Shown: positions 1-36,893 of the stretch, one piece after another | How the letters are laid out: the number at the start of each line of letters is the position of its first letter | Position numbering within the stretch: position 1 is the first letter of the stretch | DNA from: Opitutaceae bacterium UBA2377 | GTDB lineage: Bacteria; Verrucomicrobiota; Verrucomicrobiia; Opitutales; Opitutaceae | DNA length: 36,893 nt | Reading direction: 5' to 3' | Assembly: GCA_002344205.1 (NCBI GenBank) | Contig: DDSZ01000047.1 | Location: 1-36,893, forward strand | Program-made: the position numbers and the translations under genes | The notes under the pieces: generated by a model | Databases searched by the model: none | What the model saw: only the letters and a program-made list of their open reading frames with translations | What the model was told of the DNA's origin: nothing

Positions 1-1808
1 AACTCGGCGATGGCGGCGGCGAAGACTTCGCCGAACTCGGCGCGCTTCTTTTCGCCCAGGCCGAAGATGCCCTCCATGTCGGCGAGCTGGGCCGGATATT
101 CGCGGGCCATGGCGCGGAGCGTGGCGTCGCCGAAGATGACGTAGGCGGGGACCTTGCGCTCGTCGGCGAGCCGTTTGCGCAGGGCGCGCAGGCGTTCGAA
201 GAGGATCTCGTCGCAGGCGATGTCGCCCTCGCGGCGGACGACGCGCTTCGCCCGGGGCAGGTCCATGGGCTTGGTCAGCGTGACGGTCGCGCGGGTGCGG
301 AGGAGTTCGAGGCTGGTCTCGCTGAGTTCCAAGGTGGCGAACTCGCCCGGAGCCACGGCCACGTAGCCAAGACGCATCAGCTCGCGGCCGACGGCGGCCC
401 ACTGCGGGCGGGAGAGATCGCGACCGATGCCGTAGGTGGTGAGCCGGTCGTGGCCCCAGCGGCGGATCTTGTCGGTGTCGGCGCCCGTGAGCACCTCGAT
501 GATATGGTTCATCCCGACGGTGAAGCGGGAGGCCTGGCGGATGCGGTAGATGCAGGAGAGAAACTTCTGCGCGTGCAGCGTGCCGTCGTAGGTCTCGCGG
601 GGTTCGAGGCAGTTGTCGCAGGCGCCGCAGTTGTCGATGGGGAAGGATTCGCCGAAGTAGGCGAGGAGTTCCGCGCGCCGGCAGCCGGCGCTCTCGGCGT
701 AGTGCAGGATCTGGCGCAGCTGGGTGCGGGCGACCTGCTGTTCGTGCAGGTTGGTGATATCGTCGATGAAGTGGGTCTGCTTGGCGACATCGCCGGGGCT
801 GTAGAGCAGGAGGCAGTCGCCGGGGAGGCCATCGCGCCCGGCGCGGCCGGTCTCCTGGTAGTAGCCCTCGATGTTTTTCGGCAGGTCGTGGTGGATGATC
901 CAGCGGACGTTGGGCTTGTTGATGCCCATGCCGAAGGCGATCGTGGCGCAGATGATGCGGGTGTCGTCGCGCAGGAACTGCTCCTGGTTTTCCGTGCGCT
1001 CCGCGGCGGTGAGGCCGGCGTGGTAGGCGCGGGCGGGCCAGCCGCGGCCGGCGAGCGACTCCGCCACGCGTTCGGCGGCGGCGCGGCTGGCGCAGTAGAT
1101 GATGCCGCTCTCGTGCTCGCGCTTGCGGACGAAGTCGATGATCTGCTTCAGCGGCTGGTCCTTCGGGATGACGCGGTAGGTGAGGTTGGGCCGGTTGAAG
1201 CTGGCGACGAAGGTGGCCGGCTCGCGCAGCCTGAGGTGCTGGATGATGTCGGCGCGCACCCGCTCGGTCGCGGTGGCGGTGAGGGCCATGAGCGGCACCT
1301 CGGGCAGGACGGCGCGGAGCTTGGCCAGCTGGCGGAACTCGGGGCGGAAATCATGGCCCCATTCGGAGACGCAGTGCGCCTCGTCGATGGCGAGGCACGA
1401 CACGTTCCAGTTTTTCAGGTTTTCCTGCCAGCCCTCGAGCATGAGCCGTTCGGGCGCGGCGTAGAGGAGCTTGTATTCGCCCTGATGCAGGCCGCGCAGG
1501 CGGGCGCGGGATTCCGTCGCGCCAAGGGTGGAGTTGAGAAACGTCGCGGCCACGCCGCTGGCGGTGAGCTGGTCCACCTGGTCCTTCATCAGCGCGATGA
1601 GCGGCGACACGACGACGGTGAGGCCGGGCCGCACGAGGGCGGGGAGCTGGAAGCAAAGGGATTTGCCGCCGCCGGTCGGCAGGAGGGCGAACACATCCCG
1701 CCCGGCGAGCGTTGCCTCGCAGATCTCGCGTTGGAGCGGACGAAAGGCGGCGTAACCGAAGGTGGACTTGAGCGTTTTGAGCAGGGCGGACACGGCGGAA
1801 CGCGTCAC
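1..1808 (-). CDS. recQ: ATP-dependent DNA helicase RecQ (C-terminus cut by window edge)
   Basis: A 3'-5' superfamily 2 DNA helicase that unwinds branched and gapped DNA in recombination and repair. About 602 residues are visible. The order is a RecA-like helicase core with Walker A motif TGGGKS near residue 48 and DEAH at about 142-145 (context DEAHCVSEWGHD), the RecQ sequence VVSPLIALMKDQVDQL, a zinc-binding segment CGACDNC near residue 395, then winged-helix and HRDC regions at the left edge. The extreme C-terminus lies outside the window. The start is uncertain: GTG at 1808 or GTG at 1793, and no clear ribosome site precedes either. It begins 17 bases after the stop of the AlkX/YcaQ-like gene and is very likely co-transcribed with it. 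Identification is secure; only the start is in doubt. Confidence 0.95.
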   Translation of the reverse strand, partial: MTRSAVSALLKTLKSTFGYAAFRPLQREICEATLAGRDVFALLPTGGGKSLCFQLPALVRPGLTVVVSPLIALMKDQVDQLTASGVAATFLNSTLGATESRARLRGLHQGEYKLLYAAPERLMLEGWQENLKNWNVSCLAIDEAHCVSEWGHDFRPEFRQLAKLRAVLPEVPLMALTATATERVRADIIQHLRLREPATFVASFNRPNLTYRVIPKDQPLKQIIDFVRKREHESGIIYCASRAAAERVAESLAGRGWPARAYHAGLTAAERTENQEQFLRDDTRIICATIAFGMGINKPNVRWIIHHDLPKNIEGYYQETGRAGRDGLPGDCLLLYSPGDVAKQTHFIDDITNLHEQQVARTQLRQILHYAESAGCRRAELLAYFGESFPIDNCGACDNCLEPRETYDGTLHAQKFLSCIYRIRQASRFTVGMNHIIEVLTGADTDKIRRWGHDRLTTYGIGRDLSRPQWAAVGRELMRLGYVAVAPGEFATLELSETSLELLRTRATVTLTKPMDLPRAKRVVRREGDIACDEILFERLRALRKRLADERKVPAYVIFGDATLRAMAREYPAQLADMEGIFGLGEKKRAEFGEVFAAAIAE

Positions 1809-1825
1809 GCAAGCACACGGGGTCG

Positions 1826-2944
1826 TCAGCGCAACCCGAGAAAACGTGCGAGCTCGCGCACGGCGCCAGCGGCGGCATGGCCGCGCCGGACGGAGCGCGA
1901 GACCACCGCGAGCCGGCGCTTGGGCCGGTCGGCCCTGGGCTCCACGTGGCCCACGAGTTCGTGGCCGGAGAGGACGGGCAGGGCGTAGTAGCCGCGCACG
2001 CGCTTGGCGGCCGGGGTGTAAACCTCCCAGGTGTAATCGAAATCCCAGACCGCCTGCGTGACGCGGCGGTCGTAGATCAGCGGGTCGAGCGGCGCTATCA
2101 GGCGCGGGGATGCATTTTCGGCTTCCGCATCCCGGTTTGCGGTTGATTCGAACAGCGGGGCGTCGGCACGCAGGCAGTGGAGCAGGGGACCGTCCGCGAT
2201 CCGCACGGGCTGGACGAGGTCTTCCACGAGGGCCAGCTCGGCGCGCTTGAGCAGGGCGAGCCGGCGCTGGCGGAGTTTCAGCAGCGCCTCCCAGCGCGCG
2301 GTTTCCCGCGGTTTGGCGGCCGGCAGCGTGAGGATTTTTTCCGGGAGCACGCGTTCCGGCAGATCGTAATAACGGCGGCTGCCCTGGCGGCGGGCGATCA
2401 GCAGCCGGCCGTGGAAAAACAGCTTCTGCATCGTGGCCTTGGCGAGGCTGGCGGCGCCCCAGATCTGGCGGGACCGGCCGACGTCGGCAAAGGTGTCGGA
2501 GGCGAGCGGGCCGCGGGCGGCGATGGCTTCAAGGATGCGCGGGACGAGGGCGTTTTCCTCCCTGGTCAGCCGGCCGCTCCACGCGCTGGCGATGCGGGTG
2601 CGGGCGCGCATCGCGGCCTGCAGGTGCGGCCAGGCGTCGGGCGTGAAGACGACGAGGTTACCGGTGGCCGGCTGGTGATGCTCGAAGGCGGTGCGTTGTG
2701 CGGCGGGGAGCGGCGCCGACTCACCGTGAACGTGGCGCATGAGGTCGCCCTCGCGGTAGCCGGCGACGCGGTTGCGGAGAATGAGATCGTGCATGCGGCC
2801 GCAGACATTGATGGGATCGATCTGCACGAAGCCGTGGTGCGCGAGGACGGCGGCGACATCAGGGGCCGGGGCATCCAGCAGCAACGCCCGGCGCATGAAG
2901 CGGCGGGCGTCGGCGCGAGAAACCTTGAGCGGGGCGGCCGGCAC
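1826..2944 (-). CDS. YcaQ/AlkZ-family winged-helix DNA glycosylase-like protein
   Basis: A 372-residue member of the winged-helix family that includes AlkZ of Streptomyces and E. coli YcaQ (AlkX), glycosylases that unhook DNA interstrand crosslinks. The N-terminal context (SRADARRFMRRALLL) is typical of the family. The segment GFVQIDPINVCGR places Gln41-Ile-Asp43 where family members carry the catalytic QxQ or QxD motif; the QxD form is the YcaQ type. Winged-helix segments follow to the C-terminus. The start is GTG at 2944; a later ATG would cut into the conserved N-terminal helix. It lies just downstream of the sigma-factor terminator and 17 bases upstream of recQ, suggesting a shared repair transcript. 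The family is confident; activity on crosslinks is inferred from the motif. Confidence 0.88.
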   Translation of the reverse strand: MPAAPLKVSRADARRFMRRALLLDAPAPDVAAVLAHHGFVQIDPINVCGRMHDLILRNRVAGYREGDLMRHVHGESAPLPAAQRTAFEHHQPATGNLVVFTPDAWPHLQAAMRARTRIASAWSGRLTREENALVPRILEAIAARGPLASDTFADVGRSRQIWGAASLAKATMQKLFFHGRLLIARRQGSRRYYDLPERVLPEKILTLPAAKPRETARWEALLKLRQRRLALLKRAELALVEDLVQPVRIADGPLLHCLRADAPLFESTANRDAEAENASPRLIAPLDPLIYDRRVTQAVWDFDYTWEVYTPAAKRVRGYYALPVLSGHELVGHVEPRADRPKRRLAVVSRSVRRGHAAAGAVRELARFLGLR

Positions 2945-2970
2945 GCCCGCGATTGAGCCGCGGCCGCCGG

Positions 2971-3040
2971 AAAAAACAAGGATTCCGCCAAAACCCGTTT
3001 GTCACCCATTGGGTGACAAACGGGTTGGCGGGTTGAATCC
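2971..3040 (-). terminator. Intrinsic terminator of the ECF sigma gene
   Basis: Read on the minus strand, a hairpin begins 7 bases after the sigma-factor stop codon. Its core (2992-3026) has two perfect 17-base arms around a single base. Outer CGCC/GGCG and GGATTC/GAATCC pairs extend the stem across small bulges, and it is followed by TTGTTTTTT (2971-2979). The U-tract on this strand only makes this a one-directional terminator. It separates the sigma gene from the repair genes downstream. Confidence 0.8.
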
Positions 3041-3047
3041 GTTGCGG

Positions 3048-3770
3048 TCAGGCGAAGGCGATGGCGGGTTGGCCGTAGGTGGCGCGGGCCCCGATGAAAT
3101 AGTCGGAGGACGGGGTCTCGGGGGTGAATTCGGGGCAGGCGTCCGCGATGAGTTCGCGGAGATTTTCGCGGGCGCGGGCGATGCGGCTTTTCACGGTGCC
3201 GACATTGATGCGCAAGGTGCGGGCGATCTCGTCGTAGGAGAGATTGAGGACATTGCGCATGGTGAGGATCTCGCGCTGACGACGGTCGAGCCGTTCCATG
3301 CAGATGGCGACCAGGCCGGCGAATTCGCCGTGGGCGGCTTCCTGCGCGGGGTCCTGCGTGGTCGCGGCCACGAGGTCGGAGAAGGTGGCGTCGTTGTCCT
3401 CGCCGAGCGCGTGGTCGAGGGAGAGCGAGTCCTGCCGGCGGCGGCGGAAGAAATACCAGTAGCGGTTGCGCGCGAGGTTGACGGCGATGCGGTAGAGCCA
3501 GGTGGCAAGGGATGAGTCGCCGCGGAATTTCGCGAGGCCGCGGTGGGCGCGGATGAAGGTGTCCTGCACGATTTCCTCCGTGTCGGCGTGGTTGTGGAGC
3601 AGGTTCAGGACGGTGGCGAAAATCTTCGCCTGATAGCGCTCCATGATGGTGAGGAAGGCGGTGTCGTCGCCGGCGTTGAAGCGTTGGACGAGCGCGGCAT
3701 CGATGGCTGCCTCGGCAGCGCTGTCGGTGGACTTGGTCGTGTTCTGGGATCGGTTAAGGGCGATATTCAT
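3048..3770 (-). CDS. RNA polymerase sigma factor, sigma-70 family, ECF type
   Basis: A 240-residue alternative sigma factor of the extracytoplasmic-function group. Region 2 spans about residues 26-112 (DTEEIVQDTFIRAHRGL, then SSLATWLYRIAVNLARNRY), and region 4 about 153-207 (LDRRQREILTMRNV, then the helix-turn-helix LSYDEIARTL/VGTVKSRIARAR). I chose ATG at 3770; the frame stays open to 3857 but that extension has no sigma homology. Compared with minimal ECF factors it has an N-terminal extension of about 25 residues, a linker rich in acidic residues and a roughly 30-residue tail after region 4. No anti-sigma factor gene adjoins it. It ends in its own terminator. What triggers it cannot be read from the sequence. 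Confidence 0.93.
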   Translation of the reverse strand: MNIALNRSQNTTKSTDSAAEAAIDAALVQRFNAGDDTAFLTIMERYQAKIFATVLNLLHNHADTEEIVQDTFIRAHRGLAKFRGDSSLATWLYRIAVNLARNRYWYFFRRRRQDSLSLDHALGEDNDATFSDLVAATTQDPAQEAAHGEFAGLVAICMERLDRRQREILTMRNVLNLSYDEIARTLRINVGTVKSRIARARENLRELIADACPEFTPETPSSDYFIGARATYGQPAIAFA

Positions 3771-4026
3771 AGGCACGTTGGGTTGAAGAGAACGCCTTCC
3801 CTTTACCTTGATGCGTGCCAACCGGGTTTTGTGATTATGTAAGTTAAAGAATAACAAATATTAGAAAAATAATGCATCGATTCGGCGGAGCAGGCGATGG
3901 GTGGAAACCATGCAATTTGCGCGACTGTCGCTGGCCCGGGGGTGCATTTTGCATGACACGTTGCGTAAGTGCATGCAGGGCAATTCGACTCGCCAAGCCG
4001 ACTGATTGGCGCACGGTTGCCGGCAC
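3771..4026. promoter_or_regulatory. AT-rich divergent control region between sigma gene and galT
   Basis: This 256-base gap separates divergently transcribed genes. Positions about 3830-3885 are strikingly AT-rich for this window and are the likely promoter zone, although I cannot pick confident -35 and -10 boxes. The galT-proximal part carries three TGCA-centred palindromes, listed separately. No open frame here looks like a gene. Confidence 0.4.
3911..3977. promoter_or_regulatory. Three TGCA-type palindromes, possible operators upstream of galT
   Basis: GCAATTTGC (3912-3920), TGCATTTTGCA (3943-3953) and TGCATGCA (3970-3977) are each self-complementary around their centres. Centres lie at about 3916, 3948 and 3974, the first two about three helical turns apart. 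They lie 50-115 bases before galT. Short AT/GC-balanced palindromes of this kind are common operators for sugar regulators, but no regulator gene is next to them, so the role is inferred. Confidence 0.3.
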
Positions 4027-5082
4027 ATGACGGCGGCCTCGACCAAACCCCCTGTCTGGGAGCAACGCTGGCACCCGCTGCGCGAGGAGTGGGTGCTTTA
4101 CACGGCGCACCGTGGCGGCCGGCCGTGGATCGGCGATACGCACCGGCCGGCGGAGACCATGCCGCCCCACTACGATCCGGGCTGCGCGCTTTGTCCCGGC
4201 AACAAGCGCGTGAAAGGTGAAAATCCCCGTTACACGGGTGTCTATTGGTTTACCAACGACCTGCCGTGCTTTGCCAACGAGGCTCCGGCCGCGCCGGCGG
4301 GCGACGATTTTTACCGCACGCGGCCGGCGCAGGGGACGGCCGAGGTGGTGTGTTACAGCCCGGACCACGCGAAGACCTTTGTGGACCTGACCGATGCCGA
4401 GTGCGCCGCGGTCGTGGACCTGTGGACGGAGCGTTACCGCGAACTTGGCGCGCGACCGGAAGTGCACCATGTGCTGATCTTCGAGAACAAGGGCTCGCTG
4501 GTCGGCACGTCCAACCCGCACCCGCATTGCCAGATCTACGCCGGCAATCTCATCTACGGCTTCACGGCGCGCGAGGTGGAGAGCGCGCGGAAACATTGGC
4601 AAAAAACCGGCCGGCACCTCGGGCAGGACATCCTCGCCCGCGAACTCGCCGGACCGCGTGTGATCGCACAGAATGAAAGCTTCGTGGCCTGCGTGCCGTG
4701 GTTCGCGCGGTATGCCTATGAAGTTTACCTCCTCCCGCGTCGCGCGGTGGCATCGCTGGCCGATCTCACGGCGCCGGAACGCGCGCAGCTCGGCCGCATG
4801 ATCCGCGAGGTGACCACCCGTTACGACAACCTCTGGCAGATGCCGATGCCCTATGTCATGGCGATCCACCAGGCGCCGACGGACGGGCAGGACTACGCGT
4901 GTTTTCCGTTTCACCTCGAATTCCACCCGCCGCTGCGCAAGCCCGACACCCTGAAATACCTCGCGGGCCCCGAGATCGGCGGCGGCTCGATGACCAACGA
5001 GTCGGACCCCGACGAGAAGGCCGCGGAGTTGCGCGCGGTCCCGGCGGTGCATTACAAGCAGTCGGGAAAGGTCCAAGATTAA
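4027..5082 (+). CDS. galT: Galactose-1-phosphate uridylyltransferase
   Basis: A 351-residue HIT-superfamily enzyme that swaps UMP between UDP-glucose and galactose-1-phosphate in the Leloir pathway. Key residues are visible: the zinc-type pair Cys53-x-x-Cys56, His114 in SPDH, and the active-site motif NPHPHCQ with His165 and the uridylylated nucleophile His167. FENKG and the C-terminal HLEFHPP segment also fit. ATG at 4027 is chosen; an upstream TTG at 4006 would add seven residues without homology. It heads the carbohydrate cluster that runs to 12126. No galE or mutarotase is nearby. With an arabinokinase-like GHMP kinase downstream, the natural sugar-1-phosphate may not be galactose. Confidence 0.93.
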   Translation: MTAASTKPPVWEQRWHPLREEWVLYTAHRGGRPWIGDTHRPAETMPPHYDPGCALCPGNKRVKGENPRYTGVYWFTNDLPCFANEAPAAPAGDDFYRTRPAQGTAEVVCYSPDHAKTFVDLTDAECAAVVDLWTERYRELGARPEVHHVLIFENKGSLVGTSNPHPHCQIYAGNLIYGFTAREVESARKHWQKTGRHLGQDILARELAGPRVIAQNESFVACVPWFARYAYEVYLLPRRAVASLADLTAPERAQLGRMIREVTTRYDNLWQMPMPYVMAIHQAPTDGQDYACFPFHLEFHPPLRKPDTLKYLAGPEIGGGSMTNESDPDEKAAELRAVPAVHYKQSGKVQD

Positions 5083-5108
5083 CCACGAAGGGCGCAAAGG
5101 ACACGAAG
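5082..5108 (+). repeat. Left 27-bp inverted repeat flanking the GxxExxY gene
   Basis: The repeat begins on the last base of the galT stop codon and ends on the base before the GxxExxY start codon. It matches the reverse complement of 5486-5512 at 25 of 27 positions. Its core is the short periodic string CACGAAGG/CAAAGGACACGAAG. Confidence 0.9.
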
Positions 5109-5480
5109 ATGAACGAGGAGGATGCTGCCCGGGAGATCGTGGATGCGGCCATCGCCGTGCATCGGGAGCTGGGGCCGGGTCTGCTGGAGTCGGCCTATGA
5201 ACAATGCCTGGCCTTTGGGCTGATCCGACGCGGCCTGAAGGTGGAACGCCAGAAGGTGCTCCCAGTGATTTACCAAGAACTGCGGATTGATGCCGGTTAC
5301 CCGCTTGACCTGCTAGTGCAGGATCGCGTGGTGGTGGAACTCAAGTCAGTGGAGAAATTGGAGTCCATCCATGAGGCGCAGGTGCTGACATATCTGAAAC
5401 TATCCCGGTGCAGGATCGGCTTGCTGCTTAACTTTAATGTCCGGTTGCTCAAGGACGGCATTCGCCGTCTTGTGCTGTAG
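5109..5480 (+). CDS. GxxExxY family protein (PD-(D/E)XK nuclease-like fold)
   Basis: A 123-residue protein named for its N-terminal motif, seen here as Gly24-Leu-Leu-Glu27-Ser-Ala-Tyr30. The middle shows the pattern of PD-(D/E)XK nucleases: Asp67 in YPLDLLV, then Glu78-Leu-Lys80 in VVVELKSVEKL. The family's biological role is not established. The ATG at 5109 directly follows the left inverted repeat, with no room for a separate leader, so the repeat itself supplies the upstream region (AAAGGA lies 11 bases before the ATG). It interrupts a sugar-metabolism operon and has no obvious functional link with it. Family assignment is confident; nuclease activity is inferred. Confidence 0.9.
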   Translation: MNEEDAAREIVDAAIAVHRELGPGLLESAYEQCLAFGLIRRGLKVERQKVLPVIYQELRIDAGYPLDLLVQDRVVVELKSVEKLESIHEAQVLTYLKLSRCRIGLLLNFNVRLLKDGIRRLVL

Positions 5481-5485
5481 CCCAA

Positions 5486-5512
5486 CTTCGTGTCCTTTGT
5501 GTCCTTCGTGGT
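5486..5512 (-). repeat. Right 27-bp inverted repeat flanking the GxxExxY gene
   Basis: Inverted copy of the repeat at 5082-5108 with two mismatches. It begins 5 bases after the GxxExxY stop and ends 4 bases before the ATG of the next gene. Confidence 0.9.
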
Positions 5513-5516
5513 GAAC

Positions 5517-6509
5517 ATGAATCTCGAACAAGCCCGTAAGCTGCTCTGCACCCTGCAGGATCACATTCGCGATACCCTCGTCACGGCGCGGGCGAAGAGC
5601 GGGGCCTCGTTCGCCAACATCGCGGCGGTCACCGCGGCCGACACCATCTACCAGGTGGACAAGATCACCGAGGAGGCGATTTTCCACTGGTTCGAGCGGC
5701 ACTGGCCGAAGGCGTGGCCGGTGCAACTGATCATGGAAGGCGTCGAGGACGGCGACGAGGTCACCTTTCCCCGCGGCACGCCGGTGGCGAAGACCATCTG
5801 CAAGTGCATCCTCGATCCGATCGACGGCACGCGGAACCTGATGTATGACAAGCGCAGCGCCTGGGCGCTGGCGGCGCTCGCCCCGCAGCGCGGCGCGAGG
5901 AACACGCTCGCGGACATCACGGTCGCGGCGATGACCGAGCTCTCCACCAGCAAGATGTGGCGCAGCGACCAGTTGAGCGCGGTGCGCGGGCAGGGCGTGA
6001 AGGCGCGGGCCTTCGACCTCCGGACGCGGCGCTGGGCGGCGCTCAAGGTGCGGCCTTCGCAGGCGACGGATTTCAAGCACGGGTTTGCCTCGATCGCGCG
6101 GTTTTTCCCGGAAGGCAAGGCGCTCATGGCCGCGCTGGAGGAGGAGCTGTGGGATGAACTTTACGGGTTGGGCTCGAGCAGCTCGCCGCTGGTCTTCGAC
6201 GACCAATACATCGCGACCGGTGGGCAGCTCTACGAACTCGTCATCGGCCACGACCGCATGCTGGGCGACCTGCGTCCGCTGGCCCACGCGAAACTCGGGA
6301 TGAAGTCATCGCTGGTCTGCCATCCCTATGACATCTGCACCGCGCTGATCCTGCAGGAGGCGGGCGGTATCGTGGAGGCACCCGACGGCAAACCCCTGCG
6401 CGCGCCGCTCGACACGACCTCGGCGATCGCATGGATGGGCTACGCCAATCCCGTGCTCGCCAAAAAAGTGCGGCCGGTCCTGCGACGGCTGATCAAAAAA
6501 TACTTCTAG
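5517..6509 (+). CDS. Inositol monophosphatase (FIG) family protein
   Basis: A 330-residue member of the metal-dependent, lithium-sensitive phosphatase fold. The central motif CILDPIDGTRNL is the metal-binding DPIDGT signature. A C-terminal segment HPYDICTALILQEAGG matches the usual WDxAAGxLIxxEAGG with the metal-binding Asp kept. The usual first-motif GEE appears as GVEDGDE, so that metal ligand is altered or displaced. ATG at 5517 is chosen; the frame is open to a GTG at 5490, but those residues would be encoded by the inverted repeat. It sits between galT and a GHMP kinase, so a sugar-phosphate substrate is more likely than inositol phosphate. The fold is certain; the substrate is unknown. 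Confidence 0.88.
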   Translation: MNLEQARKLLCTLQDHIRDTLVTARAKSGASFANIAAVTAADTIYQVDKITEEAIFHWFERHWPKAWPVQLIMEGVEDGDEVTFPRGTPVAKTICKCILDPIDGTRNLMYDKRSAWALAALAPQRGARNTLADITVAAMTELSTSKMWRSDQLSAVRGQGVKARAFDLRTRRWAALKVRPSQATDFKHGFASIARFFPEGKALMAALEEELWDELYGLGSSSSPLVFDDQYIATGGQLYELVIGHDRMLGDLRPLAHAKLGMKSSLVCHPYDICTALILQEAGGIVEAPDGKPLRAPLDTTSAIAWMGYANPVLAKKVRPVLRRLIKKYF

Positions 6510-6520
6510 GCGGTCTTTTA

Positions 6521-6688
6521 ACCACGGATGAACACGGATAGAAACCAAGCTGCCCAATTTGTCATTCTGAGCCGAGGGAAGGTAGGGGCCGATCTCCGAG
6601 CGGCCCGCCTTCGCCAAGGCTTCGGCGGACAGGCCCGCCCGGAGGTCGGGCCCCACCCAGATCCGCGGCCATCCGTGCTATCCGCGGT
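6521..6688. repeat. Intergenic repeat island with outer inverted repeats
   Basis: The gap between the phosphatase and GHMP kinase genes is filled by repetitive sequence. Outer arms ACCACGGATGAACACGGAT (6521-6539) and the reverse complement of 6671-6688 match apart from a few changes and one gap. Inside are GTCATTCTGAGCCGAGGGA and a GC-rich segment CTTCGCCAAGGCTTCGGCGGA that can fold on itself. These strings resemble dispersed intergenic repeats I recall from other bacterial genomes. No coding capacity is apparent. Confidence 0.6.
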
Positions 6689-6717
6689 GAAGTTTGGCGG
6701 ACTTGAGGATCGCTGAC

Positions 6718-7893
6718 ATGAAAACCGTCACAGGCGAAGCTCCGGGGCGGCTGGATTTTTTGGGCGGCGTGGCCGACTACAGCGGCTCGCTCGTGCTGGA
6801 GATGCCGCTCAGCCTGACGACCCGGGTGACGATCACCGCGACGCAGACGCCCGAACTGGTCTTTGCGAGCGTCGGCGAAGGTTACTGTTCGCTGCCGCCG
6901 GGCGCGCCGCCGACGGAGACTCCGAAGTGGGTGCGGTATCCCTACGGCTGTTTTCTGCTCTTCTGCGCGGCGCAACGCTGGCAGCCCAGGTCCGGTTTGG
7001 TGTTCCACATCGAGTCGGATGTGCCCGCCTCGATGGGTGTGAGCAGCAGCGCGGCGCTGGAGGTCGCAACGTTGCGCGCCCTGGAAAAATTTTCCGGCAA
7101 AAAATTCAAAGGCACTGCGTTGGCGCGGCTCGCGCAGCGCGCTGAGAACGAGATTGTCGGCGCGCCCTGCGGGCTGATGGACCAGCTCGCCTCGGCCAAC
7201 GGCGTGCGCGGTGCGCTGCTGCCGATCCTGTGCCGGCCCGACACCCTGCTGGCGCCGGTGAAGCTGCCGGCGGGTGTGATCGCGGTGGGCTGGCCGAGCG
7301 GTGTGAAGCACGCGGTGACGGATTCGCCCTACGCGACGGCGCGCGCCGGGGCCTTCATGGGCAGGAAGCTCATCGAGATCGGCACGGGCCGGAAGCTGGC
7401 GCACGCGACGGAGCTGACGCCTTCCGCGGTGCGCAGTCTGCCGGAGGCCGTGCTGCCCGCGGTCATCACCGGCCGCGAATTTCTTGAGCGTTGCGGCGGG
7501 GTGGATGATCCGCTCTCCAGGATTGAACCGGCGCGGAGCTACGCCGTGCGCGCCGCCGTGTCATTTCCGGTGGAGGAAAATTTCCGCAGCGAGACGGCGG
7601 TCGCGCTCCTGCGTGGCGTCAACACCCGCAACAGCGCGGAGTCGCTCCGCGTGCTGGGCGAGCTGCTCTGCCAGTCGCATGCCGGCTATTCGTCCATCGG
7701 TCTCGGCTGTCCCGAGACGGACGACATGGTGGCGGCCGTGTGCGCGGCCGGCCCGGCGCGGGGATTTTACGGCGCCCGCGTGAGCGGCGGCGGCAGCGGC
7801 GGCACCGTCGTGGTGCTGCTCCAGGCAACGGCCCTGCCGGCGTTGAAAAAAATCGCCCGCCGGCTTGGCCGGCCGGTGGTGGTCATCCGCTGA
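6718..7893 (+). CDS. GHMP sugar kinase, galactokinase / L-arabinokinase-like
   Basis: A 391-residue GHMP kinase predicted to phosphorylate a sugar at C1 with ATP. The N-terminus GEAPGRLDFLGGVADYSGS resembles the kinase domain of plant L-arabinokinase (APGRLDVMGGIADYSGS) more than typical galactokinases, which have GEHTDY. The ATP-binding motif GVSSSAALE is at about residue 106, VGAPCGLMDQLASANG again follows the arabinokinase pattern, and the C-terminal glycine-rich motif is SGGGSGGTVV near 356. The ATG at 6718 has GAGG nine bases upstream. It lies two bases before the sialidase-fold gene, so the two are coupled. Kinase class is certain; L-arabinose, galactose or a related sugar as substrate is inferred. 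Confidence 0.85.
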   Translation: MKTVTGEAPGRLDFLGGVADYSGSLVLEMPLSLTTRVTITATQTPELVFASVGEGYCSLPPGAPPTETPKWVRYPYGCFLLFCAAQRWQPRSGLVFHIESDVPASMGVSSSAALEVATLRALEKFSGKKFKGTALARLAQRAENEIVGAPCGLMDQLASANGVRGALLPILCRPDTLLAPVKLPAGVIAVGWPSGVKHAVTDSPYATARAGAFMGRKLIEIGTGRKLAHATELTPSAVRSLPEAVLPAVITGREFLERCGGVDDPLSRIEPARSYAVRAAVSFPVEENFRSETAVALLRGVNTRNSAESLRVLGELLCQSHAGYSSIGLGCPETDDMVAAVCAAGPARGFYGARVSGGGSGGTVVVLLQATALPALKKIARRLGRPVVVIR

Positions 7894-7895
7894 AC

Positions 7896-9179
7896 ATGGA
7901 CGCCGCCGCCTACGCGCAGGAGATCGCCCGCACCCGGCCGGACTGCGTGGTTTACCGGCCGCGCGCCGAGTTCGGCCCCGATGCGGAAAACCAGCAGATC
8001 ATCGGGCTGGTGACGCCCGGCGGCCACTGGCTGATGACTTGGACGCAAGCCACGCATGAGAACAACCCCGACCAGGGCGTGGTTGTGAGCCGCAGCGAGG
8101 ACCGCGGCCGGACCTGGAGCGCGCCGCAGCGGATTGACGGCGCGACCCCCGCGCAGCAGGCCGGGCCGGAGCGCGGCAAATACCAGGCGAGCTGGGCGTT
8201 TTTCATCACCGTCCCCGCGACGGGCCGGATCTATCTTTTCTACAACAAGAACACCGGTGTCACCGATGCGCGCGACGACACGACGGGCGTGCTGCGGTTC
8301 CGGTTTTCCGAGGACGACGGCCGCACCTGGTCCGCGCCATACGACCACCTGCGCATCCGGCGCGGGACGATCGATCATCCCGACCCGGCGATGCCGGTGA
8401 ACTTTGTCACCTGTTTCCAGAGCTTCGTCGCGCCGGACGGCGTGCCGATGGCGAGCCTCACGCGCTGGGGCTCGGGCAGCCCGCACCTGCTCAACGTGAA
8501 CAGCGAGGTGTGGTTCCTGCGCTTCGAGAACATCCTCACCGAGCGCGATCCGGCGAAGCTCGTGATGACGACTTGGCCGGAAGGCGGCACCGGCCTGCAG
8601 GTGCCGCATCCGCTGCGCATGAACCAGAGCCTCGCGCAGGAGGCGATGACCGTGCCGTTGCCGGACGGGCGGCTGTTCACCGTCATGCGCACGCTGCAGG
8701 GCTGCCTGTTCTGGAGCCAGTCGCGCGACCACGGCCGCAACTGGGCCTCGCATTGGACCGATTACGACGAGACCTCACCGCTGCCGGTCTTTCCGCTGCG
8801 CTACAGCGACGACGGTCCCTTGGTGCATTCGCCCATCGTCTGCTGCCCGATCTTCGCCTACGCCCCGGGCAAATACTGCCTCATCTACTACAACAACGAC
8901 GGCTACATCCCCGGCGCGCGGCATCCCACGGATTACCAGGTCAACCGCCGCGACGTCTGGATCGTGTGCGGCCGTTATCAGGACGGGCCCGGCCAGCCGG
9001 TGGTCTTCGGCGAACCGCAGCGGTTCGCCACGGCGGAGGCGGTAAAGCTCGGCCACTACGGGCGGATCGAGCCGGTGTGCTATCCAAGTTACTTCCGCGA
9101 CGGCGAGGACCACTGGCTGTGGTATTCTGACCGCAAGCATTTCGTGCTCGGCAAGAAGCTGAACCCGTATCTGGAGTAA
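7896..9179 (+). CDS. Sialidase-fold (BNR/Asp-box) protein
   Basis: A 427-residue beta-propeller of the exo-alpha-sialidase superfamily. Three Asp-box repeats are visible: SEDRGRTW (about 66), SEDDGRTW (about 138) and SRDHGRNW (about 275). There is no signal peptide or membrane segment at the N-terminus (MDAAAYAQEI), so it should act in the cytoplasm unless exported in an unusual way. I could not find a clear FRIP/YRIP motif or assign the arginine triad of true sialidases, so the substrate may be another glycan, for instance a uronic-acid-containing oligosaccharide. It starts two bases after the GHMP kinase stop and ends five bases before the ROK gene, within one operon. Confidence 0.82.
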   Translation: MDAAAYAQEIARTRPDCVVYRPRAEFGPDAENQQIIGLVTPGGHWLMTWTQATHENNPDQGVVVSRSEDRGRTWSAPQRIDGATPAQQAGPERGKYQASWAFFITVPATGRIYLFYNKNTGVTDARDDTTGVLRFRFSEDDGRTWSAPYDHLRIRRGTIDHPDPAMPVNFVTCFQSFVAPDGVPMASLTRWGSGSPHLLNVNSEVWFLRFENILTERDPAKLVMTTWPEGGTGLQVPHPLRMNQSLAQEAMTVPLPDGRLFTVMRTLQGCLFWSQSRDHGRNWASHWTDYDETSPLPVFPLRYSDDGPLVHSPIVCCPIFAYAPGKYCLIYYNNDGYIPGARHPTDYQVNRRDVWIVCGRYQDGPGQPVVFGEPQRFATAEAVKLGHYGRIEPVCYPSYFRDGEDHWLWYSDRKHFVLGKKLNPYLE

Positions 9180-9184
9180 CGCGC

Positions 9185-10117
9185 ATGAACCTCATCGGCG
9201 TGGACATCGGCGGGACCAAGTGCGCGCTCAGCGTGCCGGACGGTGCGGACCGGGTGCGCGAGGTCGCGCGTTTCGCCACCACCGACGTGCACGGCACGCG
9301 GGAGCGGATTTTTTCCGAGATCGCGAAGCTCGCCCCGCCGGCCGACACCAACTTCGGCATTTCCTGCGGCGGTCCGCTCGACGCGAAGCGCGGCCTGATC
9401 CTGTCGCCGCCGAATCTGCCCGGCTGGGACCGCATCGCGATCTGCGACGAGCTGACGCAGCGCTTCGGCGGCCAGGCGTTTTTGATGAACGATGCCAACG
9501 CCTGTGCGCTGGCCGAGTGGCAGTTTGGCGCGGGCCGCGGCTGCCGGAGCATGATCTTCCTCACGATGGGCACGGGGATGGGGGCGGGGCTGATTCTCGA
9601 CGGGCGGCTCTACGAGGGCGTGACCGGCAACGCCGGCGAAGTCGGCCATGTGCGGCTGGCGCCCGACGGGCCCATCGGCTACCGCAAGGCCGGCTCCTTC
9701 GAGGGTTTTTGTTCGGGCGGTGGCATCGCGCAGCTGGCGCGGCGGCGCACGGCGGAATTTGCCGGGCTCAGCACGCTGCAGGAGCTGGCTCCCGAGCAGC
9801 TAACGGCGCGGGCCGTGGGTGAGGCGGCGGCCGCCGGCGATGCGCTGGCGCTGGCCGTTTGGCAGGAAGTGGGGGAGCGGCTGGGCGAAGCGCTCGCCGT
9901 CCTCATCGACGTCCTCAACCCGGAGCGGATCGTGATCGGCAGCATTTACCAGCGCTGCGAACGTTTCATCGCGCCGGCCATGCAGGGCGCGATCGCCCGC
10001 GAGGCGCTGCCGGACAGCGTGCGTGATTGCCGGGTGCTGCCGGCGGTGCTGGGCGATGAGATCGGCAGCTACGCCGCGGTGGCGATCGCGCGGTATCACG
10101 CGGACCAAGTTTCATGA
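9185..10117 (+). CDS. ROK family sugar kinase / regulator-like protein
   Basis: A 310-residue ROK protein of the actin-like ATPase fold, probably phosphorylating a hexose or amino sugar. The phosphate-binding motif GVDIGGTKCAL opens the protein, NDANACALAEW carries the catalytic Asp, LTMGTGMGAGLILDG binds the nucleotide, and GNAGEVGHVRL carries the conserved Glu and His. The CxCGxxGCxE zinc motif of most ROK proteins is missing; the same place reads GSFEGFCSGGGIAQL. No DNA-binding domain precedes it, so it is a kinase type rather than a NagC-type repressor. GGAG lies eight bases before the ATG. Its stop overlaps the next start (ATGA), indicating coupling with the lyase. Confidence 0.9.
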   Translation: MNLIGVDIGGTKCALSVPDGADRVREVARFATTDVHGTRERIFSEIAKLAPPADTNFGISCGGPLDAKRGLILSPPNLPGWDRIAICDELTQRFGGQAFLMNDANACALAEWQFGAGRGCRSMIFLTMGTGMGAGLILDGRLYEGVTGNAGEVGHVRLAPDGPIGYRKAGSFEGFCSGGGIAQLARRRTAEFAGLSTLQELAPEQLTARAVGEAAAAGDALALAVWQEVGERLGEALAVLIDVLNPERIVIGSIYQRCERFIAPAMQGAIAREALPDSVRDCRVLPAVLGDEIGSYAAVAIARYHADQVS

Positions 10118-12126
10118 GCACAACTTCCCTCCCCACCGGCCGCCGCCGCGGCCTGCTGTTTGACGAGAACGACCTGCCGCGTATCCGTGCGAACACCACC
10201 GATCCGCGCTTCGCCGGTTTCTGGCACGAACAACTCGCCGCCGATGTGGCGGCAGACACGAAGTTCCTCCGCGAGGAGCTGCGGCTGACCAACCATGCCG
10301 TGCATCTGCTGCGCGCGCAGCGGATTCTGGAGCGGGCTTCTTTCATTTACCTCGTCAACCGCGACCCGGCCCAGCTCGCGCTGGCGAAGCTCGCCCTGCG
10401 GCGGATGCTCGATTACCCGGAGTGGGACAGCTTCATCGAGGGCGGCACGCAGGTGCTCGGCCTGCAGCGCGCCACCGAGGGCAGCGCCGCGCTGCTGGTC
10501 GCGCTTGATTGCCTGGGCGACGCGCTCACGCCGGCCGAGGCCGCGGAGGTCGAGCAAGCCGTGCTCACCAAAGGCGTGCCGGCGTGCCATGCGACCGTAT
10601 ACGGACTCAAATATCCCGACCGCGTGCGCGGCTGGGAGTGGAACCCGCGCAGCGAGGTGGACGAGTTCCGGCACATCAGTCTCAAGCGCTGGCCGCTCAT
10701 CCTCAACGCGACCAACCTCAAGATCATTCCCACTGCGTGCCTCGGCATTGCGGCCTGTCATTTCCGCGGCCGGGTGGCGGCGGCGGAGGGTTGGCTCGAG
10801 TTGGCGCGTTCCAGCGCGAAATCCTTCGCCACCATGTATGGCAGCGACGGGAGCTACGACGAGGGCGTAAGTTACTGGGGCTACACCACCCTCTACCTCG
10901 CGCTGTTTGCCGAGGTGCTGTGGCGCACCCAGGGCATCGATGACCGGCAGCTCATCAATTACCCGGGCACGGTGCGCTACGCGCTGGGCCAGACGATGCC
11001 CACCCGGGACAGCGGGCGGAAGCCGGCGGACTTCCAACATGTGAAAGGCTACATGATGGCCACGGTAAAGCCGGCATATGACGTGGTGAACCACGGAGAC
11101 TCCAACCATGGCGTGGAGGTGTCCGTGGCCGCGTGGGTGGCCCGCACGCACGACGACCCGGTGGCGCAGTTCGTGGCGCGCGACATCGGCGAGGTGAAAC
11201 ATTTCCCCGCGCTCGTCTGGTATGAGAACGCGCGGCCGGCGGCATCGCCGGAACCCGCGCTGCTCGACCAGCGGCTGAGCAATGACATCGTGATCTCACG
11301 CACCGGCTGGGGCGCGGAGGACAACGTGCTGGCCCTGCGCAGCGGTGGGCCGGCGAACCACGAGCACGCCGACCGCAACAGCGTCATTTTCAAGGCCTAT
11401 GGCGAACGCCTGCTGCACGATCCTTTCCGCGCCGCCTACATGGTGCAGAGCCCGCGTTGGATCCTGCGGCTGACCGAGGCGCATTCGGCGGTCCTGATCG
11501 ACGGCAAGGGCCACCAGTATCACGACGGCAGCGAGGGCACGAACGCCTCGTGGGCCTTCGCCAAGGTGACCGACCATGCGACGGGCCGTGGCTGGATGCG
11601 GGTCACCAGCGACGCGACGGAGGCCTACCAATTGGTGAATGACGATGTCGCCCTCGTGCAACGCACCCTGGTCTACCTGAAACCGGACGTCGTCGTCCTG
11701 CTGGACCGGGTGGAAATGAAGACCCGGCCGGCGCCCGTGCAGGTGCGCTTCCAGCTCTACAACGAGGACGGCGGCGGCCAGCAGCGGATCGACGGCGACG
11801 AGTTCACGATCACCCGGCCGGGGGCCTCTTTGCTGGGGCGCATCGGGAGCCGCGCGGGGCTCCGGTTGCAGGCGGGCCGGTTGCCGCTGGAACCCAAGGA
11901 CGGGGAGCAACAGTTCGCCGAGGTGGCATCAGCGGAATCCCGCACGCACGCCATCCTGACGGTCTGCACGGCGGCCCCGGCCGGAAAGAAACACGGCCGG
12001 CTTCAGCTGGTGCAGGGCGCCGCCGGCTGGGAGGTGCGGGGCGAGCACAACGGCCTGAAGGTCAACCTCTCCCTGACCCCGGGAAGCACCGGAGTGCCCC
12101 TGATTGGCGGACTGGAAAACCGGTAA
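10114..12126 (+). CDS. Heparinase II/III family polysaccharide lyase-like protein
   Basis: A 670-residue protein with an N-terminal alpha/alpha-toroid and a C-terminal beta-sandwich typical of heparinase II/III and related lyases, which cleave uronic-acid glycans by beta-elimination. In the toroid, DGSYDEGVSYWGYTT (about 246-260) holds the tyrosines expected of the catalytic region. At the start of the sandwich, GGPANHEHADRNSVIFKAYG (about 411-430) carries the conserved His cluster. No signal peptide is present (MSTTSLPTGRRRG), so it probably acts on imported oligosaccharides. It overlaps the ROK gene by four bases and is the last gene of the cluster. The polysaccharide cannot be told from sequence alone. 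Confidence 0.87.
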   Translation: MSTTSLPTGRRRGLLFDENDLPRIRANTTDPRFAGFWHEQLAADVAADTKFLREELRLTNHAVHLLRAQRILERASFIYLVNRDPAQLALAKLALRRMLDYPEWDSFIEGGTQVLGLQRATEGSAALLVALDCLGDALTPAEAAEVEQAVLTKGVPACHATVYGLKYPDRVRGWEWNPRSEVDEFRHISLKRWPLILNATNLKIIPTACLGIAACHFRGRVAAAEGWLELARSSAKSFATMYGSDGSYDEGVSYWGYTTLYLALFAEVLWRTQGIDDRQLINYPGTVRYALGQTMPTRDSGRKPADFQHVKGYMMATVKPAYDVVNHGDSNHGVEVSVAAWVARTHDDPVAQFVARDIGEVKHFPALVWYENARPAASPEPALLDQRLSNDIVISRTGWGAEDNVLALRSGGPANHEHADRNSVIFKAYGERLLHDPFRAAYMVQSPRWILRLTEAHSAVLIDGKGHQYHDGSEGTNASWAFAKVTDHATGRGWMRVTSDATEAYQLVNDDVALVQRTLVYLKPDVVVLLDRVEMKTRPAPVQVRFQLYNEDGGGQQRIDGDEFTITRPGASLLGRIGSRAGLRLQAGRLPLEPKDGEQQFAEVASAESRTHAILTVCTAAPAGKKHGRLQLVQGAAGWEVRGEHNGLKVNLSLTPGSTGVPLIGGLENR

Positions 12127-12159
12127 GAACGGGCTGAGGGAAATTCTTTAGAATGTTCG

Positions 12160-12186
12160 TTGACAAGGGTTTGTTGAGAGTAATCT
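12160..12186 (+). promoter_or_regulatory. Possible sigma-70 promoter for the large hybrid kinase
   Basis: A perfect TTGACA (12160-12165) lies 15 bases upstream of TAATCT (12181-12186), about 37-60 bases before the kinase start. The spacing is short and the -10 box is poor, so this is a suggestion only. Confidence 0.3.
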
Positions 12187-12192
12187 CGCTTT

Positions 12193-12220
12193 CCGGGGAA
12201 TTTGTCGGAATGCTCCCCGG
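12193..12220 (+). promoter_or_regulatory. Stem-loop ending two bases before the kinase start codon
   Basis: CCGGGGA (12193-12199) and TCCCCGG (12214-12220) form a perfect seven-pair GC-rich stem with a 14-base loop. The ATG is at 12223, so the folded leader would cover the ribosome site. Possible translational control is inferred. Confidence 0.4.
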
Positions 12221-12222
12221 CC

Positions 12223-15200
12223 ATGAAAGCTCCTTTGCCACCCGACGAGTCTGCGCGGTTGGCGGCAGTGCGCGACTATGCGGTGTTGGACACGCCGCCG
12301 GAGGCGGATTTTGACAGCATCGCGACGCTGGCGGCGCAGATCTGCGACATGCCCATCGCGCTGATCACGCTCATTGACGGGGAGCGGCAATGGTTCAAGG
12401 CGAAGGTCGGCATAGAAATCGAATCCACGCCGCGGGAGGTGGCCTTCTGTGCCCACGCCATCAACCGGCCCCGGGAGCTGCTGGTCGTGAATGACGCCAC
12501 CAAGGATCCGCGGTTTGCCGACAACCCCTACGTCACCGAAGCCAACGGCATCCGCTTCTATGCCGGCGCGCCGCTGGTTACGCCCGGCGGCCATGCCCTG
12601 GGCACTTTGTGCGTGGTTGACCGGAAGCCCCGTGAGATTTCTGCGGGGCAGCGCGAGGCGCTCGCCGTCCTCAGCCGGCATGTGATGACGCAGTTGCAGC
12701 TGCGCCGCCAGTTGCGGGAGCGCCAGCGCATCGAGCGCGCGCTGGCCGTCAGCGAGGAGCGGTGGCAGTTTGCCCTGGAAGGCAGCGACCAGGGCGTGTG
12801 GGACTGGGACGTGCCGAGCCAGACCGTGTATTTTTCCCCGCGGTGGTGCGCCCAGCTCGGCCATGCGCCCGACGAGGTGCCCCACCGGCTGGAGGAGTGG
12901 TCGTCGCGGGTGCATCCGGATGACCTGCCCGCCACGTTGCGGCGGATTCAGGAGCATTTCGAGGGGCGCACGCCGATCTACGAGGCGGAGTTCCGGATGC
13001 GGGCGAAGGACGGCACCTGGCGCTGGATCGCGGACCGCGGCAAGGTGATGACCCGCGATGCGGCGGGCAAACCCCTGCGGGTGGTCGGCACGCACATCGA
13101 CATTACCGAACGCCGCGGTCTGGAGGAAAAACTGCGGCGCAGCGAGGCCAGCCTGAGCCGCGCGCAGCAGGTCGCGCACATCGGCAGCTGGGAGACCGAT
13201 CTGGTCACGATGGAGGTGGCATGGTCGGAGGAGACCCACCGCATCTTCGGCACGTCGCCGGCGACCTTCCAGCCCAACCACGAGAGTTTCCTAGATCGCG
13301 TGCATCCCGAAGACCGCGCCAAGGTGCACGAGGCCTTTCTTGCCTCCCTGCCGGCGGACGAAGCCCGCGTGATGGAACATCGCATCTGTTTGCCGGACGG
13401 CTCGGTAAAACACGTCGAGGAGCGCTGGCGGGTTTTCCGGGAACAACCAGACCGGCCCGCGCGGGCGGTCGGCACCTGTCAGGACATCACAGGGCGGCGG
13501 CAACTGGAGGAGGACCGGAAAAAACTCATCCGCGACCTTGGGGAACGCCTGAAAGAAGTGCGGGCGCTTCATCAGGTGTCGGCGCTCCTCGGCAAGGGTG
13601 GCGCGCTCACACCTGCGGTGCTGGCACGCATCGCCGGCCTGCTGCCGCCGGCGATGCAATATCCGGAGGCCGCCGCGGCGCGCATCGTGCTGGGCGACCT
13701 GGTGCAGGAGACCCCGGACTATCCGCCCGGAGCGGCGGACCGGCTGGAGGCGGCGATTGACGGCGGGCCGGGCCTGGCCGGGCGGATCGAGGTGGCCTAT
13801 CGGGGAAAGGTGCCGGCGGCGGAGAAAGGACCGTTTTTGGCGGAGGAACACCGGCTCGTGGAATCGCTGGCGGAAATGCTCTCCACCCACGCGCGCCGGC
13901 ACGCCGCGGAGCAGGCCCTCGCGGAGACGCTCGAGTGCAACCGCGACCTCATCCGCTCCATCGAGGGCATCGTGTGGGAGGCGGATGCCGTTACCCTCGC
14001 TTTCACATTTGTCAGCGAACAGGCGCAGCGCCTGCTGGGTTACCCCACCCGGGCCTGGCTGGAGGAGCCCGAGTTTTGGGAGGAGCACATCCATCCGGAC
14101 GACCGCGCCGCGACCGTGCGCAGCTGCCGCGACCTTGCCCGGCAGGGCCGGGACCATGTGCTCGAATACCGGATGCTGGCCGCCGACGGCCGCGAAGTCT
14201 GGCTGCGCGACATGGTGACCTACGTGGCAGAACCGGGCCGCCGGCCGCTGCTGCGCGGCGTGATGATGGACATCACGGAGCGCAAGCTGGCCGAGGGCGA
14301 AATCAGTGCGCTGGCGCACCGGCTGACTGCCGTGTTGGAGAGCATCACCGACGCCTTTTACACCCTCGATCGCGGGTGGTGCTTCGCCTACCTCAACGGC
14401 GAGGCCGAACGCTTCCTGCAACGCCCCAAGGAGACCCTGATCGGACGCACTATCTGGGAGGAGTTTCCGGCCGCGGTCGGCTCCACCTTTGAGCGGGAAT
14501 ACCGCCGGGCGATGCAGGAGCGCGTGACGGTGGTGTTTGAGGAATTCTACCCCGCGCCGCTGAACCGTTGGTTCGAGGTCCGGGCCTATCCCTCCGACGA
14601 GGGGCTCGCGGTTTATTTCCAAGACATCACCGAGCGCCGCCGCTCGGCCGAGGCGTTGCGCCTGAGCGAGGAGCGGTTCCGGGAGCTGGCGGAAAACGTC
14701 GCCGATATCTTCTACAATTACGACCCGGTGAACCACCGGCTGCTCTATGCCAACCCGGCCTACGAAACCATTTTCGGCCGTTCCTTGGAAGGGGCCTACG
14801 CCGAGCCGCTGGATTACCTGCAGGGCGTCCATCCGGACGACCGGGCCGGGGTGGAGGCAGCATTGGCGAAGCAGCTCCGCGGTGAAAACACCGAGGCGAT
14901 CTTCCGGGTGCTGCGGCCGGACGGCTCAGTCCGCTGGGTCACCGAGCAGGCGGTGCCGGTGCTCGATGCCGCCGGCCGGGTGGAACGCCTCGTGGGCACC
15001 ATGCGCGACATCACCGAGCGCCAGGAGGTGATCAACCGGCTCAGTGTCAGCGAGGAGCGCTTCCGGCTGCTGTCCAAGGCGACCCAGGATGCGATCTGGG
15101 ACTGGGATCTGGTCACGGGCAGCTTCTGGTGGAGCGAAGGATTCGAAACCCTGTTCGGTTATTCCCTGGTCGAAATCGCACCGACCATCGATTCCTGGTC

Positions 15201-18200
15201 CGAGCGGGTGCATCCCGAGGACCGGGAGGCGGTCAATGCCGACGTTAACCGGGCGATTGCGCAGGGTGATGAGCGCTGGTCGGGGGAATACCGGTTTTTG
15301 CGCAAGGACGGCTCATACGCCTTCATCATGGACCGGGGCTACATCATCCGCGATGCCGCCGGCAAGGCGGTGAGGATGATCGGCGGCATGACCGATGTGA
15401 CCGAGCTCAAGCGAACGGAGAGCGAATTGCGCCGGAAGGATGCGCTGTTGCGGATGGCGGGCCGGTTGACGCGCACGGGCGGCTGGTCGATCGAGCTGCC
15501 CGGCCAACAGGTGTTCTGGTCTGACGAGATTTTTGATATCCTTGAATATCCCCCCGGGCAGCAGCCCCCGCTGGACGAAGGCCTGGCCCTCTATCTGGAA
15601 CCCTGGCGGCAACAGGTTGTGGCGGCGGTCGAAACCTGCATCCGCGACGGCACGCCCTTTGATCTGGAAGTTAGAATCCGCACCGCCAAGGGACGCACGC
15701 TCTGGGTGCGGGTGGGCGGAGAGGCCGACCGGGATGCCACCGGGGTGATCCGGCGGGTGCAGGGCGCAATGCGGGACATCACGGAGCGCAAGCAGGATGA
15801 GGAAGCCGTGCGGAAAAGTGCCGGGAGCCTGGCCGCGGCGCAGGCGATTGCCCATCTCGGCAGCTGGGAACTGGACCTGACCACGGGGCGCAGCATCTGG
15901 TCGGCCGAACTTTTCCGGCTGCTGCATCGCGATCCTGCGGCCGGAGCCGGTTCGTTTGCTGATTTTATCCAACTGGTCCACCCGGATGACCGGCCGATCT
16001 GCGAACAGGCCAATGCCCGGCTGCCTGAAGACCGGGCACCATATGAATTCGAATACCGCACGAATCCGGCCTTGGGCGCCATCCGTCACCTCAAGGCGGT
16101 CACCCATGTGATCCGCGATGAGCAGGACCGGGCGGTGAGCGCCACGGGCACCGTCCAGGACATCACCGAGCGCAAACAGGCCGAACAGGAATTGCTCCGG
16201 GCCAATCAGTCGCTGGAAGGCATCGTCAAGGCCCTCCAGCAAATTGGCACGGCCAAGTCCAATTTGCAGGATCTCTTGGAACTGATCGCGGCGCAGACGC
16301 AGACCTTGGCCGGAGCCAGCGGGGCCACCATCGAGTTCATCGAGGGCGACGAGATGGTTTACCGGGCGGGTGCCGGCTCGGCATTGAATCATGTCGGCCT
16401 CCGCCTGGCGCGCAGCAGAAGCCTTTCCGGGCTGGCCGTGCAGGAGGGCGCGACCCTGTTGTGTGAGGACACCGAGACGGATGCGCGGGTTGACCGGGCG
16501 GCTTGCCGCAAGGTGGGCGTGCGCTCGATGGTCGTCGCACCGTTGCGCGACGGGGAACAGATCATCGGGGTCCTGAAGATCCTGTCCGACCGGCCACATG
16601 CCTTCGGCCAGCGCGACATGGCCAACCTCCAGATTCTGGTCGAATCACTGGGGAGCATCATCCAGCGCAGGCGGCTCACCGAGCAAATGGCGGCCTCCGA
16701 GGAAAAATACCGGCTGCTGTTCGCGAACAACCCTCAGCCGATGTGGGTGTTTGACGCCGGCACGCTGCGCTTCCTGGCGGTGAACAATGCGGCCGTGCAG
16801 CATTACGGCTACAGCGAGGCCGAGTTCCTGGCGATGACCGTGCTCGACATCCGGGCGGAAGACGACCGCACGACCCGCGAACAGGCCCTGGCCAAAATGA
16901 TCCACGCGGGCCGCGACACCGCGTTGCGCCGGCATGTGAAGAAGGATGGCGCCGTGATCGAGGTCGAGGCGACCTCCGACAGCGTCGTGCTGGACGGCCG
17001 GCCCGCCCGGCTCGTGGTGGCCCGCGACGTGACCGAGCGCCGCCGGGCCGAGGCCAAGGTGCGCGAGCAGGCCGCGCTCCTCGACAAGGCGCAGGACGCC
17101 ATCATGGTGCGCGACCTCTCGCACCGCATCACCTACTGGAACAAGAGCGCCGAGCAGATCTACGGCTGGACGGCGGCCGAGGCCATGGGCCAGCCGCTGG
17201 ACAAACTGCTCCACGTTGATCACCAAAAATTTGACGAGGCGGACCGGCAGGTGCGGGAGACCGGCGAGTGGAACGGCGAAATCCAGAAACACTCCAAGAC
17301 CAAGGTCATGCTGACGATCAGCGCCCGGTGGACCCTGCTGCGGAACGATGCGGGCGAGCCGGAGGCCATCCTCACCATCGACACGGACATCACCGAGCGG
17401 AAAAAGCTGGAGCAGCAGTTCATGCGGGCGCAGCGGATGGAAAGCATCGGCACACTGGCCGGCGGCATTGCGCACGACCTCAACAACCTCCTGGCCCCGA
17501 TCACCATGGGCGTCGAGCTGCTCAAGCAGTTCAACCCCGACGAAAAGTCCCGCCGGCTCATCACCAACATCGAGCGCAGCGCGAAGCGCGGGGCGGACCT
17601 CGTGAAGCAGGTGCTCTCCTTTGCGCGCGGCGTGGACGGCGCGCGGGTATCGGTCCACCTCAAGCACCTGGTGCGCGAGGCCGAGTCCATCCTGGAAAAC
17701 ACCTTCCCGAAGAACATCCGGCTGGAGTCGTCCGTGCCGAACGACCTCTGGCTGGTGCAGGGCGATCCCACGCAGCTCAACCAGATCCTCCTCAACCTGT
17801 GCGTGAACGCCCGTGATGCGATGCCGTCGGGCGGACAGCTTACCATCCAGGTGCGCAACACCCGGATTGACGCGCAATATGCCGCGATGAATCCCAACGT
17901 GCGCGCGGGGCCCTACGTTCAGATCGAGGTCACCGACACCGGCACGGGCATGCCGCCCGAGATCATCGACCGCATCTTCGACCCGTTTTTCACCACGAAG
18001 GACGTGGGCAAGGGCACCGGCCTGGGCCTCGCCACCGTGCAGGGCATCATCCGCAGCCACGGCGGTTTCATCACGGTTTACAGCGAGGTCGGCAAGGGCA
18101 GCACCTTCAAGGTTTACCTCCCGGCCCAGTCCGAGGCGGCGGCGCCCGCGGAGGCCGCGCCGGCCGAGGAAGCGCTGCCCCGCGGCGCGGGCGAGCTGAT

Positions 18201-18564
18201 CCTGGTCGTGGACGATGAGGCCACGATCCTCGGCGTCACCCGCCAGACCCTGGAGACCTTCGGCTACGAGGTGCTCACCGCCGAGGACGGCGCGCAGGCC
18301 ATCGGCCTGTATGCGCTGCACCGCGCGCGGGTCGCCCTGGTGCTGACGGACATGATGATGCCGGTCATGGACGGGCCGGCGCTGATCACCGCGCTGCAGC
18401 GCATCAACCCCGCCGTGCGTGTCATCGCCTCCAGCGGCCTGAACGCCAACGGCGGCGTGGCCCGGGCCGCGGCCGCGGGTGTCCGGCATTTCCTGCCCAA
18501 GCCCTACACGGCCGAGACCCTGTTGAAGCTGATCAAGCAGGTCCTGGACAAGCCCGTGACCTGA
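12223..18564 (+). CDS. Giant multi-PAS/GAF hybrid histidine kinase with receiver domain
   Basis: A 2113-residue hybrid sensor kinase with no membrane segment, so it senses cytoplasmic cues. Approximate order: GAF (19-165), PAS (178-294), PAS (310-422), degenerate GAF-like segment (448-561), six PAS (573-683, 698-801, 816-929, 944-1058, 1073-1185, 1202-1313), GAF (1337-1481), two PAS (1493-1603, 1619-1722), HisKA with His1751 in GGIAHDLNN, HATPase (about 1848-1964, with NARDAMP and [11 protein letters not shown]), and a receiver (1990-2111) with phospho-acceptor Asp2043 in [12 protein letters not shown]. Most PAS modules end in DITER. ATG at 12223 is preferred to TTG at 12202. Its output partner is not evident; the three signalling genes downstream on the same strand are candidates. 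Confidence 0.93.
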
Positions 18565-18583
18565 GCCGGCCGGCGACATTCCC

Positions 18584-20575
18584 ATGCATGCGACTTCGGC
18601 CCATCCGTTCCCCGGTTATGTGCGGGCCGCGATTGGCGCCGGGGCGGTCGCCGTCGCGGTCGGGCTGCTGGTGCTCACCGGCTGGGCGCTCGGGGAGGAA
18701 ACCCTGAAGCGCATCCTGCCCGGACTGGTGGCGATGAATCCGCTCACTGCAGTGGGTTTCATCCTCGCCGGGCTGTCGCTGCTGTTCGGGTGTGCGCCGC
18801 CGTCGCCGGTCCGCCGGAGGTCGGCCCGCGCCGCCGCGGCGGTGGTGGCGCTCATCGGGCTCGCCAAGCTCGGCGAACACGCTTTCGGGTGGCACTTGGG
18901 CTTCGACCGCTGGCTGTTCCGCGAGAGCCTGGATGTGCCCGGGCTGCTGCCCAACCGCATCGCGTCCACTACCGCGCTGAACTTCACCCTGCTCGGGCTG
19001 GCCCTGCTGCTGCTGGACCGGACAACGGCACGGGGCCCCCGGCCGGCGGAGCTGCTGGCCCTGCCGGTGGTGCTGACTTCCCTGCTGGCGCTTTTCGGCT
19101 ACGCCTACGGCGTGCAGTGGCTCTATGTCGTGCCCGCCTTCATCCCGATGGCGGTGCACACCGCGCTGTGTTTCCATCTGCTCGCACTCGGGGTGCTCTG
19201 CGCCCGGCCGGACCAGGGGATCATGGCGTGGTTCACCAGCGCCGGTGCCGTGGGGATGCTGTTGCGCTGGCAGTTGCCGGGGACGGTGACGATCCTCTTC
19301 TTCTTGGGCTGGCTGCGATTGGAAGGGCAGCGCCGCGGCTTCTACGGGACCGAGCTGGGGGTGGCGCTGCACTCGATGTTGAACGTGACCCTGTTCAGCG
19401 GTCTCATCCTGTGGAGCGCCTGGCTGCTGCGTCGCGCGGAGGCGGCCCGCCGGCGCGAGCAGGAGGAGCGCGAACGCTTTTTTCAGCTCTCGCTCGATTT
19501 ACTGGGCATCGCTGACAGCGATGGACGGTTCAAGCGGGTAAATCCCGCGTTTACGGCCACCTTGGGATGGAGCTCGGAGGAAATATTGAGCCGGTCCTTC
19601 CTGAATTTTGTGCATCCCGACGACCTCCCTGCGACTGTGGCCGAAGTGGACAAGCTCAAAGGCGGGGCCCCGACCCTGCGCTTTGAAAACCGCTGCCGTT
19701 GCAAAGATGGCACCTGGAAGTGGCTGGCTTGGAAGAGCCAACCGTTTCCCGAAGAAGGCCTCCTTTACGCCACGGCCCACGACGTGACCGAGCGGAAGGA
19801 AGTGGAACTCGCGATTCAACGGCTGAACACCGAACTCAAGGGCCGCGCGACGGAGCTGGCCGAGGTCAACCGCGAGCTGGAGGCGTTTTCCTATTCGGTC
19901 TCGCACGATCTGCGCGCCCCGCTGCGGCACATCCAGGGCTATGCGGAAATGCTGCGCACCGCCCTCGGGAAAAACCTCACGGAACCCGTGCCGCGTTATT
20001 TGACGACGATCCGGCAGGCCGCGGAGGAGATGGGCAAGCTGATCGACGACCTGCTGGCCTTTTCCCGGGTCGGTCGGGTCGGCCTGCAGCGGCAAGGGGT
20101 CAACCTCGGGCGACTGGTGGCCGAGGTGCGGCAGGCGCGCGAGCTTGACCTTAAGGACCGGGCCATCGAATGGCGCATCGGCCCGCTGCCGGAGGTCGAG
20201 GGCGACCCCAACCTGCTGCGGCAGGTGTTGGCCAACCTGATGGACAACGCGGTCAAATACACCCGCGGCCGTGATCCGGCGGTGATCGAGATCGGCGCGA
20301 CCACCGGGGCCGACGGCGAAATCACGGTCTTCATCCGCGACAACGGCGCGGGTTTTGACCCGCAGTATGCGGGCAAACTCTTCGGCGTTTTCCAACGCCT
20401 GCACCGGGCGGACGAGTTCGAGGGCACGGGCATCGGGCTCGCGACCGTGCGGCGGATCGTCACGCGGCACGGCGGCCGCACGTGGGCGGAGGGCCGGGTC
20501 AACGAAGGAGCGGTTTTCTATTTCACTTTGCCGGCGGGTGGCGCAACCTCGGCCGCTCCGGCCCCGCCGTCATGA
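18584..20575 (+). CDS. Membrane-bound PAS sensor histidine kinase
   Basis: A 663-residue membrane kinase. Residues about 10-285 hold several hydrophobic helices of a membrane sensor region that I cannot assign to a named family. A PAS domain (about 295-405, ending HDVTERK) and a short coiled-coil (LNTELKGRATELAEVNREL) follow. The HisKA domain has His441 in FSYSVSHDLRAPLRHIQGY, the bacteriophytochrome-like type, and the HATPase shows NLMDNAVKYT and GTGIGLATVRRIV. There is no receiver domain. It overlaps the next gene, a CheY-like regulator, by ATGA, which makes that protein its probable phosphotransfer partner. The signal is unknown. Confidence 0.92.
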   Translation: MHATSAHPFPGYVRAAIGAGAVAVAVGLLVLTGWALGEETLKRILPGLVAMNPLTAVGFILAGLSLLFGCAPPSPVRRRSARAAAAVVALIGLAKLGEHAFGWHLGFDRWLFRESLDVPGLLPNRIASTTALNFTLLGLALLLLDRTTARGPRPAELLALPVVLTSLLALFGYAYGVQWLYVVPAFIPMAVHTALCFHLLALGVLCARPDQGIMAWFTSAGAVGMLLRWQLPGTVTILFFLGWLRLEGQRRGFYGTELGVALHSMLNVTLFSGLILWSAWLLRRAEAARRREQEERERFFQLSLDLLGIADSDGRFKRVNPAFTATLGWSSEEILSRSFLNFVHPDDLPATVAEVDKLKGGAPTLRFENRCRCKDGTWKWLAWKSQPFPEEGLLYATAHDVTERKEVELAIQRLNTELKGRATELAEVNRELEAFSYSVSHDLRAPLRHIQGYAEMLRTALGKNLTEPVPRYLTTIRQAAEEMGKLIDDLLAFSRVGRVGLQRQGVNLGRLVAEVRQARELDLKDRAIEWRIGPLPEVEGDPNLLRQVLANLMDNAVKYTRGRDPAVIEIGATTGADGEITVFIRDNGAGFDPQYAGKLFGVFQRLHRADEFEGTGIGLATVRRIVTRHGGRTWAEGRVNEGAVFYFTLPAGGATSAAPAPPS

Positions 20576-21036
20576 TTTCCCTCAACCGCATCCTGCTGGT
20601 GGACGACAGTCCGCGCGACCGCGAAATGGCGCTCGAAGCCCTCGCGGCCAACAACCTCGCCAACGAGGTGGTGCCGCTGCGCGACGGGGTGGAGGCGCTG
20701 GACTACCTTTACCGCCGCGGCGAACACGCCGCCCGCCCGCCGGGCAACCCCGCGGTGATCCTGCTCGACCTCAAGATGCCCCGTCTGGACGGGCTTGAGG
20801 TGCTGCGGCAGGTCAAGCAGGACCCCGCGTTCAGGCGCATTCCCGTGGTCGTGATGACGTCCTCACGCGAGGAACACGATCTGGTCAAAAGCTATGATTT
20901 GGGCGTGAACGCCTACGTCGTGAAACCGGTGCGTTTCCAGGAATTCGTGGAGGCCGTCCGACAGCTGGGCGCGTTCTGGGCGGTCCTCAACGTGCCGCCG
21001 CCGGACACCGCCCCGGCCGAGGGCTCCCGGCCATGA
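20572..21036 (+). CDS. Single-domain response regulator (CheY/Rcp1-like)
   Basis: A 154-residue receiver-only protein. The acidic pocket is Asp11-Asp12 (LLVDDSPRDR), the phospho-acceptor is Asp66 in VILLDLKMPRLDG, the conserved Thr is in VVMTSS and the Lys in YVVKPV. The insert after the third helix (YRRGEHAARPPGNP) is typical of regulators partnered with phytochrome-type kinases such as Rcp1. No output domain is present. ATGA overlaps on both sides tie it to the membrane kinase upstream and the hybrid kinase downstream, suggesting it passes phosphate between them or acts by protein contact. Confidence 0.93.
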   Translation: MISLNRILLVDDSPRDREMALEALAANNLANEVVPLRDGVEALDYLYRRGEHAARPPGNPAVILLDLKMPRLDGLEVLRQVKQDPAFRRIPVVVMTSSREEHDLVKSYDLGVNAYVVKPVRFQEFVEAVRQLGAFWAVLNVPPPDTAPAEGSRP

Positions 21037-22997
21037 GCAGTGTGCCCATCCGCATCCTCCACCTGGAGGACAACGAAGCCGACAGCCGGATGATCGGCGA
21101 CCTGCTTGATCAGGCCGGCCTGATTTGCGCGCTCAACCGGGTGGACGGCCGGGAGGCGCTGCTGGCCGCCTTGGGCGAGGACCGGCACGACATCGTGCTC
21201 TGCGATTACAACCTTCCCGGTTACGGCGGCCTGCGGGCCATCGCGGATGTCCGCCGCCTGCGGCCGGAGCTGCCGGTGCTCATCGTGTCCGGCTCGATTG
21301 GCGAGGCCGAGGCGGTGAAGTGTCTGCATCACGGCGCGACCGATTACCTGCTGAAGCAGAAGCTCGACCGGTTTGTGCCGGCCTTGCGCCGGGCCCTGCA
21401 GGAAGCGGCGGCCGGGCGGGCGCAGCGCGAGGCCGAGGCGGCGCTGCGGGCGAGCGAGGAGAAATTCCGCCAGCTGGCGGAAAATATCCAGGAGGCCTTT
21501 TGGATCAGCGATCCGGCGAAGGAGGCCATGATTTACATCAGCCCGGCCTACGAGACGATCTGGGGTCGCACCTGTGCCAGCCTCTATGCCCGGCCGCAGG
21601 ACTGGATGGAGGCGATTCATCCCGAGGACCGCGACCGGGTCCGCCGCGCGGCGCTGACGAAGCAGGCGACGGGCACCTACAAGGAAGTTTACCGCATCGT
21701 GCGCCCCGACGGCGGCATCCGCTGGATCCGCGACCGGGCCTTTCCCGTGCGCGATGGGACCGGCCGGGTTTACCGCATCGTCGGCACGGCGGAGGACATC
21801 ACCGAGCAGAAGGGCATCGAACAGCAACTGCTGCATACGCAGCGGCTGGAGAATGTCGCCCGGCTGGCCGACGGCGTGGCGCACGACCTGAACAATCTGC
21901 TCGCCCCGATCCTCATGGGCGTGGAGCTGCTCCGGCTGAAGACGGCCGACCCGGGCCTGCACCGTCTCATCGACAGCATCGGGCAGAGCGCGTTGCGCGG
22001 GAAGGAGCTTGTGCAGCAGGTGCTGTCGTTCGCGCACGGCATGGGCGACGGCCAGGTGCCGGTCACGGCCCGCAACCTCATCCGCGACCTGCAGGCCGTG
22101 GTGGCCAATACGTTTCCCAAAAACATCACGGTGGACTACCGCGTGCCGGCGGACCTGTGGTTGATCTCCGGTGATGCCGGCCAACTGAGCCAGGTGCTGC
22201 TCAATCTTTGCATGAACGCCCGGGATGCGATGCCGCAAGGCGGGGTCATCGCGATCCAGGCCGAGAACATCCGGATCGACACGCTCTACGCCGGCACCCA
22301 GCGCGAACTCGCCCCCGGCCGCTATCTGCGGCTCACCGTCACCGACACCGGCCCTGGCATGGCGCCGGAGGTCCGGTCCCGCTTGTTTGAACCGTTCTTT
22401 AGCACCAAGCCCGGCGAGGCGGGCACGGGCCTCGGGCTGCCCGTGAGCCAGCGCATCGTGCAGGATCACGGCGGTTGCATGGAGGTGTTGAGCGAGGTGG
22501 GGCGCGGCAGCAGCTTCCGGGTTTACCTGCCGGCTCTGGGCCAGGGCGCGCCGGCGGGCGGCTCGGCCAATCCCTTCGGCGAACTGCCCCGGGGCCGGGA
22601 TGAACTGGTCCTCGTGGTGGACGACGAAGTCTCGGTTCTGGAGATCATGCGCGAAACCCTGGAAGCCTTCGGCTACCGGGTGCTCACCGCCGAGGACGGG
22701 GCGCAGGCCGTCGCTGTTTTTGCCGCCCGGCAGGAGGAAATAGGCCTCGTCCTGACCGACATGATGATGCCGGTGATGGACGGGGCGGCGCTCATCGCCG
22801 CGGTTCGCCGGCTGAAACCCGGGGTGGGCATCATCGCGGTCAGCGGGGTCAATGCGACCTACAACCCTGCGCGGTTGGCGGAGCTTGGCATACCCAATTT
22901 CATCGCGAAACCCTTCACCGCGCCGGAGCTGCTGGCCACGGTCCGCAAGGTGCTGACCGAGTTGAAGCCGGGAACGGTGGGGACCTCGGATGCCTGA
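21033..22997 (+). CDS. Receiver-PAS-histidine kinase-receiver hybrid protein
   Basis: A 654-residue soluble hybrid. The N-terminal receiver has acceptor Asp58 in IVLCDYNLPGYGG; a PAS domain (about 140-265) ends AEDITEQK; HisKA has His284 in [14 protein letters not shown]; the HATPase has NLCMNARDAMP and GTGLGLPVSQRIV; the C-terminal receiver has Asp576 in [12 protein letters not shown]. The kinase and last receiver closely match the C-terminus of the 2113-residue kinase at 12223, pointing to duplication. A kinase with a receiver at each end can take phosphate from an upstream kinase and pass it on. It overlaps the preceding regulator by ATGA. No DNA-binding output is visible. Confidence 0.92.
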   Translation: MSSVPIRILHLEDNEADSRMIGDLLDQAGLICALNRVDGREALLAALGEDRHDIVLCDYNLPGYGGLRAIADVRRLRPELPVLIVSGSIGEAEAVKCLHHGATDYLLKQKLDRFVPALRRALQEAAAGRAQREAEAALRASEEKFRQLAENIQEAFWISDPAKEAMIYISPAYETIWGRTCASLYARPQDWMEAIHPEDRDRVRRAALTKQATGTYKEVYRIVRPDGGIRWIRDRAFPVRDGTGRVYRIVGTAEDITEQKGIEQQLLHTQRLENVARLADGVAHDLNNLLAPILMGVELLRLKTADPGLHRLIDSIGQSALRGKELVQQVLSFAHGMGDGQVPVTARNLIRDLQAVVANTFPKNITVDYRVPADLWLISGDAGQLSQVLLNLCMNARDAMPQGGVIAIQAENIRIDTLYAGTQRELAPGRYLRLTVTDTGPGMAPEVRSRLFEPFFSTKPGEAGTGLGLPVSQRIVQDHGGCMEVLSEVGRGSSFRVYLPALGQGAPAGGSANPFGELPRGRDELVLVVDDEVSVLEIMRETLEAFGYRVLTAEDGAQAVAVFAARQEEIGLVLTDMMMPVMDGAALIAAVRRLKPGVGIIAVSGVNATYNPARLAELGIPNFIAKPFTAPELLATVRKVLTELKPGTVGTSDA

Positions 22998-23049
22998 GGC
23001 CGGAGAGGGTTGGACATTTGCCCGGGCCGCGCGACAATTGCGGTCAATC

Positions 23050-23871
23050 ATGCGTCCCGTCGAAATCCCCGCGAGTTACTACCAGCAATTCGATGCCGAC
23101 TACCGTCGCGCCGTGCCGGCCGAGGGCTACGGCGGCTGGAAAAAATCCCGCATCGGGCTGGCGCCGCGGCACACCGCGCTCGTGGTAATGCACGCGTGGG
23201 AGTGCGGGACGATGGAGCAGTGGCCCGGCTGGCGGCGCTGCGTGGAATATCATCCGCGGGCGCTGAAGATTTTGGCGGAAGTTTTTCCGCCGCTGCTCCG
23301 CGCGGTGCGGGCCTCGCCCCTGCCGGTGTTTCACGTGGTTGGCGGTCGCGATTACTATTCCCACCTGCCCGGCTACAAAAGCACGGTGAAGCTCGCCGGA
23401 CCTTCGCCGAAGCCCAAGCCCGTGCCGAAGGATGCGGTTTACCGGCGGCTGGATAAATTTCGCGCCGACAAGGTCTTTGTGGGCCGGCGAAATTGGCCCG
23501 ATGTGCGGAAGGGTTTCAAGCGGCTCGACTTTGCGCCGGCGGCGCGCCCGCTGGCCGGGGAGCCGATCGCCGAGGACGGCCATCAGCTCGCGGCACTCTG
23601 CCACGCGCACGGCATCAACCACCTCGTCTATGTTGGGTTCGCGATCAACTGGTGCCTGCTCATGTCGCCCGGAGGCATGGTGGACATGACGCGTTACGGT
23701 GTCATGTGCTCGACGATCCGCGAGGCGGTGACGGCGGTGGAGAACAAGGAGACGGCGCGCGGGGAGCGCGAAAAGCAGCAGGCGCTCTGGCGCGTGGCAA
23801 TCAACTCGGGATTTGTGTTTGGCGCGCAGGATTTCATCAAGGCCGTGAAGTCGCTGCCGCCCAAGGCCTGA
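23050..23871 (+). CDS. Isochorismatase-fold cysteine hydrolase-like protein
   Basis: A 273-residue protein with the Rossmann-like fold of the isochorismatase/nicotinamidase superfamily. HTALVVMHAWECGT occupies the first strand, where active enzymes normally carry the catalytic Asp (VIDMQ); here the position looks like His48. The later segment VGFAINWCLLMSPGG supplies a candidate nucleophile Cys202. The protein is longer than typical members, with an insert around residues 85-150. ATG at 23050 is preferred; the frame is open upstream to about 22990 without homology. The gene stands apart from the signalling cluster by about 50 bases. The fold is probable; catalysis is uncertain because of the altered residue. 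Confidence 0.7.
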   Translation: MRPVEIPASYYQQFDADYRRAVPAEGYGGWKKSRIGLAPRHTALVVMHAWECGTMEQWPGWRRCVEYHPRALKILAEVFPPLLRAVRASPLPVFHVVGGRDYYSHLPGYKSTVKLAGPSPKPKPVPKDAVYRRLDKFRADKVFVGRRNWPDVRKGFKRLDFAPAARPLAGEPIAEDGHQLAALCHAHGINHLVYVGFAINWCLLMSPGGMVDMTRYGVMCSTIREAVTAVENKETARGEREKQQALWRVAINSGFVFGAQDFIKAVKSLPPKA

Positions 23872-24015
23872 TGATTGGCCGCAGCGAGGGATAGGGAGAA
23901 CCATGGTCCCGCTTTTGACTCTCCATGCCGCTGACTCTCGGCGGCTGACGCACTCGGGCGTCACGGCCCGCCCGGGTCACCTTGTCGTCCGCCTCTGCCG
24001 GGGCGGTCTCGCTGC

Positions 24016-24492
24016 ATGAACAAACGCGACCTCCTCGACCGCATCCTCGGTAAGCTCTCCGCGGAGCTGGCGGCCATCACCCGGGCGGCTCGCGCCACGC
24101 ATGCCGAGGCGACCGACGAGGAGAACAAGGCCGAGGATAAATACGATACCCGCGGGCTGGAGGCCTCCTATCTGGCGCACGGCCAGTCCAAGGCCGCCGA
24201 GGAGGCCGCGCTGGCCGTCGCCCAGTTTTCCGCCCTGCCGGTCCGCGACTTTGCGCCGGGCGAACCCATCAGCCTGGGGGCCTTGGTGCGCCTCGAGGGC
24301 CGCGGCGGCAGCCATTACTTCATCGGTCCCCGGGCCGGCGGCACCGAAATCGAATCCGACGGCGGACCGGTGCTCGTCATCACCCCGCAATCGCCGCTCG
24401 GCCGCCAGCTCGTGGGCCGCCGGCAAGGCGACACGCTCCTGCTCGAATTCGGCGGGAAACGCAGCGAATTCCGCGTAGCCTCCGTGACCTGA
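24016..24492 (+). CDS. GreA/GreB-like transcription elongation factor family protein
   Basis: A 158-residue protein with a helical N-terminal half and a beta-rich C-terminal half like the FKBP-type domain of GreA, GreB and Rnk. The acidic, charged stretch EATDEENKAEDKYDTRGLEA (about 33-52) is the hallmark of a group of GreAB-domain proteins, and the C-terminus (VLVITPQSPLGRQLVGRRQG) carries the conserved SPLGRALLG-like motif. These proteins bind RNA polymerase through the secondary channel. It is not the housekeeping GreA, being more divergent in the coiled-coil. It stands alone, 144 bases after the isochorismatase-fold gene and convergent with the desaturase. Confidence 0.8.
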   Translation: MNKRDLLDRILGKLSAELAAITRAARATHAEATDEENKAEDKYDTRGLEASYLAHGQSKAAEEAALAVAQFSALPVRDFAPGEPISLGALVRLEGRGGSHYFIGPRAGGTEIESDGGPVLVITPQSPLGRQLVGRRQGDTLLLEFGGKRSEFRVASVT

Positions 24493-24539
24493 GCCGGAGT
24501 TCACGCAGCGGCGCGCGGGGGGCGCCGTCGGGAACAGCG

Positions 24540-25637
24540 CTAAGCCTGGGCGGCTTCGTTGAGCAGCGTGGCGTCGGTGGCGCGGTCGCCTTCGTTTTGC
24601 GGGAGCGGCGGCACGAAGACGTAGCCGGGCTCGGCCCGCTGTCTTTTCATGATGGACTGAATGTCCTTCCACGTGGCCCAGAGGCCGTGGGTGGCGGGAG
24701 GCAGGTCGTGTTTGATAGCCTCGCGCAGCCGGGGCAGGTTGTAGAACGGCACCGCCGGGAACATGTGGTGCTCCACGTGATACTGCATGTTCCAGTAGAA
24801 AAAAGCGGGCAGCCAACCGCAGGTGTAGGTGCGGGTGTTGAGCCGGAAGTCGGGCACGTCGGAGGAAAGGCCGACATGCTGCGGCGCGCCGCAGAGCATG
24901 ACCAGCCAGCCGCCGTAGAAGGTGCCGAGGTTGACGATGATGATGAGAAACCAGTGGCCGGTGAGCACGAAGAGCGTGGCGAGGGCGAGATGGCCGAAGA
25001 AGACCACGCGGGCCCAGTTGATCAGCTCGCGGCGGGTCTTGGCGTCCGTCTCCGGCACGACGCGGCGCAGCCATTCGGAGCGGAAGAAACCGTCGTGCTT
25101 GAGGTTGCCGCGCGAGGCGGCGGCCATGAAGCGGATGTTCTTCCAGATCCAGGTGGGGCTGAAGGTGAGCGTGGTCAGCACAAATTTGAAGCCGTGCCAG
25201 TCGAGCCCGAGCGGCTGCACGATCTCGCCGTCATGATCGCGGTGCACGGTCACCTGGTGGTGCCGGATGTGGCTGGCGCGGTAGCCGGTGTAGTCGAACC
25301 AGCCGATGAAGGCGTAGATCCTCAGGAAAAACGTGTTCCAGAACTGGGTGGCGAAGGGGGTCTTGTGGCAGAGCTCGTGGCAGGCGATGCCGCCGAGGAA
25401 GCTGCCGTTGGTGCCGTGGGCGAGGAGCGCGAGCAGGAGGAGCGGCAGCATCCATGGCCAGTTGGCGGCGGTGAGGTGGAGGAACGCGAGATAGGCCAGC
25501 GTGCCGGTGAGCGCGTAAAGCCCGAGCTGCGGGATGACCTGGAGGAAAGCCCGCGCATCGCTCCGGCGCATGAGCTCGCTCATGAGGGCCTTGTCCACTT
25601 TGCAGCGATACCAGTTGATCTTGATGGATTCGTTCAT
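24540..25637 (-). CDS. Membrane fatty-acid desaturase
   Basis: A 365-residue integral membrane di-iron desaturase. All three histidine boxes are present: HELCH (87-91), HIRHH (123-127) and HVEHH (287-291). Hydrophobic spans lie at about 35-75, 205-250 and 270-285. It probably inserts a double bond in acyl lipid chains; regiospecificity and acyl carrier cannot be read from the sequence. The ATG at 25637 lies 19 bases after the stop of the NupC-type gene on the same strand, so the two are likely one transcript. It ends against the convergent GreA/GreB-like gene. Confidence 0.9.
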   Translation of the reverse strand: MNESIKINWYRCKVDKALMSELMRRSDARAFLQVIPQLGLYALTGTLAYLAFLHLTAANWPWMLPLLLLALLAHGTNGSFLGGIACHELCHKTPFATQFWNTFFLRIYAFIGWFDYTGYRASHIRHHQVTVHRDHDGEIVQPLGLDWHGFKFVLTTLTFSPTWIWKNIRFMAAASRGNLKHDGFFRSEWLRRVVPETDAKTRRELINWARVVFFGHLALATLFVLTGHWFLIIIVNLGTFYGGWLVMLCGAPQHVGLSSDVPDFRLNTRTYTCGWLPAFFYWNMQYHVEHHMFPAVPFYNLPRLREAIKHDLPPATHGLWATWKDIQSIMKRQRAEPGYVFVPPLPQNEGDRATDATLLNEAAQA

Positions 25638-25656
25638 GGGGTGGGGAAGAGGCTGC

Positions 25657-26952
25657 TCAGATCAGGATCCCGGCGATGGCGGCGGCCATGAAGCAGGCGA
25701 GGCTGCCGCCGAGCAGGGCCTTGAGCCCGAGGGTGGCGAGGTTGGTGCGCTGGCCGGGGGCGATGGCGCCGATGCCGCCGATCTGGATGCCAATGCTCAC
25801 GATGTTGGCGAAGCCGGCGAGGGCGTAGGTCATGATGACAAGCGTGCGCGGGTCGGTGTAGGCGCCGCTGTTCTTCAGCTCGCTCAGCTGGATGAAGGCG
25901 ACGAATTCGTTGAGCACGGTGCGGGTGCCGAGGAGCGCGCCCGATTGGAGAAGATGGCCGTAGTCGATGCCCATCAGCCAGGCGATGGGCGCGAAGATCA
26001 CGCCGAGGATGAACTCCAGGGAAAACTTGTCGAAGACGCCGCCGGTGACGGAGGCGACCCACGCGTTGAGGCCGAAGAGTTCCCCGATCCACCGGTCGAG
26101 CCCGTAGTTGGCCATGGCGACAAAGGCCGTGAACACGATGAGCATGCCGCCGACGTTGACCGCGAGTTTGATGCCGTCGGTGGTGCCGAGGCAGATGGCG
26201 TCGAGCAGGTTGGCGCCGATCTTGTCGCGGCTGACCTCCATCGCGGTGTTGATGGGTTCGGTCTGGGGCAGCAGGATCTTGGCGATGACGAGCGCGGCCG
26301 GGGCGGAGATGACGCACTTGGTGATGAGGTGGGTGGCGAACAGCACCTTCTGCTGTGGATCGTCGCCGCCGAGGAACGCGATGAAGGCGATGAGCACCGC
26401 GCCCGCGACCGTGGCCATGCCGCCGACCATGACGGCGAGGATCTCGGAGCGCGTCATGGCGTTGAGGTAGGGCTTGATGAGGAGCGGCGCCTCCGTCTGC
26501 CCGAGGAAAATATTGGCCGAGGCGCTCAGGCTCTCGGCGCCGGAAAGCTTCATCGTGCGGGTCATCACCCAGGCGAAGACCCAGACGATCCTCTGGAGGA
26601 TGCCCAGGTAGTAGAGCATCGAGGTGAGGGCCGAGAAGAAGATGATGGAGGGCAGGATGCCGATGGCGAAGATCACCCCGTGCTTGGACTCGTCGATGAG
26701 CGAGCCAAAGAGGAAGCCGGTGCCGGCCCGGGTGAAGGCGAGGAGTTCGACGAAGAACCGGCCCACGCCCTCGATGGCCCAGCGGACCGGGCCGACATGG
26801 AGCACGAGCGCGGCGAAAACAAACTGCAGCACCAGCCCCACGCCGACGAGCCGCCAATCGATGGCCCGGCGGTTGGCACTGAAAGCGACGGCGATGGCGA
26901 CAAAGACTGCCAGGCCCAACAGGCCGCGGAACGTTTGGATGATCAGGTCCAT
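25657..26952 (-). CDS. NupC-type concentrative nucleoside transporter
   Basis: A 431-residue inner-membrane transporter of the CNT family, which imports nucleosides with H+ or Na+. The signature GQTEAPLLIKPYL begins at 151, PSIIFFSALTSMLYYLGILQ lies near 101-120, and LNEFVAFIQL is in the C-terminal half; numerous hydrophobic helices are present. The ATG at 26952 has no clear Shine-Dalgarno sequence. It is divergent from the small membrane peptide at 27040 and followed by the desaturase gene. A thymidine kinase gene at 31315 could use imported thymidine, but the two are not linked in one operon. Confidence 0.92.
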   Translation of the reverse strand: MDLIIQTFRGLLGLAVFVAIAVAFSANRRAIDWRLVGVGLVLQFVFAALVLHVGPVRWAIEGVGRFFVELLAFTRAGTGFLFGSLIDESKHGVIFAIGILPSIIFFSALTSMLYYLGILQRIVWVFAWVMTRTMKLSGAESLSASANIFLGQTEAPLLIKPYLNAMTRSEILAVMVGGMATVAGAVLIAFIAFLGGDDPQQKVLFATHLITKCVISAPAALVIAKILLPQTEPINTAMEVSRDKIGANLLDAICLGTTDGIKLAVNVGGMLIVFTAFVAMANYGLDRWIGELFGLNAWVASVTGGVFDKFSLEFILGVIFAPIAWLMGIDYGHLLQSGALLGTRTVLNEFVAFIQLSELKNSGAYTDPRTLVIMTYALAGFANIVSIGIQIGGIGAIAPGQRTNLATLGLKALLGGSLACFMAAAIAGILI

Positions 26953-27039
26953 GGGATGGGTGGGGCGAAGGCGGAGCTTGGGAAATATTTTTTCGGGTGC
27001 AGTAACATTATTCGCGGTTCGCGCGTCTAGGAAGGGGAC

Positions 27040-27177
27040 ATGGAGGCTTCCTACTATCAGATTCTGGTCATCGGCGGGTGCGCGCTGGGGGTGTTGGTGC
27101 TAGGCGTGCTGATTGTGATCGGGATGGTGGTGTGGTTCGGCGGCGGCGACCGGAAGCCGGACCAGCGGAAAGGTTGA
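27040..27177 (+). CDS. Small single-span membrane peptide
   Basis: A 45-residue frame with ATG at 27040 preceded by the strong purine ribosome site GGAAGGGG (27030-27037). Residues about 7-33 (ILVIGGCALGVLVLGVLIV...) form one long hydrophobic helix, followed by a short hydrophilic tail ending DRKPDQRKG. I do not recognise a family. It lies between the divergent NupC-type gene and the gamma-carbonic anhydrase-like gene 37 bases downstream. The ribosome site and clean amphipathic layout support translation. Confidence 0.6.
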   Translation: MEASYYQILVIGGCALGVLVLGVLIVIGMVVWFGGGDRKPDQRKG

Positions 27178-27214
27178 GGTTTGCGGTCGGGCGAGCCCGT
27201 GTCAGGCTGGGGCC

Positions 27215-27745
27215 ATGACGATTGAGGAAAGGCTGGCCTGGCATCTGGGTAAAACCCCTGACACGGACCGCGCGCTGTTCATCGCGGCCAATGCCACGAT
27301 CAACGGCGATGTGGAGCTGGGGCCGCAATCCAGTGTGTTTTACGGCGCGGTGCTGCGCGGCGACATCCACGAGATCCGCGTGGGAGAGGGCACGAATATT
27401 CAGGACAATGCCATCGTGCATCTGGCCGATGATTACGGGGCCTACATCGGGGCCTGGTGCACCATCGGCCATGCGGCGATCATCCATGCCTGCACGATTG
27501 GCGACGAGTGCCTCATCGGCATGGGCGCGACGGTGCTCGATGGCGCGAAGATCGGCGCGCGGAGCATCGTGGGGGCGAATTCGCTGGTGCCACAGCGGTT
27601 CGAATGTCCGCCCGGCTCGATGGTTTACGGTTCGCCGGCGAAGGTCATCCGGCCGTTGACCGAAGCGGAGCAGGCCGGGCTGCGGCCGTGGGCGGAGAAA
27701 TATGTGGCGGTGGCCCGGGCGCATGCCCGGCAGCAGCAGCAATAA
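27215..27745 (+). CDS. Gamma-class carbonic anhydrase-like hexapeptide-repeat protein
   Basis: A 176-residue left-handed beta-helix protein of the YrdA/CaiE/gamma-carbonic anhydrase group. Hexapeptide-like repeats run from about residue 24 to 145. The three metal-ligand histidines are in place at His69 (AIVHLADD), His86 and His91 (GHAAIIHAC), and Arg49-Gly-Asp lies in the first turns. A C-terminal helix (EAEQAGLRPWAEKYVAV) ends in a glutamine-rich tail. The ligands are consistent with Zn or Fe binding; whether it hydrates CO2 or acts as an acyltransferase-like protein is not settled for many members. It is followed by the DUF2892 gene. Confidence 0.9.
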   Translation: MTIEERLAWHLGKTPDTDRALFIAANATINGDVELGPQSSVFYGAVLRGDIHEIRVGEGTNIQDNAIVHLADDYGAYIGAWCTIGHAAIIHACTIGDECLIGMGATVLDGAKIGARSIVGANSLVPQRFECPPGSMVYGSPAKVIRPLTEAEQAGLRPWAEKYVAVARAHARQQQQ

Positions 27746-27822
27746 AGGCGCGCAGCCCGGCAAAATCTGCGCAGACGGCATACGGCCGGCCGGGTAGGGT
27801 GACGGGCAATACCAATCCCCCC

Positions 27823-28014
27823 ATGAAGACCAACATTGGAAAAATTGACACCGGGCTGCGTGTGGTGGCCGGTCTCGGCATCCTGGCCGCCGGCTATCAC
27901 TACGAATCATTCTGGGGCCTCGTCGGCCTCCTGCCCCTGTTCACCGCGGCCTTGGGTTTTTGTCCGGCTTATACGCTATTTGGCTTCAACACCTGCCGAC
28001 GGGACAAGGAGTGA
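27823..28014 (+). CDS. DUF2892 family small membrane protein
   Basis: A 63-residue protein matching the YgaP-type transmembrane module: an N-terminal MKTNIGKIDTGLRVVAG, two short hydrophobic helices and the conserved ending GFCPAYTLFGFNTC. The family is widespread and often fused or adjacent to rhodanese domains, but no rhodanese is here. ATG at 27823. The gene lies 77 bases after the gamma-carbonic anhydrase-like gene and converges with the dioxygenase-family genes. Function is unknown. Confidence 0.87.
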   Translation: MKTNIGKIDTGLRVVAGLGILAAGYHYESFWGLVGLLPLFTAALGFCPAYTLFGFNTCRRDKE

Positions 28015-28023
28015 GCGGCGGGA

Positions 28024-28842
28024 TCAGCCGCGGTAAAGCAACGGATTGAGCGGCGTGGCGATGGGTTCGCCGAGCTTGGCGCCGGGCATCCACGTGTCCC
28101 AGTCGGTCTGCTGGTTTTTGTTTTTGGGTGCCACGAGCCGCATGTCCTCGTCCATGTAGATGATGGTCACGACGGCGCGCGGCCGGTCGGAGGTGTTGCG
28201 GCCGGCGCGGTGAAAGGTCCAGCCGTAGTGAAAGCTGACTTCGCCGAGGTCATACGGGGTTTCGTGGAGCGGATAATTGTGTTCCCGCATGGAGCGGCTG
28301 ATTTCTTTTTCGCTCTCGTCGCTGATGCCGAGTTCGCGGCCGGCCTCGAACTTGTGGCTGCCGGCGGCGAAGGCCAGCGGGCCGAGTTCCATGGGCGTGG
28401 CCTGGAGCGGAATCCAAGCGGTGACAGTGTTGGCGTTGCTGAGCGGCCAGTAGTATTGGTCGGCATGCCACGGGGTGATGCCGCCGCCGGGTTCCTTGTA
28501 GAGGGCCTGATCGTGATACATGCGCACGCCGGACACGCCGAGCAGCGCGGCGGCCAGGCGCGTGAGTTTCTTGCCGAAGCAAAACTCCTTCACCGTTTCG
28601 TTTTTCGTCCAGATGTTCATGACCTGGAGGAAGGCCTTGCTGTAGGTGTCGCGCTGCTCGATCGGCAGGTGCATCGTGTTCAGTCGGTGGACCTCGGCGG
28701 TGATTACCGGGCCGTAGCGGGCGATGACGTCGGCCGAAAGGACGTCCTTCAGCTTGATGTAACCATCGCGGCGGAACTGCGCGATCTGGTCCGCGGTGAG
28801 CGGGTGCGGCGAGTCGATATCGGGCCGGGTGGCGGCGGTCAT
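28024..28842 (-). CDS. Phytanoyl-CoA dioxygenase (PhyH) family protein, copy 1
   Basis: A 272-residue Fe(II)/2-oxoglutarate-dependent oxygenase of the PhyH family. The metal facial triad is visible as His126-x-Asp128 (TPWHADQYYW) and distal His211 (WTFHRAGRN), with Arg222 a candidate for 2-oxoglutarate binding. It hydroxylates an unknown small molecule or lipid. It is the downstream member of a tandem pair with the gene at 28859: the two are nearly the same for most of their length and differ mainly in the last 35 residues and in a patch around 85-100. The gap between them is 16 bases, so they are co-transcribed. Confidence 0.9.
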   Translation of the reverse strand: MTAATRPDIDSPHPLTADQIAQFRRDGYIKLKDVLSADVIARYGPVITAEVHRLNTMHLPIEQRDTYSKAFLQVMNIWTKNETVKEFCFGKKLTRLAAALLGVSGVRMYHDQALYKEPGGGITPWHADQYYWPLSNANTVTAWIPLQATPMELGPLAFAAGSHKFEAGRELGISDESEKEISRSMREHNYPLHETPYDLGEVSFHYGWTFHRAGRNTSDRPRAVVTIIYMDEDMRLVAPKNKNQQTDWDTWMPGAKLGEPIATPLNPLLYRG

Positions 28843-28858
28843 GGGCCTTGGTCGTGGT

Positions 28859-29683
28859 TCAGCGGGTCGAGTAAATCACCGGGGTCATCCGGCCGTTCAT
28901 GATGCCGCCGACTTCGACATCGGAGGCAAAGGCGGCACGGTCGCCCTCGCGGGCCTTGGTGTCGGGCGCGATGAGGCGGATGTCCTCGTCCATGTAGATG
29001 ATGGTCATGACGGCGCGGGGCCGGTCGGAGACGTTGCGGCCGGCGCGGTGGAAGGTCCACCCGTAGTGGAAGCTGACCTCGCCAAGATCAAACGGCGTGT
29101 CGTCGAGCGGGTAGTTGTGCTCCCGCATGGAGCGGCTGATTTCTTTTTCGCTTTCGTCGCTGATGCCGAGCTCGCGGCCGGCCTCGAATTTGTGGCTACC
29201 TTTGGCGAAGGCGAGCGGCCCCATCTCCATCGGCGTGGCTTGGAGCGGAATCCACGCGGTGACGGTGTTGGCGCTGCTGAGCGGCCAGTAGTATTGGTCG
29301 GCATGCCAAGGGGTGACGCCGCCGCCGGGCTCCTTGTAGAGCGCCTGATCGTGATACATGCGCACGCCGGACACGCCGAGCAGTTCCGTGGCCATGCGCG
29401 CCAGCCGCTGGCTCCAGCAGAGTTCCTTCACTTGGTCGTTCTTGGTCCAGATGTTGCCGACCTGGAGGAAGGCCTTGTTGTAGGTGTCGCGCTGCTCGAT
29501 TGGCAGATGCATCGTGTTCAGCCGGTAAACTTCCGAGGTGATGATGGGCGCGTAGTGGGCGATGACGTCGGCGGAAAGGACGTTCTTGAGCTTGATGTAG
29601 CCGTCGCGACGAAACTGCGCGATCTGGTCCGCGGTGAGCGGGTAGTGGGAGTCGAGGTCGAGGGCGGCGGTGCGGGCAACCAT
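28859..29683 (-). CDS. Phytanoyl-CoA dioxygenase (PhyH) family protein, copy 2
   Basis: A 274-residue paralogue of the adjacent gene at 28024. The iron ligands are His127-x-Asp129 and distal His212, in the same sequence context. ATG at 29683 is chosen because it aligns with the start of copy 1; the frame is open further upstream without homology. The C-terminal tail (ASDVEVGGIMNGRMTPVIY) is unrelated to that of copy 1, so substrate or partner may have changed. It is first in the two-gene unit and divergent from the response regulator at 29816. Confidence 0.9.
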   Translation of the reverse strand: MVARTAALDLDSHYPLTADQIAQFRRDGYIKLKNVLSADVIAHYAPIITSEVYRLNTMHLPIEQRDTYNKAFLQVGNIWTKNDQVKELCWSQRLARMATELLGVSGVRMYHDQALYKEPGGGVTPWHADQYYWPLSSANTVTAWIPLQATPMEMGPLAFAKGSHKFEAGRELGISDESEKEISRSMREHNYPLDDTPFDLGEVSFHYGWTFHRAGRNVSDRPRAVMTIIYMDEDIRLIAPDTKAREGDRAAFASDVEVGGIMNGRMTPVIYSTR

Positions 29684-29699
29684 GGCGGGGCAAAGTAGG

Positions 29700-29736
29700 A
29701 GCCTGCCGGGCCGGTGCAAGTGCAAGCCGGCGGGCT
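29700..29736. repeat. Imperfect inverted repeat with TGCAAG direct repeats in the loop
   Basis: AGCCTGCCGG (29700-29709) and CCGGCGGGCT (29727-29736) pair with one mismatch, and the 17-base loop contains two tandem copies of TGCAAG (29715-29726). It lies between the divergent dioxygenase and response-regulator genes, where an operator would be expected. No function is shown. Confidence 0.35.
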
Positions 29737-29815
29737 GCGGGGCGGATTTTACAGGTTTTTAGCGCAGCCGGGGCTTGAACGGCGTGAGGCCCGGAAAATG
29801 CTGGCACGCACCAAC

Positions 29816-30205
29816 ATGCCTGCCCGCCGCATCCTGATTGTGGACGATGAGGAATCCGTCTGCGAGGTCACCAAGCTGCTTGTCGAGATGACGGGCAACA
29901 TGGCGGTGTGCGTGAACGACGGGGCGGCGGCGTTGCGGGAAATGGCGGCGCAGTCTTATGATGCGGTGATCGTTGACATGCTGATGCCGGAGATGGACGG
30001 CGTGGAGCTGATCCATGAAGTGCGGCGCAGGGTCTCGCCCCCGCGGCTCATCGCGATGTCGGGCGGCGGGCACATCCCCAAGGAAAGCTACCTACAGATT
30101 GCGCACATGTCGGGTGCGGATGCGTTGTTGCCGAAGCCGTTCAACCGCGAGCAGGTGGAGCGGGCGCTGGCCGAGGCCTTCGGCGAAAGCGCCGCCAAGC
30201 CGTGA
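29816..30205 (+). CDS. Single-domain response regulator
   Basis: A 129-residue receiver-only protein. Acidic residues Asp10-Asp11 (ILIVDDEE), phospho-acceptor Asp54 (VIVDMLMPEMDG), a conserved Ser in IAMSGG and Lys in LLPKPF are all in place. No output or DNA-binding domain follows. The start may be ATG at 29816 or ATG at 29798; the later one gives the usual short lead to the first strand. No kinase gene adjoins it; the nearest are at 12223-22997. It is divergent from the dioxygenase pair and convergent with the lactonase gene, 7 bases away. Confidence 0.9.
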   Translation: MPARRILIVDDEESVCEVTKLLVEMTGNMAVCVNDGAAALREMAAQSYDAVIVDMLMPEMDGVELIHEVRRRVSPPRLIAMSGGGHIPKESYLQIAHMSGADALLPKPFNREQVERALAEAFGESAAKP

Positions 30206-30212
30206 ATCCCGC

Positions 30213-31283
30213 TTAGCGGGCGAAGAGCACGCAGACCGGCATCGGCACCGTGGCCTCGCCGGGCAGGGCGGTGAGTTCGCCGGACACAGCATCCACGCGG
30301 AAGACGCGGAGGTTGTCGGAATTTTGGTTGGCGGCGACGAGCCAGGCCCCGTCGGGTGAGAGCGCGAAGTTGCGCGGGTTTTTTCCGCTGGTGGGCGTGT
30401 GCCCACGCGGGGTGAGCTTCCCCGTGGCGGCATCGAAGGCGAAGCTGGCGATGCTGTCGTGTCCGCGGTTGGAGCCATACACGAAGCGGCCGTTGGGGTG
30501 GATGCGCACCTCGGCAGTGGTGCTTTCGCCGGTCCAGCCGGCGGGCAGGGTGGATTGCCGGTCCGCGGGCGTGAGCGCGCCGGTGGCCGCATCGTAACGG
30601 TAGCTGACGAGCGTGCTGTCGAGTTCGTTGATGACCAGGACATGCCGGCCGTCGGCGCTGAACGCGGCATGGCGCGGGCCGGCGCCGGGAGCGGTGGCGA
30701 CGAACGGGATCGCGGCCGGGGTGAGCTTTGCCGTCGCGGGATCCAGCGCGTAGGTGAAGACGCGGTCGAGCCCGAGGTCGCACACGATCACGAAACGGTT
30801 GTCCGGTGAGAGCGTCACCGAGTGCACGTGCGGGGCTTCCTGCCGGGTGGGATGAACGCTGCGGCCGGCGTGCTGGATCACGGTGGCCGGGGCGTCGAGG
30901 GTTCCGTCCGCGCGGATCGGCAGGGCGGCGACGATGCCCGAGTGGTAGTGGGCGAGCACGAGCGTGCGCTCGGTGTGGTCCACAACGAGGTGGCAGGGCG
31001 CCTTGCCGCCGGCGTCCTGGGATTGCAGCGGAGTGAGGCCGCCGGTGGCGGGGTCGATCGCGAAGGGCACGGCCATGGTGCTGGACTCGCTCACGGCGTA
31101 GAGGTGGCTGCCGTCGGGCGAGAGCGCGAGAAACGAAGGATTGGCGGTCGCGGCGGCCAGCGTGGGCTGGCCAAGCGCGCCGGTGCGGGTGTCGAGCCGC
31201 ACAACATGGATGCCCTTGCTCGTCGAGCGGGTGTAGGTGCCGAGGTAAATCAGGTGTTCGGTGGCGGCGGCGGTCAGGCTCAT
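30213..31283 (-). CDS. Lactonase family beta-propeller (6-phosphogluconolactonase-like)
   Basis: A 356-residue seven-bladed beta-propeller of the YbhE/Pgl family. Typical repeats are visible: LALSPDGSHLYAVSE, VTLSPDNRFVIVCDLG, AFSADGRHVLVINE, RIHPNGRFVYGSNRGHDSI and FALSPDGAWLVAANQNSDN. The N-terminus HLIYLGTYTRSTSKGIHV fits the family start. Members hydrolyse 6-phosphogluconolactone or related sugar lactones. No signal peptide is present, so it is cytoplasmic. ATG at 31283 is chosen. It lies 31 bases after the thymidine kinase stop, on the same strand. Confidence 0.88.
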   Translation of the reverse strand: MSLTAAATEHLIYLGTYTRSTSKGIHVVRLDTRTGALGQPTLAAATANPSFLALSPDGSHLYAVSESSTMAVPFAIDPATGGLTPLQSQDAGGKAPCHLVVDHTERTLVLAHYHSGIVAALPIRADGTLDAPATVIQHAGRSVHPTRQEAPHVHSVTLSPDNRFVIVCDLGLDRVFTYALDPATAKLTPAAIPFVATAPGAGPRHAAFSADGRHVLVINELDSTLVSYRYDAATGALTPADRQSTLPAGWTGESTTAEVRIHPNGRFVYGSNRGHDSIASFAFDAATGKLTPRGHTPTSGKNPRNFALSPDGAWLVAANQNSDNLRVFRVDAVSGELTALPGEATVPMPVCVLFAR

Positions 31284-31314
31284 AAGAAAAACAGCAACAG
31301 GCGGATGGCGCGCA

Positions 31315-31896
31315 TCAGATGGCGGCCAGAGCGGCCTTGTAGTGGCGGCGGCACATGGGCACGTAGCGCTCGTTGCCGCCGATCTCAACCTGCGCGCCCT
31401 CGCGGATGGCTTTGCCGTCCGTGGTGGTGCGCAGGTTCATCGTCGCCTTGCGGCCGCAGTGGCAGATGGTCTTCAGCTCGATCAGGTCGTCGGCCAGCGC
31501 GAGCAGGGCCGCACTGCCGGGGAAGAGGTTGCCTTGGAAATCCGTGCGCAGGCCGTAGCAGAGGACGGGGATGCCAAGATTGTCGGCGATGTCCGTCGCC
31601 TGACTGACCTGCGCGGGGGTGAGAAACTGGGCCTCGTCCACCAGCACGCAGGCGACCGGGCTGAGACCGTGCTCACGGGTCACGCGGTGGAGGAGATTGT
31701 CGGTGCCGGACAGCACCTCGGCCGCGGCCTCCAGGCCGATGCGGGAGCGGATGCGGCCGAGGCCGGACCGGGTGTCGATGGCCGGGGCGAAGACGAGCGT
31801 GCGCATGCCCCGCTCCTGGTAATTGTAGCTCGACTGGAGCAACACCGTCGATTTGCCGGCGTTCATCGCGGAGTAGTAGAAATAGACCTTGGCCAT
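31315..31896 (-). CDS. tdk: Thymidine kinase (type II, TK1-like)
   Basis: A 193-residue salvage enzyme phosphorylating thymidine with ATP. The P-loop is MNAGKST (11-17), the catalytic DEAQF begins at Asp87, and the lid zinc site is Cys145-x-Cys147 with Cys182-x-x-His185. The start ATG at 31896 gives the expected [17 protein letters not shown]; the frame continues upstream without homology. It is divergent from the GH95-like gene across 106 bases and is followed by the lactonase gene. Length and motifs are complete. Confidence 0.95.
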
Positions 31897-31936
31897 GCGG
31901 AGGCCGACCGTGGCGGCCGGTTCCGTGCGGCTCAAT

Positions 31937-31962
31937 GGTTTTTCCTTCGGGCGGAAAAAACC
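31937..31962. promoter_or_regulatory. Inverted repeat in the tdk / GH95-like divergent region
   Basis: GGTTTTTCC (31937-31945) and GGAAAAAACC (31953-31962) are complementary apart from one extra A, with a seven-base loop. No T-tract follows on either strand in the right position for a terminator with an upstream gene. It lies midway between the two divergent starts, so a shared operator or a leader hairpin is possible. Confidence 0.35.
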
Positions 31963-32002
31963 TTTCCGTGGGCCGCGCGGTCGCCAAGCTGCGCGCTTTC
32001 CC

Positions 32003-34315
32003 ATGACCTCCCCGGCGACCCCTGCTGCGGCCCAGAAACTCCAACTCACCGCCCCGATCCAGGTTTGGGACGAGGCGGTGCCGCTCGGCAACGGCCTGCA
32101 AGGCGCGTTGCTGTGGGGCGGCGACGGCACCCTGCGTTTCTCGCTCGACCGCGGCGACCTTTGGGATGAGCGCCCCGCTCCGGGCAACCCGCTGGCGGGT
32201 TTCACCTACGCGCAGATGGCGCGGATGGTCGCCGCCCAGGACAACGAAGGGGTGGCAAAGATCGTGGACGGTGCGTATTTCGTGGATCACCCGACCAAGA
32301 TACCCGCCGGCCGGCTCGAGCTCGACTTGGCACCGGGTTTAAAGGTGACGGATTTCGAACTCGATCTCGCGTCGGCCACCGCGCAGGCGCGGCTGGCCGG
32401 TGGCGGCGCGGTGGACGCGTTTTTCAGCGCAACCGATCCGGTGGCGCTCCTGCGCGTGCCGGGGCCGGTGGCGGCGCTGCGGCTGCTCGCGCCGGAATCG
32501 GTGAAAAAACTGGGCTACGCCGATCCGGAACGCGGGGCATCGGCTGATGCGCGTTGGTTTGTGCAAGCGACGGCCGACGGCGCGAGTCACTGTCTCTATG
32601 TGCAGATGCTCGCGGCGGCTGGCGGCACACTGCTGGCGGTCACGGTGACGGCCTCCGGGGTCGACGGGACGGACGTGGTGGGCGTGGCGCGCCAGCGCAC
32701 GGCTGCGGCGCTCGCCGCCGGCTATGCCGCCCTGCATGCGCGGCACACCGCTTGGTGGCGTGATTTCTGGGCCAGATCCGCGGTGACGGTGCCGGATGCG
32801 CAGGTGATGCGGCACTATCATCTCGTGCAGTATTTTCACGGCGCGGCCTCGCGGCGGGGCGCCCCGCCGATGCCGTTGCAGGGCGTATGGACGGCGGATG
32901 CGGGAGAGCTGCCGCCTTGGAAAGGCGACTATCATCACGATCTCAACACCCAGATGACCTACATGGCCTACCAGGCCGCGGGGCATTTTGACGAAGGTCT
33001 GTCGTTCCTGGAATTCATGCACGGTCTCCTGCCGGCTTTCCGCAAGTTTGCGCGGGAGTTTTTGGAAACGCCCGGGGCGGCGGTGCCGGCGGTCATGTCG
33101 TTTGCCGGACAGGCGCTCGGCGGCTGGGCGCAATACAGCCTTTCGCCGGTGCACGGTGCGTGGGTGGGACATCTCTATTATCTGCACTGGCGGCATACGC
33201 GCGACGCGACGTTTTTGCGCGATTTGGCCTACCCGTGGTGCGCGGAGATTGGCACGGCTCTCCGTGAGCTCCTCCGGCCGGGCCCGGACGGCGTGCTGGT
33301 GATGCCGCTCTCCGCCTCGCCCGAAGCGTGGAACCGCGACCAGCGCTCCTGGGTGAAGCCCAATTCCAACTACGACCTCATGTGTCTGCGGATGCTGTTC
33401 CTCGGCAACGCGGAGATGGCCCAGGTGCTGGGCGACACCGGCGCCGCGAAGGACTGGCGCCAATTGGCCGACGGGCTGGGCCCGTATCACATCAATGCGC
33501 AGCAGCAGCTTAGGATCTCGGCCAACGAAGACCTCACCTTCAGCCACCGGCATTTGGCGACGATGATGGCGATCTATCCGTTCAACCTGCTCACGATCGA
33601 AGGCTCCGCGGCCGAGCGGGAGGTTATTCGCGCCTCGGTGCACGACCTCGACCGGCTCGGCGTGCTGGAATGGTGCGGTTACAGCTACACCTGGATGGCG
33701 GCGTTGCGCGCCCGCATCGGCGAGCCCGAGTCGGCACTGTGGTATCTGAAGGCTTATCTGCGCGCCTTCATTCTACGGAACGGTTTTCACGCCAACGGCG
33801 ACCAGACGAAGACCGGCTTCTCCTCGATGGACTACCGGCCCTTCACCTTGGAGGGCAACTTTCTTGCCTGTGCCGCGGTGCATGAGATGCTGCTGCAAAG
33901 CTGGGCGCCGCGGCCCGGCACGGGCGGGTGGGGCGCGATCCGGATTTTTCCCGCGATGCCCTGGGCCTGGCACACGGCGGAGTTCACCGACCTCGTGGCC
34001 GAGGGCGGGCACCGGGTGTCGGCCCGGCGCGAGCACAATGCCACGACCTGGTTTCGCATCGTCGCGGGTGCCGCCGGCGAACTGCGCATCCGCGACAACT
34101 TCGACGGCCGCGTGCCCCAGTGGAATCGCGCCCGGGCGGAGAAACGCGGGGAGGATTACGTGCTCACCGTGCAGGCCGGCGAAGTCATCGAGGCGGACTT
34201 GGAGAAACCGGCCGCGTTGCCGCCCCGCCCACCGGCGCCACCGACTCCGGCGGATTACTGGGAGGGTGACCTGCCGCTGGCGCCAAAGCATCCGGGCTAT
34301 CCGATGAAGGCGTGA
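32003..34315 (+). CDS. GH95-like glycoside hydrolase
   Basis: A 770-residue protein with the layout of GH95 (alpha-L-fucosidase family): an N-terminal beta-sandwich ([19 protein letters not shown]), then an (alpha/alpha)6 barrel ([30 protein letters not shown] at about 292-321, [13 protein letters not shown] near 515) and a C-terminal beta domain. From memory of Bifidobacterium AfcA, GH95 uses NxN and an Asp in FQIDGNFG as active-site residues; here these read Asp313-Leu-Asn315 and FTLEGNF with Glu617. It may therefore act on a sugar other than L-fucose. No signal peptide is visible. ATG at 32003 is chosen. It is divergent from tdk and followed by an exported hydrolase. Confidence 0.8.
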
Positions 34316-34322
34316 TTTGTAT

Positions 34323-35120
34323 ATGCCACGGCTCCTGATCGGCATCCTTTTGGTTTTTCTCCCCATGACCGCGAATCTCACCGCCGGGCAACAGGACGGC
34401 GTCACCCAATCCGAGTGGCACGGTTACGAACGGCTCGACTTCGTCGTCGCCGGCCAGCCGGCGATCCTGATCATCCCGAAGGAGGTGGCCCCGGGCAAAC
34501 CGTGGCTTTGGCGCGCCGAGTGGTTTGGCGACCGGCACGGCCCGCAGGTGGCGCTCGCATTGTTGAAGCGCGGCTGGCACTACGCCTACATCAACGCGAG
34601 CGACCGCTATGGTTCGCCGGAGGCGATGCGGATTTTCGACGCATTCTACCGGCGGCTCACCGCGGAGCATGGCCTTGCGCCCAAAGTGGTGCTGGAGGGT
34701 TTCAGCCGCGGCGGGCTGTATGCGTTTAATTTTACCGCAGACTATCCGGACCGGGTGGCGGCACTCTACCTCGATGCGCCGGCGCTGGATTTGAAAAGCT
34801 GGCCCGGCGACCGGTCGGCGCGCTGGCCGGAGGTCGCGGCCCGCCACGGGCTCACGCCGGCGGAAATGGAAACCGCGAAGGTGAGCCCGCTGGACCGGAT
34901 CGAACCCGTGGCCAAGGTCGGCATCCCCATCATCGGCGTGAGCGGCGATGCGGACAACATCGTGCGGCTGGAAGAAAATCTCGGCGTGCTGGCCCCGCGC
35001 TACCGCGCGGCCGGCGGCCTGATCGAGGTCATCATCAAGCCCGGCGCAGGGCATTCCCCGCACAGCCTCGAGGATCCGGCGCCGGTCGTGGACTTCATCC
35101 TGCGCCACGCGCGGCGGTAG
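34323..35120 (+). CDS. Exported alpha/beta hydrolase
   Basis: A 265-residue serine hydrolase. An N-terminal signal peptide is likely (MPRLLIGILLVFLPMTANLTAG, cleavage near 22). The nucleophile elbow is EGFSRGG with Ser128; the acid is Asp209 or Asp211 in SGDADNIV; the base is His244 in GAGHSPHS. The fold resembles the prolyl-oligopeptidase/esterase type without a propeller. It starts eight bases after the GH95-like stop and may remove ester groups from the same glycan, though this is only inferred from position. Confidence 0.82.
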   Translation: MPRLLIGILLVFLPMTANLTAGQQDGVTQSEWHGYERLDFVVAGQPAILIIPKEVAPGKPWLWRAEWFGDRHGPQVALALLKRGWHYAYINASDRYGSPEAMRIFDAFYRRLTAEHGLAPKVVLEGFSRGGLYAFNFTADYPDRVAALYLDAPALDLKSWPGDRSARWPEVAARHGLTPAEMETAKVSPLDRIEPVAKVGIPIIGVSGDADNIVRLEENLGVLAPRYRAAGGLIEVIIKPGAGHSPHSLEDPAPVVDFILRHARR

Positions 35121-35130
35121 CGCGGGCGGA

Positions 35131-36126
35131 TCAAAGCTGGGTGCCGGCGAGGAAAGCTTCGCCGCGGGCGCCGCGCCGGACGTTTTCCGCGGTCACGCGG
35201 GCGATCTCGGTGAGCGCCTCGTGGGTGAGAAAAGCTTGGTGCGAGGTGATGAGGACGTTGGGGAACGTTAGGAGGCGCGAGAGTTCGTCGTCCTGGAGCA
35301 CCACGCCGGAGAGATCCTCGAAGAAAACGCCTTCTTCTTCTTCGTAAACATCGAGTGCCACGCCGCCAAGTTGCCGGGATTTCAGCGCGGCGATGAGGGC
35401 GGCGGTGTCGATGAGCTTGCCGCGGCTGGTGTTCACGAGACAGGCACCGGGCTTCATCCGGGCGAGCGTGCCGGCGTTGATCAGGTGGTGGGTTTCGGGC
35501 GTGAGGGGCGTGTGGAGCGAGACGATGTCGGCGGTGGCCAGCACTTCGTCGCGTGGTGCGTAGGTGATGCCGTGGGCGGCGGCCCAGGCGGAGTCGGGCG
35601 TGACATCGGCGGCCAGCACGCGGGCGCCGAAGCCGCGGAATATCTGCGCGGTGAGCCGGCCGATCTTGCCGGTGCCGATGATGCCCACGGTCTTGCCGTG
35701 GACGTCGAAACCCACGAGCCCGGCGAGGGAAAAGTTGTGTTCGCGCACGCGGTTGTAGGCGCGGTGAATCTTGCGGTTGAGCGTAAGCAGCAGCGCCACG
35801 GTGTGCTCGGCCACGGCATGCGGCGAATAGGCCGGCACGCGGGTGACCGCGAGCCCGAGGGCCTTGGCCGCGGGCAGGTCGATGTGGTTGAAGCCCGCGC
35901 TGCGCAGGGCAACGTGGCGGATGCCGGCCGCGGCGAGTTTTTCGAGACAGGGCCGGTCGAGCCGGTCGTTGACGAAGGCGACCACCGCGGCAGCCCCGGC
36001 GGCAGTGGCGGCCGTGTCGGCGGTGAGGCGAAATTCCTGGAAGCGCCAGGTGATGTCCGTGCCACCGGCGGCGGGGAAGTATTCGCGGTCGTAGGGTTTG
36101 GCGTCGTAGAGGGCGGCGGTGATCAT
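35131..36126 (-). CDS. D-lactate dehydrogenase / 2-hydroxyacid dehydrogenase
   Basis: A 331-residue NAD-dependent D-2-hydroxyacid dehydrogenase that matches the LdhA layout. The NAD motif is GTGKIG (151-156), and the catalytic residues Arg235 (NTSRGKLID), Glu264 (DVYEEEE) and His296 (TSHQAFLTHEAL) fall at the numbering I recall for E. coli LdhA. It would reduce pyruvate to D-lactate, a fermentative step, although other 2-oxoacids are possible. Its start overlaps the stop of the upstream P-type ATPase gene by ATGA, so the two are coupled. It converges on the alpha/beta hydrolase. Confidence 0.9.
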   Translation of the reverse strand: MITAALYDAKPYDREYFPAAGGTDITWRFQEFRLTADTAATAAGAAAVVAFVNDRLDRPCLEKLAAAGIRHVALRSAGFNHIDLPAAKALGLAVTRVPAYSPHAVAEHTVALLLTLNRKIHRAYNRVREHNFSLAGLVGFDVHGKTVGIIGTGKIGRLTAQIFRGFGARVLAADVTPDSAWAAAHGITYAPRDEVLATADIVSLHTPLTPETHHLINAGTLARMKPGACLVNTSRGKLIDTAALIAALKSRQLGGVALDVYEEEEGVFFEDLSGVVLQDDELSRLLTFPNVLITSHQAFLTHEALTEIARVTAENVRRGARGEAFLAGTQL

Positions 36127-36893
36127 GGGGTGCGGCGGAGCTTGGTGAGTTCGACGAGCAAAAAGGAGCAGAAACCCGTGGCGACGATCAGCCCCCAGGC
36201 GCTGACAGTGATGGGGGCGGTGTGAAAGAGCCGGTTCATGACGGGAGCGTAGGTGAAGAGCAACTGTGCACCGATCATGGCGGCCGCGCCCGCGAGGGCG
36301 GCCGGGTTGGAGAGCAGACCGAGCCGCACCACCGGCCGGGTGAGCGAGCGGCAGTTGAAAAGATAGAACAGCTGCACCATCACTATGGTGTTGACCACCA
36401 CGGTGCGGGCCTCGGCCAACCCGCCCGCCGCGCGGGGCAGCGCCCATTCGAAAAGCAGGAAGGCGCCCGCGGTCATGAACACCGACACCATCACGGTGCG
36501 GCGGATGAGGGCCGGCGTGAGGAGCGGCTCGGCCGGGTTGCGCGGCGGCCGCTGCATCAGGTTGGGCGCCTTGGGCTCGAACACCAGCATGAGGCCAAGC
36601 AGGATCGCCGTGGCCATATTCACCCACAACAGCTGCACGGGCAGGATCGGGAGGGCCGTGCCGAAGATCACCGCGGCCAGCAGCACGAGGGCCTGGCCGC
36701 CGTTGGTCGGCAGGGTCCAGGTGATGAACTTCTTGAGGTTGTCATAAACCCCGCGGCCTTCCTCGACGGCGGCCTCGATGGAGGCGAAATTGTCGTCGGT
36801 CAGGATCATATCGGAGGCGCCCTTGGCGACGTCGGTGCCGGTGATGCCCATGGCGATGCCAATGTCAGCCTGCTTGAGCGCGGGGGCGTCGTT
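36123..36893 (-). CDS. Cation-transporting P-type ATPase (N-terminus cut by window edge)
   Basis: The last 256 residues of a P-type ATPase. The fragment opens with NDAPALKQADIGIAMG, the end of the conserved hinge before the C-terminal membrane region, then GTDVAKGASDMILTDDNF and the transmembrane helices M5-M10 (GQALVLLAAVIF, LLWVNMATAILLGLMLVFEP, and further hydrophobic segments). This arrangement is that of P2-type pumps (Ca2+, Na+ or Mn2+; PacL-like). The phosphorylation site DKTGT lies outside the window. Its stop overlaps the dehydrogenase start by four bases. Confidence 0.9.
   Translation of the reverse strand, partial: NDAPALKQADIGIAMGITGTDVAKGASDMILTDDNFASIEAAVEEGRGVYDNLKKFITWTLPTNGGQALVLLAAVIFGTALPILPVQLLWVNMATAILLGLMLVFEPKAPNLMQRPPRNPAEPLLTPALIRRTVMVSVFMTAGAFLLFEWALPRAAGGLAEARTVVVNTIVMVQLFYLFNCRSLTRPVVRLGLLSNPAALAGAAAMIGAQLLFTYAPVMNRLFHTAPITVSAWGLIVATGFCSFLLVELTKLRRTP

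Follow-up and report, generated by a model that had tools for sequence, protein, structure and literature searches.

Mirror-image arrays of short words on both sides of a small gene, found also around its relatives in many bacteria, suggest an undescribed repeat-spreading system with a Cas4-like nuclease. The gene lies between two operon genes in a stretch of 36,893 nucleotides from Opitutaceae bacterium UBA2377 (contig DDSZ01000047.1), here called the window. In our estimate the chances are roughly balanced that a system resembling the REP sequences and their RAYT transposases, run by a minimal Cas4/RecB-like nuclease, has its gene-bearing form in this unit. The features concerned are the following.

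4006–5082, + strand: galT, the upstream neighbour (TIGR00209, 280 bits, cut-off 102.1)
5082–5108, + strand: left arm, with the words CACGAAG (5084–5090), CGCAAAG (5093–5099) and CACGAAG (5102–5108) pointing inward at a 9-base step
5109–5480, + strand: GxxExxY/PDDEXK_3 gene, 123 amino acids, GPGLLE subfamily (Pfam and NCBIfam profiles)
5486–5512, − strand: right arm, with the words of the left arm in inverted order, on the other strand at 5486–5492, 5495–5501 and 5504–5510
5517–6509, + strand: inositol-monophosphatase-like gene, the downstream neighbour (PF00459, 31.5 bits, cut-off 27); the ATG at 5517 was read by eye, and the open reading frame program begins at GTG 5490
6518–6691, no strand assigned: geneless array pair at the next operon junction, with the word CACGGAT ... 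ATCCGTG, read by eye

The first base of the left arm is the last base of the galT stop codon (TAA, 5080–5082) and its last base directly precedes the ATG at 5109; the right arm lies between the TAG of the nuclease gene (5478–5480) and the ATG of the next gene. Counted by eye, 25 of the 27 bases pair in inverted order, which bears out the repeats of the original prediction, and a repeat-finding program reports a longer pair of 33 nt at 88%. The inverted-repeat score of 46 is far above the maximum of 30 reached among 5000 block shuffles of the flanks (two-base blocks), and elsewhere in the window, 354 places compared with the same geometry scored at most 27. That the arms also supply the ribosome-binding region, as had been proposed, is plausible from their position. 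At the junction equivalent to 6518–6691, a CGGAT-type sequence with a different interior is also present in the same-genus genomes G073 and G100. Further downstream, positions 11713–23063 of the window (about 11 kb, including an open reading frame of 2120 amino acids) were not matched anywhere in the 20 kb of syntenic sequence fetched from G073.

Profile searches place the protein firmly in the GxxExxY/PDDEXK_3 family (PF13366, 142.5 bits, cut-off 22; TIGR04256, 145.7 bits, cut-off 35). Residues E27, D67, E77-x-K79 and Q91xxxY95 are conserved in alignments; we take them to be catalytic, as in the nuclease superfamily, and liken the resulting E-D-ExK-QxxxY motif to that of Cas4/RecB-type enzymes. 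The protein (structure model with pLDDT 95.6) has the nuclease core fold of Cas4, with weak profile similarity to Cas4/RecB-type nucleases and PD-(D/E)XK-like matches; Foldseek found no match in the PDB at E 0.001 (the best was lambda exonuclease at 9e-3), and sequence searches found no solved relative at E 1. Unlike the Cas4/RecB-type nucleases, the protein has only 123 residues, and its gene has galT and a phosphatase gene as neighbours in the window. Cas4 carries cysteines for an Fe-S cluster; in the GxxExxY proteins aligned, none of the columns with at least 90% conservation is a cysteine, and cysteine is the majority residue once, in A3. Neither an HUH (tyrosine) transposase nor a DDE-type transposase was found in the unit, the single gene of which matches PDDEXK_3 only (PF13366 being the sole profile match at E 0.001). 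At one relative's locus, L320, the left arm can be read in frame as TTKRTKGTK ahead of the start methionine, so the annotated N-termini of relatives may include translated arm.

A search for further copies in the genome and its relatives showed that arm-flanked GxxExxY genes recur widely. When an array word was defined as the 7-base CRCNRA[G/A/T], with words mostly 8–10 bases apart, 116 of 153 distinct loci had inward arrays (at least two words in both 150-bp flanks), as compared to 5 of 266 control open reading frames drawn from the same loci; the opposite word orientation was found at 19 loci and 10 control frames. The remaining 37 loci lack two words on each side. Among 306 flanks, the longest chain had three words in 129 and two in 66, and the median distance from outer word to outer word in the 116 units was 513 bp. 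Loci were taken from the window's family, named genomes, ten genomes reached through those, the phylum and viral contigs; removal of duplicates reduced 167 loci to 158, five of which were dropped for too little flank, and seven short stretches (L042, L056, L058, L239, L177, L180, L200) were left out of the counts. In the named genomes, which cover Bacteroidota, Chloroflexota, Acidobacteriota, Planctomycetota, Verrucomicrobiota, Proteobacteria and a Methanothrix bin, 54 of 75 loci had inward arrays on both sides; the locus of the Methanothrix bin (L136) has no clear arms. An earlier version of the control comparison (80 of 135 loci against 0 of 207 frames) contained duplicated loci and used a narrower word. 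Permutation of arm pairing was tried as a test and abandoned: the observed median was 37 against 18, yet only 23 of 77 loci reached the permuted 99th percentile, because loci share words, and the control-frame test is better.

The genome from which the window derives (3.46 Mb, 51 contigs) has six GxxExxY genes; read by eye, these occupy five arm pairs, which are similarly built and use four kinds of word. On contig C12, two genes stand in tandem (L006/L003) within one weak arm pair, and in one of them the conserved E, D and E-x-K are no longer present.

The words differ with the protein. For proteins with the GPG motif, the last word base is G at 82 loci and A or T at 3, with one tie and 28 loci without two words per arm; for proteins with other motifs it is A or T at 29 loci and G at one, with 4 loci without two words per arm. 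The test excluded five loci that lack the motif, four of which have A-ending words and one too few words. The association (Fisher p 1e-22, with relatedness of the loci ignored) amounts to gene–repeat coevolution of the type reported for RAYT and REP, in a comparison without phylogeny correction.

Within the window's family, the gene is present in 85 of 100 genomes. For the pattern CRCRRAGNNCRCRRAG, the median number of hits per Mb is 13.3 in these 85 genomes and 2.6 in the 15 without the gene (p=5e-8), and for the reversed control pattern it is 2.0 and 1.7 (p=0.31); the figures hold for one family, ignore kinship and count arrays with and without gene together. Gene-bearing units have about 1.3 hits each (30 family loci), which for 372 genes would account for roughly 500 of the 6831 hits, and most arrays lie outside such units. 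Hence the idea that the repeats occur independently of GxxExxY genes, which would have spoken against the unit, is true insofar as arms occur without the gene, and fails insofar as they are dense only in genomes that encode it. Three of the 15 geneless genomes still show a 3-fold excess over the control, one of them resting on 3 hits. The palindromes L295–L302 of genome G033, which are almost the same in arms and spacers, were considered as recent unit spread and rejected, since a larger dispersed repeat, about 300 bp long, contains several of them; the interiors of L300 and L301 are unrelated.

Comparison of the same intergenic slots among relatives reveals variation. The identities of galT, argF, the hemW-like gene and the IVP gene rest on profile matches; argG, gyrA/B, gatA/B and the cyclase are presumed identities, named by eye from conserved peptides. 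At the galT slot, G073, G100 and also G015 have geneless palindromes of -AT words, and G059, which belongs to the genus of G015 and not to that of the window, has the same unit as the window, with CACGAAG words, at the same place; no match to galT was found in G039 and G095. Presence of the gene here in all relatives, which would have spoken against the original prediction, is thus not what was observed. The unit in another genus indicates that it is probably old there. The self-contained mobile or selfish unit of the original prediction is supported in part: the unit is bounded by repeats, recurs elsewhere, has geneless derivatives and is patchy at fixed operon junctions; a clean empty galT–phosphatase site or a target duplication was not found in the relatives compared, which had a geneless palindrome of other words or the same unit instead.

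At the argF–argG slot, all 30 relatives fetched yielded the end of argF, and argG was within reach in 24. Two of these 24, from different genera, have an intact unit (G000, the window genome, and G085); in G052 the unit is internally deleted with both gene ends kept; seven have a spacer of 18–38 bp (G073, G015, G049, G022, G062, G018, G004); and the others have longer unit-free sequence, which in G002 and G051 is a geneless palindrome. The unit is absent from G095 and G039 as well. No target-site duplication was seen by eye at this slot, the one clean junction compared closely. On contig C24, a unit of the window genome adjoins the tail of an IVP gene for a four-helix-bundle protein, and G073 has this gene complete (PF05635, 126.6 bits); at a second site G073 has a full unit and the window genome decayed arms with a 17-nt gene remnant; at a third site the window genome has a geneless palindrome and G073 a single IVP-type arm. 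The gyrB–gyrA slot carries the unit in the window genome and G059, a single arm in G095 and a geneless palindrome in G100; in G073 and G039 the neighbours are different. At two sites, an internal deletion of the gene has left its pair of arrays behind.

Such full, decayed and empty states at one site are known from homing endonuclease genes, and a homing-type selfish gene, whose nuclease would cut unit-free alleles of a slot so that repair copies the unit in, with a cycle of gain, decay and loss, would account for them. The recount of the argF–argG slot, with two units, one deleted unit, seven spacers of at most 38 bp and other content in the rest, led us to weight this explanation slightly up and that of a resident host gene slightly down. 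A mixture is also seen at the hemW slot of 30 Flavobacterium species, which by eye holds a unit in 12 species, a geneless palindrome of one kind in 10 and of another kind in 6, and a solo palindrome with the word of the unit in one, and is empty in one; on the hemW tree, the unit changed at least twice on well-supported branches and six times by parsimony (L217 unlabelled). Furthermore, the nuclease genes of L208 and L220 differ by 1.1% and their hemW genes by 10.5%. However, this near-identical tract begins within the unit and continues into the following gene, as expected of ordinary recombination, unit divergence tracks that of the flanks, and the dispersed word arrays are left unexplained by homing. 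The GxxExxY gene also differs from homing endonuclease genes in that it is located between genes, inside word arrays. We regard homing as rather unlikely.

The divergence of shared units speaks for age. Unit and flank identities are 74.8% versus 79.2% (argF), 80.7% versus 86.5% (gyrB), 71.5% versus 78.1% (galT) and 72.5–73.6% versus 79.5–80.7% (gatB at the gat slots), so that in six comparisons the unit is slightly more divergent than its flanks. A unit divergence close to that of the flanks across genera fits vertical descent and old presence with losses; since so few argF–argG relatives have the unit, repeated gain may also have taken place there. At the Flavobacterium hemW slot, median dN/dS over 55 pairs for each gene, with L233 excluded, is 0.10 for the nuclease and 0.06 for hemW, and no movement of a unit was observed in the slots compared. 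Together, the flank-like divergence and the purifying selection in this one set point to an old unit with turnover rather than a freely jumping element.

Selection on the nuclease and occupancy of the same junctions across several genera would also suit a resident host gene that is not selfish and for which the arrays are binding sites, serving autoregulation, chromosome organisation or palindrome processing. The low counts on viral contigs (3 loci, two peptide patterns) and plasmids (7 of 72,556 records, tblastn with one query) would suit it too; with these counts and no PHROG match at E 0.1, carriage by phages or plasmids was rejected. Nevertheless, the patchiness among congeners, several replacements by unrelated palindromes or another gene unit, and the 2 intact units in 24 argF–argG slots make a host gene improbable.

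Turnover is not confined to these units. In a Flavobacterium pair of about 95% identity, 96 orthologous intergenic slots were compared; both genomes have a palindrome at 24 of them, and poorly alignable content was found in 7 of these 24 as compared to 3 of 65 slots palindromic in neither. Several word classes occur among the changing slots, so this turnover is not peculiar to GxxExxY words, as would be expected if intergenic palindromes arose from mutation alone (slippage, template switching) and the gene were there by chance. The subfamily-specific words and the co-occurrence of gene and arrays make that very unlikely.

The closest parallel, in our opinion, is REP/RAYT. A RAYT gene lies between two inverted repeats, coevolves with them and tracks their abundance by its presence, and rayt genes are reported to evolve much faster than their neighbours (excerpts of PMC2817692). 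The enzyme belongs to the tyrosine (HUH) transposases, resembles those of IS200/IS605 and processes single-stranded REPs (literature excerpts). GxxExxY genes are likewise flanked by two inverted cognate repeats (116 of 153 loci), correlate with array abundance (one family, 100 genomes) and vary in subfamily together with the word class, the last two without regard to kinship. The protein and repeats are different, a PD-(D/E)XK nuclease with tandem 7-base words here and an HUH transposase there, and the GxxExxY gene appears to evolve only slightly faster than its neighbours.

The 23S rRNA intervening sequences with an IVP/S23 gene also form units of about 430 nt with a small open reading frame (428 nt in Coxiella, in literature excerpts), and IVP genes occur here in intergenic array units too. 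From this size and layout one might think of an RNA-level element with arms forming a stem cut by RNase III. Protein and words are unrelated, however, the window element lies between protein genes, and arm mismatches have no bias towards G:U-compatible ones (143 versus 186), thus giving no RNA-pairing signal; we rejected an RNA stem as highly improbable. The IVP (PF05635) genes, at L104 (1251–1622), L117 (1255–1632), L154 (2143–2496) and L172, lie between inverted arrays of other words (AGTGTTCAGT, GCTTACCGCTT, GTGCGGAGT); judged from sequence, these units are a parallel system with an unrelated four-helix-bundle protein.

For the REP/RAYT-like reading, the following scheme can be envisaged. 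A minimal Cas4/RecB-like PD-(D/E)XK nuclease would recognise arrays of its own 7-base word, oppositely oriented to the left and right of its gene, and would act on these arrays as a pair, which may be extruded as a cruciform. Copying or exchange between intergenic slots would involve arrays and, on rare occasions, the entire unit, and internal deletion would give geneless palindromes that persist and spread. Word binding, cleavage and the nuclease as cause of the spread are what we infer. Several observations weigh against this scheme: no movement and, by eye at one clean junction, no target-site duplication was seen; shared units diverge along with their flanks; the subfamily–word and gene–array correlations ignore phylogeny; template switching could also give matching words in both arms; and there are the three array-rich geneless genomes, the 37 loci without two words per side and the lack of a PDB match with Foldseek at E 0.001.

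Passages of papers in the open PMC library that name GxxExxY or its accession, the literature covered here, gave no function, and the array words do not appear in passages of a Geobacter genome paper on multicopy sequences. GxxExxY is a common family, for which the word arrays provide candidate DNA sites, with a protein motif that may predict word specificity. The link between nuclease and arrays could also explain why intergenic palindromes are abundant. It is conceivable, though we put the chance at somewhat under even, that besides RAYT, and unrelated to it, there is another widespread REP-like system, in which GxxExxY nucleases with subfamily-specific words spread array palindromes through the intergenic slots of bacteria and their own gene is an occasional passenger. 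If true, this would extend the chemistry of repeat spreading beyond the HUH and DDE types.
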